Assembly: GCA_902624085.1 (NCBI GenBank)
Contig: CACNWD010000005.1
Coordinates: 1-55,986, forward strand
DNA length: 55,986 bases
Reading direction: 5' to 3'
Origin: an uncultured Prochlorococcus sp.
Lineage (GTDB): Bacteria; Cyanobacteriota; Cyanobacteriia; PCC-6307; Cyanobiaceae
Below, in pieces: positions 1 through 55,986 of this stretch. The translations under genes were made by a program, and so were the position numbers. Numbering within the stretch: position 1 is the stretch's first letter; each line of letters opens with the position of its first letter. The notes under the pieces were generated by a model. It saw only the letters and a list, made by a program, of their open reading frames with translations. It was not told where the DNA came from and made no database searches.

Positions 1-2
1 TT

Positions 3-656
3 TATAAAGAACTAGGTTTAAAGAAAAATGCGACCAGAAATGAAATAAAGTCTGCATATCGTTTATTAGCTAAAAAATACCATCCTGATACTGGAGGAGA
101 TAATGAAAAGTTCTTAGCTTTACAGCTTGCTTGGGAGACTTTAAATGATCCTCAAAAAAAAGCCATTCATGACAAATCACTATGTAATGATGAGATTTAT
201 AATGTTAGTAAAAATGAAAATTGGTCATCAGAACTAAAAAATAACTCAATAAATAAAGATCAAGATATTAAATATTGGATACAAAAAATATATCTCCCCA
301 TCAATAGAGTCATCTCACAAGTAATAAAACCTTTAAATAGTGAAATTAAAAAGCTCTCAGCTGATCCTTACGATGATGAACTAATGGATACATTCAGTTC
401 TTATTTAAATGAAAGTAGAAAAAAAATTGAAAAAGCTTCATCTCTTTTTAAGTCTCAGGCAGTTCCAAATTCTATTTCCGCTATTGGATTAGACTTGTAT
501 CATTGTTTTTCTCAAGTTCAAGATGCATTAGATGAGTTAGATAGATATACGCAAGGATATGTTGATGACTATTTATTTGATGGAAAGCAAATGATGAAAG
601 AGGCTAAAAGAATTCAACTAAAGATGAAAATTAATAAGAGAAATATTGCCTTCTAA
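3..656 (+). CDS. J-domain (DnaJ-like) protein, 5' end outside the window
   Basis: The reading frame is open from the left edge, so the N-terminus is missing. The first 55 or so visible residues form a J domain: helix II, then the diagnostic HPD triad in YHPDTGG (visible residues 26-32), then the WETLNDPQKKAIHD helix typical of J-domain ends. The J domain stimulates Hsp70 (DnaK) ATPase activity. The remaining ~160 residues are charged and have no Gly/Phe linker or zinc-finger cysteines, so this is a class C J protein rather than full DnaJ. The client is unknown. The gene ends 3 nt before the convergent ndhO stop. Confidence 0.85.
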   Translation, partial: YKELGLKKNATRNEIKSAYRLLAKKYHPDTGGDNEKFLALQLAWETLNDPQKKAIHDKSLCNDEIYNVSKNENWSSELKNNSINKDQDIKYWIQKIYLPINRVISQVIKPLNSEIKKLSADPYDDELMDTFSSYLNESRKKIEKASSLFKSQAVPNSISAIGLDLYHCFSQVQDALDELDRYTQGYVDDYLFDGKQMMKEAKRIQLKMKINKRNIAF

Positions 657-659
657 ATA

Positions 660-905
660 TCAACTCTCCTCAGGAGAATATTCCCTAAGCTGCTCTAATT
701 TAAACCATACATCTGGGACTGGCCTTCTCCATCTTACTTGTGCATAATCCTCTTTAATACCAAGTATTTCACCTGGTCCCTCAAATACATAATTTGGTAA
801 TTCAATATCACTCGCCAAAGATTCCACACTGTTTATATATTTTTCCTTATCTAGGACGACTAAACTTCCTTTTTTAAGTGGTTTTTTTTGTATTGATTCC
901 GCCAT
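660..905 (-). CDS. ndhO: NAD(P)H-quinone oxidoreductase subunit O
   Basis: This 81-residue protein matches NdhO, a small cytosol-facing subunit of the cyanobacterial and chloroplast NDH-1 complex, which serves respiration and cyclic electron flow around photosystem I. Recognisable parts are the KKGSLVVLDKEKY start, the ESLASD core, and the VWFKLEQLREY end, which corresponds to the family's VWLRLDQL. Length is close to the usual ~70-80. There is no membrane segment, as expected. It converges on the J-domain gene with a 3-nt gap, and its 5' side faces a 139-bp divergent spacer before the epimerase. Confidence 0.9.
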   Translation of the reverse strand: MAESIQKKPLKKGSLVVLDKEKYINSVESLASDIELPNYVFEGPGEILGIKEDYAQVRWRRPVPDVWFKLEQLREYSPEES

Positions 906-1044
906 AAACTCACGTTCAAATCTTTATAATAATCTATTAAATTAGACATAAAAATACATCTTACAAAATAAAACAAGAAATGTTTTCTAAAAGTCTGCAG
1001 AAAATAAAAAAATTATCTAAGGTTTAATAATATTAATAAAAAAA

Positions 1045-1974
1045 ATGCGAATTTTATTGTTAGGTTGCACTGGCTTTATTGGAAAGAGTTTAATCCCAAA
1101 ATTAATATCTGATGGACATGATTTATGTTTAATTAGTAGAAAAAATATTAATCAGTTAAAAATTAATTCTTCCTTTGAAAAAATTGCATTTTTGAAATTA
1201 AATTTGGCTCAAGAGAAAAGTTGGAATGATGTCAACCTATTAAATCAACTTAAAAGTTGCGATGGGGTTATAAATCTTAGTGGAGAACCTATTACAGACA
1301 AAAGATGGTCAGAGGAACAAAAATTAGAAATTGAAAAGAGCAGAATAAATACTACTTTAAATTTGATGAAAAGTCTAAAAAAAAATAAAATTAATCCAAA
1401 AGTAATTATAAATGCTTCCGCTATTGGTTTTTATGGGACTAGTTTAGATCAGATATTTGATGAGACAAGCCCAAGTGGTGAAGATTTTCTTGCGAATTTA
1501 TGCAAAAAGTGGGAAGAAGCTGCTTCTCAAAAACCATTCTTTACTAGATTAGTCATCCTGCGGATTGGGATAGTACTAGGAGTTAATGGTGGGGCGTTAG
1601 GTAAAATGCTACCAATATTTAAAGTAGGATTAGGAGGCCCTATTGGCGATGGGAATCAATGGATGAGCTGGATTCACATAGATGACTTATGCGATATTAT
1701 TGTCAATGGAATCAAAGATAAAAAATATTCAGGAATAATTAATGCTGTATCTCCAGAACCTGTCAAGATGAGAGAATTTTCATCTACGTTAGCCCAGTGC
1801 CTTCAAAGACCAAATTTATTACCTGTTCCAGGTGCAACTTTAAAATTAATTTTAGGAGATGGTGCTAAATTGTTATTAGAAGGCCAAAAGATAAAAAGCA
1901 TTAAGTTAAATAATTTTTTTAAATTTAAATATCCTCTTCTACAGGGAGCACTATCTTCTTTAACCAAGAAATAA
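1045..1974 (+). CDS. TIGR01777-family NAD-dependent epimerase (YfcH/SDR39U1-like)
   Basis: A 309-residue atypical short-chain dehydrogenase. The N-terminal GCTGFIG (residues 7-13) is the Rossmann dinucleotide motif. NLSGEPI, SASAIGFYG and the SWIHIDDL segment are landmarks of the TIGR01777 family, long annotated as sugar epimerase or cell-division inhibitor SulA. The true substrate of these proteins is not established. The C-terminal DUF1731-like region is present. Its last 50 bases overlap a convergent small membrane-protein gene. Confidence 0.85.
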   Translation: MRILLLGCTGFIGKSLIPKLISDGHDLCLISRKNINQLKINSSFEKIAFLKLNLAQEKSWNDVNLLNQLKSCDGVINLSGEPITDKRWSEEQKLEIEKSRINTTLNLMKSLKKNKINPKVIINASAIGFYGTSLDQIFDETSPSGEDFLANLCKKWEEAASQKPFFTRLVILRIGIVLGVNGGALGKMLPIFKVGLGGPIGDGNQWMSWIHIDDLCDIIVNGIKDKKYSGIINAVSPEPVKMREFSSTLAQCLQRPNLLPVPGATLKLILGDGAKLLLEGQKIKSIKLNNFFKFKYPLLQGALSSLTKK

Positions 1975-2194
1975 ATGCTATCAATAATGTACTTAAAATT
2001 AAAATTGTTATTGCAGGTAATATAAAAGGCTCCCAAATCCTCCTAAAAAAGTCAAGAAAAATAGATTTACCATTTATTTCCATAATCAATGAAAATATAA
2101 AAAATAATGCACTAATAATTACTATAAATAAATTACATAATAGAAAATTATCCAAATATTTTTTAAAATCAAATCTTGAAATAAAATCAATCAT
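1925..2194 (-). CDS. Small membrane protein, unknown function
   Basis: An 89-residue protein with two hydrophobic segments (about residues 17-38 and 57-78) separated by a short polar stretch, which suggests two membrane passes. I do not recognise the family. It starts inside the end of the upstream LpxB-related gene (8-nt overlap), so the two are probably cotranslated. Its 3' end overlaps the convergent epimerase by 50 bases. The translational coupling and clean membrane pattern support a real gene rather than a shadow frame. A role beside the glycosyltransferase at the membrane is only a guess. Confidence 0.55.
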   Translation of the reverse strand: MIDFISRFDFKKYLDNFLLCNLFIVIISALFFIFSLIMEINGKSIFLDFFRRIWEPFILPAITILILSTLLIAFISWLKKIVLPVEEDI

Positions 2195-3389
2195 TGACTA
2201 AATACTTTTCTATATCAGATGTTATTTTTACGGTAGCATTTTTATTTCCAAGTCTATTAATTGAATTCTCCTTACAAGATTTCAAAAAAGAATTATCTAA
2301 CTTCATTAGATACATGATTTTAATAATCAAATCTATAGTTCCATTAATCTGCTCATTTCTATTAGAAAAATCTGTAAAGCAATAAACATGCTTTCCTAAT
2401 AATCTACGCTGAGCATCTGCAAATGACTTGGTAAACTGAGGGCCCTTACCTTCTACTTGTATGACTGGTTTTGACATGCCTACTACTTGTTCAGCAGCTG
2501 TACCAGACATACTTATTGCTAAATCAGATTCAGTTAAAATATTCTCAAAAGAATTCCATTTAAAAAAAACTTTAATACATTTATAACTATATAGAAGTTT
2601 AAAATTACTAGATAATAACTTTTCAAATTGCCAATTTCTCATTTCCAATTTATTTTGTACATTTTCTTTTTTAAAATCTGATGAAAGAGCAAAATTAAAT
2701 TTTATTTTTTTAAAAAATTTATAATTAGCAAGTTGTTGAATAATATCAAGCATTAAATCAAAGTTATTTATCAGCTCATTAATTCTACTTCCAGGCAATA
2801 AAGCGATATGAAATGAATTATGTGAATCCTTAATATTATTTTTTAATAATTTATCAACAAATGGATTACCTAAAAAAAGAACTTCTTTTTTTAATTGATT
2901 ACTTAAATCAATAGAGGTAAGGAGATCTCTTGTGTAAATTTTTATTGAATTTGGTGATTTTAAAAAATATTTACATGGCCAAGGAAGATTTAGTTTACCC
3001 TCGTAATGACTTGAATATGCGACTAAATATGTAAAATATTTTTTTCTAGATAACCATGCAAAAAAAATTGGGACTATATCACCAACTACAAGGAAATAAT
3101 CATATTTCCCCCTTATATGAACAACAAGCCAAATTTTTTTAAAAAAATAATATATCTGACCATTAAATAAATCATATAATCTGCCTTTTAAAGAGTTATA
3201 ACCTAATCCTCCAGTATTAAATTTTCTTGTTTTGCCAATAATATTTATTTTTTCTTTTTTATATGCTTCACCTGAACCAACTATTGGTAAAGCTTCAACT
3301 TTATTTCCAATTGAGATTAATCTTCTCGCTAAAATGCAACCAGATATATCTTCACCATGACCATTACTTAAAACTAAAATTCTGGACAA
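2187..3389 (-). CDS. Lipid-A-disaccharide-synthase-related glycosyltransferase (TIGR03492 type)
   Basis: A 400-residue GT-B fold protein of the cyanobacterial LpxB-related family. The N-terminus VLSNGHGEDISG is characteristic. Further on are LLPGSRINE, the nucleotide-sugar binding loop also seen in LpxB, and AISMSGTAAEQVVG plus PVIQVEGKGPQ in the C-terminal domain. LpxB transfers a lipid-linked sugar; the acceptor for this subfamily is unknown. It follows the TPR gene with a single base between and overlaps the small membrane protein downstream, giving a leftward run that may begin at sufA. A second LpxB-like protein lies at 53730-55004. Confidence 0.8.
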   Translation of the reverse strand: MSRILVLSNGHGEDISGCILARRLISIGNKVEALPIVGSGEAYKKEKINIIGKTRKFNTGGLGYNSLKGRLYDLFNGQIYYFFKKIWLVVHIRGKYDYFLVVGDIVPIFFAWLSRKKYFTYLVAYSSHYEGKLNLPWPCKYFLKSPNSIKIYTRDLLTSIDLSNQLKKEVLFLGNPFVDKLLKNNIKDSHNSFHIALLPGSRINELINNFDLMLDIIQQLANYKFFKKIKFNFALSSDFKKENVQNKLEMRNWQFEKLLSSNFKLLYSYKCIKVFFKWNSFENILTESDLAISMSGTAAEQVVGMSKPVIQVEGKGPQFTKSFADAQRRLLGKHVYCFTDFSNRNEQINGTIDLIIKIMYLMKLDNSFLKSCKENSINRLGNKNATVKITSDIEKYLVND

Positions 3390-3390
3390 C

Positions 3391-3807
3391 TTACAAATCC
3401 AACCACTTTTTAACTTTTTTTAATTCTGGCCATTCTGGATATTTTGAGAACCCGTCTTCAACTGATAATTTAAGATCTTTTACTAAATCAGGAGCCATAA
3501 TCATAATCCTTTTAATTAAATCAATATTTTCTCTAACACCTTTTGTATTTGTAGCTAATAAGGCTAAAGACAGATTCATACGTGCTTGCAAATCTTGACC
3601 ATTTAATCTAACAGCTTGTTTAGCTGCGAATAGTGCCTCGCTATTATTTTTTAGCAACAAGTAAAGCCATGCTAAACAAGTCCATGCGGCAAAATGATTA
3701 GGAATTTGATTAATTATTTTCTTAAAATCATCCACTAAAGGTAGTAAATCTTCTCCTGCTTCATATCTAGATAAAGCTGCATTAAATTCTGCTTCAATAT
3801 CATTCAT
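3391..3807 (-). CDS. TPR-repeat protein
   Basis: A 138-residue helical protein. Residues ~33-66 (NHFAAWTCLAWLYLLLKNNSEALFAAKQAVRLN when read with its neighbours) match tetratricopeptide repeats, and a second, weaker repeat follows (LQARMNLSLALLATN). TPRs are protein-docking scaffolds; the partner is not evident. No signal peptide or membrane segment is visible, so it is probably cytosolic. It sits between sufA (14 nt upstream) and the LpxB-related gene (1 nt downstream) on the same strand, which suggests one transcript. Confidence 0.7.
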   Translation of the reverse strand: MNDIEAEFNAALSRYEAGEDLLPLVDDFKKIINQIPNHFAAWTCLAWLYLLLKNNSEALFAAKQAVRLNGQDLQARMNLSLALLATNTKGVRENIDLIKRIMIMAPDLVKDLKLSVEDGFSKYPEWPELKKVKKWLDL

Positions 3808-3821
3808 ATTACTAAAATTGT

Positions 3822-4214
3822 TTAAACAGCAAAAGAACTACCACATCCGCATGTTTGCGATGCGTTGGGATTAGTAAAGTTAAATCCTCCCCCAATAAGT
3901 TCAGTACTGAAATCTAACTGCATCCCATAGATATAAAGTAAACTTTTCGGATCACATACAACTTGAAAAGCAACATCCTCGCTTAGTGAATAATGATAAA
4001 TTTTATCATCTGAATTTATCTCATCTTCTCCTATAAAATCCATTGTATAACTCATCCCACTGCATCCTCCAGATCTTACTCCAACTCTCAGTGCTTGTTT
4101 GTCAACTTGATTTTTAATCAAATTAGAAATTTGTTGTATCGCGGTACCAGTAATAAGTATTCCCTTCCCATCATCAGAATTTTTTAATTTTTCATTAATT
4201 TTGGTTTCTGTCAT
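3822..4214 (-). CDS. sufA: Iron-sulfur cluster assembly A-type carrier (SufA/IscA)
   Basis: A 130-residue A-type carrier. The three cluster-binding cysteines are present: Cys51 in GGCSGMSY, and Cys122 and Cys124 in TCGCGSSF. It receives Fe-S clusters from the Suf scaffold and hands them to target proteins such as photosystem I and ferredoxin partners. The ~25-residue polar N-terminal extension is a little longer than in E. coli IscA. The scaffold operon sufBCDS is 36 kb away in this window. It is divergent from crtQ across a 118-bp spacer. Confidence 0.9.
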   Translation of the reverse strand: MTETKINEKLKNSDDGKGILITGTAIQQISNLIKNQVDKQALRVGVRSGGCSGMSYTMDFIGEDEINSDDKIYHYSLSEDVAFQVVCDPKSLLYIYGMQLDFSTELIGGGFNFTNPNASQTCGCGSSFAV

Positions 4215-4282
4215 ATTTGAAGTAATTCATTACCTATAATATAAAAATGATTAGCTTGGTGCATTACTCACACCCTTAGCAT

Positions 4283-4322
4283 ATTCTTTTTGTTATAAAT
4301 GAGTATTATTTTTGTTATAATT
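4283..4322 (+). promoter_or_regulatory. Near-perfect 18-bp direct repeat at the crtQ promoter, period 22 bp
   Basis: Copy 1 lies at 4283-4300 and copy 2 at 4305-4322; 16 of 18 positions match, with an identical 11-bp core TTTTGTTATAA. Copy 2 contains a perfect TATAAT at 4316-4321, which would place transcription start only a few bases before the GTG at 4333. Copy 1 contains TATAAA. The 22-bp period puts both copies on one face of the helix. This could be two stacked -10 regions or a repeat bound by a regulator; the sequence does not decide. Confidence 0.5.
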
Positions 4323-4332
4323 AAATGAAAAC

Positions 4333-5790
4333 GTGAAAATTGCGATAGTTGGTTCTGGTTTGGCTGGGTTAACAGCAGCAGTAGATCTAGTTGATTCTGG
4401 TCACACTGTTGACATATATGAAAGCCGTTCATTTTGGGGAGGAAAAGTTGGAAGTTGGGAAGATAAAGAAGGTAACCATATAGAAATGGGTCTACATGTA
4501 TTTTTTTATAATTACGCGAACCTTTTTAAATTAATGGAGAAGGTTGGAGCTTTAGAAAATATACTTCCTAAAGAACATACACATCTTTTCATAAATAATG
4601 GGGGAGATCTAAAATCATTGGATTTTAGATTTCCTATTGGGGCACCTTTTAATGGTTTAAAGGCTTTTTTTACAACTGAACAATTAAATATAGTAGATAA
4701 GATAAGAAATGCCCTTGCATTAGGAACAAGCCCCATTGTGAGAGGATTAATTGATTATGAGGGGGCAATGGTTATCATAAGAGAACTTGATAAAATAAGT
4801 TTCAAGCAATGGTTCATGAACCATGGAGGTAGTGAAAGAAGCTTAAAAAGAATGTGGGACCCTATAGCTTATGCCTTAGGCTTTATAAATTGCAATGATA
4901 TTTCTGCTCGTTGTATGTTGACGATTTTTATGATGTTTGCTGCTAAAACAGAAGCTTCTAAGCTTAATTTATTAAAGGGATCTCCCCATAAATGGCTAAC
5001 TAAGCCAATCGTAGATTACATAACAAAAAAAGGTGCAAAAATACACTTAAATCATAAAGTTAAAAAGATTAGTTATCAAAAGAATTGTTCATCATTTATT
5101 GTTGATGAATTATTAATGGATACATCAGAAGGAGAGAAATCAATATCCGCGGATAAATACTTGGCTGCTTGTGATGTCCCTGGAATAAAAAAAATAATTC
5201 CAAAAGAATGGTATGAATTGAGTGATTTTCAAGGTATAAGTAAGTTGAGAGCTGTTGCTGTAGCGACAATACAACTAAGGTATGATGGATGGGTTACAGA
5301 ATTAAATAAAAATAATACAAATGTTAATAAGCCTTCAGGATTAGATAACCTTTTATATTCTGCAGACGCATCATTTAGTTGTTTTGCTGATCTTGCACTA
5401 ACAAGTCCTGAAGACTATAGAAAAGAAAATATGGGTTCATTACTGCAGTGTGTCCTCACCCCAGGAGATCGCTGGATTGGGAGATCCAAAGAAAAAATTA
5501 CTGAAGAAATTGATAAAGAAGTGAGAAGATTATTCCCATCATCTAAAAATTTAAATCTTTTATGGAGCAATGTTGTCCAAATACCGCAATCTCTCTATAG
5601 AGAAGCACCTGGGATGGATCCATTTAGACCTAATCAAAAAACTTCGATAGAAAACTTTTATCTTGCAGGAAGTTATACTAAGCAAGACTATATAGATTCA
5701 ATGGAAGGTGCTACAATGAGTGGCCATTTAGCCGCATCAGTTATGCTTAATAAAGAAGTAAAATTAGCAAAAAATCTCGCGGTTAGCTAA
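4333..5790 (+). CDS. crtQ: Zeta-carotene desaturase
   Basis: A 485-residue plant/cyanobacterial-type carotene desaturase that converts zeta-carotene to lycopene by two desaturations. The FAD-binding motif is GSGLAG at residues 7-12, followed by the dinucleotide-partner region FWGGKVGS. KRMWDPIAYALGFIN and the C-terminal FYLAGSYTKQDYIDSMEGA block are typical of ZDS. The start is GTG: the nearby ATG at 4325 opens a different frame that stops after three codons. It is followed after only 2 nt by an SRPBCC protein, so the two are almost certainly cotranscribed. A direct-repeat promoter lies immediately upstream. Confidence 0.93.
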   Translation: MKIAIVGSGLAGLTAAVDLVDSGHTVDIYESRSFWGGKVGSWEDKEGNHIEMGLHVFFYNYANLFKLMEKVGALENILPKEHTHLFINNGGDLKSLDFRFPIGAPFNGLKAFFTTEQLNIVDKIRNALALGTSPIVRGLIDYEGAMVIIRELDKISFKQWFMNHGGSERSLKRMWDPIAYALGFINCNDISARCMLTIFMMFAAKTEASKLNLLKGSPHKWLTKPIVDYITKKGAKIHLNHKVKKISYQKNCSSFIVDELLMDTSEGEKSISADKYLAACDVPGIKKIIPKEWYELSDFQGISKLRAVAVATIQLRYDGWVTELNKNNTNVNKPSGLDNLLYSADASFSCFADLALTSPEDYRKENMGSLLQCVLTPGDRWIGRSKEKITEEIDKEVRRLFPSSKNLNLLWSNVVQIPQSLYREAPGMDPFRPNQKTSIENFYLAGSYTKQDYIDSMEGATMSGHLAASVMLNKEVKLAKNLAVS

Positions 5791-5792
5791 TT

Positions 5793-6263
5793 ATGGGAAT
5801 TTGGCTTAAGCATGATGTTATAACAACTGTTAATGCTCCATTAGAAAATGTTTGGCATACGTGGAGTGATTTAGATTCCATGCCTCTATGGATGAGTTGG
5901 ATAGAGTCCGTTAAAACAATTGACCAAGAGACCTCAACACTTCCTGATTTAACTGAGTGGACGCTTGCTGCAAATGGTTTTAGATTTAAATGGAAAGCTC
6001 AAATCACAGAAAGAATTGAACGACAAAAGTTAAAGTGGGAATCAATTGGAGGTCTACCAACAAAAGGTTCAGTAATATTTAGTATGGAAAATTCTAACTC
6101 AACATCAGTCAATCTTTCTGTAACTTATGAATTACCAAAAATGATTGCGAGATTAATGGAAGAAAATATTTTAGGTAAAATGGTTACTAATGAATTACAG
6201 GCAAATATAGATAGATTTAAAAATCTTGTCGAAAAAAACTATTCAATCAATATTACTAACTAA
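5793..6263 (+). CDS. SRPBCC (START-like) lipid-binding-fold protein
   Basis: A 156-residue single-domain protein of the SRPBCC / polyketide-cyclase superfamily. Seen features are the opening strand plus NAPLENVWHTWSDLDSMPLWMSWI, the central W/K-rich strands and the long C-terminal helix. These folds enclose a hydrophobic pocket. No catalytic motif is apparent. It begins 2 nt after crtQ, so a role in binding or handling a carotenoid is a reasonable but untested inference. Its end overlaps hemD by 8 bases, convergently. Confidence 0.8.
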   Translation: MGIWLKHDVITTVNAPLENVWHTWSDLDSMPLWMSWIESVKTIDQETSTLPDLTEWTLAANGFRFKWKAQITERIERQKLKWESIGGLPTKGSVIFSMENSNSTSVNLSVTYELPKMIARLMEENILGKMVTNELQANIDRFKNLVEKNYSINITN

Positions 6264-7053
6264 AGTAATTTATAGTTGCTTTAAGTAACCCATCAAAAGT
6301 ATATTTATCAGCTTCTTTATCAACTCTTCCAAAATTCCTTTGGCACTCCAAAGTCGTTTGTGGACCAATACTAAATAACTTTACTCCATGAAGAATAGAT
6401 TCCCACTCTCTACCGAACTGCTTATGCAATAAAAAAGCAGTATTTTTAACTGTCTTACCACTTGAGAATAATATTGCATCAATCGTTTTACTTTTAAAAG
6501 CATTTATTGTCTCTAAAGGAATTGATTCAGGACATCTTGATTCGTATGCTGCTACTTCTTTTACCAAAGCCCCACGTCTAAGCAAGTTATCGATAATAAA
6601 ATTATTTCCGCCACTTTGAACCCTTGGAATTAAAATCTGCAAATCTTTTACAAGAGAGGGGAAATGCTTAACTAAACTCTCAGCTATAAAATCTGGAGGT
6701 ATATAATCAGCATTAATACCATTATTATTTAAATATTGGGCAGTTTTTTCACCTACAACGGCAATTTTAAATTGATTAGAACATTTTTTTAAAGAGGAAC
6801 CTTTATCTAACAATCTTTTATTTAAATACTTGATCCCATTGCTACTTAAAAAAATAATCCAATCAAATTTATTTATTTGATCTATAACCGTATCTAAAGG
6901 TGCGATATCATCGGGATAATCGATAACCAAAGCTGGCAAATCAAAGACAGAAGCTCCTGTATTCTTAAAAATTTTTTTTGCCTCAGAAATTTGACCTTTA
7001 GCACGTGTAATTACAATATTTATATCTTGCAAAGGTAATTTAATCTCTTTCAT
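6256..7053 (-). CDS. hemD: Uroporphyrinogen-III synthase
   Basis: A 265-residue HemD, which closes and inverts ring D of hydroxymethylbilane to give uroporphyrinogen III, the precursor of heme, chlorophyll and siroheme. The family diverges in sequence; recognisable pieces are VITRAKGQ at the start, DWIIFLSSNGIKYL, the KIAVVGEKTAQYL strand, ILIPRVQSGG, and DAILFSSGKTVKN. It is last in the leftward run DUF751, rbfA, hemD (4 and 8 nt gaps). It converges with an 8-base overlap on the SRPBCC gene. Confidence 0.87.
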   Translation of the reverse strand: MKEIKLPLQDINIVITRAKGQISEAKKIFKNTGASVFDLPALVIDYPDDIAPLDTVIDQINKFDWIIFLSSNGIKYLNKRLLDKGSSLKKCSNQFKIAVVGEKTAQYLNNNGINADYIPPDFIAESLVKHFPSLVKDLQILIPRVQSGGNNFIIDNLLRRGALVKEVAAYESRCPESIPLETINAFKSKTIDAILFSSGKTVKNTAFLLHKQFGREWESILHGVKLFSIGPQTTLECQRNFGRVDKEADKYTFDGLLKATINYFS

Positions 7054-7061
7054 AATTCAAT

Positions 7062-7427
7062 TTACAAGTTATTTTTTTGATCTCTTAATTTATCAAGCAC
7101 TTTTAATACAGCTAAGCCTTTTTCTAAAGCTCTATCTATCTTAAATGTTAATTCAGGAATTCTTCTCATTTCAACCCTTTGAGTTAACTTATGTCTAATA
7201 AAGCTTTTTAAATTATTTAAACTATCCACTATTTTTTCTTTTTTTTCATCCTCCACTGCAAGAGTAATATAGATTTTGCAGTAATACAAATCAGGGGAAA
7301 TTTCAATTTTAGAAATAGATATAAAATTATCTGAAATTACTGGTTCATTTAGGTCATTATTTAAGATTAAGCTTAATTCTTTTTTTAAAAGAGAAGAAAC
7401 TTTTTGTATTCGGCGAGTTTGCGACAT
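7062..7427 (-). CDS. rbfA: 30S ribosome-binding factor A
   Basis: A 121-residue RbfA with a KH-like fold that helps 16S rRNA 5'-end maturation and late 30S assembly, and is important in the cold. Landmarks are RRIQKVSSLLKKELSLIL at the N-terminus, ISISKIEISPDLYYCKIYI in the middle, and the RRIPELTFKIDRALEKG signature toward the end. Length is normal for the family. It lies 4 nt downstream of the DUF751 gene and 8 nt upstream of hemD. Confidence 0.92.
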   Translation of the reverse strand: MSQTRRIQKVSSLLKKELSLILNNDLNEPVISDNFISISKIEISPDLYYCKIYITLAVEDEKKEKIVDSLNNLKSFIRHKLTQRVEMRRIPELTFKIDRALEKGLAVLKVLDKLRDQKNNL

Positions 7428-7431
7428 AAAT

Positions 7432-7644
7432 TTATAATTGATTAGAATTAGTCATTGCCTGCAAAACAAAAAAGATTGTGATCATTGCACTGATAATAGA
7501 GGAGATTAAAGCAACAGCAGTGACTGGATTTGAAATATTCTTAAATAGAGGTCCTAATAAAGCAACAATTCCACCAACAATAATTGTAATTAAATATTTA
7601 GGGTATCTTGCTACGTTAGAAAAGAATTCGCCCATAAACCCCAC
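7432..7644 (-). CDS. DUF751 (Ycf33-like) small membrane protein
   Basis: A 70-residue protein whose N-terminus GEFFSNVARYPKYLI matches the DUF751/Ycf33 family of cyanobacteria and red-lineage plastids. Two hydrophobic segments (about residues 17-35 and 42-63) indicate two membrane passes. The function is unknown. It heads the leftward run with rbfA and hemD; the 44-bp spacer to the divergent GST gene must hold its promoter. Confidence 0.75.
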   Translation of the reverse strand: MGFMGEFFSNVARYPKYLITIIVGGIVALLGPLFKNISNPVTAVALISSIISAMITIFFVLQAMTNSNQL

Positions 7645-7688
7645 AAAAAGATTACTTTTTTAGCTAGGTTTTTAAAAACCATAGTTTT

Positions 7689-8420
7689 ATGATTACATTA
7701 TATCAATTTAGGCACAGTGCTTTTTGTCTAAAAGTAAGAATGGCGCTTCATGCAAAAAAAATTCCATATCGTATTGAAGAAATTAAGCCTGGTATTGGCC
7801 AAATTGAAATTTTTCAAATATCTGGTCAAAAACAATTACCAGTTATCAAAGATGATAATGACCAGATTATTAGTGATTCTTCAAATATCTGCGAATATAT
7901 AGACAATAACTATGATTCAGATAAATTATTTCCTGAAGATCCAATGTTATTAGCTCAATCGAAATTAATTGAAGACTGGGCAGACACAACAATGGCTTCC
8001 ACTTGCAAAAAAGTATTGATAACATCGGCATTGGAAAATCCGCGATTGAGAAGTGCATTAGTTCCAGATGATTTCCCATCTTCGATAAAAGGTGTAATTG
8101 ATAAATTACCTTTTAATAATGTTAGTAAACTATCCAATATTGTTTTATCGAACAAAAGCAATATTGACTTACAAAAGATTTTAGAAGCTTTATCTAAATC
8201 ATTAATAAATAAAAAGTTTTTAATTGGAGATACTTTATCGATAGCTGATATATCAATTGCTGCTCAACTATCCTTATTAAAATTCCCAACCTCTGCAGGC
8301 CCAATTTTAGCGGGGGAAGGATGTCAAGAATTCATAAATAATCCATACTTAGAAAATATATTCCAGTGGAGAGACAATTTAGAAGAATTAATATTTAGTG
8401 CTAAATCTCAGAATATTTAA
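7689..8420 (+). CDS. Glutathione S-transferase family protein
   Basis: A 243-residue GST-fold protein. The N-terminal thioredoxin-like domain opens MITLYQFRHSAFCLKVRMAL; the cis-Pro segment (QKQLPVIKD) and the glutathione-contacting ISDSSNICEYID follow. The C-terminal all-helical domain ends with GDTLSIADISIAAQL, where the conserved N-capping Asp is present. The CxxK/CxxC position reads FCLK, so one cysteine is available. The substrate is unknown. Its last 20 bases overlap the convergent gene. Confidence 0.85.
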   Translation: MITLYQFRHSAFCLKVRMALHAKKIPYRIEEIKPGIGQIEIFQISGQKQLPVIKDDNDQIISDSSNICEYIDNNYDSDKLFPEDPMLLAQSKLIEDWADTTMASTCKKVLITSALENPRLRSALVPDDFPSSIKGVIDKLPFNNVSKLSNIVLSNKSNIDLQKILEALSKSLINKKFLIGDTLSIADISIAAQLSLLKFPTSAGPILAGEGCQEFINNPYLENIFQWRDNLEELIFSAKSQNI

Positions 8421-9105
8421 AAGTTAATCTATATTGATTTGTTGTTATTGCTTTTATATTTGGTTCCCCTACTCTTGATCCATAAGTTGCCACATATTGG
8501 AAACCACAAATATCATAACTTCTTTTATTACCGGTATTACCTTCTGAATTACATTTATAAAACTTGCTCATAACTTCTACCTGATTTATACGAGAAATAC
8601 CATTTTTATGATTTTTCTGAATAAAGAACTCATCAGAAAAAAATAAGTCACTATCAAAGATTTGATTTCTTCCCGTTACTCTAGAATCTATATATTCACT
8701 ATCTTTTAAATATATAACTTGGTTATTAAAAGACTTTGGATCAATTTTTACCTTTTGAAGCTGATCTCCAAAGATTTCTTTTCCTATTGACTCTGAATTT
8801 TTGGATCTATTACCAACAATATTACCCATTTCATTTTTTAAAAAATTGACTTTATAAATAATTGTTTCTTGCATATTATTTAAATCTTCAGATTTTACAA
8901 TCCAGTCGCCTTCAAACCACTCAGGATAAATTAAATCCTGATTTATATTTGATGATTTTAATTTAGTTAAATTCCAATTAGGCCATATTTTTTCCCTATT
9001 AATTAAAAATTGCTCTATATTTTTACTAGGTAATGCATGTACTTCGGTAAAATTAATTGCTTGAGAAAAAAACAAGCAAATCAGGCCTAAAAAAAAATTT
9101 ATCAT
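8401..9105 (-). CDS. Secreted/lumenal protein, probable DUF6816 family
   Basis: A 234-residue protein beginning with a hydrophobic signal sequence (about residues 1-17) and a likely signal-peptidase site near VHALPS, so it probably acts in the periplasm or thylakoid lumen. LIYPEWFEGDWIV resembles the DUF6816 family found in cyanobacteria and plant chloroplasts; I am moderately sure of that match. The core is mostly beta-strand-like. Its ATG shares two bases with the ATG of the divergent crr7-like gene (CATG at 9103-9106), so the promoter must lie inside that neighbour. The 3' end overlaps the GST gene by 20 bases. Confidence 0.65.
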   Translation of the reverse strand: MINFFLGLICLFFSQAINFTEVHALPSKNIEQFLINREKIWPNWNLTKLKSSNINQDLIYPEWFEGDWIVKSEDLNNMQETIIYKVNFLKNEMGNIVGNRSKNSESIGKEIFGDQLQKVKIDPKSFNNQVIYLKDSEYIDSRVTGRNQIFDSDLFFSDEFFIQKNHKNGISRINQVEVMSKFYKCNSEGNTGNKRSYDICGFQYVATYGSRVGEPNIKAITTNQYRLTFKYSEI

Positions 9106-9361
9106 GTCAAATCCATTAATAAGATCTGAAGATCATTTCGTTTTATTAGAACCTGATAAGAAAGAGAGAATCGTTTCAAGAGAAGAAGCTATAAAATGGT
9201 TAAGAGATTGGTTTAAAAAGAGTGATATTACAACAATAAATCAAAATGAAAATTTTGAAAAGGAAGAAACTTTATCAAAATTTCTTGAAGACACCTATGA
9301 ACTAGAGGTTAAAAGTGGCTATGTTATAAAGTGGTTTGCTGTAAGAATTGATCCAGATTAA
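9104..9361 (+). CDS. Chlororespiratory reduction 7-like protein (DUF3571)
   Basis: An 85-residue soluble protein. The opening DHFVLLEPD and closing YVIKWFAVRIDPD agree with the Crr7/DUF3571 family, whose plant member is needed for chloroplast NDH complex accumulation. A role in NDH-1 assembly is therefore a family-based inference; ndhO is about 8 kb away in this window. The start codon overlaps the ATG of the divergent secreted protein by two bases, and no Shine-Dalgarno is visible upstream. The gene converges on aroK with a 4-base overlap. Confidence 0.65.
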   Translation: MSNPLIRSEDHFVLLEPDKKERIVSREEAIKWLRDWFKKSDITTINQNENFEKEETLSKFLEDTYELEVKSGYVIKWFAVRIDPD

Positions 9362-9915
9362 AAAGATATAATTTTATGTAATTCACTAATAATTTTTTTA
9401 GTAACTTGCTCTATATTTTCATGTTGAACTTTAATTCTTAAATCTGCTTGTTCATATAAGGATTTCCTCGATTTAAAAATCGCAGAATAATTTTCCTCTA
9501 TATCTCTTCCCTTAAGCAAAGGTCTATTATTCATATCATTTTTCAGTCTTTCTATCGCATATTTTTTCTCAAGATCAATCCAGATTACAATACCTTGCCT
9601 TAAGATACCCCAATTCTCTTTTTTTGTTATTACTCCACCACCAGTTGAAACTACAAGTGAAGGATATTTAATAATTTCTTGGAGGCATTGTCTCTCATAC
9701 ATTCTAAATTTTTTTTCTCCATCTTCTTCAAAGATTTTTGAAATCGATTTTTTAGATACTTTTTCAATTAATGAATCTAAATCAATAAATTTATATTTAA
9801 GTAGCTGAGCTAGTTTTGGCCCTGTTTTTGATTTTCCACACGCCATCATACCTATTAAAAATATACTTCTACCTTTTAAAAGATTAGTAATGTTATTGAT
9901 AAAAGTTTCTTCCAT
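9358..9915 (-). CDS. aroK: Shikimate kinase
   Basis: A 185-residue kinase that phosphorylates shikimate at the 3-OH in aromatic amino-acid synthesis. The P-loop is GMMACGKS (residues 22-29), the shikimate-binding Asp is in FIDLDSLIE, and the STGGGVI motif (residues 90-96) follows. NNRPLLKGRD is the lid region with the catalytic Arg. The residue after GKS is Lys where many homologues have Thr; the rest of the motif is intact. It is divergent from the PTPS gene (50-bp spacer). Confidence 0.92.
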   Translation of the reverse strand: MEETFINNITNLLKGRSIFLIGMMACGKSKTGPKLAQLLKYKFIDLDSLIEKVSKKSISKIFEEDGEKKFRMYERQCLQEIIKYPSLVVSTGGGVITKKENWGILRQGIVIWIDLEKKYAIERLKNDMNNRPLLKGRDIEENYSAIFKSRKSLYEQADLRIKVQHENIEQVTKKIISELHKIISF

Positions 9916-9965
9916 GAAGACAAATTTGTATTTGAGCCCTTAAGATAGTAATAATACAGGTAAAG

Positions 9966-10892
9966 ATGGTACTAAATCATTCCAATCATAAACATGGGGA
10001 AGGGCGTGAATGTGTTATTACTCGCCGTGCCTGTTTTAGTTCAAGTCATCGCTATTGGCTTCCAGAAAAAAGTCCTGAAGAAAATTTTGCACTTTTTGGA
10101 AAATGTAGTTTTTCTCCAGGGCATGGTCATAATTATGAGCTGATAGTATCAATGGGAGGTGAACTAGATCCATACGGGATGGTTTTAAATCTTTCTGATG
10201 TCAAACATTCTATTAAAGATAAAGTAACTGGACCATTAGATTTCCGTTTTTTAAATGAAGTTTGGCCAGAATTTGATATGTCTTCTGATGCAGGAATCCT
10301 CCCTACAACAGAAGCTCTTGTTAGTATTATTTGGAATCGTCTAAAAAATGATTTACCATTAACATCACTAAGACTGTATGAAAGCCCTACTCTTTGGGCA
10401 GATTATCATGGAAAAAAAATGGAAGCTTTATTAACAGTTCAAACTCATTTTAATGCAGCTCATAGATTAGCTAAAGATGAGATTTCTCTTAGTGAAAATA
10501 AAAGAATTTATGGAAAATGTGCAAGAATTAATGGCCATGGACATAATTATTTTCTTGATGTAACTGTTCGAGGAGATATAGATCCAAGGACTGGAATGAT
10601 ATGTGATTTACCTTCGCTCCAGAATATTATTGATGATCTAATTGTTGAGCAACTTGATCATACATTTTTAAATAAAGATATTGAGTACTTTAAGACTTGT
10701 GTGCCTACCTGTGAAAATATCGCATTGTATATTTCTGATATATTGTCTAATCCTATAAAAAATATAGGAGCAAATCTGCATAAAGTTAGACTTCAAGAAA
10801 GTCCAAACAACGCTGCAGAAATTTATGTTGAACAAAGTTTGAATAATTCTCTACAAATTAATCTTAAAAATAGTCTTGTAACTCAAGTTTGA
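9966..10892 (+). CDS. Tandem 6-pyruvoyltetrahydropterin synthase-like protein
   Basis: A 308-residue protein with two copies of the PTPS/QueD fold (about residues 15-142 and 153-290). Both copies have the zinc histidines (His28, His53, His55; His166, His191, His193) and a catalytic-type Cys six positions before HGH (Cys47 and Cys185). That C-x5-HGH spacing is like animal PTPS, not the shorter QueD spacing. Both keep the pterin-anchoring Glu pair (Glu116/139; Glu250/278). Copy 2 keeps LDH (230-232) but copy 1 reads LDF (91-93), so copy 1 lacks the catalytic His. The likely reaction is dihydroneopterin triphosphate to a 6-substituted tetrahydropterin. It overlaps the RibD-C reductase downstream by 4 nt. 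Confidence 0.85.
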   Translation: MVLNHSNHKHGEGRECVITRRACFSSSHRYWLPEKSPEENFALFGKCSFSPGHGHNYELIVSMGGELDPYGMVLNLSDVKHSIKDKVTGPLDFRFLNEVWPEFDMSSDAGILPTTEALVSIIWNRLKNDLPLTSLRLYESPTLWADYHGKKMEALLTVQTHFNAAHRLAKDEISLSENKRIYGKCARINGHGHNYFLDVTVRGDIDPRTGMICDLPSLQNIIDDLIVEQLDHTFLNKDIEYFKTCVPTCENIALYISDILSNPIKNIGANLHKVRLQESPNNAAEIYVEQSLNNSLQINLKNSLVTQV

Positions 10893-11533
10893 AAAGACCT
10901 GAAATAATACTGGTTATTGCTAGTAGTTTAGATGGAAGAATTGCTTTACCTCAAGGTGGAGAAACACATCTTGGAAGCGAATATGATAAACAATTACTAA
11001 ATAAATCTCTTACAAAAGTTGATGCAACTTTGTTTGGTTCTGGAACATTAAAAGCCCATCAAAGCACTTTCTTAATCAGAAAAAAAAGACAAGAAATATC
11101 AGTTAATCAACCAATATCCATTATTGCTGGCAATAGTGAAAATTTCTCAAAAAGTTGGATGTATTTCAATCAACCTATAAAGAGATGGTTAATAAGCTCA
11201 AATAGAAATATAAAAGATTCAAAAATTAATTTTGATAAAATACTGTTTTATGAAAATTCATGGCTTCAGACATTAAATATTTTAAAAAAGGAGGGTATAA
11301 GAAGAATCGCCTTGTTAGGAGGGGCTAAGTTAATAGAATCTTTCTATAACGAAGATCTGTTAGATGAAATTAAAATAACTATTTGTCCAAAAGTTATTGG
11401 AGGACAATACACATGGATCCCTTGTAAAGAAAAAAATGAAATTTTCAATTTTGAAAATAGATGGAAAATTAAAATGACTAAAGTATTAAAAACAAGCGAA
11501 GTCTTCATTCATTATACAAAAAAGATCAATTAA
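10889..11533 (+). CDS. RibD C-terminal-domain (DHFR-fold) reductase
   Basis: A 214-residue single-domain protein of the RibD_C / DHFR-like superfamily. SSLDGRIA near the N-terminus, then TLFGSGTLKAHQ, IRRIALLGGAKLIESF (the NADPH-binding Gly pair) and DEIKITICPKVIGG are characteristic. There is no deaminase domain, so it is not complete RibD. The start is TTG at 10889, overlapping the PTPS stop (TTGA). Cotranslation with the PTPS suggests it reduces a pterin, or acts as a dihydrofolate-reductase substitute; a riboflavin-pathway reductase is the alternative. Confidence 0.8.
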   Translation: MKRPEIILVIASSLDGRIALPQGGETHLGSEYDKQLLNKSLTKVDATLFGSGTLKAHQSTFLIRKKRQEISVNQPISIIAGNSENFSKSWMYFNQPIKRWLISSNRNIKDSKINFDKILFYENSWLQTLNILKKEGIRRIALLGGAKLIESFYNEDLLDEIKITICPKVIGGQYTWIPCKEKNEIFNFENRWKIKMTKVLKTSEVFIHYTKKIN

Positions 11534-11545
11534 AAATAATTACTC

Positions 11546-12703
11546 ATGATTAATGAAAAATATAATATAGAAATTAAATTAAGGATTCAAGATGTTGAGA
11601 AAAATGTTTGGAATAATCTTGCAAAAAAATTAGATAACCCTTTTTATGAATGGGAATGGCTTTTAAATCTTGAGACATCAAAAAGTGTATCTCAAAAAAC
11701 AGGCTGGCAACCACTATACTTTCTTCTTTATCTTGATAAAGAATTGCATGGGATAGCACCTCTTTTTTTGAAGAATCATAGTTACGGCGAATTTATTTTT
11801 GATCAATCATTTGCAAGATTAGCCCAAGATTTAAATTTAGCTTATTATCCAAAACTTATTGGTATGAGTCCTTATAGTCCTATAGAGGGATATCAATTTA
11901 TATATAAAGAAAATTCAAACAAAGAAGAAATAACTGAAATGCTTTTGAATTATATTGAAGGTTTTGCTAAAAAGAATAATATACTTAGCTGTAATTTTTT
12001 ATATATTGATAAAGAATGGGAGAAATTATTAAATAAATATAATTATCACAAATGGATCAATATAAGAAGCCAATGGGAATCAATCGGAGAAGAAAATTTT
12101 GAAGAATTCTTAAAGAGATTTAATTCAAATCAAAGAAAAAATATCAGAAAAGAAAGAAAATCAATTAATAATGAGAAAATTAAAATAAAAATTTTTACTG
12201 AAAAAAATATTAATGAAGATTTAATGAATATTATGCATCTTTTTTATGAACAACATTGCTTGCGATGGGGAGTATGGGGTAGCAAATATCTTACCTATGA
12301 TTTTTTTAAAAATAGCATCAAAACAAAAGAAAATTTAATTATCTTTAGCGCCTTTGAAGAGACATCAACTAAACCAATAGCCATGTCGATGTGTATCAGA
12401 AATAAGGATAATTTATGGGGCAGATATTGGGGTTCCTTAAAAGAAATAAATTACTTGCATTTTGAATTATGCTACTATCAGCCAATAGAATGGGCAATTA
12501 AAAATAAAATTAAATACTTTGATCCAGGTGCTGGTGGGCAGCACAAAAGGAGAAGAGGTTTTTATGCCAAAGGAACAAACAGTTTACATAAATGGTTTAA
12601 TAATAATATGGAAAATATAATCGTTCAATGGTTAAACAAAGTCAATAAAGAGACTTTAAATAGCATCCAAGATGAAAATAATTCTATTCCTTTTAAAAAA
12701 TAA
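11546..12703 (+). CDS. GNAT-like acyltransferase, DUF482 (peptidogalycan biosynthesis) family
   Basis: A 385-residue protein of the DUF482 / FemAB-related family. Seen motifs are NPFYEWEWLLNLE near residue 30, LYLDKELHGIAPLFLK, the SNQRKNIRKERK basic segment (~200), RWGVWGSKYLTYDFF, and the conserved C-terminal YFDPGAGGQHKRRRGF. Members have a tandem acetyltransferase fold, and aminoacyl or acyl transfer to cell-wall or lipid precursors has been suggested, without proof here. It starts 12 nt after the RibD-C gene, so it may share the pterin-operon transcript. Confidence 0.8.
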   Translation: MINEKYNIEIKLRIQDVEKNVWNNLAKKLDNPFYEWEWLLNLETSKSVSQKTGWQPLYFLLYLDKELHGIAPLFLKNHSYGEFIFDQSFARLAQDLNLAYYPKLIGMSPYSPIEGYQFIYKENSNKEEITEMLLNYIEGFAKKNNILSCNFLYIDKEWEKLLNKYNYHKWINIRSQWESIGEENFEEFLKRFNSNQRKNIRKERKSINNEKIKIKIFTEKNINEDLMNIMHLFYEQHCLRWGVWGSKYLTYDFFKNSIKTKENLIIFSAFEETSTKPIAMSMCIRNKDNLWGRYWGSLKEINYLHFELCYYQPIEWAIKNKIKYFDPGAGGQHKRRRGFYAKGTNSLHKWFNNNMENIIVQWLNKVNKETLNSIQDENNSIPFKK

Positions 12704-12817
12704 ATTTGTAATTAATAAAATAAAATTTTAAATATAGGTTGATTTCTTTTAAGCACAAAAATAATATTCAAATAAAAATTTGTAAAGAAAGTATAATGAA
12801 AATAATTTTTTAATTAT

Positions 12818-13204
12818 ATGGCTATTGAGGATTTAAAAAGAAAAAATGAAATTACTGATAAGAAATTATCTCAAAGAGATATAGTTCTTGACTCGTCTGG
12901 ATATTTTATTGTAAAGATCGATCAAATTAATAAAAAAATAGTTGTTGAACATTATCTTAATAATATTGATGAAAAAGGAATAGCTTTAGATCCTATTACT
13001 AATAAACCAATACAATGTGATAAGCAGAATAAAAGACAATACAATAAAATCTTTGAAGGAAATACTGCTAAGGAAATTGGGATTTTAATTACAGAAAAAA
13101 ATAATAATTTAATTTCAAAATTAGATCATGCTTTGTATCTCGGAAGAGAATTACAAAAGGCAGAAGAATGTTTATTGAAAGATTATGAGTATATACAAGA
13201 TTAA
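12818..13204 (+). CDS. DUF4346 protein
   Basis: A 128-residue protein that looks like a stand-alone DUF4346 domain: LDSSGYFIVKID, a KKIVVEHYL strand, NTAKEIGILI and the ending LDHALYLGRELQKAEECL. In other organisms this domain is fused to pterin-binding or methyltransferase-like proteins; its activity is unknown. No membrane segment is visible. It is preceded by a 114-bp AT-rich spacer in which I see no gene, and followed 57 bp later by a tiny probable petL. Confidence 0.7.
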   Translation: MAIEDLKRKNEITDKKLSQRDIVLDSSGYFIVKIDQINKKIVVEHYLNNIDEKGIALDPITNKPIQCDKQNKRQYNKIFEGNTAKEIGILITEKNNNLISKLDHALYLGRELQKAEECLLKDYEYIQD

Positions 13205-13261
13205 GAAATTAAACTAAATTAATCCCCCTATAAAGTAAGTGCTAAATTAAAAAAAAAAACT

Positions 13262-13354
13262 ATGAACATTATTTTTTATTTAGGTTTTCTTGCATTTGGA
13301 TTTATAGCAGCATTTGCTTTAGATAAACTACTTAGAGCAGTCAAATTAATTTAA
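13262..13354 (+). CDS. petL: Probable cytochrome b6-f subunit 6 (PetL), 30 residues
   Basis: A 30-codon frame starting at ATG 13262 encodes one hydrophobic membrane segment (residues 3-20) and ends LLRAVKLI. PetL of cyanobacteria and plastids is ~31 residues, a single membrane helix, and usually ends in Arg/Lys-x-Ile/Val-(Arg/Lys)-Leu-Ile. The match in length, topology and C-terminus supports PetL, a peripheral helix of the cytochrome b6-f complex. No good Shine-Dalgarno is visible (an A run precedes the ATG). Sequence this short cannot be conclusive; another photosystem or cytochrome helix protein is possible. Confidence 0.5.
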   Translation: MNIIFYLGFLAFGFIAAFALDKLLRAVKLI

Positions 13355-13445
13355 AAAATTAATTGAACAAACAAAAATTTCCAAGAGTGTTAAGTGTTTA
13401 ATAATAATATTAAAATAAATTTATAAATATAAAATCTGCCTTTGA

Positions 13446-14384
13446 ATGTCTTTAAACACAATAAAAATTAAAAATGAAAAAAATTTAAAATGGCCAAAAA
13501 TAGTGATGGCTATTTTAAGTACTATTGGAATTATTGATACTGGTTCAATAACTTTAAAAAATTGGGGTTTGTTTAATTCATTAAGTTGCCCTGGTTTAAA
13601 TAAAGGATGTGATGCAGTTTTGAATAGTCCATGGGGAACGCTAATAAAAAATGATCAATTAAATATACCTCTCTCATTTGCAGGCCTTTTAACTTATTCA
13701 ACTATATTATTCCTAGTATTAATTTTGAGTTCAAAAATCATATCTCCGAAACAGAAAATTTTTAAGAATTTTTGGTGGATTTTATATCTGATATCTTGCG
13801 GATCTTCAGTCTTCAGCATCTTATTAATAAGCATAATGATTATAAAAATTAAATCTTTTTGTTTTTTTTGTTTACTTTCTGCAATCTTATCTTTATCTAT
13901 TTTTATTCTCACTATTATTGGAGCAAGGTTTGATAACAGAGAAACTATGTTTTATAGAGGTTTAATTGTTGCTTTTACAGTTTTAATTGGGGGATTAATT
14001 TGGTCTAATCAAGTTGATCCTGCTAGAGCAAACGAAATTACCTTATCTAATGAAAAAGTATCTCCCCAAATTACAACTGTAAGTTCACTAGAAAAAATTA
14101 ACTTCGCAAAATATCTTTACGATAATAATATCGTTATGTACAGTGCATATTGGTGCCCTCATTGCAATGATCAAAAGCAACTTTTCGGGAAAAAAGCTGT
14201 TAAAGAACTAATAATTGTTGAATGTGCTAGAGATGGTAAAGATAATCAATATAAACTTTGTCAAGAAAAAGGAATTGAAGGATTTCCTTCTTGGGAAATT
14301 AATAATCAAATATATAGTGGCACTATGAGTTTAAATGAACTTGCGGAAATGACTAATTATGATGGAGAGATCAACTTTGAATAG
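13446..14384 (+). CDS. Vitamin K epoxide reductase-thioredoxin fusion
   Basis: A 312-residue fusion. The N-terminal VKOR domain has about five membrane segments (from residue ~17 to ~190), loop cysteines Cys48 and Cys55, and the quinone-side CFFC (139-142). The C-terminal thioredoxin-like domain carries CPHC at 237-240 after YW. Such proteins use a quinone to form disulfide bonds in exported proteins, replacing DsbA/DsbB in cyanobacteria. All expected redox cysteines are present. It ends with a 14-base overlap with convergent nadB. Confidence 0.92.
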   Translation: MSLNTIKIKNEKNLKWPKIVMAILSTIGIIDTGSITLKNWGLFNSLSCPGLNKGCDAVLNSPWGTLIKNDQLNIPLSFAGLLTYSTILFLVLILSSKIISPKQKIFKNFWWILYLISCGSSVFSILLISIMIIKIKSFCFFCLLSAILSLSIFILTIIGARFDNRETMFYRGLIVAFTVLIGGLIWSNQVDPARANEITLSNEKVSPQITTVSSLEKINFAKYLYDNNIVMYSAYWCPHCNDQKQLFGKKAVKELIIVECARDGKDNQYKLCQEKGIEGFPSWEINNQIYSGTMSLNELAEMTNYDGEINFE

Positions 14385-16035
14385 GACTTCTTTTGATTTT
14401 TTGATTCCTTATTTGATTTGAGTGGCATACCCAAAGATTATTTTTATTTGGATAATCAATTCTATAGTGTCCACCTCTACTTTCCTCTCTAAAAAGGCAA
14501 GCCTCAACTAAAAGTCTTGTCGTAATTTTTCTATTTTGTAAATCGATTAACAAATTAAGTGCTCTTCTATTTTGTTCATCAAGTGATAACTTCTGATCAA
14601 ACTCAATTTTTTTTACAAGATTTAAAATAGAATTATCAATGAAAGAAGATTTATCGTTATCTAAATCATAGGCAAATGATTCCATTTTATTTTTAGAACG
14701 AGATACACCAATACTTTCCCAGCAAGATTTTCTCAATGCTTCAATATGACTTGAGATTTTGCCAAATAAATCTTTATCAACATCTTTTATCTGAACACTG
14801 TTATCTATACGTTCAATATATTTAGTTAAACCCGAATCTAATTTTATTGATGCCATTTTTTTAGCAAAGACGAGACATTCCATTAATGAATTACTTGCTA
14901 ATCTATTAGCTCCATGAACTCCTGTTGAGGCAACTTCACCAACAGCATATAAGTTTTGAATAGTTGTCGAAGCATTTAGATCTGTATACACTCCCCCCAT
15001 CCAATAATGTGCAGCTGGAGCGACTGGAATAACTTCATTCAATGGATTTACTCCATATTCTTGGCATCTATGTAATATTGTTGGAAATCTTTTTACGATT
15101 TTATCTGGATCAATAAATCGTAAATCTAAACCAACATGATCAATATTATTCTCAATCATATTATTTAAAATAGCTCTGCTGACTTGATCTCTAGAAGATA
15201 ATTCTTTATCTTTTAAATGATCGACTGGACTATTCCCATATTTATCAACTAGAACAGCGCCTTCTCCCCTCAAAGCTTCAGAAATCAAAAAACAAGGGGC
15301 TCCGTAAAACTTTAAGGCAGTGGGATGAAACTGTATAAATTCCAAATCTTGAATCAAAGCACCTGCTTTCCAAGCGAGTGAAATCCCCTCCCCCGCTGAT
15401 TGGGATGGATTTGTTGTATTTGTGAAAAGATGTCCACCCCCTCCTGTAGCTAATACAACTGCCTTAGAAAAAATCCAATATAAATTTGATCCATCTAACA
15501 CTTGTACACCTTTACAGATTTTATTTTCGACTAATAATTCCGTTACCCTTACACCTCTGCAGTGCAAAATATTTTTCTTAGATTCAACATGATCTTCGAG
15601 AACTTCAACAAGAGCTCTTCCTGTTCTATCTTTAACGTGCAGTACTCTTCTACGAGAATGAGCCGCTTCCAAAGTTGTTGATAATTGATCTAAATTCTTA
15701 TCAAAAATCATTCCTAGCCTTTGTAAATTATCAACACAATTTGGCGCCTCTCTAACTAACATTTCAACAGCTTTAATATCACATAATCCATCTCCTGCTT
15801 GTAATGTATCCTCAATATGCAATTCAAAGGAATCATCAGGCTTAATAACAGATGCTATTCCACCTTGAGCCCATCTACTTGAAGATACTTTACTAGTATT
15901 TCTATTTAAAAGGAGTACATTTAAATTATCTGGCAGTTCTAGTGAAGCCATTAAACCTGCTGCTCCAGCACCAATAACAATGACGTCCCAATTATTAAAT
16001 TCAATCAGATTTTTGGAGAATGGGGGCCTTAACAT
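14371..16035 (-). CDS. nadB: L-aspartate oxidase
   Basis: A 554-residue FAD enzyme oxidising L-aspartate to iminoaspartate, the first step of NAD synthesis. The FAD fold is IGAGAAGLMAS (about residues 21-31), followed by SSRWAQGGIASV, AAHSRRRVLHVKDRTGRAL, QFHPTAL and SEALRGEGAVLVD, which belong to the aspartate oxidase/succinate dehydrogenase flavoprotein family. The active-site Arg region GVHGANRLASNSL is also intact. The start overlaps the stop of the upstream DUF3120 gene by one base (TAATG), implying translational coupling. Confidence 0.95.
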   Translation of the reverse strand: MLRPPFSKNLIEFNNWDVIVIGAGAAGLMASLELPDNLNVLLLNRNTSKVSSSRWAQGGIASVIKPDDSFELHIEDTLQAGDGLCDIKAVEMLVREAPNCVDNLQRLGMIFDKNLDQLSTTLEAAHSRRRVLHVKDRTGRALVEVLEDHVESKKNILHCRGVRVTELLVENKICKGVQVLDGSNLYWIFSKAVVLATGGGGHLFTNTTNPSQSAGEGISLAWKAGALIQDLEFIQFHPTALKFYGAPCFLISEALRGEGAVLVDKYGNSPVDHLKDKELSSRDQVSRAILNNMIENNIDHVGLDLRFIDPDKIVKRFPTILHRCQEYGVNPLNEVIPVAPAAHYWMGGVYTDLNASTTIQNLYAVGEVASTGVHGANRLASNSLMECLVFAKKMASIKLDSGLTKYIERIDNSVQIKDVDKDLFGKISSHIEALRKSCWESIGVSRSKNKMESFAYDLDNDKSSFIDNSILNLVKKIEFDQKLSLDEQNRRALNLLIDLQNRKITTRLLVEACLFREESRGGHYRIDYPNKNNLWVCHSNQIRNQKIKRSPIQS

Positions 16036-16802
16036 TAAACCAATCCACTGAAATTTGGCTGTATTATTGCAAGCAAAATAAAAATTCCATCAACTATTAA
16101 TGTAGTTTGCAAAACATAACTAGATACTAAAGCAGATCTACCATTAGAAGTATTTATAGAAGAATATGCAGCAATTTTTCTGGAAAGTAACCAAAGAGAA
16201 AAACCAATAATGAAAATAATAGATAAAGGCTTAATATTAATAAGATTTTCAGAAGTTTCTTGGAGTATAAAAGGAGCAATTTCAGAGTCAGCATTAATCA
16301 CATCCATCCATTTATCCATTAAGCCAGTAAAAAATATAGTTAAATCAGTAATAGCTGTCCCAACCAAAGATGCTATGTAAAAGCTTGATCCTATCTTCCA
16401 CTTTGTACCTAATCCAATTAAAGCGAGAGGAAGAGCGACTGCCTCAACTGGAATATGAAGGATTGGATGAGCACTTAACCAACCCCAAAATAGTGAGCCA
16501 CCAAGCCAACTACCTGCTACACCTAACAATAATGATCCAATAATAAAGAATTTTTTTGAAGGTTCACTAGATAAAAATATTCCTGTTGCTAAAATAAAAA
16601 AAGTAAATATTAAAGCACTATTTGGCTGAAATCTCACCCAAGGAGCTTGTAAAAATATAGGTAATATTACAAAAAAAGATGACCAGAATCTTAAGGTTTT
16701 TGCTTGTGTAAGGTAAGTGCCTTCAACGACATGAATATCTTCAACAAACATCGATTTATAATGATTTTCTTTACTCAAATTTTTAGAGATTACTTCTTTC
16801 AA
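16035..16802 (-). CDS. DUF3120 membrane protein
   Basis: A 255-residue integral membrane protein with about six or seven hydrophobic segments. LRFWSSFFVILPIFLQAPWVR and LSAHPILHIPVEAVALPLAL are recognisable DUF3120 segments, a family seen in cyanobacteria and of unknown function. The first ~30 residues are polar; a later Met at residue 19 is an alternative start. It is coupled to nadB through TAATG. Upstream is a 188-bp divergent spacer. Confidence 0.75.
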   Translation of the reverse strand: MKEVISKNLSKENHYKSMFVEDIHVVEGTYLTQAKTLRFWSSFFVILPIFLQAPWVRFQPNSALIFTFFILATGIFLSSEPSKKFFIIGSLLLGVAGSWLGGSLFWGWLSAHPILHIPVEAVALPLALIGLGTKWKIGSSFYIASLVGTAITDLTIFFTGLMDKWMDVINADSEIAPFILQETSENLINIKPLSIIFIIGFSLWLLSRKIAAYSSINTSNGRSALVSSYVLQTTLIVDGIFILLAIIQPNFSGLV

Positions 16803-16990
16803 TGAACTAATAATGAAAAGTGAAACTTTTGTTTAATTTTGACTTAAGTTAAATAAATCTGAAGTTCATATTCCATAGAATTTAAACTACAAAAAACCAA
16901 AATATATTAAATATATTAAAAGCATTTAATAGGCTTTGAGTCTTTTATAGGTTTAGAATAAGAATATTACAGCAATCTAGCATTTGTACT
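16803..16990. other. Divergent spacer with a 9-bp tandem repeat
   Basis: This 188-bp AT-rich stretch separates DUF3120 (leftward) from the radical-SAM gene (rightward). It holds no frame I would call a gene. A 9-bp unit ATATATTAA is repeated directly at 16902-16910 and 16911-16919. Candidate -10 boxes exist (TAGAAT at 16954-16959), but I find no well-spaced -35 partner. It must contain promoters for both genes. Confidence 0.4.
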
Positions 16991-18403
16991 GTGTGGCAAG
17001 AAACTAATTATCTAGAAAATTCAAATGATGTATTAATTTCAGAAAATAGTCACAAAATAAACCCGGCTTTAATAGAAAGTATTGAAAGCAATTCAATAGC
17101 AGATGAAGCAGGGTTCGAATCTGGAGATGCTATTTTAAGTATCAATGGTATAAAACCAAGAGATTTAATTGACTATCAAATATTGATATGCGATGAAATC
17201 TTAGAAATATCAGTTTTGGATAAAAATAATAAAGTTCATAACATTACAATTGAAAAAGATCAAGATTCTAGTTTGGGTATAAATTTTACAGAGGCTTTAT
17301 TTGATTCTCTCAAAGAATGTAATAATAAATGTCCATTTTGTTTTATTGATCAACAACCTTCAGGTAAGAGAAAAAGCTTATATCTTAAAGATGATGATTA
17401 TAGATTAAGTTTTTTATACGGATCATATCTAACATTAACTAATTTAAAGGAAAAAGATTGGAACAGAATATCTACCCAAAATCTTTCTCCTCTTTTCATA
17501 TCTATTCATGCAACTGATCCTGATATAAGAGAAAAATTACTAAGAAACAAAAATGCGCGAGAAATTTTAAATCAGATTAAGTGGTTTGAAAAACACGCTC
17601 TTCAAATACATGCACAAATAGTTGTATGTCCAGAAATAAATGATAATAAAATACTTGAGAAATCAATTATAGATCTCTCACATTTTTGGTCTAAAGAAAA
17701 ACAAACAGTATTATCTGTAGCTATTGTTCCTGTAGGTTTAACAAGATTTAGACCAGAAGATGATGGATTAATAGCTATTGATGAATGTTATGCAAAAAAA
17801 ACAATTCTCCAAGTAGAAAATATTCAAAAAATGATGCAGGAAAAACTTGGGACAAGATTCTGTTGGTTATCTGATGAATGGTACTTGATTGCAGGTGAAA
17901 AATTACCCAAGTATAAAACTTATGAAAATATGCCACAAGAATCAAACGGTGTGGGAACAATTCGTAGCTTTTTAAAAATGTTGGAAACTGAGACAAAATC
18001 TCTACCAAAAAAATTAGCTAAAAAAAGAAATGTAAGTTGGATAGTTGGTAAATTAGTTTATGAAGCTCTTGTCCCAACTCAAGAAAAATTAAATAAAATT
18101 GAAAATTTAAAAATAAATCTTTATGGATTACCAAGTCAATACTGGGGTCAAGAACAAGTAGTGACTGGACTGTTAACAGGAGAAGACTTGATTAAAGGTT
18201 TAAAGGATAAAGATCTAGGAGAAGCAATTTATATACCTTCGATGATGCTAAAGGTTGGTAGTGATCTTTTTTTAGATGATACAAAAATAGAAGATGTAGA
18301 AAAAAATTTAGGTACAAAAATTCACGTTGTATATGAAGCAAATGATATTATTAAGGATCTAGTTGGAAAAAGTTCTGGTAAAAATTTAATTAATCATGTT
18401 TAA
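16991..18403 (+). CDS. TIGR03279-type radical-SAM protein with PDZ and DUF512 domains
   Basis: A 470-residue protein. The PDZ-like part is at residues ~25-60 (IADEAGFESGDAILSINGIKPRDLIDYQ). The radical-SAM cysteines are Cys110, Cys114 and Cys117 (CNNKCPFC), followed by FIDQQPSGKR and LSFLYGSYLTLTN. The C-terminal half is DUF512-like. The family is annotated as a putative Fe-S oxidoreductase; its substrate is not known. The start is GTG at 16991, and no Met occurs before the PDZ domain. It overlaps the tolC gene by 8 bases. Confidence 0.87.
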   Translation: MWQETNYLENSNDVLISENSHKINPALIESIESNSIADEAGFESGDAILSINGIKPRDLIDYQILICDEILEISVLDKNNKVHNITIEKDQDSSLGINFTEALFDSLKECNNKCPFCFIDQQPSGKRKSLYLKDDDYRLSFLYGSYLTLTNLKEKDWNRISTQNLSPLFISIHATDPDIREKLLRNKNAREILNQIKWFEKHALQIHAQIVVCPEINDNKILEKSIIDLSHFWSKEKQTVLSVAIVPVGLTRFRPEDDGLIAIDECYAKKTILQVENIQKMMQEKLGTRFCWLSDEWYLIAGEKLPKYKTYENMPQESNGVGTIRSFLKMLETETKSLPKKLAKKRNVSWIVGKLVYEALVPTQEKLNKIENLKINLYGLPSQYWGQEQVVTGLLTGEDLIKGLKDKDLGEAIYIPSMMLKVGSDLFLDDTKIEDVEKNLGTKIHVVYEANDIIKDLVGKSSGKNLINHV

Positions 18404-19829
18404 AACTTTAATTAATTGTTGCTTAATAATTCCTTTCTTTTTGATAATACCTAATGAAAGCAAGGCTGAAATTTATGGTTTAAAAGAGGAAACATCAGTT
18501 AAAAAATTACTAAAACAAAGATTAATTAAGTTTGAAGATATACCAAATATCGTATCAAAAAGTAATTTAGAGCTCAAATCTTTGGAAAAATTAGTGCAAT
18601 CATCATCTTTCGATTTATCAAGCAAATTATCCCAAAGATATCCCAAGCTAAATTTAAATGCTAATGGTCTCCCTCAATATCTTTACTCAAAAAGTTTTAA
18701 TAACAAGACCACTAATACTAAAACATCTCAATATCAAATAAATCCATCCCTTAATTTGAGGTGGGATATCATTGATCCTGCGAGAGGACCGGAAATAAAA
18801 TCTTTTAAAAACAGATATGAAATAGCAAGAAATAACTACAAAATAAAAAAGCAAGATTTAATTCAAGAGGCAAAATCTCGATATCATAAATATCAAAAAT
18901 CAATACAAGAAGAAAAAAATGCTGAAATTGCTGTTGAATTATCTAATACAAGCTTAAAAGACGCTAATGCCAAATTAGAGGTTGGTATAGGAACTAAATT
19001 TGAAGTATTAGAAGCCAATTCTCAGCTTGAGAGAGATAAACAGCTTCTTAAAGAAAAAACAATTACCAAAGAAATAAATTTAATATCACTGAAAGAAATT
19101 TTTAATATTGATCTTGAAGAAGAATTTACTATCGAAAAGAAACAAAAATTAATTGGATTTTGGTTTTACCCATTAGAAAAAATTGTTAAAAGTGGCTTAA
19201 ATAACAGTTATTCACTACAAAATATAACCCTTCAAAATTCAATAAAAAGAAATCAAGCTCAAAAATTTAAGAATGCAAGTTTGCCGATTATTTATATTAG
19301 TAATAGTCTTTCAAGTTCGTTTTCTAAAGGAAGCACACTCACTGAACAAATTGATCCTGATAGATCCTCATCTACTTACTCCAATAAAATAAGCCTTAAC
19401 TTAACATGGAATTTTTTTAATGCAGGGCAAAATAATAATTCTTTTAGAGCTAAACAAGCTGAGGCTGAAGCTGAAAAGTTAAAGTTCCTCAATCTTCAGA
19501 ACGTTATTAAAAAAAATATTAGTGAGGCATATTTGAATTTATTAAAAAATAAAGACAAGATAATATCCACTAAAAAAGAGATTAGTGCGAGTAAAGAGGC
19601 TTTAAGATTAGCAAGATTAAGATATGACGTGGGAATATCTACTTTAAAAGATGTTTTAATGCGGCAAAAAGAATTAACACTTTCTCAATCTAAAAATATT
19701 AACGCAATTTATAATTATAATATTAATATAGATCAATTAGAAAGGTTAACTTTTCTTTTGAAAAATAAAGATTGTAATAGTGACATTAATACAAATGAAG
19801 ATTTTAAAGATTCCATTTGCGATTATTAA
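18396..19829 (+). CDS. TolC-family outer-membrane efflux protein
   Basis: A 477-residue protein with an N-terminal signal peptide (about residues 1-24, cleavage near SKAEIY). Two outer-membrane-factor repeats follow, each with long coiled-coil helices: around 150-230 (EAKSRYHKYQKSI, ANAKLEVGIGTKFEVLEANSQLE) and around 365-450 (ALRLARLRYDVGISTLKDVL). The V-G-x-G/S-T-x-x-(E/D)-V-L motif appears in both, as in TolC. It would form the trimeric export channel in the outer membrane. It starts inside the radical-SAM gene; the next gene starts directly after its stop. Confidence 0.88.
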   Translation: MFKTLINCCLIIPFFLIIPNESKAEIYGLKEETSVKKLLKQRLIKFEDIPNIVSKSNLELKSLEKLVQSSSFDLSSKLSQRYPKLNLNANGLPQYLYSKSFNNKTTNTKTSQYQINPSLNLRWDIIDPARGPEIKSFKNRYEIARNNYKIKKQDLIQEAKSRYHKYQKSIQEEKNAEIAVELSNTSLKDANAKLEVGIGTKFEVLEANSQLERDKQLLKEKTITKEINLISLKEIFNIDLEEEFTIEKKQKLIGFWFYPLEKIVKSGLNNSYSLQNITLQNSIKRNQAQKFKNASLPIIYISNSLSSSFSKGSTLTEQIDPDRSSSTYSNKISLNLTWNFFNAGQNNNSFRAKQAEAEAEKLKFLNLQNVIKKNISEAYLNLLKNKDKIISTKKEISASKEALRLARLRYDVGISTLKDVLMRQKELTLSQSKNINAIYNYNINIDQLERLTFLLKNKDCNSDINTNEDFKDSICDY

Positions 19830-20648
19830 ATGCATAATAAGGGAATGAATAATTCATCAAATCAATTAAAAGCAGAACAATTAAATGAATTAAATAATCT
19901 TTTTAATTCTATAAGTGATAGACAACTTAAAGATTTTGGTAATATTACCGCTAGTAATAAAGCGGATGGATCACTTATTACGAGTTGCGACATATGGAGT
20001 GATCAAACGATTGTAGAGGGTCTTTCAAAAATAGCTCCAAATGAAGGTGTTCTGAGTGAAGAAGGAGAAAAAATTGTTCCTCACAATGATGCATATTGGG
20101 TAGTAGATCCTTTAGATGGCACGACAAATTTTGCGGCAGGAATACCATACTGGTCTATTTCGATAGCAAGATTTGTGAAAGGTAAACCACAAGTCTCATT
20201 TCTTATAATTCCAACATTAAAGAAAAAATTTATAGCAATTCAAGGTGAAGGTGTTTGGATGAATGATAGAAAAATTATTAGAAGTAATAATGATCAAAGA
20301 AGCCAATGTGTTTCTTTATGCAGTAGATCAATAAAAATCCTGCAAAAAAAACCTAATGAAATTTTTCCTGGGAAAATAAGGCTTCTTGGTGTATCAAGTC
20401 TAAATTTAACTAGTGTTGCTATGGGACAAACATTTGGAGCGATTGAATCAACACCTAAAATATGGGATATCGCAGCAGCATGGCTCATCCTTGAAGAATT
20501 AAATTGTAAGATTGATTGGTTAGACGTTAATCCTGCCAACTTACGTGAAGGGATGGACCTAACTAATGTTAACTTTCCCCTGATAGCCGGAAGAACAGAG
20601 AGAAACATTAAAGATTTAAAAGAATGGGGAAATCTTCTTTTAAGCTAA
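19830..20648 (+). CDS. Inositol monophosphatase family protein
   Basis: A 272-residue Mg-dependent, Li-sensitive-type phosphatase. The metal-binding motifs are LSEEGE (first Glu pair), DPLDGTTNF (Asp-Pro-x-Asp-Gly-Thr), and WDIAAAWLI in the C-terminal half. Substrates in this family include inositol phosphates, fructose bisphosphate and PAP; sequence alone does not separate them. PAP phosphatase activity would fit the cysH-based sulfur pathway in this genome, as an inference only. The ATG follows the tolC stop directly; a second Met at codon 6 is an alternative. Confidence 0.87.
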   Translation: MHNKGMNNSSNQLKAEQLNELNNLFNSISDRQLKDFGNITASNKADGSLITSCDIWSDQTIVEGLSKIAPNEGVLSEEGEKIVPHNDAYWVVDPLDGTTNFAAGIPYWSISIARFVKGKPQVSFLIIPTLKKKFIAIQGEGVWMNDRKIIRSNNDQRSQCVSLCSRSIKILQKKPNEIFPGKIRLLGVSSLNLTSVAMGQTFGAIESTPKIWDIAAAWLILEELNCKIDWLDVNPANLREGMDLTNVNFPLIAGRTERNIKDLKEWGNLLLS

Positions 20649-20731
20649 ATAATAAAAGAAATATCACTTGCAAAATATACTTTTTAGTTAAAATAAGTAA
20701 GATATAAATTAAATATTTGAAGGGAGTTAAT

Positions 20732-21664
20732 ATGCAACACAGCACTAAATGGATTCTCAAGAGTTTGTGGGGTGCTTGTGAAAGATGGAGTAAATCAGAT
20801 TGTATAGATTTAAGTGCTGCATTTGCTTATTATGCATTGCAGTCTTTTTTTCCAATTTTGCTAATATCTTTGTCTGTTGCATCTTGGTTCCTTGGTAAAC
20901 AAGAAGGTTTAGATGAGCAAATTATTGAGGTAGCGGCGCAGATTTTACCTCCATCAGTTGTAGAGTTAGTAAAGACGACTTTGTTTAAATTAATCGATCA
21001 AGGCTTTGGTGCAGGTATCTTAGGTGCAATTTTTTTATTATTCACAGCAGGGAATGCCTACTTATCATTACAACGAGGTTCAGAAAGATTATGGGAAGAT
21101 GCTTTACCTTCAAAAAAGAGTTATTTACACTGGCAAGAACACGCCTCAAAGTTTCTAAGAAATAGAGTAGAAGCATTCTTAATAGTATTCTTTATTGGTT
21201 TTCTTATGGTCTTGGATCAAATAAGTGCGAATTTGAGAATGATTCCTGGTGAAGTGTTAAAAGATATCTCTGCTTCAAGTAATTGGCTATCAGAAATTAT
21301 TTTAAGATTGCCTGTACTTCAAGTGGGTCAATTTGCAGTTCCTTTAATTGGTTTCTCCTTAATGGCTTTACTATTACAAGCTCTTTTACCAAGTAGAAAA
21401 GTACCTTTAAAGCCATTAATTCCTGGAGCAATATTGATAGGTATTTTACTAACAACGTTAAATTTAGCAGTGAGTAAAAGTATCTTATCTCTTGGGGTAA
21501 GATTTCAAGCTTATGGATTTATAGGTGGTTTTTTGGTATTAACTTTATGGGTTTGGCTCTTAGGAGTAATAATATACTTTGGCCAATGCTGGAGTGTAGT
21601 GATTGCAAGTATGTCTATAGTAGAAATGCAAAAAAATAAATATAGGAAACAATTTTTTAGATAG
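20732..21664 (+). CDS. YihY/BrkB-family membrane protein
   Basis: A 310-residue protein with five to six membrane segments. SAAFAYYALQSFFPILLI near the N-terminus, GNAYLSLQRGSERLWE and the last segments RFQAYGFIGGFLVLTLWVWLLGVIIYFGQ are typical of the YihY/BrkB (formerly ribonuclease BN) family. The function is unsettled. I chose the ATG at 20732 because a strong Shine-Dalgarno (GAAGGGAG at 20719-20726) sits at the right distance; a TTG at 20717 would start inside or before that site. Confidence 0.85.
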   Translation: MQHSTKWILKSLWGACERWSKSDCIDLSAAFAYYALQSFFPILLISLSVASWFLGKQEGLDEQIIEVAAQILPPSVVELVKTTLFKLIDQGFGAGILGAIFLLFTAGNAYLSLQRGSERLWEDALPSKKSYLHWQEHASKFLRNRVEAFLIVFFIGFLMVLDQISANLRMIPGEVLKDISASSNWLSEIILRLPVLQVGQFAVPLIGFSLMALLLQALLPSRKVPLKPLIPGAILIGILLTTLNLAVSKSILSLGVRFQAYGFIGGFLVLTLWVWLLGVIIYFGQCWSVVIASMSIVEMQKNKYRKQFFR

Positions 21665-21678
21665 GGTAATATATCTCA

Positions 21679-21999
21679 ATGAACAAAAGTCTTATTACTT
21701 ATAGTATTATTTCTTTTATAATAATTTTCTTTTTTGGATTTAACTTCTTATTTAGTTTACTGGGAAATATTCTGATCATATTATTTTTAACTCCCATACT
21801 ATTAGTGGTTATAGCTTTTTTAACAATTAATTCTTTTAAATCAAAATTTAAGGTTTGTACAAATTGTGGTACAACAATGATCAGTGATAACGAAAGTTGT
21901 CTGTATTGTGGATCTAATTTTAGTGAAATTGATAATAAAAAATACTCCGAGGATGCTAGTAGTGAAACTATTGAAATTGAAGCGGAAGAAATTAATTAA
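21679..21999 (+). CDS. Membrane-anchored small zinc-ribbon protein
   Basis: A 106-residue protein: two hydrophobic segments (about residues 7-25 and 28-49), then a four-cysteine zinc ribbon (Cys60, Cys63, Cys74, Cys77; CxxC-x10-CxxC), then an acidic tail ending in EIEAEEIN. Architecture suggests a membrane-tethered cytosolic zinc finger. I do not recognise a named family. It lies 14 nt after the YihY gene on the same strand, so they probably share a transcript. It is followed 21 nt later by the convergent hli gene. Confidence 0.65.
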   Translation: MNKSLITYSIISFIIIFFFGFNFLFSLLGNILIILFLTPILLVVIAFLTINSFKSKFKVCTNCGTTMISDNESCLYCGSNFSEIDNKKYSEDASSETIEIEAEEIN

Positions 22000-22020
22000 A
22001 TTAAAATGAAAGTATAAATA

Positions 22021-22167
22021 TTAACCAATACCAATTTGTCTAAGTATACTTTGTCCAGTAATTAATTCAGTCCCTAAACCAATTAATATACCCATCATTG
22101 CTAAACGACCATTCCAGGTTTCTGCAAAATTTACGAATCCAAACCTTGTTTGATTTTCCTCATTCAT
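22021..22167 (-). CDS. High-light-inducible protein (HLIP, one-helix chlorophyll-binding)
   Basis: A 48-residue frame. The first 14 residues (ending FGFVNF) precede the chlorophyll-binding helix with the signature E-x-x-N-G-R-x-A-M-x-G (Glu16 to Gly26), then a hydrophobic helix ending LGTELITGQS. This is the standard Hli/Scp design: thylakoid one-helix proteins that bind chlorophyll and carotenoid and protect photosystems under high light. ATG at 22165-22167 is assigned because the family's N-terminus is this short; another ATG lies 4 nt downstream out of frame. TAAAAT at about 22187-22192 (reverse strand) may be its -10 box. Confidence 0.88.
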   Translation of the reverse strand: MNEENQTRFGFVNFAETWNGRLAMMGILIGLGTELITGQSILRQIGIG

Positions 22168-22229
22168 GACATTAACTTTTTTGATATTTTAGCGTCTCAT
22201 TGATCAATATATGAATTAAAGTTAATTTT

Positions 22230-22613
22230 TTATTTAATGTGTTTGATTCCATCAACAGGTTTATATTCATCACCAGTTAGTTCCTCATATATAATTGCAG
22301 GTAAGCCTGTCTCAAACATTGTTTGTAAGGCTTCTTTTAAGAAAGGATTCCAACCACCAGTACTAACCTTGCCATGCCTGACCGTCCAATCCCAGGTTCC
22401 CTGTAAATCCCTAGGAATTCTTCCCTCTCTATCTCTACGAGCAACCAGATCTAATGATTCAACTAAACCGACAACTACAGGATCCTTTCCATAAGAAGGC
22501 GTTAAACTTAATTCTAGCCTAACAGGATCCTCCTTTAACATTTTTAATCTAAATCTAGGAGGCAGTTTAAGAGTCCTGATAACAGAAGCAACTATTTTGG
22601 TTCTTTGTTCCAA
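22230..22613 (-). CDS. Conserved-looking cytosolic protein, family not recognised
   Basis: A 127-residue soluble protein with an even mix of charged and hydrophobic residues. Segments such as LKLPPRFRLKML, GTWDWTVRHGKVSTGGWNPFLKEAL and IIYEELTGDEYKPVDGIKHIK have the composition and Trp/Gly pattern of a conserved folded protein, and GC at synonymous sites is higher than in its neighbours. I cannot name a family. The start is TTG with a strong Shine-Dalgarno (AAGGAG) six to seven bases upstream. It is the second gene of a leftward trio: DUF2973, this, hli. Confidence 0.7.
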   Translation of the reverse strand: MEQRTKIVASVIRTLKLPPRFRLKMLKEDPVRLELSLTPSYGKDPVVVGLVESLDLVARRDREGRIPRDLQGTWDWTVRHGKVSTGGWNPFLKEALQTMFETGLPAIIYEELTGDEYKPVDGIKHIK

Positions 22614-22643
22614 TTTTTTCTCCTTTTAAAAAACATAGAAAGG

Positions 22644-22901
22644 TTATTCAGAAGTAGTTCCTTTCTCTAAAGTAGAATCACTATCATTAGAGAATCTTAC
22701 TGTTAATAGTTCTTCATCTGTTATGTTCCCAGATTTATCAAGTAATTCAGGGTGAATTGTATATTTTCTTTGATTGTTAGGCGTAAATGCATTTTTTTTA
22801 TCCTTATCATACGCACTCCATCCATTTGACATTACAGTAAAAGCTTTCCAAATAAGGAAAAAAAGTGCTGCTGAATAAATTAAGGGAAATAAAAGAGTCA
22901 T
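22644..22901 (-). CDS. Small membrane-anchored protein, probable DUF2973
   Basis: An 85-residue protein with one N-terminal membrane segment (about residues 2-22), then a polar tail. The HPELLDKSGNITDEELLTVRF segment agrees with the end of DUF2973 proteins, a cyanobacterial family of unknown function. I am moderately sure of the name. It is divergent from htrA across 153 bp and lies 30 nt upstream of the next leftward gene. Confidence 0.6.
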   Translation of the reverse strand: MTLLFPLIYSAALFFLIWKAFTVMSNGWSAYDKDKKNAFTPNNQRKYTIHPELLDKSGNITDEELLTVRFSNDSDSTLEKGTTSE

Positions 22902-23054
22902 TATGAAAATATAGTACTATAATTGTAAATCTATGTTAGCCATAATAGTTAGAAATAATAAGAAATTCGCCAAATTTAATTAATTAGTAATTTTGAGTAT
23001 TATTAAGATGAACATACAAAAAGAAAATAACTATTCTTAAATATATTAAAAATT

Positions 23055-24194
23055 ATGTTTTATATGGTTAAGAAAAAATTTCAAATTAACAAGCTACTTT
23101 TTATTTCAGCAATATTTGTAGGCTTATCAATAAACTCTGAATCAATTTCTTCTACTTATAAAAAAAGAATTGATAATGCATTGATTGCAAATGAAAGTAA
23201 ATCTTTCATAACAAAAGCAATTGAAAAGTCTGGTCCTGCTGTAGTAACTATTGATACTCAGAGACTTGTAAAATCTAATAAGATTTCTAGAGATCCAAGA
23301 ATACTTAAAGATCCTTATTTTGAACGATTTTTTGGTTTAACAATACCTTTTGAACCTCAAGAAAGGATAGAACAAGGACAAGGAAGTGGTGTAATAATCG
23401 ATAATGGAATTGTTCTTACCAATGCGCATGTAGTAAATCAAACCGAGAAATTAATTGTAGGTTTACAAGATGGCAGAAAATTTTCTGGGAAAGTTTTAGG
23501 TCAAGATATGCTTACAGACTTAGCAGTAATTAAATTAAAAGGGAAAGGACCATGGCCTAAAGCTAGCTTAGGTAATTCTGACGATATCAATGTGGGTGAT
23601 TGGGCAATTGCAGTCGGTAATCCTTATGGCTTAGAAAACACAGTAACACTTGGAATAATCAGCAATCTAAATCGAAATGTTTCCCAATTAGGAATATACG
23701 ACAAAAAGATTGAGCTTATTCAAACCGATGCAGCTATTAATCCGGGAAACTCAGGAGGCCCTTTACTAAATAATAAAGGGGAAGTAATTGGTATAAATAC
23801 TTTAATTAGATCTGGGCCAGGAGCAGGACTAAGTTTCGCTATCCCAATAAATAAAGTCAAAGAGATAGTTGATGAATTATTAGTAAACGGTAAAGTTATT
23901 CATCCTATGATAGGTATCAGCCTAATAAATGAAACTTCTTTAGAAACAAACAACATAAAGGTCAAAGTTGGTTATGTAGTACCTAAAAGTCCAGCTGCTA
24001 AAAGCGGAATTTTGGTAAATGATATCATTTTAAAAGTAGAAAAAGAATATATATATCAATCATCAGATGTTGTTGATGCTATTAATCAAAATGGAATAAA
24101 TAAATTTGCAAATATTTTAATCGAAAGAAATAAAAGTTTAATTAATATTAATGTAAAACCTATTGATATAAGAGATCTTTCTAAAAATAAATAA
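23055..24194 (+). CDS. HtrA/Deg-family serine protease
   Basis: A 379-residue periplasmic or lumen-facing protease/chaperone. It has an N-terminal hydrophobic export segment (about residues 12-28), then the trypsin-like domain with the full triad: His125 (LTNAHVV), Asp155 (DMLTDLAVI) and Ser233 (NPGNSGGPL). One PDZ domain follows (about residues 282-370, GYVVPKSPAAKSGILVNDIIL). This is the HhoA/HhoB/HtrA layout of cyanobacteria, acting on misfolded proteins under light and heat stress. Which of the three paralogues it is cannot be told from sequence alone. The 153-bp spacer upstream contains several TATAAT-like boxes. Confidence 0.92.
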   Translation: MFYMVKKKFQINKLLFISAIFVGLSINSESISSTYKKRIDNALIANESKSFITKAIEKSGPAVVTIDTQRLVKSNKISRDPRILKDPYFERFFGLTIPFEPQERIEQGQGSGVIIDNGIVLTNAHVVNQTEKLIVGLQDGRKFSGKVLGQDMLTDLAVIKLKGKGPWPKASLGNSDDINVGDWAIAVGNPYGLENTVTLGIISNLNRNVSQLGIYDKKIELIQTDAAINPGNSGGPLLNNKGEVIGINTLIRSGPGAGLSFAIPINKVKEIVDELLVNGKVIHPMIGISLINETSLETNNIKVKVGYVVPKSPAAKSGILVNDIILKVEKEYIYQSSDVVDAINQNGINKFANILIERNKSLININVKPIDIRDLSKNK

Positions 24195-24196
24195 TA

Positions 24197-24346
24197 TCAC
24201 CTTTCATGATCTTTAAGTATTTCTACACATTTTGAGATACATTGGCCATCTGAGATATCACAAGAAGAAATACATTCAAAATAATTATCAATTTGATCAA
24301 CATGCAAATTATTCAGACTAGAAAAATCATCCTTCTCTTTATACAT
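24197..24346 (-). CDS. Twin CX3C miniprotein, 49 residues
   Basis: A 49-codon frame from ATG at 24344-24346. The N-terminal half is acidic and polar (YKEKDDFSS). The C-terminal half carries four cysteines, Cys25, Cys29, Cys36 and Cys40, in the pattern CX3C-X6-CX3C, inside a probable helical hairpin (ECISSC / QCISKC). No signal peptide is visible. Twin CX3C pairs either bind a metal or close two disulfides, as in helical-hairpin small Tim-like proteins. The frame fills a gap between htrA (convergent, 2 nt) and the ABC-F gene. The spaced cysteines argue for selection, but I know no named family. Confidence 0.5.
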   Translation of the reverse strand: MYKEKDDFSSLNNLHVDQIDNYFECISSCDISDGQCISKCVEILKDHER

Positions 24347-24488
24347 TGAACTTATTTTAAATAGGTATTTATAAGATTAAACAAAGAGTAAGAATAATGT
24401 AAAGATAAATGAGTGATCTTGCCTATTTAAATGTAAAGATTTCTAAAAATAATTGAATTAAAATATAAAGAATAAGAAATTATACTTA

Positions 24489-26120
24489 CTAATTTGCAGT
24501 GGTATTCTTACTCTTTTTTTCTAAATAATATTCATACCCTCCATCAAAGGAATGAAAATTTGAATTTTTAATTTCAATAATTCTATTTGCAACTTTTGAT
24601 ATAAAAAATCTATCATGTGAAATAAGCAAAACTGTTCCTTTATAGGAATTTAAAGCAATTTCTAAATTTGCCTTAGATTGAAGATCAAGATGATTAGTTG
24701 GTTCATCAAGAAGTAAAAAATTACTTGGCTTCAAAATTATTAATGCCATTGCTAATCTCGCTTTCTCGCCACCACTTAATTGATTAACCTTTTTAAAAAC
24801 AGTATCTTTATAAAAACCAAATCCACCTAAAAATGTTCTAACTTTTTTTTGTGGCCAATTTGGCACCATTTCAAAAATCAAATCAATAATAATTTTTTCT
24901 GGATCAAGTGCCTCTGATTGATTTTGTTCATAATAACTTGTAATTAAATTGTGTTTACCTAACTTAATTTCTCCAATCTCAGGATTAATTTGCTTCATTA
25001 TTAACTTAAATAATGTAGATTTGCCAGCCCCATTCGGACCTAAGAATGCAACTTTTTCTCCACTAATAATCTTTAGATTTGATTCAAAAAATATAATCTT
25101 ATCAGAGAAACCATGACATAAATTTTTAATTTCTAAAACAGATTTACCTGAAGGTTTACATTCTGGAAATTTAAAAATAGGACTCTTTGCCTTTTTCAAA
25201 ACATTATCAACTTTTACAATCTTACTAATTTGTTTTTCTCGACTCTTTGCTTGAGTACTTCTTGTAGCACTTGCTCTAAATCTCTCAATATATCTTTTTT
25301 GAGTTTCTAGTTCTTTCTGTTGTAATTGATATGCTTTATTTCGAGATTGTTCATCTAATAATTTTTGTTCCATAAAAAAAGAATAATTTCCGTTATATGT
25401 TTTTGAAATACCGTTTTCTATAAAAACAATTTTTTTACATAATTTATCGATAAAATAACGGTCATGGCTTATCACTATAATTGAAGTTTTAAGAGGTAAT
25501 AAATATTCTTCTAACCAAGATATAGTATCTAAGTCAAGATGATTAGTTGGTTCATCAAGTAATAGTAAATCTGGTTGTAACAACATTATTTTTCCCAAAG
25601 CAATTTTCATTTGCCAACCGCATGAGAAATTTGAAACCAACTCATTAGCTTCCCCTTGGGAGAAACCTAGTACTGGAAGAATCTTATCAACTTTTGCTGG
25701 TATCAAATAACCACCTAAATCTTCAAATTTTCTCTGATAATTTCCTATCTTATTTATTAAATTATTTAAATTTCCTGATTCTCTTGAATCTTTTTTATTA
25801 AGCATCTCTGCCTCCAATGCATTTATTTTCTGACTAATTATTTGAATTTCTTTAAATGCACCAATCAATTCATCTCTCACAGAATTATTCATATTTAAAT
25901 CAAATTCCTGCTTTAAATATGAAATTCTAGGATTTCCCTCTTTTATAATAGCGCCACTAGTTTGCTCTTCTTCTCCGATTAAGATTTTTAGTTGAGTTGT
26001 TTTACCGGCGCCATTAGAACCAATCAAACCAATCTTTTCACCTTTTTTAATTTCCCAATTTATATTTTTCAGTACTAAATCGGTAGCAAAAATTTTAGTT
26101 ATATTTTCTAGTCTTAACAC
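24489..26120 (-). CDS. ABC-F family ATPase
   Basis: A 543-residue protein with two ABC domains and no membrane segments, as in ABC-F proteins that act on ribosomes (EttA, Uup, YheS group). Domain 1 has GSNGAGKTT (about residues 34-42), SCGWQMKIALG in place of the LSGG signature, and LLLLDEPTNHLDLD. Domain 2 has GPNGAGKST, LSGGEKARLAM and LLLDEPTNHLDLQ. The inter-domain linker contains the basic RFRASATRSTQAKSREKQ region. Family members resolve stalled ribosomes or regulate translation; which one applies here is not determined. Confidence 0.9.
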   Translation of the reverse strand: MLRLENITKIFATDLVLKNINWEIKKGEKIGLIGSNGAGKTTQLKILIGEEEQTSGAIIKEGNPRISYLKQEFDLNMNNSVRDELIGAFKEIQIISQKINALEAEMLNKKDSRESGNLNNLINKIGNYQRKFEDLGGYLIPAKVDKILPVLGFSQGEANELVSNFSCGWQMKIALGKIMLLQPDLLLLDEPTNHLDLDTISWLEEYLLPLKTSIIVISHDRYFIDKLCKKIVFIENGISKTYNGNYSFFMEQKLLDEQSRNKAYQLQQKELETQKRYIERFRASATRSTQAKSREKQISKIVKVDNVLKKAKSPIFKFPECKPSGKSVLEIKNLCHGFSDKIIFFESNLKIISGEKVAFLGPNGAGKSTLFKLIMKQINPEIGEIKLGKHNLITSYYEQNQSEALDPEKIIIDLIFEMVPNWPQKKVRTFLGGFGFYKDTVFKKVNQLSGGEKARLAMALIILKPSNFLLLDEPTNHLDLQSKANLEIALNSYKGTVLLISHDRFFISKVANRIIEIKNSNFHSFDGGYEYYLEKKSKNTTAN

Positions 26121-26188
26121 TTTAAAAATTAATTTACATAAAAAGATTCTTGGCTTCCAAAAAATAATTTGTGGAATAAAATTATAAT

Positions 26189-26365
26189 ATGAAGAGAATA
26201 GAACAAATTGTAGCTATTTTCATAGCAGCAGGATTATCGATACCAAGTTATTGGTTCTTCTGGACTTTAGCTGGTGGTGGAGGCTATGAAAAAAGAGCAA
26301 AACCTATTATTGAAAATAAATCACAAAAAATGTTAAAGTCCTCCTCTAACTTTGATAAGCCATAA
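26189..26365 (+). CDS. Small single-pass membrane protein, 58 residues
   Basis: A 58-codon frame from ATG 26189. Residues 6-28 form one hydrophobic membrane helix containing YWFFWTLAGGGG, and a basic/polar tail follows (YEKRAKPIIENKSQK). Aromatic clusters followed by a Gly run in such short proteins are common in thylakoid complex subunits, but I recognise none. It is divergent from the ABC-F gene (68-bp spacer) and its last 33 bases overlap the convergent Nif11-like gene. Confidence 0.55.
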   Translation: MKRIEQIVAIFIAAGLSIPSYWFFWTLAGGGGYEKRAKPIIENKSQKMLKSSSNFDKP

Positions 26366-26563
26366 TTTTGTTTGAACATCATCTAAAGTACTTAGATAAT
26401 CAATCACCTCCTCTTTTGATACTTTAATGTTTAAATCCTTACCTACTTTACAAATTTCTTCTAAAGCGGATTTAGGATTTGTTAGAGCTGTGCGAAATAA
26501 ACTTTGTTTTTTCTCCTTATCCTCAGAAATAATCTTATAAAGTTTTGCGGCATTGTTCTTCAT
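26333..26563 (-). CDS. Nif11-like leader-type small protein, 76 residues
   Basis: A 76-residue acidic/helical protein. The pattern (K)LYKIISEDKEKKQSLFRTA, NPKSALEEICKVGKDLNIKVSKEEV resembles the Nif11-like domain, the leader of ribosomal peptide natural products (including prochlorosins) in cyanobacteria. It ends VRGGL. A Gly-Gly near the end of such a leader marks the protease site, after which a core peptide normally follows; here only Leu is left. It may be a leader without core, an unmodified Nif11-like protein, or a chance resemblance. No lanthionine synthetase (LanM) or C39-protease transporter is in the window. Confidence 0.5.
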   Translation of the reverse strand: MKNNAAKLYKIISEDKEKKQSLFRTALTNPKSALEEICKVGKDLNIKVSKEEVIDYLSTLDDVQTKLWLIKVRGGL

Positions 26564-26598
26564 TTAATAAAAAAAATATCTTACTAATAGGATATTAT

Positions 26599-26937
26599 TT
26601 AAGCGACATTTTGTGCATTCTTTGTATTAAAAAATAAATCACTTTCTGACTCTTTCATTTCTTTTGCAGATGCATCTTCCATACTCCTTGCATCAAGACA
26701 CAAAACTTTTCTTAACTTTGCAAAGTTTGCAGCGTGAGATAATCTTCCATCCTGCTTTGCATGCAATTCAGATTTCTGAAGAATTTGATGCAAATGAGTC
26801 AATAAATAAGGACTAATCACAGCCGAAACTAAAACATCACTACTTTGCTTAAGTGAATTCTTTGTGCTTAACAACCTTTTTTTTCTTTGGCCAGCAATTA
26901 GACCTTTCCTAGAATTTACCTTTGCTGAATTTTTCAT
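26599..26937 (-). CDS. Basic small protein, unknown function
   Basis: A 112-residue protein from ATG at 26935-26937; an in-frame GTG at 26985 would add 16 residues but would start inside the likely -10 box, so I prefer the ATG. The N-terminus is rich in Lys/Arg (SAKVNSRKGLIAGQRKKRL); the middle is helical (LLTHLHQILQKSELHAKQDGRLSHAANFAKLRKVL); the end is acidic and polar. No membrane segment or signal is visible. I recognise no family. It is divergent from the ribbon-helix-helix regulator across an inverted repeat (26979-27015), so it may be a target of that regulator. Confidence 0.55.
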   Translation of the reverse strand: MKNSAKVNSRKGLIAGQRKKRLLSTKNSLKQSSDVLVSAVISPYLLTHLHQILQKSELHAKQDGRLSHAANFAKLRKVLCLDARSMEDASAKEMKESESDLFFNTKNAQNVA

Positions 26938-26976
26938 GATCAAATCATTAATTAAAGTAGTGAAGAACTTTCTATT

Positions 26977-27007
26977 ATTATACACAAAGATACTATCCTT
27001 GACTCAA
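26977..27007 (-). promoter_or_regulatory. Probable promoter of the basic small protein gene
   Basis: On the reverse strand a perfect TATAAT (26977-26982) lies 35-40 bases from the ATG at 26937. A TTGAGT box is at 27002-27007, with a 19-bp spacer, slightly longer than the ideal 17. This supports the ATG at 26937 over the upstream GTG. The -10 box overlaps the left arm of an inverted repeat. Confidence 0.45.
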
Positions 27008-27015
27008 TGTGTATA
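26979..27015. promoter_or_regulatory. Inverted repeat between divergent genes, candidate operator
   Basis: Perfect 8-bp arms TATACACA (26979-26986) and TGTGTATA (27008-27015) are separated by 21 bp. The left arm overlaps the leftward -10 box (26977-26982). The right arm overlaps TATACT (27012-27017), a good -10 for the rightward ribbon-helix-helix gene. A dimeric regulator bound to both arms would block both promoters. The obvious candidate is the adjacent ribbon-helix-helix protein, through autoregulation; this is inference. Confidence 0.45.
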
Positions 27016-27045
27016 CTTAGAAGTAACAGTTATGATTTAGTAGTC

Positions 27046-27351
27046 ATGGCCACGAGGCAAAATTCAACTAATGGGAAACCAAAGTCTCCAAGAATTCAAG
27101 TAGTACTTCCGGAGTCGTTATGTGAACAATTAGCTGATTTAGCAGAAGAAGAATCTAGAACTGTAAGTAATATGGCAAAAGTTTTGATACAGCAAGGAAT
27201 AAATAACTATATTAATAAAACAACAGAATTGGTTAAATCAAATTTAAATACTGATACAGATACTTTTAGAGACAAATTAGAGAAACAAAGTATTAAAAGG
27301 CTCAAAGGTCCACCTAAAAGAATACGTTATTTTAAAAATATGGATAATTAA
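27046..27351 (+). CDS. Ribbon-helix-helix (CopG/Arc-like) DNA-binding protein
   Basis: A 101-residue protein. Residues ~13-50 show the RHH pattern: a short strand (PRIQVVLPES), then helix A (LCEQLADLAEEES), a turn with R-T-V-S, and helix B (NMAKVLIQQGINNYI). The basic C-terminus ends PPKRIRYFKN. RHH proteins bind DNA as dimers of dimers, often to repeats in their own promoter. The start is ATG at 27046: the 13 residues upstream (from an ATG at 27007) would cover the probable -10 box and do not look coding. No toxin partner gene is next to it, so a toxin-antitoxin role is unlikely. Confidence 0.75.
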   Translation: MATRQNSTNGKPKSPRIQVVLPESLCEQLADLAEEESRTVSNMAKVLIQQGINNYINKTTELVKSNLNTDTDTFRDKLEKQSIKRLKGPPKRIRYFKNMDN

Positions 27352-27353
27352 TT

Positions 27354-28058
27354 TTAGGTTTTAGGTAAGTTTTGGAGAGCATCCATTGAACCCATTATAA
27401 CTAATACATTCCCTCTCTCTAATATATATTTTGCGGGCGGATTGACTGTTAAATTATCAGCAGGACCTGCAGCTAGTACATTAACAAGATAATTTTTTCT
27501 TAAATTTAGATCTCTCAAGGATCTGCCGATAAAATCTTCCGGGACAGTTATTTCATCTATACCAGTTTGATTATCTAATTCTAATCTCTCGATAAGGTTT
27601 GGTCTTACAAGCTCTAAACCTAATCTTTCTCCTTGCATCCTCGAAGGGAAAACAACTTTATCGGCACCAACTCTGATTAACATCTTTTCATGCAAATCAC
27701 TTGTGGCCCTAGCAATAACCTTTTTTACTTTAGTACCATCACTATCTTTCGCAATTAAAGTTGTAGTAATACTTGCTTCTATAGGCTCACTTATTCCCAC
27801 AACTAACGTATTCATTTCCAATATGCCAGATTCCTTCATAGATTCTTCATCAGTACAATCTACAACTCTTGCTTCGATAGTTGGCTCTAATTGTCTGAGA
27901 TCATCAATAGCCTTTTCTGAATAATCAGCAGCTAGCACATCTGCACCATTACTAATAAGCTCTCGACAAACCGCCGTCCCGAACCTTCCAACTCCAACAA
28001 CTGCAAATGTTAGGTCTTCATTTCCTTTTTGAGGAGACCATTGCCACCAGTCAGCCAT
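27354..28058 (-). CDS. ktrA: K+ uptake regulatory subunit with RCK domain (KtrA/TrkA)
   Basis: A 234-residue cytosolic ring-forming subunit. The N-terminal Rossmann RCK_N domain opens VVGVGRFGTAVCREL (about residues 20-34), with the acidic ribose-binding Asp in AADYS. The C-terminal RCK_C domain covers about 150-230 (GIDEITVPEDFIGRSLRDLNLR, NVLVIMGSMDALQNL). It gates the KtrB channel in response to nucleotide. It is third in a leftward operon after SLC13 and ktrB. It converges 2 nt from the RHH gene. Confidence 0.92.
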   Translation of the reverse strand: MADWWQWSPQKGNEDLTFAVVGVGRFGTAVCRELISNGADVLAADYSEKAIDDLRQLEPTIEARVVDCTDEESMKESGILEMNTLVVGISEPIEASITTTLIAKDSDGTKVKKVIARATSDLHEKMLIRVGADKVVFPSRMQGERLGLELVRPNLIERLELDNQTGIDEITVPEDFIGRSLRDLNLRKNYLVNVLAAGPADNLTVNPPAKYILERGNVLVIMGSMDALQNLPKT

Positions 28059-28075
28059 AATAAAATCAGTAATTA

Positions 28076-29488
28076 CTAAACATAAAGATCAGCTTTAGGG
28101 TAACCAATACGTTTTTGTTTATTTATTCTACTCTTATAAAGAGCCTCCCAAAGAGCGCTTAAAAATAAAAGTATACCTAGTCTTCCTACAAACATCCCCA
28201 CTATAAGAATCAATTGACCAAAATGATTAAGTTTTATTGTAAGTCCTATATCAAATCCCACTGTTGCAAAAGCTGAAATGCAAGTAAATAGCATTTCTAA
28301 AAATGTAAATTTTTCTTTATTAATGAATGTATTTGTTGTACTTAATAACATTGCCATCAGCAAAACAAATAATAAAGAACCAACTGTTATACCGACAGCT
28401 TTTAGTATTACTTTATCTGAAATTAATCGATTACTAATAATTACATCCTTTTGCCCTCGCAAAGTTGATCTAGTCGCAGCCATCAATGCAATAAAAGTTG
28501 TTGTTTTAATTCCTCCTCCAGTTCCACCAGTACTAGCGCCTATAAACATTAATGTCATCAATAGTAAAATTCCAGTATCTGAAATTGTATTTAAGGATAT
28601 TGGATAATTTGTAAAACCAGCAGTTCTTGCACTTACTGTTTCAAAAAAAGATGCTAATATTCTCTCTCCAAAATTCAAATCCGCAAAGAATTGACCATTC
28701 AATAGTGATTCCGTAATTAAGAAACCAACAGAACCAAAAATTATTAAATTTAAAGTTGTTCTCAGCACCAACTTGCTATGCAAACTTAGTTTTTTATAGC
28801 TCAAATTTTTTCTATTATTCCAAATATCATCTATAACTCTCCATCCAAGGCCTCCAAGAATTATTAAAAAAATAAATACAAAATTTACTATAAAATTTGT
28901 TCTATATGAATACACACTAGAAGACCATATCGAGAAACCTGCATTGTTATAAGCGGAAATACTATGAAATATTGAGGCCCATAGTCTTTCCCACTTATTT
29001 GAAATATCAATAAATCCAAAACAGAATAAAATAATTGCACCTGAAGAAATTATTATTGCGGCAGTAATAGTTATACTCTTAAATGTTCTTCCGATACCTC
29101 CCACTCCAAATTCATCAAGAGTATTACCTTTGTCTAATCTTGTCCTTAACTTTGTACCCTTAACTACGAATCCTTGAAGAAAAGTTGTTATTGCCATCAG
29201 CCCTAGACCTCCAGACAAAAGCATAAATGCTAAAAATATTTGTCCTAAAACTGTTAAATCTCTTCCAATATCAATTACGGTTAAGCCGGTTACAGTAATT
29301 GCTGATGTTGAAGTAAAAAATGCCTCCCAAACACCAACATCACTACTAGAACATAAGGGTGAGCTAAGGATTAAAGTTCCTAGGCAAATTATTATGAGAC
29401 CAGTAATTATCGTAAACTGAGGTATAGTCAGTTTTTTATAAGAATCTTTTAATTTAATGATTAAAATATTAAATTTCACTTTATACAA
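28076..29488 (-). CDS. ktrB: K+ (Na+-dependent) transporter membrane subunit KtrB/TrkH
   Basis: A 470-residue membrane protein with the four M1-P-M2 repeats of the TrkH/KtrB superfamily. The four filter loops are visible, each with its single Gly: AITVTGLTVID, SAYNNAGFSIW, SARTAGFTNY and SAFATVGFDIG. One filter Gly per repeat is the KtrB/TrkH pattern. It lies 17 nt upstream of ktrA and 4 nt downstream of the SLC13 gene. Ktr in cyanobacteria takes up K+ in a Na+-dependent way for salt and osmotic adaptation; that function is inferred from the family. Confidence 0.93.
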   Translation of the reverse strand: MYKVKFNILIIKLKDSYKKLTIPQFTIITGLIIICLGTLILSSPLCSSSDVGVWEAFFTSTSAITVTGLTVIDIGRDLTVLGQIFLAFMLLSGGLGLMAITTFLQGFVVKGTKLRTRLDKGNTLDEFGVGGIGRTFKSITITAAIIISSGAIILFCFGFIDISNKWERLWASIFHSISAYNNAGFSIWSSSVYSYRTNFIVNFVFIFLIILGGLGWRVIDDIWNNRKNLSYKKLSLHSKLVLRTTLNLIIFGSVGFLITESLLNGQFFADLNFGERILASFFETVSARTAGFTNYPISLNTISDTGILLLMTLMFIGASTGGTGGGIKTTTFIALMAATRSTLRGQKDVIISNRLISDKVILKAVGITVGSLLFVLLMAMLLSTTNTFINKEKFTFLEMLFTCISAFATVGFDIGLTIKLNHFGQLILIVGMFVGRLGILLFLSALWEALYKSRINKQKRIGYPKADLYV

Positions 29489-29492
29489 ATAA

Positions 29493-31301
29493 TTAAGCGT
29501 AATTGATCATAATCAAAGCAGGAATGATTAATGACATAATAATAGTCAATCCAATCCCATATTTCGCTATATCGAAGAATTTATATCTCCCTGGGCCATA
29601 AACCATTAAATTCGTTTGATATCCCATTGGAGTTAAAAAAGATTGACTCGCAGCAAATAGAACAGTAATAATTATTGCATTTGCGGACATCCCAAGACTT
29701 GGCGAGAATTGAATTGCAACCGGTAGAATCAATGCTACAGAAGCGGCATTACTAAGAAATTGTGTAACTATCACAGTAAATACAAAAATAACTAGCAAAG
29801 CTGCATATAAAGAGAGCCCTTCTAATAAGAAATTCAAATTTAACACAATTAAATCAGCCAATCCTGAAGTTTGAATAGCTACACTAAAACTCGATAATGA
29901 TCCTAGTAATAATAGAACATCTAATCTTATGGATCTTTTAATTTCAGATGGACGTAAACATCCAAAAACAACCATTGCAATGACTGCTAGAAGGACAGAT
30001 CCAACAAGAGGAATATTTATAATAGAGGGTAAAATAATCATCGCCAAAGCTATAGCTATTGCAACTGGCTTTTTCCTCAGAACAGGAAGATCATCTTCAA
30101 CTTGATCTAACACAAGCAAGTCGTTACTACTTTGCAATCCTCTAATTGAGTCCAAGGGTGCTTGTATTAACAACACATCACCTGCTCTAAGAATACATTG
30201 ACCTAACCTCTCTTGAATTGTCTGTTGACCTCTTCTTAATGCTAAAACAGTAGAATTATATCTTTGTCTAAATCTTAATTCTCTTAAACTTGCACCTGCT
30301 AGAGTAGATCCTGAAGGAAGCAAAGATTCAAAAGTTTTTGTCCCTTCAGAACAATCTATAAATTTATCATTCTTATTAAATTCTCTTTTTTCAGCTAAAA
30401 GGATAGTTCTTTCTTGCTCCAATCTTAATAAATCTATACGAGTAACTCTTATTAGTAATCTATCATCAGGTTCAATTTTTCTATCAGCTAAAGGCGGAAG
30501 AATCGTTTTGCCATTCCGCTGTAATTGAATAACATCAACATCAAATCTTCTTTGCAATCTGCTATTACGAATTGACTGACCAACCAACTTTGAATCCGAA
30601 GGAATAGTAACTTCCGTACAATAATTATTTAAATTAACATTATTTGTAAGAGAAGTACCTATCCCCCTGTCAGGAAGTAAAGAGTCAGAAACAATTAATA
30701 AATAAGCTGCACCAATAATCCAAACTGGAATGCCAATCTTTGTAATACTAAATAGTTCTAAAGCTCCATATCCTAATTGTTCACTAATATCACTAACTAG
30801 AAGGTTTACGGAACTACCTAGAAGAGTTATTGTCCCTCCAAGTAAAACTGAAAATGATAAGGGTAAAAGTACTTTTGAAGGCGAAATATTTCTTTTTATG
30901 CACCACCCTTCAGCGAGCGGCAAAAGCGAAGCAACTAATGGAGTATTTGGCACAATTCCTGAAATAGGAGCAACTACTAAAGCTAATAGTGTTATAAATC
31001 TCTTAGAGGTCTTAATACTTTCAGAAGCTAATAATTCTCTTACTCTATCGAAAGAGCCACTCTTAACTAATGCAGATGAGATTGAAAATAATCCCATCAG
31101 TGTAATTAAGGAAGGGCTGCCAAATCCAGACAATGCTTTTTGAGGAGATAAAACACCAGTTACAATAAAAATTGCAACGCATAATAAGCCGGTCAATTCA
31201 GGAACTATTGTATTTTTAATGAATAAAAAAATAGATAAACATAAAACTAATACCGTTATAAAGGCTTCATAGTTTTCATTTAAAAAAATAATTAGATCCA
31301 T
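29493..31301 (-). CDS. SLC13/DASS-family ion transporter with two RCK_C domains
   Basis: A 602-residue membrane protein. Two blocks of membrane segments (about residues 1-205 and 415-600) flank a cytosolic region with two RCK_C (TrkA_C) domains (~225-310 and ~325-405), with motifs such as SKLVGQSIRNSRLQRRFDVDVI and STLAGASLRELRFRQRYNSTVLAL. This layout is that of the SAC1-like/SLT type sulfate (or other anion) sodium symporters of algae and cyanobacteria. SNAASVALILPVAI and FAASQSFLTPMGYQTN are transporter hallmarks. The ion is unproven: sulfate is suggested by the family and by nearby cysH, and Na+ by the Ktr operon. It is the first gene of the operon with ktrB (4 nt) and ktrA. Confidence 0.87.
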   Translation of the reverse strand: MDLIIFLNENYEAFITVLVLCLSIFLFIKNTIVPELTGLLCVAIFIVTGVLSPQKALSGFGSPSLITLMGLFSISSALVKSGSFDRVRELLASESIKTSKRFITLLALVVAPISGIVPNTPLVASLLPLAEGWCIKRNISPSKVLLPLSFSVLLGGTITLLGSSVNLLVSDISEQLGYGALELFSITKIGIPVWIIGAAYLLIVSDSLLPDRGIGTSLTNNVNLNNYCTEVTIPSDSKLVGQSIRNSRLQRRFDVDVIQLQRNGKTILPPLADRKIEPDDRLLIRVTRIDLLRLEQERTILLAEKREFNKNDKFIDCSEGTKTFESLLPSGSTLAGASLRELRFRQRYNSTVLALRRGQQTIQERLGQCILRAGDVLLIQAPLDSIRGLQSSNDLLVLDQVEDDLPVLRKKPVAIAIALAMIILPSIINIPLVGSVLLAVIAMVVFGCLRPSEIKRSIRLDVLLLLGSLSSFSVAIQTSGLADLIVLNLNFLLEGLSLYAALLVIFVFTVIVTQFLSNAASVALILPVAIQFSPSLGMSANAIIITVLFAASQSFLTPMGYQTNLMVYGPGRYKFFDIAKYGIGLTIIMSLIIPALIMINYA

Positions 31302-31330
31302 ATCTTGATCGTTTCACTAAATATAGCTTT

Positions 31331-31366
31331 AAGAGTATAAAAAAAATTCTTTAAAATTATACTCTT
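31331..31366 (-). terminator. Hairpin directly after the NDH-2 stop
   Basis: Perfect 10-bp arms AAGAGTATAA (31331-31340) and TTATACTCTT (31357-31366) surround an AT-only loop. It starts one base beyond the NDH-2 stop and lies 30 bases before the SLC13 start. On the leftward strand the T run is in the loop rather than after the stem, so termination there may be weak; on the rightward strand the stem is followed by TTT, but no rightward gene ends here. The stem is AT-rich. Confidence 0.5.
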
Positions 31367-31367
31367 T

Positions 31368-32543
31368 TTACAATATACCTTTAAAGATTGATTTCTTTTC
31401 TAAAAACCATGAAGTTGTTGATTTTAGACTTTTCCCAATCTTTGGCATTTTAGAAGCATAGATTATTCTTCTAAGATCATATGCTAGTTTTCCTGAGAAA
31501 GTTAAACCAAGGCCAGAGATAGAAGCCTCCCCAATACCTAAACTCATCATCTCTCCATTATCAATAAATTTAAAAGGTAATAATTTCTCATTATTAATTA
31601 ACAATTTTAAATTTAAAGCTACATGCTCTCCCTGTTGCATAGCGACTTGAGCAGTTACAGGATTACTATTATTATTTTCTAATTGCGATATATCCCCAAT
31701 AACAAAAATGTTAGGATAATCTTGTAATTGAAGATTACTATTGATTAAAATCTTATTATTAATTTTTTGAATTTGTTGATTAAATTCTGGCAAATTAGGT
31801 TTTATTCCAGCTGTCCAAATAACTTCAAAATATGGAGATTTTTCAATTTGATTTGAATTATTAGATAATAAAATTTGTTCATCGTTAATTTCAAAAACTG
31901 AGTAATTTTTCATTAAATTAATATTCTTTTGTTTAATAGTTTTTTCAGCCTCTTCTTTATTAAAAATTTTACTATTATTCAAAATTTCTGAGGTTTTTTC
32001 TACGATGTTAACTTCAAATTTTGATTTATATAAATCAGTTACTTTACAAGAGAGTTCGACTCCGGACGGACCTGCGCCAATAATAAAAATTTTATTACTT
32101 TTACCAGCAGGAATGTTCTTATCTAAACGTTTTTTTAAATTAAGTTGATCTTTATTCGTATTAAAAAACGAACAATATTCTCTAACTCCTCTAATTGAAA
32201 AATCATTTGGAGATGAACCTGTGGAAAGAACTAAATATTCAAATTGAACTTTTAAGTCATCCTCGAGAGTCAAAAATTTTTTATCAAAGTCTATTAATTT
32301 CACGTAATTTCTTATAAAAGTTATTCCAGAATTTGAATATATAGATTCAAAACTTGGATTTACTTCCCAAGATTTAATTTCATCGCTGAAAACTTCGTAT
32401 AAAAGCGGTTTAAATTCAAATTGAGTTTTTTTATCAATAACTAATATTGAGAAATCAGGATTATTTTTCCTGAAATGCAAAGCAGCATTTACACCTCCAA
32501 AGCCACTTCCAACTATTACTATTGGTTTTTTTATATTATTCAT
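31368..32543 (-). CDS. Type II NADH dehydrogenase-like FAD oxidoreductase (NDH-2)
   Basis: A 391-residue flavoprotein. The N-terminal FAD motif is GSGFGGVNAAL (about residues 12-22). The NAD(P)-binding motif is IIGAGPSGVELS (about residues 154-165), followed by NIVEKT. IFVIGDISQLE carries the FAD-contact Asp, and the VAMQQGEHVALNLK region is present. These enzymes oxidise NAD(P)H and reduce quinone without proton pumping and in cyanobacteria may act as redox sensors. It is divergent from cysH across 95 bp. Confidence 0.87.
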   Translation of the reverse strand: MNNIKKPIVIVGSGFGGVNAALHFRKNNPDFSILVIDKKTQFEFKPLLYEVFSDEIKSWEVNPSFESIYSNSGITFIRNYVKLIDFDKKFLTLEDDLKVQFEYLVLSTGSSPNDFSIRGVREYCSFFNTNKDQLNLKKRLDKNIPAGKSNKIFIIGAGPSGVELSCKVTDLYKSKFEVNIVEKTSEILNNSKIFNKEEAEKTIKQKNINLMKNYSVFEINDEQILLSNNSNQIEKSPYFEVIWTAGIKPNLPEFNQQIQKINNKILINSNLQLQDYPNIFVIGDISQLENNNSNPVTAQVAMQQGEHVALNLKLLINNEKLLPFKFIDNGEMMSLGIGEASISGLGLTFSGKLAYDLRRIIYASKMPKIGKSLKSTTSWFLEKKSIFKGIL

Positions 32544-32584
32544 TTAATAGATATAAATGGACGTATATGTATTATTAAATTAAA

Positions 32585-32602
32585 CGAATATATTTTAATT
32601 CG
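32585..32602. promoter_or_regulatory. Short inverted repeat between NDH-2 and cysH
   Basis: Arms CGAAT (32585-32589) and ATTCG (32598-32602) are separated by 8 bp in the 95-bp spacer of two divergent genes. It could be an operator or chance; 5-bp arms in AT-rich DNA are weak evidence. Confidence 0.25.
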
Positions 32603-32638
32603 AGTGTGATTTCTTAAAATTAAAAATTTTAACGCAAA

Positions 32639-33370
32639 ATGGATACAAAACCAATAAAAACAAACAAAGATAATTTAGAAAAACTTAACGAAGAAGTTAT
32701 CAATTTAAGCTCTTTAGAAATGCTCGAGTGGGGCTTCCAAAAATTTGAGAATCATTTGGCTTTTACAACAAGTTTTGGAATTCAATCCTCAGTTTTATTA
32801 CATTTAATTCAAAGTTCATCATTAAAAAATAAAGTTAAAATTTTTTGGATAGATACTGGATATTTACCAAAAGAAACTTATTTATATGCCAATACACTAA
32901 TTAACAAATTATCATTAAACATTACGATTTTACAAAGCGATATCTCACCTGCACATATGGAGGCAATGTATGGCAAACTTTGGGAAAGTAATAGAGTAGA
33001 AGATATCAATAAATATCACCAAATTAGAAAAGTTGATCCTTTAGATACTGCTCTGAAAGAATATTCCATAAATTGCTGGGGTAGTGGAGTTAGAGCACAA
33101 CAAACTACAAATAGGGGGAAGATGAAATTTATAGAATACATTAGAGATACTCTTTCTATAAGGCCACTACTCGGATGGAGTCAAAAAGATATATTTTATT
33201 ACATGGAAGAAAAAAAATTACCACAACATCCTCTTTTTACTCAAGGTTATTCTAGCGTTGGGGATTGGCATTCAAGTTCTGCTGAATCATCTAATACCAA
33301 AGGTAGATCCACACGTTTTGGTGGAATAAAACAAGAATGTGGATTGCATGTAAATGATTATCAAATTTAA
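32639..33370 (+). CDS. cysH: Phosphoadenosine phosphosulfate reductase
   Basis: A 243-residue reductase converting PAPS to sulfite with thioredoxin or glutaredoxin. The PP-loop-like segment is AFTTSFGIQSSVLLHL (about residues 41-56), then IFWIDTGYLPKETY, RKVDPLDTAL and RPLLGWSQKDIFYY. The catalytic Cys234 is in the terminal ECGLH motif. The two paired-cysteine motifs that hold a 4Fe-4S cluster in APS reductases are absent, so this is the PAPS-specific type (EC 1.8.4.8). It is followed 8 nt later by coaX. Confidence 0.92.
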   Translation: MDTKPIKTNKDNLEKLNEEVINLSSLEMLEWGFQKFENHLAFTTSFGIQSSVLLHLIQSSSLKNKVKIFWIDTGYLPKETYLYANTLINKLSLNITILQSDISPAHMEAMYGKLWESNRVEDINKYHQIRKVDPLDTALKEYSINCWGSGVRAQQTTNRGKMKFIEYIRDTLSIRPLLGWSQKDIFYYMEEKKLPQHPLFTQGYSSVGDWHSSSAESSNTKGRSTRFGGIKQECGLHVNDYQI

Positions 33371-33378
33371 GTTCAACC

Positions 33379-34056
33379 ATGAATAATATTGTTGATTATT
33401 TACTCATCGGCAATTCAAGGCTACATTGGGCTTTTAAAAAAAATTCTTCATATAAATTTAGCAATACATTAGTTAATGATTCATTACCTGAAAATATTGA
33501 TTTTAAAAAATTAATTTGGGCTTCTGTTGGTGAATATCCTACGAATAATTTATTAAAAAAAAATCAAGTAACTCTCAAAGATATAAATTTAAATCTGCCT
33601 CATTTCATAGGAATTGATAGAGCATTAGCTTGTTTTGCAGCATTAAGTATGTTTAAAAGTAAATTAAGCAAGAATTTATTAATAGTTGATTTAGGGACAA
33701 CAGTATCAATTACAAAAATAGATAATCAAGGAAATATTTTAGGAGGACAACTATTTCCAGGTTTTACCACTCAATTAAAATCTATGGAGCAAAGTACTAA
33801 AAATCTTGTTTCTCCTAATAAACTATTTATTCCTAACAATAAATTTGAAATATCAACAATGAATGCAATGCTTAGAGGCGTTTATAATTCAATAACAGGA
33901 GCTATTAATATAGCTTTTGATAGAACAAAAGATATATTAATTTTGTGTGGAGGAGATGCTAATTTAATAGGCGATTCATTAAAAAAAGAAATCAAAAATT
34001 TGAGAATAGAGCCAAATTTAGTTATGCATGGAATGATATATCTAAATAAAAAATAA
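33379..34056 (+). CDS. coaX: Type III pantothenate kinase
   Basis: A 225-residue ASKHA-fold kinase, first step of coenzyme A synthesis. The phosphate-1 motif is near the start (IGNSRLHWAF), the phosphate-2 motif is LLIVDLGTTVSITKID (about residues 106-121), and GGQLFPGFTTQLKSM and LCGGDANLIGDSL follow. The pantothenate-binding segment LPHFIGIDRALA is shorter than in many homologues, making the protein slightly short for the family (usual ~250). Downstream of cysH on the same strand with an 8-nt gap. Confidence 0.88.
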   Translation: MNNIVDYLLIGNSRLHWAFKKNSSYKFSNTLVNDSLPENIDFKKLIWASVGEYPTNNLLKKNQVTLKDINLNLPHFIGIDRALACFAALSMFKSKLSKNLLIVDLGTTVSITKIDNQGNILGGQLFPGFTTQLKSMEQSTKNLVSPNKLFIPNNKFEISTMNAMLRGVYNSITGAINIAFDRTKDILILCGGDANLIGDSLKKEIKNLRIEPNLVMHGMIYLNKK

Positions 34057-34075
34057 ATTATTTTTGAAAAATTAT

Positions 34076-34543
34076 TCAATACAACCCTAAATCATTAATA
34101 ATATGATCAGCCATAATTGCTGCTTTAACCTTCGAATATATTTTCTCAATATTTCCGCTAGTATCAATCACGAAAGTATTTCTTAGCATACCCATATATT
34201 CTTTCCCCATGAATTTCTTTAAACCATAACTCTCATAATCTGATGCAACTTTACAAGGTACTGAATCTGTTAGGAGTATAAATGGAAGTTTAAATTTATC
34301 TATAAATTTCTGATGAGACAAGGCATCGTCTTTACTAATTCCTAAGACAATTACATTATTTCTTGTAAGAATATCCCAATTATCTTTAAAGTTGCATGCT
34401 TCTTTCGTGCATCCAGGTGTATTATCCTTTGGATAAAAATAAATAATTACTCTTTTTCCTTTAAAATCACTTAAAGATATTTCTTTTTCAAAAGCATCCT
34501 TTAAAGTAAAGTCAGGTGCCTTATCACCAATTTGAAGAACCAT
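34076..34543 (-). CDS. bcp: Thiol peroxidase, bacterioferritin comigratory protein type
   Basis: A 155-residue peroxiredoxin. The sequence begins MVLQIGDKAPDFTLKD; PKDNTPGCTKEACNFKDNW contains the peroxidatic Cys and, five residues on, the resolving Cys of the BCP/PrxQ class. TFVIDTSGNIEKIY is the terminal fold strand. It reduces H2O2 and organic peroxides with thioredoxin. An upstream extension to 34621 exists in frame but lies outside the family domain and overlaps the divergent transferase, so I start at the ATG at 34541-34543. Confidence 0.9.
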   Translation of the reverse strand: MVLQIGDKAPDFTLKDAFEKEISLSDFKGKRVIIYFYPKDNTPGCTKEACNFKDNWDILTRNNVIVLGISKDDALSHQKFIDKFKLPFILLTDSVPCKVASDYESYGLKKFMGKEYMGMLRNTFVIDTSGNIEKIYSKVKAAIMADHIINDLGLY

Positions 34544-35190
34544 TGAACATAATTGATAACTATCCGAATAGGTTACCAAAAATTTGGTTATATAAGATGG
34601 GTTGCGTAACACATGTTTCAACTTCTAGTGAATTACAAATTGCCTCAAATCTATCTCAATCAAGAGCAAAAATATTTTTAGAGACAAGATATTACATGAG
34701 AGATGCTTTATCAGCTTTGTTTAATATTAATCCTATGAAAGTCCCCATAACTGCTTATCCAGGGAAACCACCAGAACTACCAAATAGTATGGGATACATT
34801 AGTATAAGTCATTGTAAAGATGCTTTTATAATCGGCTGGCATCGAGAAAATATTGGTATTGATATCGAGAGGTCTGATAGGAATTTTAATTATCAAAAAT
34901 TAGCAAAAAAATATTTTCAAAAAGAAAATATTAAAAACTATAATCTAAATAGATATTTAATACTGAAAGAATGGAGCGCTATTGAAGCAGCTATAAAATA
35001 TGATAGAGGAAAATTATCAAGAGATATAAAGGAATGGAGATATAAAATAAATGAAGAAAATTTATACCACGAAAGTAAAAAGATTAAATTAAATTTAATT
35101 CAAATACCTTTCTTAGATTGGACTATTTCAATAGCTTATAAAAATAACTTATTAACTAAATTACCAAAAATAATTTGTAGTAATTTATAA
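34543..35190 (+). CDS. 4'-phosphopantetheinyl transferase (Sfp/HetI type)
   Basis: A ~215-residue Sfp-like enzyme that transfers 4'-phosphopantetheine from CoA to acyl carrier protein. Motifs seen are GYISISHCKDAFIIGW and the Mg-binding NIGIDIERSDRNF, followed by LKEWSAIEAAIKYDRGKL, which matches the WxxKEA region (here W-x-A-I-E-A). The domain begins near LPKIWLYKM. Start choice is uncertain: TTG at 34543 abuts the bcp ATG, GTG at 34516 would overlap bcp by 28 bases, and ATG at 34597 would cut into the first strand. The end overlaps rarA by 6 bases. Confidence 0.82.
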   Translation: MNIIDNYPNRLPKIWLYKMGCVTHVSTSSELQIASNLSQSRAKIFLETRYYMRDALSALFNINPMKVPITAYPGKPPELPNSMGYISISHCKDAFIIGWHRENIGIDIERSDRNFNYQKLAKKYFQKENIKNYNLNRYLILKEWSAIEAAIKYDRGKLSRDIKEWRYKINEENLYHESKKIKLNLIQIPFLDWTISIAYKNNLLTKLPKIICSNL

Positions 35191-36465
35191 TTCAGAAATT
35201 TGTTGACTTTTATAAAATTCCCAACCATTGTTACTTGGATGCCATATTTTATGATCAATAAGGTTATTTGGCATATATTTTTGAACTAAATTACTCTTTT
35301 TATTATTATGGGGATTTTTATAAGTTTTTGATTTATGTTTTAAATGGTCTGGAACTAAAGATATTCTATTTGATTTTACTGTTTGAATAGCATTAAAAAT
35401 ATATTTTGTACTATTACTTTTTGGAGAAATTGCTAAAAACAATGATGCTTGTGAAAGAAAATAAAAACCCTCTGGATAACCTACCTTCTCAAAAGCCCCA
35501 TAACATGAATTTACAACTACTATCGCATTAGGATCAGCCAATCCAATATCCTCACTTGCTGAAATTAACAATCTTCTAAAAATATAGTCTGGATCCTCAC
35601 CACCTTCAATCATATTTGCTAACCAATATAAAGTAGCATCAGGGTCTGAACCTCTTATAGATTTAATAAAAGCACTTATTATATCAAAATGATTTTGTCC
35701 GTTTTTATCATATATAATATTTTTATTTTGAATTGAATCTTTAGCAATTGATAGATTTATTTCTATAATATTTTCTTCGTTTTCAGATGTAGTATCAACG
35801 GCTAATTCCAATGCATTAATAAGATTTCTCGCATCTCCACTTGAAAAATTAATTAAATGATCTAGTGCTTCTTGAGTGATATTTATATCTTTTTTAATAT
35901 CAGCATTTTTATAATAATTAACTACCTTGTAAACTATTTTTTTGAGATCGATTTCATTTAATGGAGATAATTTGAAAACTCTTGACCTACTTAATAAAGC
36001 TTTATTCACTGCATATGTAGGATTTTCTGTGGTTGCACCAATAAAAATGATAGTGCCATTTTCAATTGATGGTAATAATGCATCTTGTTGAACAGAAGTA
36101 AATCTATGCACCTCATCAATAAATAAAATTGTTTTCCTTTTTGATTTTCTCCATCTTTCTTCAGCTGATAAAATTTCATTTCTAAGTTCCTTAACACCAG
36201 ACAAAACAGCATTTAATTTAATCATTCTTGCTCTTGTATATGAAGAGATGATTTCTATTAAAGTTGTTTTGCCCACACCTGGGGGCCCTGAGAAAATTAT
36301 ATTACCAACCTTATCTTGCAATATCGCATTCAGTAATAAGGAATTTTTTGAGAGAATATCTTGCTGTCCATAGAATTCTTCTATAAATTTCGGCCTCAAT
36401 CTATCTGCTAATGGTGACTGCTTTAAGGCAGGCTTATGATCATCAAATAAATTATCAGATTGCAT
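35185..36465 (-). CDS. rarA: Replication-associated recombination protein A (RarA/MgsA ATPase)
   Basis: A 426-residue AAA+ ATPase that acts at stalled replication forks. PLADRLRPKFIEEFYGQQ opens it; Walker A is GPPGVGKT (residues 60-67), Walker B is ILFIDEVHRF, sensor 1 is IFIGATTENP, and GDARNLINALELA is the sensor 2 region. The C-terminal MgsA domain with SDPDATLYWLANMIEGGEDP and RRLLISASEDIGLADP is complete. Length is normal for RarA; I see no fused extra domain. It is followed 19 nt upstream by pgm on the same strand. Confidence 0.93.
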   Translation of the reverse strand: MQSDNLFDDHKPALKQSPLADRLRPKFIEEFYGQQDILSKNSLLLNAILQDKVGNIIFSGPPGVGKTTLIEIISSYTRARMIKLNAVLSGVKELRNEILSAEERWRKSKRKTILFIDEVHRFTSVQQDALLPSIENGTIIFIGATTENPTYAVNKALLSRSRVFKLSPLNEIDLKKIVYKVVNYYKNADIKKDINITQEALDHLINFSSGDARNLINALELAVDTTSENEENIIEINLSIAKDSIQNKNIIYDKNGQNHFDIISAFIKSIRGSDPDATLYWLANMIEGGEDPDYIFRRLLISASEDIGLADPNAIVVVNSCYGAFEKVGYPEGFYFLSQASLFLAISPKSNSTKYIFNAIQTVKSNRISLVPDHLKHKSKTYKNPHNNKKSNLVQKYMPNNLIDHKIWHPSNNGWEFYKSQQISEL

Positions 36466-36484
36466 GGAAAACCCTAAATTAAAA

Positions 36485-38122
36485 TTAAGTGATCACAGTC
36501 GGGCGATTCATTTTTGTAAGTGTTGATATATTTAATAGATTATCTACACTGGTTATTAAATCCTTCAAAGCTATTTGAGGATTTAGATCAATTTTCTCGT
36601 TGGAAAGGTATGATTTTTCAAAGTATAACCTTAGAGTAGAGCCCTTTGTACCAGTCCCAGATAATCGCAAAATTATTCTCGAATTATTTTCTAAAATTAT
36701 TCTTAGACCTTGATTAGTGCTTATAGTTTTATCTATAGGATCTTCATAAGAAAAATTATCTGCATCTAAAACCAAACTATTTGAAAATCTCTCATTCTTT
36801 AAATTAGGTAAAAGCGATTCTAAATTATCATATATCTGAATAGCTATTTCAGAAGGTATCGCCTCGTAATCATGTCTTGAGTAGTAATTTCTTCCAAATT
36901 GTGACCAATGCTGATTCATCAAATCCATCACTGAGCATTTTTTAGCTGCTAAAATTTGCAACCAAAATAAAACTGCCCATAAACCATCTTTTTCTCTTAC
37001 ATGATTACTACCCGTTCCAAAACTTTCTTCACCACAGATAGTAATCTTATCAGAATCTAAAAGATTACCAAAAAACTTCCAACCCGTAGGAGTCTCATAG
37101 CAAGGTATATTTAATTCTTTAGCGACACAATCAACCGCCATACTTGTAGGCATAGATCTAGCAACTCCAAACATAGAATTTTTATACCCAGGTATAAGAT
37201 TTGTATTAGCAGTGATCACTGCTAAGCTATCACTTGGATTTACGAAGCAACTTTTGCCAAGAATCATATTTCTATCACCATCCCCATCACAGGCTGCTCC
37301 GAAATCAAAGGATCTCTTATTAAGAAGTAAATCAGCTAATTTATCAGCATAGGTTAAATTCGGATCTGGATGTAAATTACCAAAATTTGGGAGAGGGGTT
37401 GAATTCATGAGACAATTTTCAGGAAGCCCAATTTTATTTACAAATAATTCCCGCGCATATGGCCCTGTTACGGCATTCATTGCATCAAATACTATAGAAA
37501 AATTGTTTTTCAAATAGTCTCTTATTTGATCTAAATCAAAGATTTTTTCCATTAATGTTACATATTCATCAACACCATCAATAATTTCTACAATCATATC
37601 TTTTATTTTGAAAGATCCTAGATTTTTAAAATCGGGGACAGGAAAATCATAAAATTTATATTCTAATAATGATTGACTACATCTATAAATCTGATTTGTA
37701 AGTTTTTCTGGTGCAGGCCCTCCATTTGAGATATTTACTTTAATTCCAAAATCCCCATCAACTCCACCTGGATTATGACTTGCAGAAAGAATAATCCCAA
37801 TAACAGCATTTCTTTTTCTAATAAGGTTTGAGGCTGCAGGAGTAGATAAAAATCCTTCTTTAGTAATAATAGTTTTACCCACGTTATGTGCAGCGCACAT
37901 TTGAATAATTTTTTTTATCGCTTTTATATTCCCATATCTTCCATCTCCACCAACTATTAATGTACTCCCCTCTAAATTATCTATTTGGCGCAGAACTGAT
38001 TCAACAAATATTTCAAGATAATGAGGTTCTTGAAACTGTAAAGAACTTTTTCTCAGACCTGAAGTACCTGGCTTCTGATCTTTAAAAGGTTGTTCTATAT
38101 TTATATTTATAATTTTATCCAT
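36485..38122 (-). CDS. pgm: Phosphoglucomutase
   Basis: A 545-residue alpha-D-phosphohexomutase interconverting glucose 1- and 6-phosphate, connecting glycogen and sugar-nucleotide synthesis with central metabolism. Key motifs are the phosphoserine loop SASHNPGG (Ser115), the metal site DGDGDRN (about residue 280) and sugar-binding GEESFGTGSNH. RLSGTGTKGSTLRLY near the C-terminus is the phosphate-binding loop. Domain order and length are those of the eukaryote-like bacterial PGM. It lies upstream of rarA on the same strand (19 nt). Confidence 0.94.
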   Translation of the reverse strand: MDKIININIEQPFKDQKPGTSGLRKSSLQFQEPHYLEIFVESVLRQIDNLEGSTLIVGGDGRYGNIKAIKKIIQMCAAHNVGKTIITKEGFLSTPAASNLIRKRNAVIGIILSASHNPGGVDGDFGIKVNISNGGPAPEKLTNQIYRCSQSLLEYKFYDFPVPDFKNLGSFKIKDMIVEIIDGVDEYVTLMEKIFDLDQIRDYLKNNFSIVFDAMNAVTGPYARELFVNKIGLPENCLMNSTPLPNFGNLHPDPNLTYADKLADLLLNKRSFDFGAACDGDGDRNMILGKSCFVNPSDSLAVITANTNLIPGYKNSMFGVARSMPTSMAVDCVAKELNIPCYETPTGWKFFGNLLDSDKITICGEESFGTGSNHVREKDGLWAVLFWLQILAAKKCSVMDLMNQHWSQFGRNYYSRHDYEAIPSEIAIQIYDNLESLLPNLKNERFSNSLVLDADNFSYEDPIDKTISTNQGLRIILENNSRIILRLSGTGTKGSTLRLYFEKSYLSNEKIDLNPQIALKDLITSVDNLLNISTLTKMNRPTVIT

Positions 38123-38153
38123 TTTAAAGTAATTTTTTGCAAATCTAACTAAT

Positions 38154-38324
38154 TTAATGTGGCATTTCGGAAGTTCTTAACATAGCGATAAACCATAAGG
38201 AGCTAATAAATAAAGCGATAATTATGCCATAATTAATTCCAAATTTTGAAATAGTTATAGGCACAAGGAGCGGGAAGGTAAATGCTCCCATTAGAGGAGT
38301 AAAAGCAATAAAAATTTTTTTCAT
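38154..38324 (-). CDS. Small two-segment membrane protein, 56 residues
   Basis: A 56-codon frame from ATG at 38322-38324. It has two hydrophobic segments (about residues 3-24 and 31-48), a polar gap (SKFGIN) and a short tail ending in TSEMPH. It begins 3 nt after the DUF4912 stop on the same strand, so cotranscription is very likely. I recognise no family. The tight coupling and clean hydrophobic pattern are the support for calling it. Confidence 0.5.
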   Translation of the reverse strand: MKKIFIAFTPLMGAFTFPLLVPITISKFGINYGIIIALFISSLWFIAMLRTSEMPH

Positions 38325-38327
38325 TAT

Positions 38328-39500
38328 TTACTCAAACCATTCAGTTTCAGCATCAGATTTTTCATTGGTATTATCGACAGGTGTATTTCTATCAAATCGC
38401 ATAGTAATAGATCTGTCCTGATGACCAGTTGAGTCTGTTGCTTTTATCTCATAATTCTGAATACCATCTCGAAAAGGAACTTGAAGCCTAAATGTACCAT
38501 CAGAAGCTAATGGAACCTTTTCATTTCCAATCGTTAAGTTCGCAGATGGATCAGTTGCTCCATAAACGATAAGCTCTGCGTCGGCCACTAACCAAAAAGA
38601 TCTGTTAGAGATTCCTGCTCCAGAATCGTTTAGCCCAGAAGACCACACACCTGCCCCTGAGTCATTCTGGTAAGGGCTAGCGGGGCTCATCTTATTATTT
38701 TCTATAAATTCTTCAGAGCCTACCCTAGAACGCTTCGAGTAAGTAGTAGCAGCTTGGTATAAGCGCTCATGTAATCCATTGATCTCACTTTCATCGGTAT
38801 TTGTTATTGCCAAATTAGTTTCTGACGTCGACTCGAGATTAAAAGGAACAAATTTATCTAAAATTTGTTCAGAAGGCTGAGAGTTTGGCACATGTCCTGC
38901 AGAGGAGAAAGCCAAAGACATCCATTTGAAACCATACCTATAGCCCAATTCAACTTTATAATCTCTATCAGAGACTGGAATAGGCAAGTACCATTCAGTA
39001 CTGTAGCTATCAACTGCTATTTCTCTTAAAGTTCCTTGATTAAATTCACCATCTTTGGAACCTGTAACATCATAGAGCCTTAGACATAACTTATTAGCAC
39101 CAAGAGATTTGGCCTTTTCTCTATCAACCTCGGAGATCTGCCAAAAAACATATGCCCATTCGGGGTCTCTGGGTAGGAATACTAAGTTCGTTTTTGAATC
39201 AACACTAGTCGGGATAGTAGGCAATTGTTCACTGAAAGTACTTTTATCATCTTTTGATTGTGGAATATTGCTAGATTTGTTTGCTTTTGTCTGATAAGTA
39301 ACTATTAAATCAACTAATACAGCCTTGGTTTTACGACTATAGAGAGGAACACATAATTTACTCGCTACTTGTCGTAATTGTCTGAGGGTTAGACCAAGCA
39401 ATTCATCCTTACTTTTAATCCCATCAGCCACTTTAAAATCTCCGTTTTTGTTTGGGATCAGTATGTTCTTTTTTTTGCCTAACTGCGTGATATTTTTCAT
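38328..39500 (-). CDS. DUF4912 protein with Rho-N-like domain
   Basis: A 390-residue protein. The N-terminal ~70 residues contain a Rho_N/SAP-like helical motif (LGLTLRQLRQVASKLCVPLYSRKTKAVLVDLI), usually linked to nucleic-acid binding. The DUF4912 domain follows (about 105-220: LVFLPRDPEWAYVFWQIS, LCLRLYDV). After an N/S-rich linker come a repeated DSGAG (near 280 and 292) and a second Ig-like part with ELIVYGATDP. The function is unknown. A small hairpin-forming palindrome lies 5 bases before its start. The small membrane protein follows in the same transcript. Confidence 0.8.
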   Translation of the reverse strand: MKNITQLGKKKNILIPNKNGDFKVADGIKSKDELLGLTLRQLRQVASKLCVPLYSRKTKAVLVDLIVTYQTKANKSSNIPQSKDDKSTFSEQLPTIPTSVDSKTNLVFLPRDPEWAYVFWQISEVDREKAKSLGANKLCLRLYDVTGSKDGEFNQGTLREIAVDSYSTEWYLPIPVSDRDYKVELGYRYGFKWMSLAFSSAGHVPNSQPSEQILDKFVPFNLESTSETNLAITNTDESEINGLHERLYQAATTYSKRSRVGSEEFIENNKMSPASPYQNDSGAGVWSSGLNDSGAGISNRSFWLVADAELIVYGATDPSANLTIGNEKVPLASDGTFRLQVPFRDGIQNYEIKATDSTGHQDRSITMRFDRNTPVDNTNEKSDAETEWFE

Positions 39501-39698
39501 TGTCGTCAGGATCTACTGACTACTTTTTAATTTCATGAATTTGTTAATTCCTTAAGAACGATTGATGTTACTAATATTTTAAAGAATTCTGAAAATATGC
39601 AAAATCAAAGAAATTTTTTTGTTTTTTAAAATTTATTACCATATTCAAGTCTTTAAATCTTAATTATATTTTTTCTTCGGGATCACTATTTCTCTTCA
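39501..39698. other. 198-bp spacer with short inverted repeat
   Basis: No gene is visible. GTCAG (39505-39509) and CTGAC (39516-39520) form a 5-bp stem with a 6-bp loop just upstream of the DUF4912 start. The rest is AT-rich. It must hold the leftward DUF4912 promoter and the end of the 118-residue gene's transcript. Confidence 0.4.
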
Positions 39699-40055
39699 TC
39701 AGATTTCTAAAGAAATTAATTCAATTAAGTCATCTAAATTCAGATCCAAAACATACTTGCCTGTCTTCTGTGCATAATCATGAAATTTTATAGCAGCTGC
39801 ATTCATTTGTTCAAACAATAACATTGAGAAACTTTCATCTTTTAGTTTTTTTGCTTCATTCTCACACCAACTTTTCAAAAGAATGTCATTTGGAAATTCG
39901 CCAGCATTATTTAATGAAATATCTTTAAACACCTCTAAACAGTGTGATAGTAATTTAAGGTGTAATTTCTGTAATGTTGATAAATCCAGCCTTTCAATTT
40001 GATCTACAACTTCTTTTTTAACTGGACTCACAAAAGAATTAAATTGATTAGACAT
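39699..40055 (-). CDS. Small helical protein divergent from the suf operon
   Basis: A 118-residue soluble, mostly helical protein, rich in Leu/Lys/Glu. It contains QIERLDLSTLQKLHLKLLSHCLEVF near the start and MNAAAIKFHDYAQKTGKYVLDLNLDDLIELISLEI at the end. I recognise no family. It lies head to head with sufB (97-bp spacer), the position where many cyanobacteria carry the SufR repressor. It lacks SufR's size (~200+), its helix-turn-helix and its clustered C-terminal cysteines (only two Cys in total), so it is not SufR. A regulatory link to suf is only suggested by position. Confidence 0.65.
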   Translation of the reverse strand: MSNQFNSFVSPVKKEVVDQIERLDLSTLQKLHLKLLSHCLEVFKDISLNNAGEFPNDILLKSWCENEAKKLKDESFSMLLFEQMNAAAIKFHDYAQKTGKYVLDLNLDDLIELISLEI

Positions 40056-40091
40056 TAAATTTAAATTAAAGGGTCGTAAAAAAAATCAATA

Positions 40092-40120
40092 TTGGGATAT
40101 CTTTAGTTAAAGTATATATG
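40092..40120 (+). promoter_or_regulatory. Candidate sufB promoter
   Basis: TTGGGA (40092-40097) and TATATG (40115-40120) with a 17-bp spacer lie 32 bases before the sufB ATG. Spacing is ideal and both boxes match the consensus at 4 of 6 positions. An alternative -10, TATATA at 40113, would give a 15-bp spacer. I see no clear SufR-type palindrome. Confidence 0.35.
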
Positions 40121-40152
40121 AGTCTAATCGAAATAATTTTTCCAATCAAATT

Positions 40153-41595
40153 ATGGTTAATGAAAACTTAGTTGATAATATTGTTTCCGAACCTTATAAG
40201 TATGGTTTTGTAACGGAAATTGAAAGTGAAAAAATTTCTAAAGGAATCAATGAAGATATAGTGCGGCTAATTTCATCCAAAAAAAATGAACCTGAATATT
40301 TGCTAAATTTTAGATTAAATGCTTTCAAGAAATGGAAAGAACTACAGGAGCCAGATTGGGCAGATTTAGGTTATGAAAAAATTGATTATCAAGATATCAT
40401 ATATTATTCCGCTCCCAAGCAAAAAGATAAAATCAAAAGCTTAGATGAAGTTGATCCTAAATTATTAGAAACATTTGACAAACTAGGTATTCCTTTAACA
40501 GAACAAAAAAGACTTACTAACGTTGCAGTTGATGCTGTTTTCGATAGTGTTTCAATAGCGACTACATTCAAAGAACAACTTGCAGAGCACGGTGTAATAT
40601 TTTGTTCAATCAGTGAAGCAATTAAAGATCATTCTGATTTGATAGAAAAATATCTTGGTTCAGTAATACCAGCCTCTGACAATTATTTTGCAGCATTAAA
40701 TTCAGCAGTATTTAGCGATGGTTCCTTTGTATATATTCCAAAAAATGTAACTTGTCCAATGGATTTATCGTCTTACTTCAGAATTAATAGTGGTGATTCA
40801 GGTCAATTCGAAAGAACTTTAATAATTGCAGAAGCAGGAAGTTCAGTAAGCTATTTAGAAGGTTGTACAGCTCCAATGTTTGACACAAATACATTACATG
40901 CTGCAGTTGTTGAATTAATTGCTTTAGACGATGCATCTATCAAATACTCAACTGTGCAAAATTGGTATGCAGGCAATGAGCAAGGTGTTGGAGGGATCTT
41001 TAATTTTGTTACAAAAAGAGGAAAGTGTATTGGTAAAAGGAGCAAAATAAGTTGGTCACAAGTAGAAACAGGCTCAGCTATTACTTGGAAATATCCTAGC
41101 TGTATATTAATTGGAGAAGAATCAATAGGTGAATTCTATTCTGTAGCTTTAACAAACAATCTTCAACAAGCGGATACAGGAACGAAAATGATTCATATAG
41201 GTCCAAAAACAAAATCAACAATTGTCAGCAAAGGTATTAGCGCTGGTCACTCTTCAAACAGTTATAGAGGTTTAGTAAAAATAGGATCACAAGCTAAAGG
41301 GGCAAGGAATTATAGTCAATGCGATTCTATGCTTATAGGTGACCAAGCAGCAGCGAATACATTCCCTTATATTCAATCTCAACAACCTAATTCAGAAGTT
41401 GAACATGAAGCGAGCACATGTAGAATCTCAGAAGATCAACTTTTTTATTTACAAAGTAGAGGTATAGAATTTGAAGAAGCAGTATCTATGATGGTTAGTG
41501 GTTTTTGTAGAGATGTCTTTAATCAATTACCTATGGAATTTGCGGCAGAAGCTGACAAGTTACTCTCTTTAAAACTAGAAGGGTCAGTTGGTTAA
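40153..41595 (+). CDS. sufB: Fe-S cluster assembly scaffold subunit SufB
   Basis: A 480-residue SufB, core of the SufBC2D scaffold on which Fe-S clusters are built. [23 protein letters not shown] near residue 75, [24 protein letters not shown], and the C-terminal [42 protein letters not shown] region, when read in parts, match the family. The Cys in STCRIS is the proposed cluster-forming Cys equivalent. It overlaps or abuts sufC, depending on the sufC start chosen. Confidence 0.95.
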
Positions 41596-41620
41596 CCCAT
41601 TTTTATCTAAACCAAATTTA

Positions 41621-42406
41621 ATGGAAAGCAAAAAAGAAATTAAACAACCGCTTTTAGAGATAAGTGATCTTTTTGCATCCACTGAAAACTTAACTATTTT
41701 GAAAGGTGTAAATATAAAAATCAATTCAGGAGAAATTCATGCCATCATGGGAAGGAATGGTTGCGGCAAAAGCACACTTTCTAAAATCATTGCTGGACAT
41801 CCATCGTACGAAATAACTAGCGGTAGAATTGAATTGTGTGGGAATGATATTGAACCCTTAGAACCAGAAGAAAGAGCACAATCTGGTATCTTCTTAGGTT
41901 TCCAATATCCTATAGAGATCCCAGGAGTTAGTAATTTAGAATTCCTCCGTGTAGCAACAAATGCCAGAAGAAAGTTTCTAAAAAAAGATGAATTAGATAT
42001 ATTTGAATTTGAAGATTTAGTAAAAGAAAAACTAGATATTGTCAAAATGGATTCTGCATTTTTGTCCAGAAGTATTAATCAAGGCTTTTCTGGAGGAGAG
42101 AAAAAAAGAAATGAGATTTTGCAGATGGCATTGTTAGAGCCCAAAATTGCGATATTAGATGAAACTGACTCAGGTTTGGATATTGATGCTTTAAGAATTG
42201 TTGCCTCTGGAATCAAAAAAATAGCTAATGAACAATCTAGTATAATTTTAATAACCCACTATCAGAGGCTACTAGAAGAAATACAGCCGGATTTTGTTCA
42301 TGTAATGGCTGACGGTAAGATAATTAAAACTGGTGATAGTACTCTTGCATTAGAACTTGAAAAAAATGGATATGAATGGACTGATGAATTTATTAATAAG
42401 AATTAA
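41621..42406 (+). CDS. sufC: Fe-S cluster assembly ATPase SufC
   Basis: A 261-residue ABC ATPase, energy source of SufBC2D. Walker A is GRNGCGKST (residues 44-52), the Q-loop [12 protein letters not shown], the SufC-specific signature [10 protein letters not shown] and Walker [12 protein letters not shown], with the H-loop ITHYQRLL. I start at ATG 41621 rather than the in-frame TTG at 41588 because the added 11 residues are not part of the family domain and the TTG lies inside the sufB end. Confidence 0.95.
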
Positions 42407-42411
42407 CTAAA

Positions 42412-43635
42412 ATGAATATCATTGAGAGGATTATTAAAAGTGATAAAGATATTTTTGATGGAAAATCTAATCTTCAAAAAATAAGTTTAGACAGGTTAAG
42501 AGTAAATCCTATCCCCAATAGTAAAAATGAAATATGGAGACAAACCAATAAATCAAAATTTTCTCGTTTTCTAGATTTTAAATTTAGTAATGATTTTTAT
42601 TACCCTCAAATACCTGGCCATTCAAATATTCAGAATACTTGCAGAATTATTATTGGAGAAAACAAGAGAATTGATTTAAAAGAAAAAAAATGGGAAATTA
42701 AAGAATTAGAAGAAGATGAAATCTTAAATTTCTTAAAACAAAAAATTATTCAATCAGATACCACCCAAAACTGGAGTAATCTATTAAATCATTTCTTGAC
42801 AGATAGAAAAAATATAGTGGGCTTAAATATTTCAGGAAAAGATATCCCTTATTTAGAAGTTATTTGTAATTCTGTAAATAATTTTTTCAATTCTAAAACA
42901 ATAATCATAAATATCGAAGAAGGTACTTCAGTTAGTATTTCACAAATAAATATAGGAGATAAAAATTCCGCATTATCAATTTCTTCTTATCTTAATATTG
43001 GAGTAGATTCAGTTGTTAATCATGGAATTATCTCTTTTGGCAAAAACAAGTCGCACATCATTAATACATTAAATGTAAGCCAGTATAAAAATAGTGAATA
43101 CAATCTTGGATCATTACAATTTGAATATGACTTTGGCAGGCTAGAAATCAATATCAATCAAGTTGAAGGTAATGCAAAAACGAATATCAAAGGGATGCAA
43201 ATCACTAACAATAATGAACAAATTTCTACATATGCAAATATTGCATTTAATGGCCCTAATGGATTCCTAGATCAATTAAACAAATCTTTAGCAAATGATA
43301 AGTCACATTCAGTTTTTGAAGGATTAATAATCGTACCGCAAATTGCCCAAAAAACTGATGCATCTCAGTTAAGTAGAAATTTACTCTTATCAAATTATGC
43401 AAAAATAGATACTAAACCTCAATTAGAAATAGTTGCAGATGATGTAAAATGTATGCATGGTGCAACTATCTCTCAATTAAATGAGGATGAAGTATTTTAT
43501 ATGAGATCGAGGGGTCTCACGCTTGAACAGGCGAGTAAACTACAATTGAGGTCATATTATCAAGAGGTTATTTCTTTTTTACCTATATCTAAGGAAAGAT
43601 GGGATCTTTTGACACTATTATTAAAGAATAAATAA
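42412..43635 (+). CDS. sufD: Fe-S cluster assembly scaffold subunit SufD
   Basis: A 407-residue SufD, the partner of SufB with a long beta-helix. The C-terminal part has KTDASQLSRNLLLSNYAKIDTKPQLEI read in pieces, ADDVKCMHGATISQLNEDEVFYMRSRGL and the helical end; HGA and the ring of beta-helix residues are family hallmarks. The N-terminal half diverges, as is normal in SufD. It starts 5 nt after sufC and its stop overlaps the sufS ATG by one base. Confidence 0.93.
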   Translation: MNIIERIIKSDKDIFDGKSNLQKISLDRLRVNPIPNSKNEIWRQTNKSKFSRFLDFKFSNDFYYPQIPGHSNIQNTCRIIIGENKRIDLKEKKWEIKELEEDEILNFLKQKIIQSDTTQNWSNLLNHFLTDRKNIVGLNISGKDIPYLEVICNSVNNFFNSKTIIINIEEGTSVSISQINIGDKNSALSISSYLNIGVDSVVNHGIISFGKNKSHIINTLNVSQYKNSEYNLGSLQFEYDFGRLEININQVEGNAKTNIKGMQITNNNEQISTYANIAFNGPNGFLDQLNKSLANDKSHSVFEGLIIVPQIAQKTDASQLSRNLLLSNYAKIDTKPQLEIVADDVKCMHGATISQLNEDEVFYMRSRGLTLEQASKLQLRSYYQEVISFLPISKERWDLLTLLLKNK

Positions 43636-44888
43636 TGAAAACTCTACAAAATTTAGAATTATTCGCGAGAGAAGATTTTCCAATATTAGATAAAAATTTC
43701 AATAAAAAAGAAAAATTAATATATCTTGATCATGCAGCTACTACTCAAAAACCTAAACAAGTTATTAAAAGAATAAATGACTATTACTTAAATTCAAATG
43801 CTAATGTTCACAGGGGTGCACATCAGTTAAGCGCAAAAGCCACTGAAGAATTTGAGAATGCAAGATTAACTATCAAAAATTACATTAAAGCTGACTCAGA
43901 AAAAGAAATCATATTTACTAGAAATGCTACTGAAGCCATTAATATCGTTGCCAAGTCTTGGGGAGAGAAAAACCTAAAAGAAAATGATGAGATTTTATTA
44001 TCAATTATGGAACATCATAGTAATATAGTTCCATGGCAGCTTGTTGCAGAGAGGAATAAATGCAAAGTTAAATTTACAAAAATCACAAATGATGGAACAT
44101 TAGATATAGAAGATTTTAAAAATAAGCTTAATACAAATACAAAAATTGTCAGTATTGTTCATATAAGTAATACCTTGGGATGCTGTAACCCCATTAAGCA
44201 AATTACTCAACTTGCTAAAAATAATGGTTCATTAGTTTTAGTAGACGCTTGTCAAAGTTTGGCTCATGCAGAAGTTGATGTTAAAGATTTAAATATTGAC
44301 TTTCTTGCTGGCTCAGGTCATAAATTATGCGGACCCACTGGAATAGGTTTCTTGTGGTCACGAGAAGAAGTTCTTGATAGCATGCCCCCTCTATTTGGAG
44401 GTGGTGAGATGATTCAGGATGTTTTTGAAGAAAAAAGCACCTGGGCCGATCTACCTCATAAGTTTGAGGCTGGAACACCTGCTATAGCTGAAGCAATTGG
44501 GCTATCAGAAGCACTTAATTATTTAAATAAATTAGGACTTAAGAATATTCAAGAATATGAAAAAGAGCTTACAGAATATTTATTCGAAAAATTACTTTCA
44601 TTTAATGATTTAAATATTATTGGCCCTAATCCAAGTCAAGATTCAAAGAGGGCTTCATTAGCGTCATTTTTTATTCATGATATGCATTCGAATGATATTG
44701 CAGAGATATTAGATTCAAAAGGAATTTGCATAAGAAGTGGACACCATTGTTGCCAACCTCTGCATAAATATTTAAATATCAATTCCACTGCAAGAGTAAG
44801 CATGAACTTCACCACAACAAAACAAGATATTGATATTTTTATCGAAAAGCTTGAAGAAACTATCAGCTTTCTTAAACTTAATTCTTAA
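43635..44888 (+). CDS. sufS: Cysteine desulfurase SufS
   Basis: A 417-residue PLP-dependent desulfurase (group II) supplying sulfur to SufBCD. The PLP lysine is Lys230 in GSGHKLCGPTGIGFL. The persulfide Cys is in RSGHHCC; Cys372, next to a second Cys373, lines up with the catalytic position. DHAATTQKP and VHRGAHQLS are the N-terminal substrate region. The Cys pair (CC) is unusual next to the more common single C. I see no SufE gene in the window. It overlaps the convergent S9 peptidase by 11 bases. Confidence 0.95.
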   Translation: MKTLQNLELFAREDFPILDKNFNKKEKLIYLDHAATTQKPKQVIKRINDYYLNSNANVHRGAHQLSAKATEEFENARLTIKNYIKADSEKEIIFTRNATEAINIVAKSWGEKNLKENDEILLSIMEHHSNIVPWQLVAERNKCKVKFTKITNDGTLDIEDFKNKLNTNTKIVSIVHISNTLGCCNPIKQITQLAKNNGSLVLVDACQSLAHAEVDVKDLNIDFLAGSGHKLCGPTGIGFLWSREEVLDSMPPLFGGGEMIQDVFEEKSTWADLPHKFEAGTPAIAEAIGLSEALNYLNKLGLKNIQEYEKELTEYLFEKLLSFNDLNIIGPNPSQDSKRASLASFFIHDMHSNDIAEILDSKGICIRSGHHCCQPLHKYLNINSTARVSMNFTTTKQDIDIFIEKLEETISFLKLNS

Positions 44889-46809
44889 AACTAAGTATAT
44901 ACTTTAGAAATTTCTCAGTTTTTTCTAAAACCATTTTTTTATTCTGAATATTTTTAAAACCATGACCTTCTTCATCAAAAAGAATAATTTCTGAATAAAC
45001 ATTTCTTTCTAAAAGTCTTTTATTAAAATCGGTAGATTCCCTAAAGTTAACTACCGTATCTTTTTTTCCATGAAAAATAAGAATTGGTTTATCAATCTTA
45101 TGCAAATTATTTTTAGGAGATCTCTCGAAATATTTTTTTTTATTATCCTCAAAATTACCGATTAGAGAATTTAAGTAGTTTTTTTCAAATCTATGTGTAT
45201 TTAGACGCATATCATTTAAATCAATAACAGGATATTTACAAAATGCTGCCATGAATATATCAGTCTGATATAAAGCATTTAAAGCAGTGAAACCCCCAGC
45301 GCTATTCCCTGCAATTACAATTCTTGAAGGATCTATAAATTGTTCTTTCAACAATGATTTAGCTAAGGCTATACAATCAGCTGAATCGAGTACCCCCCAG
45401 AGATTATTTAAACGTTCTCTATAATGCCTCCCAAAACCTGTAGATCCTCCATAATTAACTTCTGCGACGAACCATCCTCTAGAAGTCCAATATTGGACTT
45501 CTAAGTTAAATGACCCATCAAATACAGAAGTAGGACCACTATGCGCCTTGACAATCAAGGGAGGTTTATTGTTATCGGTTGAATTTGGCTTGTAAATCCA
45601 TGCATGTGTCATTTCACTCCCATAACCCTTAAACCAATATGATTCTGCTTTTGAAGATAAATTTCTAATTTTTGACTTCACAGGGGTGGAGAAAGATAAC
45701 TTCGAAAGATTATCTATATCTATTTCAATTAATTTTTCATGAGAGATATCATTTGAAGCCAAGCAAATTATTCTATTAGAACTTACATATAAATCTCTCA
45801 AGCAATTAAAAGGTAAATCTATCTTTTGATAAAAAGAACAATCTTGATAATGCTCTATAATCCATGATTCTTTATTTTTAGCTAAACAAAATAAATTTTC
45901 CTTTGATCCTGAAAAAATTGACATCCCAGAAATCCACTCTGGCAAACCATATTCGTAAAATTCTTTTTGAATTTTTTTTAAAATATGAATTTCCTCTATA
46001 TCATTAATCTTCAAAAACAATAAATTCCACCAACCGGAACTATCTTCTGAACAGATTAGTATGTTTTTTGAAATCCATAATGGTTGAAAAAAAGATACTG
46101 TTTTATCAGAATTTACATTTTTATTTTTAAATTTTACTATTTTTTGTAATTGGCCAAATGAATTAATACTCCCAATAAAGAGATTATTACTTTCCCAAGG
46201 CATTTTATTAGAATCCCACTCTAACCAAGAAAGCAAAGTCTTATCCTCATTAGATCCAAGAGAACTGGCAAAGCCCTGAAATTCTCTTAAAACTATTAAT
46301 TCTTGTCTTTCTTTATTTAAATCTATATGAAAGAGAAAATCTTTCTCTTCTTTCTCATATAAACCAAATAACTTATCTTTATTACTAATCACAAAACTTG
46401 AATCAAAATTGCATTTAAATGGCTTTGTTAATTGTCTTGAGCTTGTGAAATCAATGAGATATTGAGTATTTTTATCATTATTAACATTTATCTCAAAAAT
46501 TTTGTACCATAACGAATCTGTAATCTGATCAACCCAAATCAAGTAAAGTTTATTTTTATGGAAAAAACATTTATAAGATTTACCTCCATATCCGTGAAAA
46601 TTACTTTTTAGATAAAAACCATCTCCAATTAAATTTTGTGCTCCTAAATTTTTCTTAAAAAAAGGCCTCACGAAGATCGCATTCCTCCTATTATTTCCTG
46701 ATGATATATTCCCTACCCAAAAGATAAAATTATTAACTAAAGATATTTGCTGATAGGATTCAACCTGTGGATAGACAAATGCAATAGACAATTTTTTGTA
46801 ATTATTCAT
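44878..46809 (-). CDS. S9-family prolyl-oligopeptidase-like serine peptidase
   Basis: A 643-residue protein: an N-terminal beta-propeller-like half with repeated aromatic/Trp strands, and a C-terminal alpha/beta hydrolase domain with the catalytic triad Ser503 (GNSAGGF), Asp584 (HGKKDTVV) and His616 (EEGHGF). No signal peptide is visible, so it is likely cytosolic. Family members cleave short peptides after Pro, Ala or basic residues, or act as acylaminoacyl peptidases; specificity is unknown. Confidence 0.88.
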   Translation of the reverse strand: MNNYKKLSIAFVYPQVESYQQISLVNNFIFWVGNISSGNNRRNAIFVRPFFKKNLGAQNLIGDGFYLKSNFHGYGGKSYKCFFHKNKLYLIWVDQITDSLWYKIFEINVNNDKNTQYLIDFTSSRQLTKPFKCNFDSSFVISNKDKLFGLYEKEEKDFLFHIDLNKERQELIVLREFQGFASSLGSNEDKTLLSWLEWDSNKMPWESNNLFIGSINSFGQLQKIVKFKNKNVNSDKTVSFFQPLWISKNILICSEDSSGWWNLLFLKINDIEEIHILKKIQKEFYEYGLPEWISGMSIFSGSKENLFCLAKNKESWIIEHYQDCSFYQKIDLPFNCLRDLYVSSNRIICLASNDISHEKLIEIDIDNLSKLSFSTPVKSKIRNLSSKAESYWFKGYGSEMTHAWIYKPNSTDNNKPPLIVKAHSGPTSVFDGSFNLEVQYWTSRGWFVAEVNYGGSTGFGRHYRERLNNLWGVLDSADCIALAKSLLKEQFIDPSRIVIAGNSAGGFTALNALYQTDIFMAAFCKYPVIDLNDMRLNTHRFEKNYLNSLIGNFEDNKKKYFERSPKNNLHKIDKPILIFHGKKDTVVNFRESTDFNKRLLERNVYSEIILFDEEGHGFKNIQNKKMVLEKTEKFLKYILSFKN

Positions 46810-46885
46810 TTATTCTATGACGATCAGAATTCAAAAAATGTTACTATCTATATAGTCTAACTATTAATAAATCCCTAATAAAATA

Positions 46886-47491
46886 GTGGTAAATCAATTC
46901 TCACAATTAGCAAGAAAATCAAGAAATAATGTTTCTAGTACAAAAGTTAATAAAGAAGCAGTAGATAATCCTCCTCTTGAAATTTTTAAACTAGGGAGCG
47001 AAACTCTTAGAACAGAAGCTAAACGAATTAGCAAAGTTGATAATCAAATAAGACATTTAGCAAAAGACATGCTTCAAAGTATGTATTCAGCTAAAGGAAT
47101 TGGTCTAGCAGGCCCACAAGTTGGAATAAGCAAGGAATTATTGGTAATAGATATAAATTTTGAGGATTCAGCTGCAGAACCCCTAATCTTAATAAATCCT
47201 GAAATAACAGCATTTGGATCCACACTAACAACATACGAAGAGGGATGCTTAAGTATCCCAGGTATTTATTTAAATGTAGTCAGACCATCAACAATAAAAT
47301 TAAAATTTCGAGATGAGATGGGAAGACCTAGGAAAATGAACGCTGATGGGCTTTTAGCAAGATGCATTCAACATGAAGTTGATCACTTAAAAGGTGTTCT
47401 TTTTGTTGATAGAGTAACTTCAACAGAGGAACTTCAAAAAGAATTAAATAAAGAGGGTTATAAAATGAAAGATGTTAAACCTCTAAGTTAA
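46886..47491 (+). CDS. def: Peptide deformylase
   Basis: A 201-residue metalloenzyme removing the formyl group from new polypeptides. The three motifs are intact: GIGLAGPQVG (residues 71-80), EGCLSIP with Cys121, and QHEVDHLKG with His163 and His167. The ~30-residue N-terminal extension is typical of cyanobacterial type 1B enzymes. The start is GTG at 46886. It lies 76 bp from the divergent S9 peptidase and 21 nt before the HIT gene. Confidence 0.94.
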   Translation: MVNQFSQLARKSRNNVSSTKVNKEAVDNPPLEIFKLGSETLRTEAKRISKVDNQIRHLAKDMLQSMYSAKGIGLAGPQVGISKELLVIDINFEDSAAEPLILINPEITAFGSTLTTYEEGCLSIPGIYLNVVRPSTIKLKFRDEMGRPRKMNADGLLARCIQHEVDHLKGVLFVDRVTSTEELQKELNKEGYKMKDVKPLS

Positions 47492-47512
47492 ATATTCTTA
47501 ATTTTTTAAATT

Positions 47513-47854
47513 ATGGCTAGCACTACAATTTTTCAAAAAATTATAAATGGAGAAATACCTTGTGAAAAATTATATGAAGACGACTTATGTCTCGCTTTTA
47601 ATGATATTTCTGCACAAGCTCCGATTCATTATTTAGTAATACCCAAAACACCTATCCCAAGCCTAAGAGAATGTAAAAATTTAGATAAAAATCTTTTAGG
47701 TCACCTTATTTTAGTTGGTCAAAAAATAGCTAAAGAAAAAAAACTTTCAAATTGGCGGACAGTAATAAACACCGGAGCAGAATCAGGACAAACTGTCTTT
47801 CATCTCCACATACACTTCTTAAGTGGAAGGGCAATGTTATGGCCACCAGGTTAA
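47513..47854 (+). CDS. HIT-family (HINT-like) nucleotide hydrolase/transferase
   Basis: A 113-residue histidine triad protein. The HLHIH motif (His97, His99, His101) and the N-terminal TIFQKIINGEIPCEKLYEDDLCLAF are diagnostic of the Hint branch, which hydrolyses adenosine phosphoramidates. The natural substrate is uncertain. Downstream of def on the same strand (21 nt). Confidence 0.92.
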   Translation: MASTTIFQKIINGEIPCEKLYEDDLCLAFNDISAQAPIHYLVIPKTPIPSLRECKNLDKNLLGHLILVGQKIAKEKKLSNWRTVINTGAESGQTVFHLHIHFLSGRAMLWPPG

Positions 47855-47906
47855 ACTCTCAAAAATGTAAATTGTGAGCTATAAATATATAAATGATTAT
47901 TTAAGT

Positions 47907-48173
47907 ATGAATACACCTGACACATATACATCTAACGACAAAAATATAATTATTAAAAACTGGCAAAATCTAGATGAAACGCAAAAGCAAACTTTATTAA
48001 AAATTTGGAAGGTTTTAACATACAAGTGGCAACTGCAGATATTATTTAATCTTCCTTTTCTTGTGTGGTGGGTTTTAGATGTAACTTTTATTAAAATTCA
48101 TGAATTTGATATGAAGTTAATAAGCTATTTAAATCTTCCAGGATGGGCTACAGCAATGATGGGATTCAACTAA
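47907..48173 (+). CDS. Small membrane protein, unknown function
   Basis: An 88-residue protein from the ATG at 47907; an in-frame GTG at 47874 would add 11 residues. The N-terminal half is polar with a helical WKVLTYKWQLQILF segment; the next ~25 residues (NLPFLVWWVLDVTFI) form a membrane segment, and the last ~25 (ISYLNLPGWATAMMGFN) a shorter hydrophobic segment. The charged-aromatic pattern looks conserved, but I do not know a named family. It sits between the HIT gene (20-52 nt) and the ABC exporter on the same strand. Confidence 0.55.
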   Translation: MNTPDTYTSNDKNIIIKNWQNLDETQKQTLLKIWKVLTYKWQLQILFNLPFLVWWVLDVTFIKIHEFDMKLISYLNLPGWATAMMGFN

Positions 48174-48222
48174 ATTTTCCAATAATATACTATTAACTAG
48201 TAATGAACTAGAAAATTTATAA

Positions 48223-50205
48223 ATGACTTCATCCTTAAACAATAAGTCTAGAATACTCTTCCAGATTCAGAAATTAAGAAAACTAGCACAACCCTTTTTT
48301 CTTCCAATTGATCAATGTACTGGGTTTCAATTCATTTGGCTTCTTTTTTCGCTTCTATTTTGTGTTGGTGGAATAGTTTTAGTCAGTTTAACTGGTTTGA
48401 TTAATGTATTAGAAAATGTTCAACCACAACTTTTAGAAAAATATTTTGGAGGAGTTGTTAATACAATCAATTCAATATGGTCAGGAACATGGGGTGTCTT
48501 ATTCTCAGGATTATTTCTTGTTGGATCAGCTAGTTTTTTTAGTTTAAGAATACAACTTAAAAATAGAAAATGGTTACATTGGTTATTTTTAGGCATTATC
48601 GTAATCATGCTTTTAGCTGTAAATGGGATTAATGCAGGTATAGGATTTATAGCAAGAGATCTTACAAATGCTCTTGTAGAAAAACAGCAAGATGGCTTCT
48701 ACCGCATCCTAGGAATATATGCATGTTGTTTCGTAGTAGCAGTACCAATAAGAGTTTCGCAGATATTTTTCACTTTTAAACTCGGATTAATCTGGAGGGA
48801 ATGGCTTTCAAAAAGTTTAGTTAAAGACTATATGACAAATAAGGCTTATTACCAAATAAATCCTAATGATGAAGATCAAACCGATGTTGATAATCCTGAT
48901 CAAAGAATTACTGAAGATACAAGAGCTTTTACTTATCAGAGCTTAAATTTAACAGTTGGAGTATTTGATGCTTTACTTACATTTTCATTAAATATTTTAA
49001 TATTACTGACGATAAGCAAAACTCTTACTTTTTCTTTATTTGGTTATGCAGCATTTGCGACCTCAATTTTATTATTCGCTGGAAAAAATCTTGTAAAACT
49101 TGATTATGATCAGCTTAGATATGAAGCTGATTTTAGATATGGACTTGTTCACATTAGAGATAATGCAGAATCAATAGCTTTTTATTCAGGAGAAAACCCA
49201 GAGAGAAATGAAACAGAGAGAAGACTTAGTGAAGTTGTTCGTAATTTCAATTTAGTAATCATCTGGAGGGTAATTATTGATGTAATGAGAAGATCGGTTA
49301 GCTATGCAGGAAACTTTTTCCCGTATTTAATTATGGCAATACCATATTTCAGAGGTGAGATAGATTACGGTCGCTTTATTCAAGCTAGTTTTGCTTTTAA
49401 TATGGTAGAAGGATCTTTATTTTTTATAGTTAATCAAATAGAAGAATTAGCTAAATTTACCGCAGGGATTGGAAGATTGGAGGGATTCCAATCAAAAGTC
49501 GAATCTATAAGTCAAGAGAATCCATTAAACAATACAAAGATTATCTCTAATTATTCTTCAATTTTAATTAAGAATGCTGACCTATCTCCTCCTGGATCTA
49601 ATAACTTGATCATAAGAGACCTAAGTTTAAGTATTAATGATAATGAGTCATTATTAGTTGTTGGTCCTTCAGGTTGTGGCAAAACTTCTTTATTAAGAAT
49701 GATTAGTGGTTTATGGGAACCTAAAAATGGATTAATCCAAAAACCAAAAACTGGCGATTTACTGTTTATTCCTCAAAAGCCGTATATGATATTAGGATCA
49801 TTGAGAGAACAATTATGCTACCCTACTCAGGTTGATAAATTTAGTGATGATCATCTCATTTCAGTGCTAAATGAGGTAAATTTAAAATCATTATCTGACC
49901 GCTATCCAAATTTAGATATAAAACAAGATTGGCCCAGAATATTATCTTTAGGAGAACAACAAAGACTTGCATTCGCCAGATTACTATTAAACTCTCCTCA
50001 GTTTGCTGTTTTAGATGAGGCTACCAGCGCTTTAGATATAGATACAGAAAAACATCTTTATAATCTATTGAAAAAGAGAGAATTATCAATTATAAGTGTT
50101 GGTCACAGACCCACCTTAAAAGATTTTCATCAAAATGTATTAGAATTAAATGGTAAAGGTAGTTGGAAATTATTAACTGCTGAAAACTATAATTTTAATA
50201 ATTAA
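48223..50205 (+). CDS. SbmA/BacA-like ABC transporter (fused permease and ATPase)
   Basis: A 660-residue half transporter. The N-terminal ~370 residues have about six membrane segments of the ABC_membrane_2 (PF06472) type, with WREWLSKSLVKDYMTNKAYYQI and NPDQRITEDTR as hallmarks. The ATPase domain (about 440-640) has Walker A GPSGCGKTS, signature LSLGEQQRLAFARLL and Walker B FAVLDEATSALD. Relatives transport peptides (BacA/SbmA), vitamin B12 (Rv1819c) or fatty acyl-CoA (ABCD). The substrate here is unknown. The next gene, an hli, starts 9 nt later. Confidence 0.88.
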   Translation: MTSSLNNKSRILFQIQKLRKLAQPFFLPIDQCTGFQFIWLLFSLLFCVGGIVLVSLTGLINVLENVQPQLLEKYFGGVVNTINSIWSGTWGVLFSGLFLVGSASFFSLRIQLKNRKWLHWLFLGIIVIMLLAVNGINAGIGFIARDLTNALVEKQQDGFYRILGIYACCFVVAVPIRVSQIFFTFKLGLIWREWLSKSLVKDYMTNKAYYQINPNDEDQTDVDNPDQRITEDTRAFTYQSLNLTVGVFDALLTFSLNILILLTISKTLTFSLFGYAAFATSILLFAGKNLVKLDYDQLRYEADFRYGLVHIRDNAESIAFYSGENPERNETERRLSEVVRNFNLVIIWRVIIDVMRRSVSYAGNFFPYLIMAIPYFRGEIDYGRFIQASFAFNMVEGSLFFIVNQIEELAKFTAGIGRLEGFQSKVESISQENPLNNTKIISNYSSILIKNADLSPPGSNNLIIRDLSLSINDNESLLVVGPSGCGKTSLLRMISGLWEPKNGLIQKPKTGDLLFIPQKPYMILGSLREQLCYPTQVDKFSDDHLISVLNEVNLKSLSDRYPNLDIKQDWPRILSLGEQQRLAFARLLLNSPQFAVLDEATSALDIDTEKHLYNLLKKRELSIISVGHRPTLKDFHQNVLELNGKGSWKLLTAENYNFNN

Positions 50206-50214
50206 TTTAATAAC

Positions 50215-50463
50215 ATGAATCCTAGTGAAAAAAGTAATTCAATCAATACTGAGAATGAAAATGATATTAATCAAATTAAAGATGATAATTTAAGCGATAA
50301 AAACAAACAAACATCTTTAGAAGATGATAGATATGTTTTTGGATGGGGTCAATACTCGGAAATAACTAATGGTAGATTTGCAATGATTGGATTTGCAGCG
50401 ATTATATTAATAGAAATTATTAGTAAAAAATCCTTCCTCGATTGGGCAGGTATCATACATTAA
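50215..50463 (+). CDS. High-light-inducible protein with long N-terminal extension
   Basis: An 82-residue Hli protein. The chlorophyll-binding helix signature is E-x-x-N-G-R-x-A-M-x-G (Glu49 to Gly59), preceded by VFGWGQYS. The first ~40 residues are polar and acidic, longer than in the 48-residue hli at 22021-22167. It starts 9 nt after the ABC transporter and may share its transcript. It ends with a 4-base overlap with convergent ycf66. Confidence 0.9.
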   Translation: MNPSEKSNSINTENENDINQIKDDNLSDKNKQTSLEDDRYVFGWGQYSEITNGRFAMIGFAAIILIEIISKKSFLDWAGIIH

Positions 50464-51386
50464 TCATCAAATCTAGAACTATTATCCCTAGGTTTGTCTC
50501 TTTTAGAAGCTACATTATATCTTCCTTTCTGATTCCTTAAATTTCTTTTTGGATCATTTGTTGCTTTCCTTGCTGGTCTAGTTCTTTTTGATTCATTATT
50601 TTTATCAAGGAAAGAAGCCTCCTCTACTTTATTGATTGAAGTTTGTTTTCGTAAGTTATCTCTTAATTTTTGCTTCCTTTCAGTTGTCGATGATTTATTA
50701 ACTAATTCATCCGTAGTGCGGCGTGAAGTATTTTGATTAGCGAGAGGTCTTGAACCACGTTTAATTTGACTTCTAGTATTTCTCCTTTCTCCGAAACTAC
50801 TTCTCCTCGATTGTAAATCCTTATAGTCTGAGAATCGATTTCTATTTGGAAAATCTCTTTCCTGCATTTCAGCATTCGTAGGAATATTATTTCTTCTACT
50901 TACTGCTGATTCTGGGATAGTTCGTGAAGATCTTCTTTGACGAAATCCATTCTCTTGATCATCTTCTTCTTCAATCTCTCTAGACTGAAATCTTCTTCTT
51001 GATGAGATTGGAGATTCATCAAATTGATCATAATCATCCTCCCACCTACTTCTTGGAGCTCTTCTTGACATATTTGGTATATCATCATCTTCAAAATATG
51101 AAGATCTTCGTGCTTGATCTGTCGCGATACCCCTTAAACGTACACTTTCATAAGCAAAAAAAACTGTAGTCCCGGCTAATAAAAATTGGCCAAATTGTAG
51201 GATAGGATCTAATCTCCAGCCTTGAAAGAATAATATGCCTCCGCATAAAAGTCCTATAGCAGCAAAAAAAACATCATAATCACGAGCTAAAGCAGGTTTA
51301 AAAGACCTAAGGAAATAAAGGCCTCCCCCGCATACGGCGAGGACAATACCAACAATACTTGCCCAATTGAGACTAGCATTGACCAC
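50460..51386 (-). CDS. Ycf66-family membrane protein with long disordered tail
   Basis: A 308-residue protein. Residues 1-85 hold three membrane segments of the Ycf66 family (SLNWASIVGIVLAVCGGGLYFLRSF when read in parts, FFAAIGLLCGGILFFQGWRLDPILQFGQ). The remaining ~220 residues are hydrophilic, rich in Arg, Ser, Asn, Asp and Glu, with SRR/RRSS-type runs and no obvious fold. The function is unknown. The start is GTG at 51384-51386, supported by a GGAG Shine-Dalgarno eight bases upstream. It overlaps the hli gene by 4 bases. Confidence 0.85.
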   Translation of the reverse strand: MVNASLNWASIVGIVLAVCGGGLYFLRSFKPALARDYDVFFAAIGLLCGGILFFQGWRLDPILQFGQFLLAGTTVFFAYESVRLRGIATDQARRSSYFEDDDIPNMSRRAPRSRWEDDYDQFDESPISSRRRFQSREIEEEDDQENGFRQRRSSRTIPESAVSRRNNIPTNAEMQERDFPNRNRFSDYKDLQSRRSSFGERRNTRSQIKRGSRPLANQNTSRRTTDELVNKSSTTERKQKLRDNLRKQTSINKVEEASFLDKNNESKRTRPARKATNDPKRNLRNQKGRYNVASKRDKPRDNSSRFDD

Positions 51387-51405
51387 GAATTTTCTCCAGA
51401 AAGTT

Positions 51406-51425
51406 AAAAAAGGGGTTTAAAACCC
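51406..51425 (-). terminator. Rho-independent terminator after psbX
   Basis: On the leftward strand the palindrome GGGTTTTAAACCC is followed by C and then a run of six T. It lies 36 bases beyond the psbX stop and 20 bases before the ycf66 start, so it would end psbX transcripts. The stem is short (GGGT/ACCC plus A-T pairs), but the T run is clean. Confidence 0.6.
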
Positions 51426-51461
51426 TATATAAATATAGTTTACGTAATAATTCTATAAAAA

Positions 51462-51650
51462 CTAGCGTCTTCTTCCAGCTCTTTCTGCATCTAGCTTGTC
51501 ATTTTGACTTACAGCTATTAAAAATGCTGTTGCTGGAACAACAATCAATAATGCCGCTGCGATAAAACTACCGATCATACCTACAGCAGAATTATTTGAA
51601 GCTTCTGGTGAAACATTTGCGAGTAAAAGTAATTGAGAAATTTGAAGCAC
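51462..51650 (-). CDS. psbX: Photosystem II protein PsbX
   Basis: A 62-residue protein: a single membrane helix (about residues 24-47, [22 protein letters not shown]) preceded by a lumenal N-terminus with [12 protein letters not shown], and a short stromal tail ([15 protein letters not shown]). Length and the [14 protein letters not shown] block match PsbX of Prochlorococcus-type cyanobacteria, a small subunit near the QB site of photosystem II. The start is GTG at 51648-51650. A terminator follows at 51406-51425. It is divergent from yggT. Confidence 0.85.
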
Positions 51651-51743
51651 TTGTATTTAAAAATTAAATTCTCAATTTATAATACGAATTAAATCATGAT
51701 TTATGGGATATTTATTAAGATGAATTAAATAATTGTCATTACA

Positions 51744-52046
51744 TTGAATTATAATTTTTTACCAATTTTAGATTTATTATTAGGAATAATATTGTCATTC
51801 CTTACTTTAGTATTTCTTGTAAGGTTAATTATGACTTGGTATCCCAAGATAGATGGTAAAAGTGGTTTTTGGATAATTATTACATTCCCAACAAACCAAA
51901 TTTTAAATATTACAAAAAAAATAATTCCTCCCATAGGAGGTGTAGACGTTTCACCAGTGATTTGGATTGGAATAATTAGCTTTATTAGAGAACTATTAGT
52001 TGGCCAACAAGGATTAATAAAATTAGCAATTCAGAGATTGCATTAG
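51744..52046 (+). CDS. YggT/Ycf19-family membrane protein
   Basis: A 100-residue protein with two membrane segments (about residues 7-27 and 69-88). LVFLVRLIMTWYPKID, FPTNQILNITKKIIPPIGGVDVSPVIWI is the family pattern (P-x-R/K-x-x-x-P, G-x-D/V-S-P). In cyanobacteria and plastids Ycf19/YggT proteins take part in thylakoid or cytochrome biogenesis. The start is TTG at 51744; no ATG fits. It converges 6 nt from accC. Confidence 0.8.
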   Translation: MNYNFLPILDLLLGIILSFLTLVFLVRLIMTWYPKIDGKSGFWIIITFPTNQILNITKKIIPPIGGVDVSPVIWIGIISFIRELLVGQQGLIKLAIQRLH

Positions 52047-52052
52047 AAAAAC

Positions 52053-53402
52053 TTAGAAATTTGGTAACAATTCTTCCTCGACATATTTAGTGTGAATTTT
52101 GCCTTCTTTAAATTTGCTCTTATCAAGGAGAGTTAAGTGAAAATTAATAGTTGTTGGAATACCTGTCACTGCACATTCATTCAAAGCTCTATTCATTCTC
52201 TTTATTGCTGCATTACGATCTTTGCCCCAAACAATTAACTTTCCAATAAGTGAATCATAAAAAGGTGGTATTTCATATCCAGTATATACATGACTATCAA
52301 CTCTAACTCCTGGTCCTCCAGGAGGGAGCCAGCCAGTAATCTTACCCGGAGAAGGACGGAAATTATGTGATGGATCTTCTGCATTTATTCGGCATTCAAT
52401 AGCATGTCCATTTAATTGGATTTCTTCCTGATTAAAGTCTAAATTATTTCCACCAGCTATTTTTATTTGTTCAGCAATCAAATCTACTCCAGTAACCATC
52501 TCTGTGACAGGATGCTCAACCTGTATTCTTGTATTCATTTCCATAAAATAAAATTGTTCATCTTCATCAACTAAAAATTCGACAGTGCCTGCTCCTTCAT
52601 ATTGAATAGATTGAGCGGCTGCTATGGCGGCGGTACCCATTTTTTCTCTCAAATTAGAATTAATTGCTGGGCTTGGAGATTCTTCTAGAAGTTTTTGATG
52701 TCTTCTTTGAACTGAACAATCTCTTTCCCCAAGGTGAATAACATTGCCAGATTTATCAGCCAAAATTTGAACTTCAACATGGCGAGGCTTCTTAATGAAT
52801 TTTTCCATATATAAACCATCATTACCAAAAGCTGCTTCTGCCTCTCCTTGAGCAGCCTTAAACATTTTTTCTAACTTATCAGGACTCTCCACTAACCTCA
52901 TTCCTCTACCACCGCCTCCAGCCGTTGCCTTGATTATTACTGGGTAACCTATCTTGTCAGCAAGTTTAAATGCTTCTTTAACGTCAACGAGCAAGCCTTT
53001 ACTACCCGGAACTGTAGGAACTCCAACTCTTTCCATGGTTTCTTTAGCCGTAGATTTATCTCCCATTTGTCTGATCGAAGCAGGAGAAGGTCCTATAAAT
53101 ATGATTCCATGATCATTACACATCTCTGCAAATTTATCATTTTCTGCCAAAAATCCATAACCAGGATGAATTGCATCAACACCACGAGATGTTGCTGCTG
53201 CCAATATATTTGGAATATTCAAATAACTTTTATTACTTAAAGAATCTCCAACACATACTGCTTCATCAGCTAATTGAACATGAAGCGCATTCTTATCAAC
53301 TGTACTGTAAACAGCTACTGTAGCGATCCCAAGCTCTCTACAACTTCTGATGATGCGTAAAGCTATTTCACCACGATTCGCAATTAAGACTTTTTCAACC
53401 AT
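52053..53402 (-). CDS. accC: Biotin carboxylase subunit of acetyl-CoA carboxylase
   Basis: A 449-residue ATP-grasp enzyme that carboxylates biotin on AccB, the first step of fatty-acid synthesis. [16 protein letters not shown] opens it, [12 protein letters not shown] follows, and the glycine loop [11 protein letters not shown] ends near residue 168. [16 protein letters not shown] carries the catalytic region. The C-terminal domain starts at [11 protein letters not shown]. It is single-copy here; AccB is not in the window. Its 5' side faces a 230-bp spacer. Confidence 0.95.
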
Positions 53403-53632
53403 TAGAAAATAATAAAATTAAGGAGTGCTACTTGCAAAAGTATTTGATAAATTTTGAAATTATTTAGGTATAGATTAAGAATACAACCTAAAACGACCTA
53501 TACGGCTAATTTTTAGTCTTATGCAATAGAAAAGAAGGAAAAAATATATTAAATTTAAAAACTTAATTTTTTGAGGCATCAAGTCTTGTAGAATAAAAAT
53601 GGCTTAAAATTAAAAAGTTTTTAGCCATATAA
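53403..53632. other. 230-bp spacer before the tRNA-Leu gene
   Basis: No protein gene is visible. It must contain the accC promoter (leftward) and the tRNA promoter (rightward). A TTGAGG (53571-53576) and several TAGAAT/TAAAAT boxes occur, but I find no pair with standard 15-19 bp spacing. The hairpin at 53599-53628 is described separately. Confidence 0.4.
53599..53628. other. Hairpin immediately upstream of the tRNA
   Basis: ATGGCT (53599-53604) and AGCCAT (53623-53628) pair perfectly, extended inward by A/T pairs with one mismatch, giving an ~11-bp stem. It ends 4 bases before the tRNA. On the leftward strand the second arm is followed by TTTTTATT, as in a terminator; no leftward gene ends here, so a terminator would act on unannotated or antisense transcription. 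Confidence 0.4.
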
Positions 53633-53714
53633 GCGGATGTGGCGGAATTGGTAGACGCGCACGTCTAAGGAGCGTGTGGCTTAGGCCTTGCGAGTTCAAG
53701 TCTCGCCGTCCGCA
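53633..53714 (+). tRNA. tRNA-Leu, anticodon AAG
   Basis: The 82-base sequence folds as a class II tRNA. The 7-bp acceptor stem pairs GCGGATG with CGTCCGC (one G-T pair) and the discriminator is A. D-arm GCG/CGC with GG in the loop, a 5-bp anticodon stem (CACGT/GCGTG, one G-T pair) and a 13-base variable arm follow, then a T-stem GCGAG/CTCGC with loop TTCAAGT. The anticodon loop is CTAAGGA, giving anticodon AAG (decodes CUU, and CUC if A34 is converted to inosine). The 3' CCA is not encoded. The next gene starts 15 bases downstream. Confidence 0.92.
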
Positions 53715-53729
53715 TATTATTAATTAATT

Positions 53730-55004
53730 ATGAACACTGCAATTTCAAATGAATCAGCTGCAGTTGTAATAGTTTCTAATGGACCCGGAGAATTGGCAAC
53801 TTGGGTAAAACCAATTCTAGATTACCTAATTAAGCAAAAATCTCAATCCATAAATTTAAATGTCCCGAACTATAAATTAATCTTAAGCTTGGTACCATGT
53901 CCAAATGCTACTGGAAAAGAATTTACAGTCGCTAATGATTGGGAGTTATTAGATTTAATAATACCAGCAAAAAATTTCCTAAAATTACTTTTAAAACCAT
54001 CATTATTTGGATCATGGCCAAGAAATGGAGTTGTTGTATTTCTTGGAGGGGATCAATTCTGGAATGTATTATTAGCGAAAAGATTAGGTTATAAAAGCAT
54101 AACTTATGCAGAATGGATTGCAAGATGGCCTAGATGGAATCTCCATATTGCAGCTATGAACGAAGAGGTTAAAAATATAATTCCAAAAAAATTCAAAAAA
54201 AAATGTCAAGTCATTGGGGACTTAATGGCAGATGTTAAAAATAATTTATCACCAATAAATGAAATAAATAATAAGAAATGGATCGCTATTTTACCAGGCT
54301 CCAAAAAAGCTAAATTATCAATCGGTATACCCTTTTTCCTTGAAGTAGCTGACCGTATCAAAGAATGTGAAGATAACATAAATCTAATGATTCCTATTGC
54401 TCCCACGACTGAATTAGAAGATTTTATTTTTTTTCAAAGTGCTAAAAATCCAATCACTAAATATTACTCCTCTAATATTAAATCCATAAAAAAAATTGAA
54501 AATTCTATTTTTAATTATGTTCTAGAAACTTGTAAAAATACAAAAATCTTCATTCTGCAGCAAAATTCAAATTACAATATTTTGAGCCAATGTAAACTCG
54601 CTCTTACAACAGTAGGAGCTAATACTGCTGAATTAGCTGCAATAAATCTTCCTATGATTGTTGTTTTACCTACGCAACATCTAAATGCTATGAATGCATG
54701 GGATGGTATTTTTGGAATTATAGGAAGAATTAAGTTACTTAACAGAATACAAACTTTTATAATTAAAAGATGGTATTTAAAAAATAATAAATTCTTTGCT
54801 TGGCCAAATATAAAAGCAAATAAACAAATTATTCCAGAAAGAGTTGGCATTATTACCCCAAAAGAGATTTCAGATGAAGCTATTTATTTATTAAATGAAA
54901 AGGATTTATTATTAGAACAAAAACTTAATTTATTAAAAACGAGAGGGAAAAAGGGAGCTGTAAAAAAATTATCTAATTTAATTTTAGAAACCATAGCAAA
55001 TTAA
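53730..55004 (+). CDS. LpxB-like glycosyltransferase
   Basis: A 424-residue GT-B fold protein related to lipid-A-disaccharide synthase. IVSNGPGELATWVKPI opens it; GDLMADVKNN and ILPGSKKAK (LpxB's LLPGSR loop) are in the middle; and LALTTVGANTAELAAINLPMIVVLPTQHLNAM, read in parts, resembles LpxB's SGTATLEALL donor site. The acceptor is unknown; a role in lipid-A-like or cell-surface glycolipid synthesis is a family-based guess. It begins 15 nt after tRNA-Leu and converges 3 nt from the PRC-barrel gene. Confidence 0.75.
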   Translation: MNTAISNESAAVVIVSNGPGELATWVKPILDYLIKQKSQSINLNVPNYKLILSLVPCPNATGKEFTVANDWELLDLIIPAKNFLKLLLKPSLFGSWPRNGVVVFLGGDQFWNVLLAKRLGYKSITYAEWIARWPRWNLHIAAMNEEVKNIIPKKFKKKCQVIGDLMADVKNNLSPINEINNKKWIAILPGSKKAKLSIGIPFFLEVADRIKECEDNINLMIPIAPTTELEDFIFFQSAKNPITKYYSSNIKSIKKIENSIFNYVLETCKNTKIFILQQNSNYNILSQCKLALTTVGANTAELAAINLPMIVVLPTQHLNAMNAWDGIFGIIGRIKLLNRIQTFIIKRWYLKNNKFFAWPNIKANKQIIPERVGIITPKEISDEAIYLLNEKDLLLEQKLNLLKTRGKKGAVKKLSNLILETIAN

Positions 55005-55007
55005 TCT

Positions 55008-55986
55008 TTACCAAGGGTCATCTATATCATTTAGGTTTAAAGCTTGATTCTCAATTGATGATTTTTCCTTTGTATCGATAGGTTCAATATCTAAGGGATC
55101 TTGAACTTGTTCAATTGCTCTTTTTGAAGCTGGTTTTCTTAAACTAATTCTTTTTTTATTTGTTTGATCTGAATTATTAATCATATCGCTAGCCTTAGAT
55201 TCTCTCTCTTTTTTGCTTTCATTAAGATAATCATCATTCTCTAAGTAAAGTCTCTTTTTGCCTTGAGTATTATCTTGAGAATTATCAACTTCAACATATT
55301 CCATTTCATCCTCATAGCTTTCTTCATAGTTGTATTCATTTTCTTGAGATTCCTCTAAAAGATAATTATCTTTATCTGTTTCTGAACCAGAGATCAGTTG
55401 ATTCTCTACTGGGACTAAATTTGATGAATACTTACTATACTCTCTACTATCCCAAGAAGATCCTCCTACCCCAAGCTTTTCCAGGAATCCACTACTTAAT
55501 TGATTTAATTTCTCTTCAGCCCCTTCATAGACTATTATTCTATCCGTTCCACTACTAACAATTTCATCCACAGGTATTTCCCACGTACTTAAAACACCTT
55601 CTCCTAATAAAGGAACGCCAATAGCTCCCATTACTAATGAAATAAGTTCTCCAGTTTCAATATCAAATGAAAACCCTAGAACCCTCCCAAGTAGTTCACC
55701 TGATTCTGTTATGACTTGGCAATTGATAACCTTGCTATATCTTTCAGGCGTAAATTTGTCGTTTAAAGAATCGAGAGAGTCCACAAGTATTACATCTCCG
55801 ACTTGCTTTATGCTCTCCAGAGGCATCCATTTAGGCAATCCGGGTAGAAACCTTGTTAAAGGATTATCTCTTAAACCAAGAGCAACAACCTCTCTCCTAT
55901 CAATGTCTACCACCACTTCTCCTACAACTCCAAGTCTTCTTCCAGTATCAGTAGTTATAACCTGAGTTCCCATTAATTCAGAACGG
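55008..55986 (-). CDS. PRC-barrel protein, 5' end outside the window
   Basis: Leftward gene whose frame stays open through the right edge (residues R-S-E-L precede the Met at 55971-55973), so the true start is outside; GTQVITTDTGRRLGVVGEVVVDIDRREVVALGL is the first PRC barrel when read in pieces. A second barrel follows (residues ~85-150: VITESGELLGRVLGFSFDIETGELISL). The last ~140 residues are polar, strongly acidic and probably disordered (many E, D, N, S, Y). PRC barrels mediate protein docking, including in photosynthetic membranes. The exact role is unknown. Confidence 0.85.
   Translation of the reverse strand, partial: RSELMGTQVITTDTGRRLGVVGEVVVDIDRREVVALGLRDNPLTRFLPGLPKWMPLESIKQVGDVILVDSLDSLNDKFTPERYSKVINCQVITESGELLGRVLGFSFDIETGELISLVMGAIGVPLLGEGVLSTWEIPVDEIVSSGTDRIIVYEGAEEKLNQLSSGFLEKLGVGGSSWDSREYSKYSSNLVPVENQLISGSETDKDNYLLEESQENEYNYEESYEDEMEYVEVDNSQDNTQGKKRLYLENDDYLNESKKERESKASDMINNSDQTNKKRISLRKPASKRAIEQVQDPLDIEPIDTKEKSSIENQALNLNDIDDPW

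Follow-up and report, generated by a model that had tools for sequence, protein, structure and literature searches.

The spacer between two divergent genes near 27 kb of the window (the whole 55,986-nucleotide stretch analysed here) is a strongly conserved, near-private putative regulatory element. One of the two genes encodes a ribbon-helix-helix (RHH) protein, P0001, and the other a basic protein, P0002. At a probability that we put at roughly 0.6, the spacer would serve an autoregulated RHH repressor, as a near-private operator common to two divergent promoters. The core of this candidate operator is an 11-bp palindrome, which reads aGATACTATCC in the window and GGATA(C/G)TA(T/C)CC across the family. 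The window has about 30% G+C and belongs to a genome (G000) of 1.06 Mb in 45 contigs. Its features are collected in Table 1.

Table 1. Features in and around the divergent spacer, in window coordinates.
Feature	Position	Strand	Basis or remark
Basic-protein gene, 112 aa (P0002)	26599-26937	-	Divergent from the RHH gene
Predicted -10 box, basic-protein gene: TATAAT	26977-26982	-	Sequence and fixed alignment position
Left arm TATACACA	26979-26986		Exact in the window; symmetry restricted to the genus
Proposed core operator, palindrome	26988-26998		Near-invariant columns; near-private to the RHH promoter
Right arm TGTGTATA	27008-27015		Exact in the window; symmetry restricted to the genus
Predicted -10 box, RHH gene: TATACT	27012-27017	+	Sequence and fixed alignment position
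Possible secondary site TAACAGTTA	27024-27032		Close to the predicted RHH transcription start; within a weaker conserved TAnC stretch
RHH (CopG-like) regulator gene, 101 aa (P0001)	27046-27351	+	Pfam RHH_5

We searched 300 genomes of the family, taken as the genome collection defines it, and aligned RHH loci from within the genus (71, made up of 53 genus-genome loci and 18 further genus loci) and from many other genera (60, with several loci per well-sampled genus). In every one of the 131 aligned family loci the palindrome lies between the two -10 boxes, at constant spacing to each. A strict form of the pattern found 130 of 132 loci and missed L054, which encodes an extra-family protein, and L076, which matches with one extra allowed difference and was later counted to give the 131 of 131. 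Between 55 and 155 bp separate the palindrome from the RHH start codon (58 bp in 115 of 130 loci), yet its spacing to the -10 boxes is constant. The most constant columns are G1 G2 A3 T4 A5 (C/G)6 T7 A8 (T/C)9 C10 C11 of the palindrome, along with the left -10 and the right -10. Use of the palindrome is lopsided: position 9 is T or C, and its mirror position 3 is never G (92 loci). The element, its constant geometry, its near uniqueness and its linkage to both genes are read directly from the genomes.

From the 83 genomes with an RHH match but no 14-mer RGATASTAYCCTTG, we drew a further sample of 30. The palindrome stood upstream of the RHH gene in all 30 of these loci (20 exact, nine with one mismatch and one with two), followed by TACACT in 26 of 30; one locus did not fit the pattern from which the frequency table was built, so that 29 of the 30 entered it. 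We had considered the 14-mer, including its TTG, as the core, but these 30 loci carry the palindrome mostly without TTG, which is therefore excluded from the core. A conserved site in its own promoter follows the RHH gene across genera (131 of 131 plus 30 of 30 loci), as is expected of an autoregulated RHH repressor. In genus g86, one locus (L066) has the palindrome lengthened to a perfect 17-bp CAAGGATACTATCCTTG, and L066 and L069 have TACAC/GTGTA flanks that partly resemble the arms seen in the window.

The gene layout and the arms had been described in an earlier note on this DNA, which proposed that a regulator bound to both arms could silence both genes at once. The arms TATACACA and TGTGTATA are indeed an exact 8-bp inverted repeat spanning 26979-27015 with 21 bp between them, and by sequence each overlaps the -10-like hexamer of one divergent gene, TATAAT on the minus strand and TATACT on the plus strand. 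The note's gene assignments also stood: one gene encodes an RHH protein (Pfam RHH_5, 1.6e-18) and the other a basic protein that matches nothing in Pfam. Its suspicion that part of the symmetry comes from the -10 boxes was well founded, in that the arms consist of the two divergent -10 boxes plus TGTG. When the 108-bp spacer was shuffled 5000 times with dinucleotides preserved, 19.3% of the shuffles contained a perfect 8-bp inverted repeat with a gap of at most 60, and among 518 tiles of the window the share was 17%; since such repeats are this frequent, the arm pair is by itself weak evidence. The arm 8-mer has just two copies in the window against 1.79 expected, and two or more copies arose in 54 of 100 shuffles.

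Conservation separates the arms from the palindrome. Among the 71 genus loci, 68 have arms that agree at all 8 positions; in the 60 loci from other genera only 2-5 positions of 8 agree, and in 29 more 2-6 of 8. If the RHH protein bound both arms and bridged the two -10 boxes, the exact repeat in the window and its near-perfect retention within the genus would be accounted for; we nevertheless hold this to be very unlikely, since the arms diverge between genera while the presumed RHH contact strand stays unchanged, the arm centers are 29 bp apart, which is not a whole number of helical turns, and an arm pair of this kind has a 19% chance rate. At family level the arms are not conserved beyond their TATA parts, an outcome that the note itself had named as counting against its proposal, and on this ground we rejected them as the operator. 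The note had further predicted conserved arms around a variable middle. The opposite was seen: the palindrome in the middle is nearly invariant, and the near invariance of the middle within the genus already contradicts that prediction. What survives of the shared-silencing idea, on comparative evidence, is a shared control region, likely an RHH autoregulatory site through which both genes might be silenced, and not the arms as its binding sites. The 8-bp arms are apparently -10 boxes that have turned into mirror images in one genus, a by-product of the conserved element.

Much of this conservation could in principle come from the promoters themselves. Within the genus (n=71), a block of about 60 bp, including its middle, is nearly invariant and the flanking leaders are variable; because nearly all of the block is invariant, operator and promoter are inseparable within the genus alone. 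Across the family, the -10 of the basic-protein gene changes from TATAAT in the window to TATG(C/A)T (minus strand) in most other genera, and that of the RHH gene from TATACT to TACACT. Two overlapping sigma-70 type promoters without a dedicated operator would explain why both -10 boxes are among the conserved columns, and their overlap would fix the spacing, but most columns of the palindrome vary as little as those of the -10 boxes, and in the promoter scan neither -10 was paired with a -35-type hexamer. We therefore regard a purely promoter-based constraint as improbable. The two-hexamer scan of the window listed neither -10, because a consensus -35 is absent, and a search of positions 24000-30000 of the window for Rfam elements found none at E up to 1.

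The protein side agrees with a site of the RHH protein's own. P0001 matches RHH_5 with 66.6 bits against a cut-off of 26 (1.6e-18), which places it in the RHH domain family, and of 300 family genomes 247 contain a match to it, in at least five cases a weak one (E above 1e-4); within the genus, 53 of 61 genomes (the window's own is one of them) have an orthologue. A comparison of 16 hand-picked orthologues showed no variation at S14 P15 R16, Q18, V19, V20 and L21, nor from R38 to A44. The S14-L21 stretch is presumably the DNA-contacting strand of RHH proteins, and autoregulation predicts just this combination of an unchanging contact strand with an unchanging site. On the structural side, single-sequence models proved too weak to rely on (an AlphaFold2 model of P0001 gave one long helix, 23-86, pTM 0.40), and the eight solved structures listed for the RHH profile were all weak matches, with two designed TPR proteins at about 0.002 and the RHH proteins 2k9i at 0.21 and 6iya at 0.45. 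Among 14 genomes searched, 12 encode one RHH_5 protein and two (G041 and G132) encode two; no RHH_1 match was found in the same 14. The second RHH_5 proteins lie at G041:C1:40560-40682 and G132:C1:1343271-1343396. The extra-family locus L054 (G086:C9) encodes a distant relative with 33% identity, and the stretch fetched there has neither an upstream palindrome nor the basic protein.

We next considered how private the element is. The exact 11-mer palindrome gave 20 sites in 20 of 48 near-complete genomes, 18 of them at the RHH promoter by coordinates, one elsewhere (G282) and one in a genome with no listed RHH position (G259). The backward-read control pattern occurred five times in the same 48 genomes, so that a chance site per genome is rare for a pattern of this kind. 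Nine near-complete genomes without an RHH match contained no exact palindrome. It was absent from 28 of the 48 genomes, 19 of which have an RHH match, and those of the 19 that were fetched carry variants one or two bases away. The 14-mer form is found in 165 of 300 family genomes, usually in one copy, and where coordinates are comparable it lies almost always just upstream of the RHH gene. Among the matches listed, those away from the RHH promoter were in G022, G119, G207, G228 and G389; in G119, which has no RHH match, the 14-mer is just downstream of an ABC-transporter gene, apparently in coding sequence.

These counts bear on whether the palindrome might be occupied by a different transcription factor that controls both genes, with the RHH protein acting elsewhere. 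As a dimer-type site of ordinary kind, the palindrome could be bound by another regulator, and the family presumably possesses other regulators besides the RHH protein. A regulator with other targets should leave sites elsewhere, yet the exact palindrome is near-private and is absent from the nine RHH-less genomes, and we judge a different binder to be unlikely.

The RHH gene, the divergent basic-protein gene and the element are mostly kept or lost together. Every one of the 131 family RHH loci examined, and each of the 30 sampled later, has the P0002 gene upstream in the opposite orientation; among the former are all 53 genus orthologue loci. The family includes 53 genomes without an RHH match, and P0002 is missing from 51 of them and the 14-mer from 52. 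In 22 of the 53, completeness is 90% or more and contamination 5% or less; one of these 22 has the basic protein. The other 31 are less than 90% complete or more than 5% contaminated. As the gene pair and the element are adjacent, a single deletion would yield the same co-occurrence. At the level of the class, P0002 matched 20 of 194 genomes, all 20 of them within the family. Downstream of the P0002 gene and on the same strand is a 76-aa frame (26333-26563, minus strand) that ends in ...RGGL; it reached no family above cut-off and by eye is like a Nif11-type leader. After the RHH gene, 27354-31301 (minus strand) holds a TrkA-type gene and, by eye, TrkH-like and other transport genes.

RHH antitoxins commonly autoregulate, and joint retention could also reflect a toxin-antitoxin-like pair in which the RHH protein would be the antitoxin and the divergent P0002 the toxin. 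The genomic pattern speaks against such a pair: the two genes are divergent rather than arranged as an operon, and the RHH gene is widespread in the family rather than patchy. P0002 itself had no match at E up to 1 in Pfam, NCBIfam, PHROG, PADLOC or PDB sequences, and nothing there assigns it to a toxin family. We consider a toxin-antitoxin arrangement extremely unlikely.

Under the preferred reading, an autoregulated repressor, the RHH protein would most likely bind GGATA(C/G)TA(T/C)CC, perhaps aided by weaker neighboring sites. The TAnC stretch near the predicted RHH transcript start, in which TAACAGTTA lies, is conserved at 95%, 95% and 80% in columns k37, k38 and k40 (92 loci). Assuming that transcripts start 6-7 bp past each -10, the palindrome center would precede the RHH start by about 31 bp and the basic-protein start by about 23 bp. 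With the palindrome centered near -31 and -23, a protein bound to it would keep RNA polymerase off both promoters, and negative autoregulation of the RHH gene would be coupled to repression of the divergent P0002 gene. From the conserved sequence we infer three further points: binding by the RHH protein, repression as its effect, and a response of both genes.

A more elaborate version of this model divides the element into some five 10-bp units that extend from one -10 box as far as the other gene's start; RHH dimers stacked on them, all on the same face of the DNA, would lock both promoters at the same time. It also holds that the element shares ancestry with the operator of TrcR, the cyanobacterial RHH autorepressor compared below, as parts of one ancient cyanobacterial RHH circuit whose proteins have diverged beyond recognition. 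Self-similarity at 10 bp had a family-wise p of 0.008 in 89 non-genus loci (0.017 in the subset of 60 and 0.04 in the subset of 29), and a p of 0.026 in a narrower span. The p was 0.60 in the 71 genus loci and about 1 in the window alone; it was 0.21 without the left part and 0.11 without the left part and the palindrome. Since the period was spotted by eye before testing, these values are suggestive only. A row of stacked dimers is possible, and the full version, with its shared ancestry, seems doubtful to us. If it were true, perhaps the sole RHH protein of Prochlorococcus would be devoted to one circuit of two genes.

Minimal picocyanobacteria have few regulators. An RHH protein, its near-private operator and the highly conserved, uncharacterised P0002 would together form a small, complete and testable circuit in very abundant phototrophs, and P0002 would gain a regulatory partner. 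Supplements aside, we found no description of the operator among the papers listed on RHH/CopG proteins in Prochlorococcus, picocyanobacteria, Synechococcus or cyanobacteria, and the accessible parts of PMC3877281, PMC1858693 and PMC4215834 do not describe it. A look for binding, footprint or expression results on P0001 under its own locus tag likewise turned up none. As text, in the spelling of one strand, GGATACTATCC turned up in one paper, which concerns Corynebacterium carotenoid genes.

CopG and Arc type RHH repressors are short proteins that commonly repress their own promoters. P0001 resembles them in being a short RHH protein and in matching PHROG 3431, 'Arc-like repressor', at 5.1e-10. 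It differs from them in context, as no plasmid or phage surroundings were seen in searches that covered phage records and viral contigs. A phage origin was rejected: tblastn of P0001 against 50,697 phage records at E up to 0.01 found no match, nor did tblastn of P0002 against phages, and a scan of viral contigs gave no confirmed relative.

In Prochlorococcus MED4, copG (CyCOG 3686) transcripts are among the most enriched in sudden darkness, whether or not the cells are infected, and peak in daytime over the diel cycle, according to the available text of PMC5082946, which reports expression alone and gives no operator or target. The MED4 gene is probably the same as that of P0001, because just one RHH_5 protein is encoded in 12 of the 14 family genomes searched, and RHH_1 matches were absent from all 14. 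If so, the circuit would respond to light or energy state.

The closest comparison is with TrcR (All0854) of Anabaena sp. PCC 7120, a cyanobacterial RHH autorepressor with a footprinted site, ATACTACACTTGTATTAC, over its own -10 (PMC10272220, as are the following statements on TrcR, all from the part of that paper available). Its promoter region is common with asr0855, which is 9-fold up in the mutant (Table 1 of that paper) and which, by gene name, would run opposite in direction to trcR. The likeness to our locus extends to a cyanobacterial RHH protein, a site (putative in our case) over its own promoter region and a promoter region common with a neighbor. There are also differences: TrcR has many targets, whereas the picocyanobacterial element is near-private; the -10 is inside the TrcR motif, whereas here it is 13 bp downstream of the palindrome; and the contact strand and C-terminal region of P0001 orthologues differ from those of TrcR by eye. 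Orthology was rejected, as hhalign of 16 orthologues against eight TrcR proteins gave a probability of 1.6, with 20 aligned columns outside the RHH strand.

The operators themselves show some resemblance. Against the 60 non-genus elements the 18-bp TrcR motif of PMC10272220 averaged 12 of 18 matches, and 0 of 500 permuted motifs did as well, while 5% of single shuffled elements score 12 of 18. The best single match was 14 of 18, in seven of 160 elements, and the best match fell at the same place in 144 of 160, of which 71 are near-identical genus loci. Scanning with the same 18-bp motif returned at least 115 stretches, 109 with a TrcR gene just downstream. The resemblance may reflect either ancestry or convergence on promoter-like sequence. 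TrcR itself is missing from picocyanobacteria, as far as the accessible text of PMC10272220 states, and by analogy our analysis suggests that these organisms may own an RHH autorepressor circuit comparable to that of TrcR.
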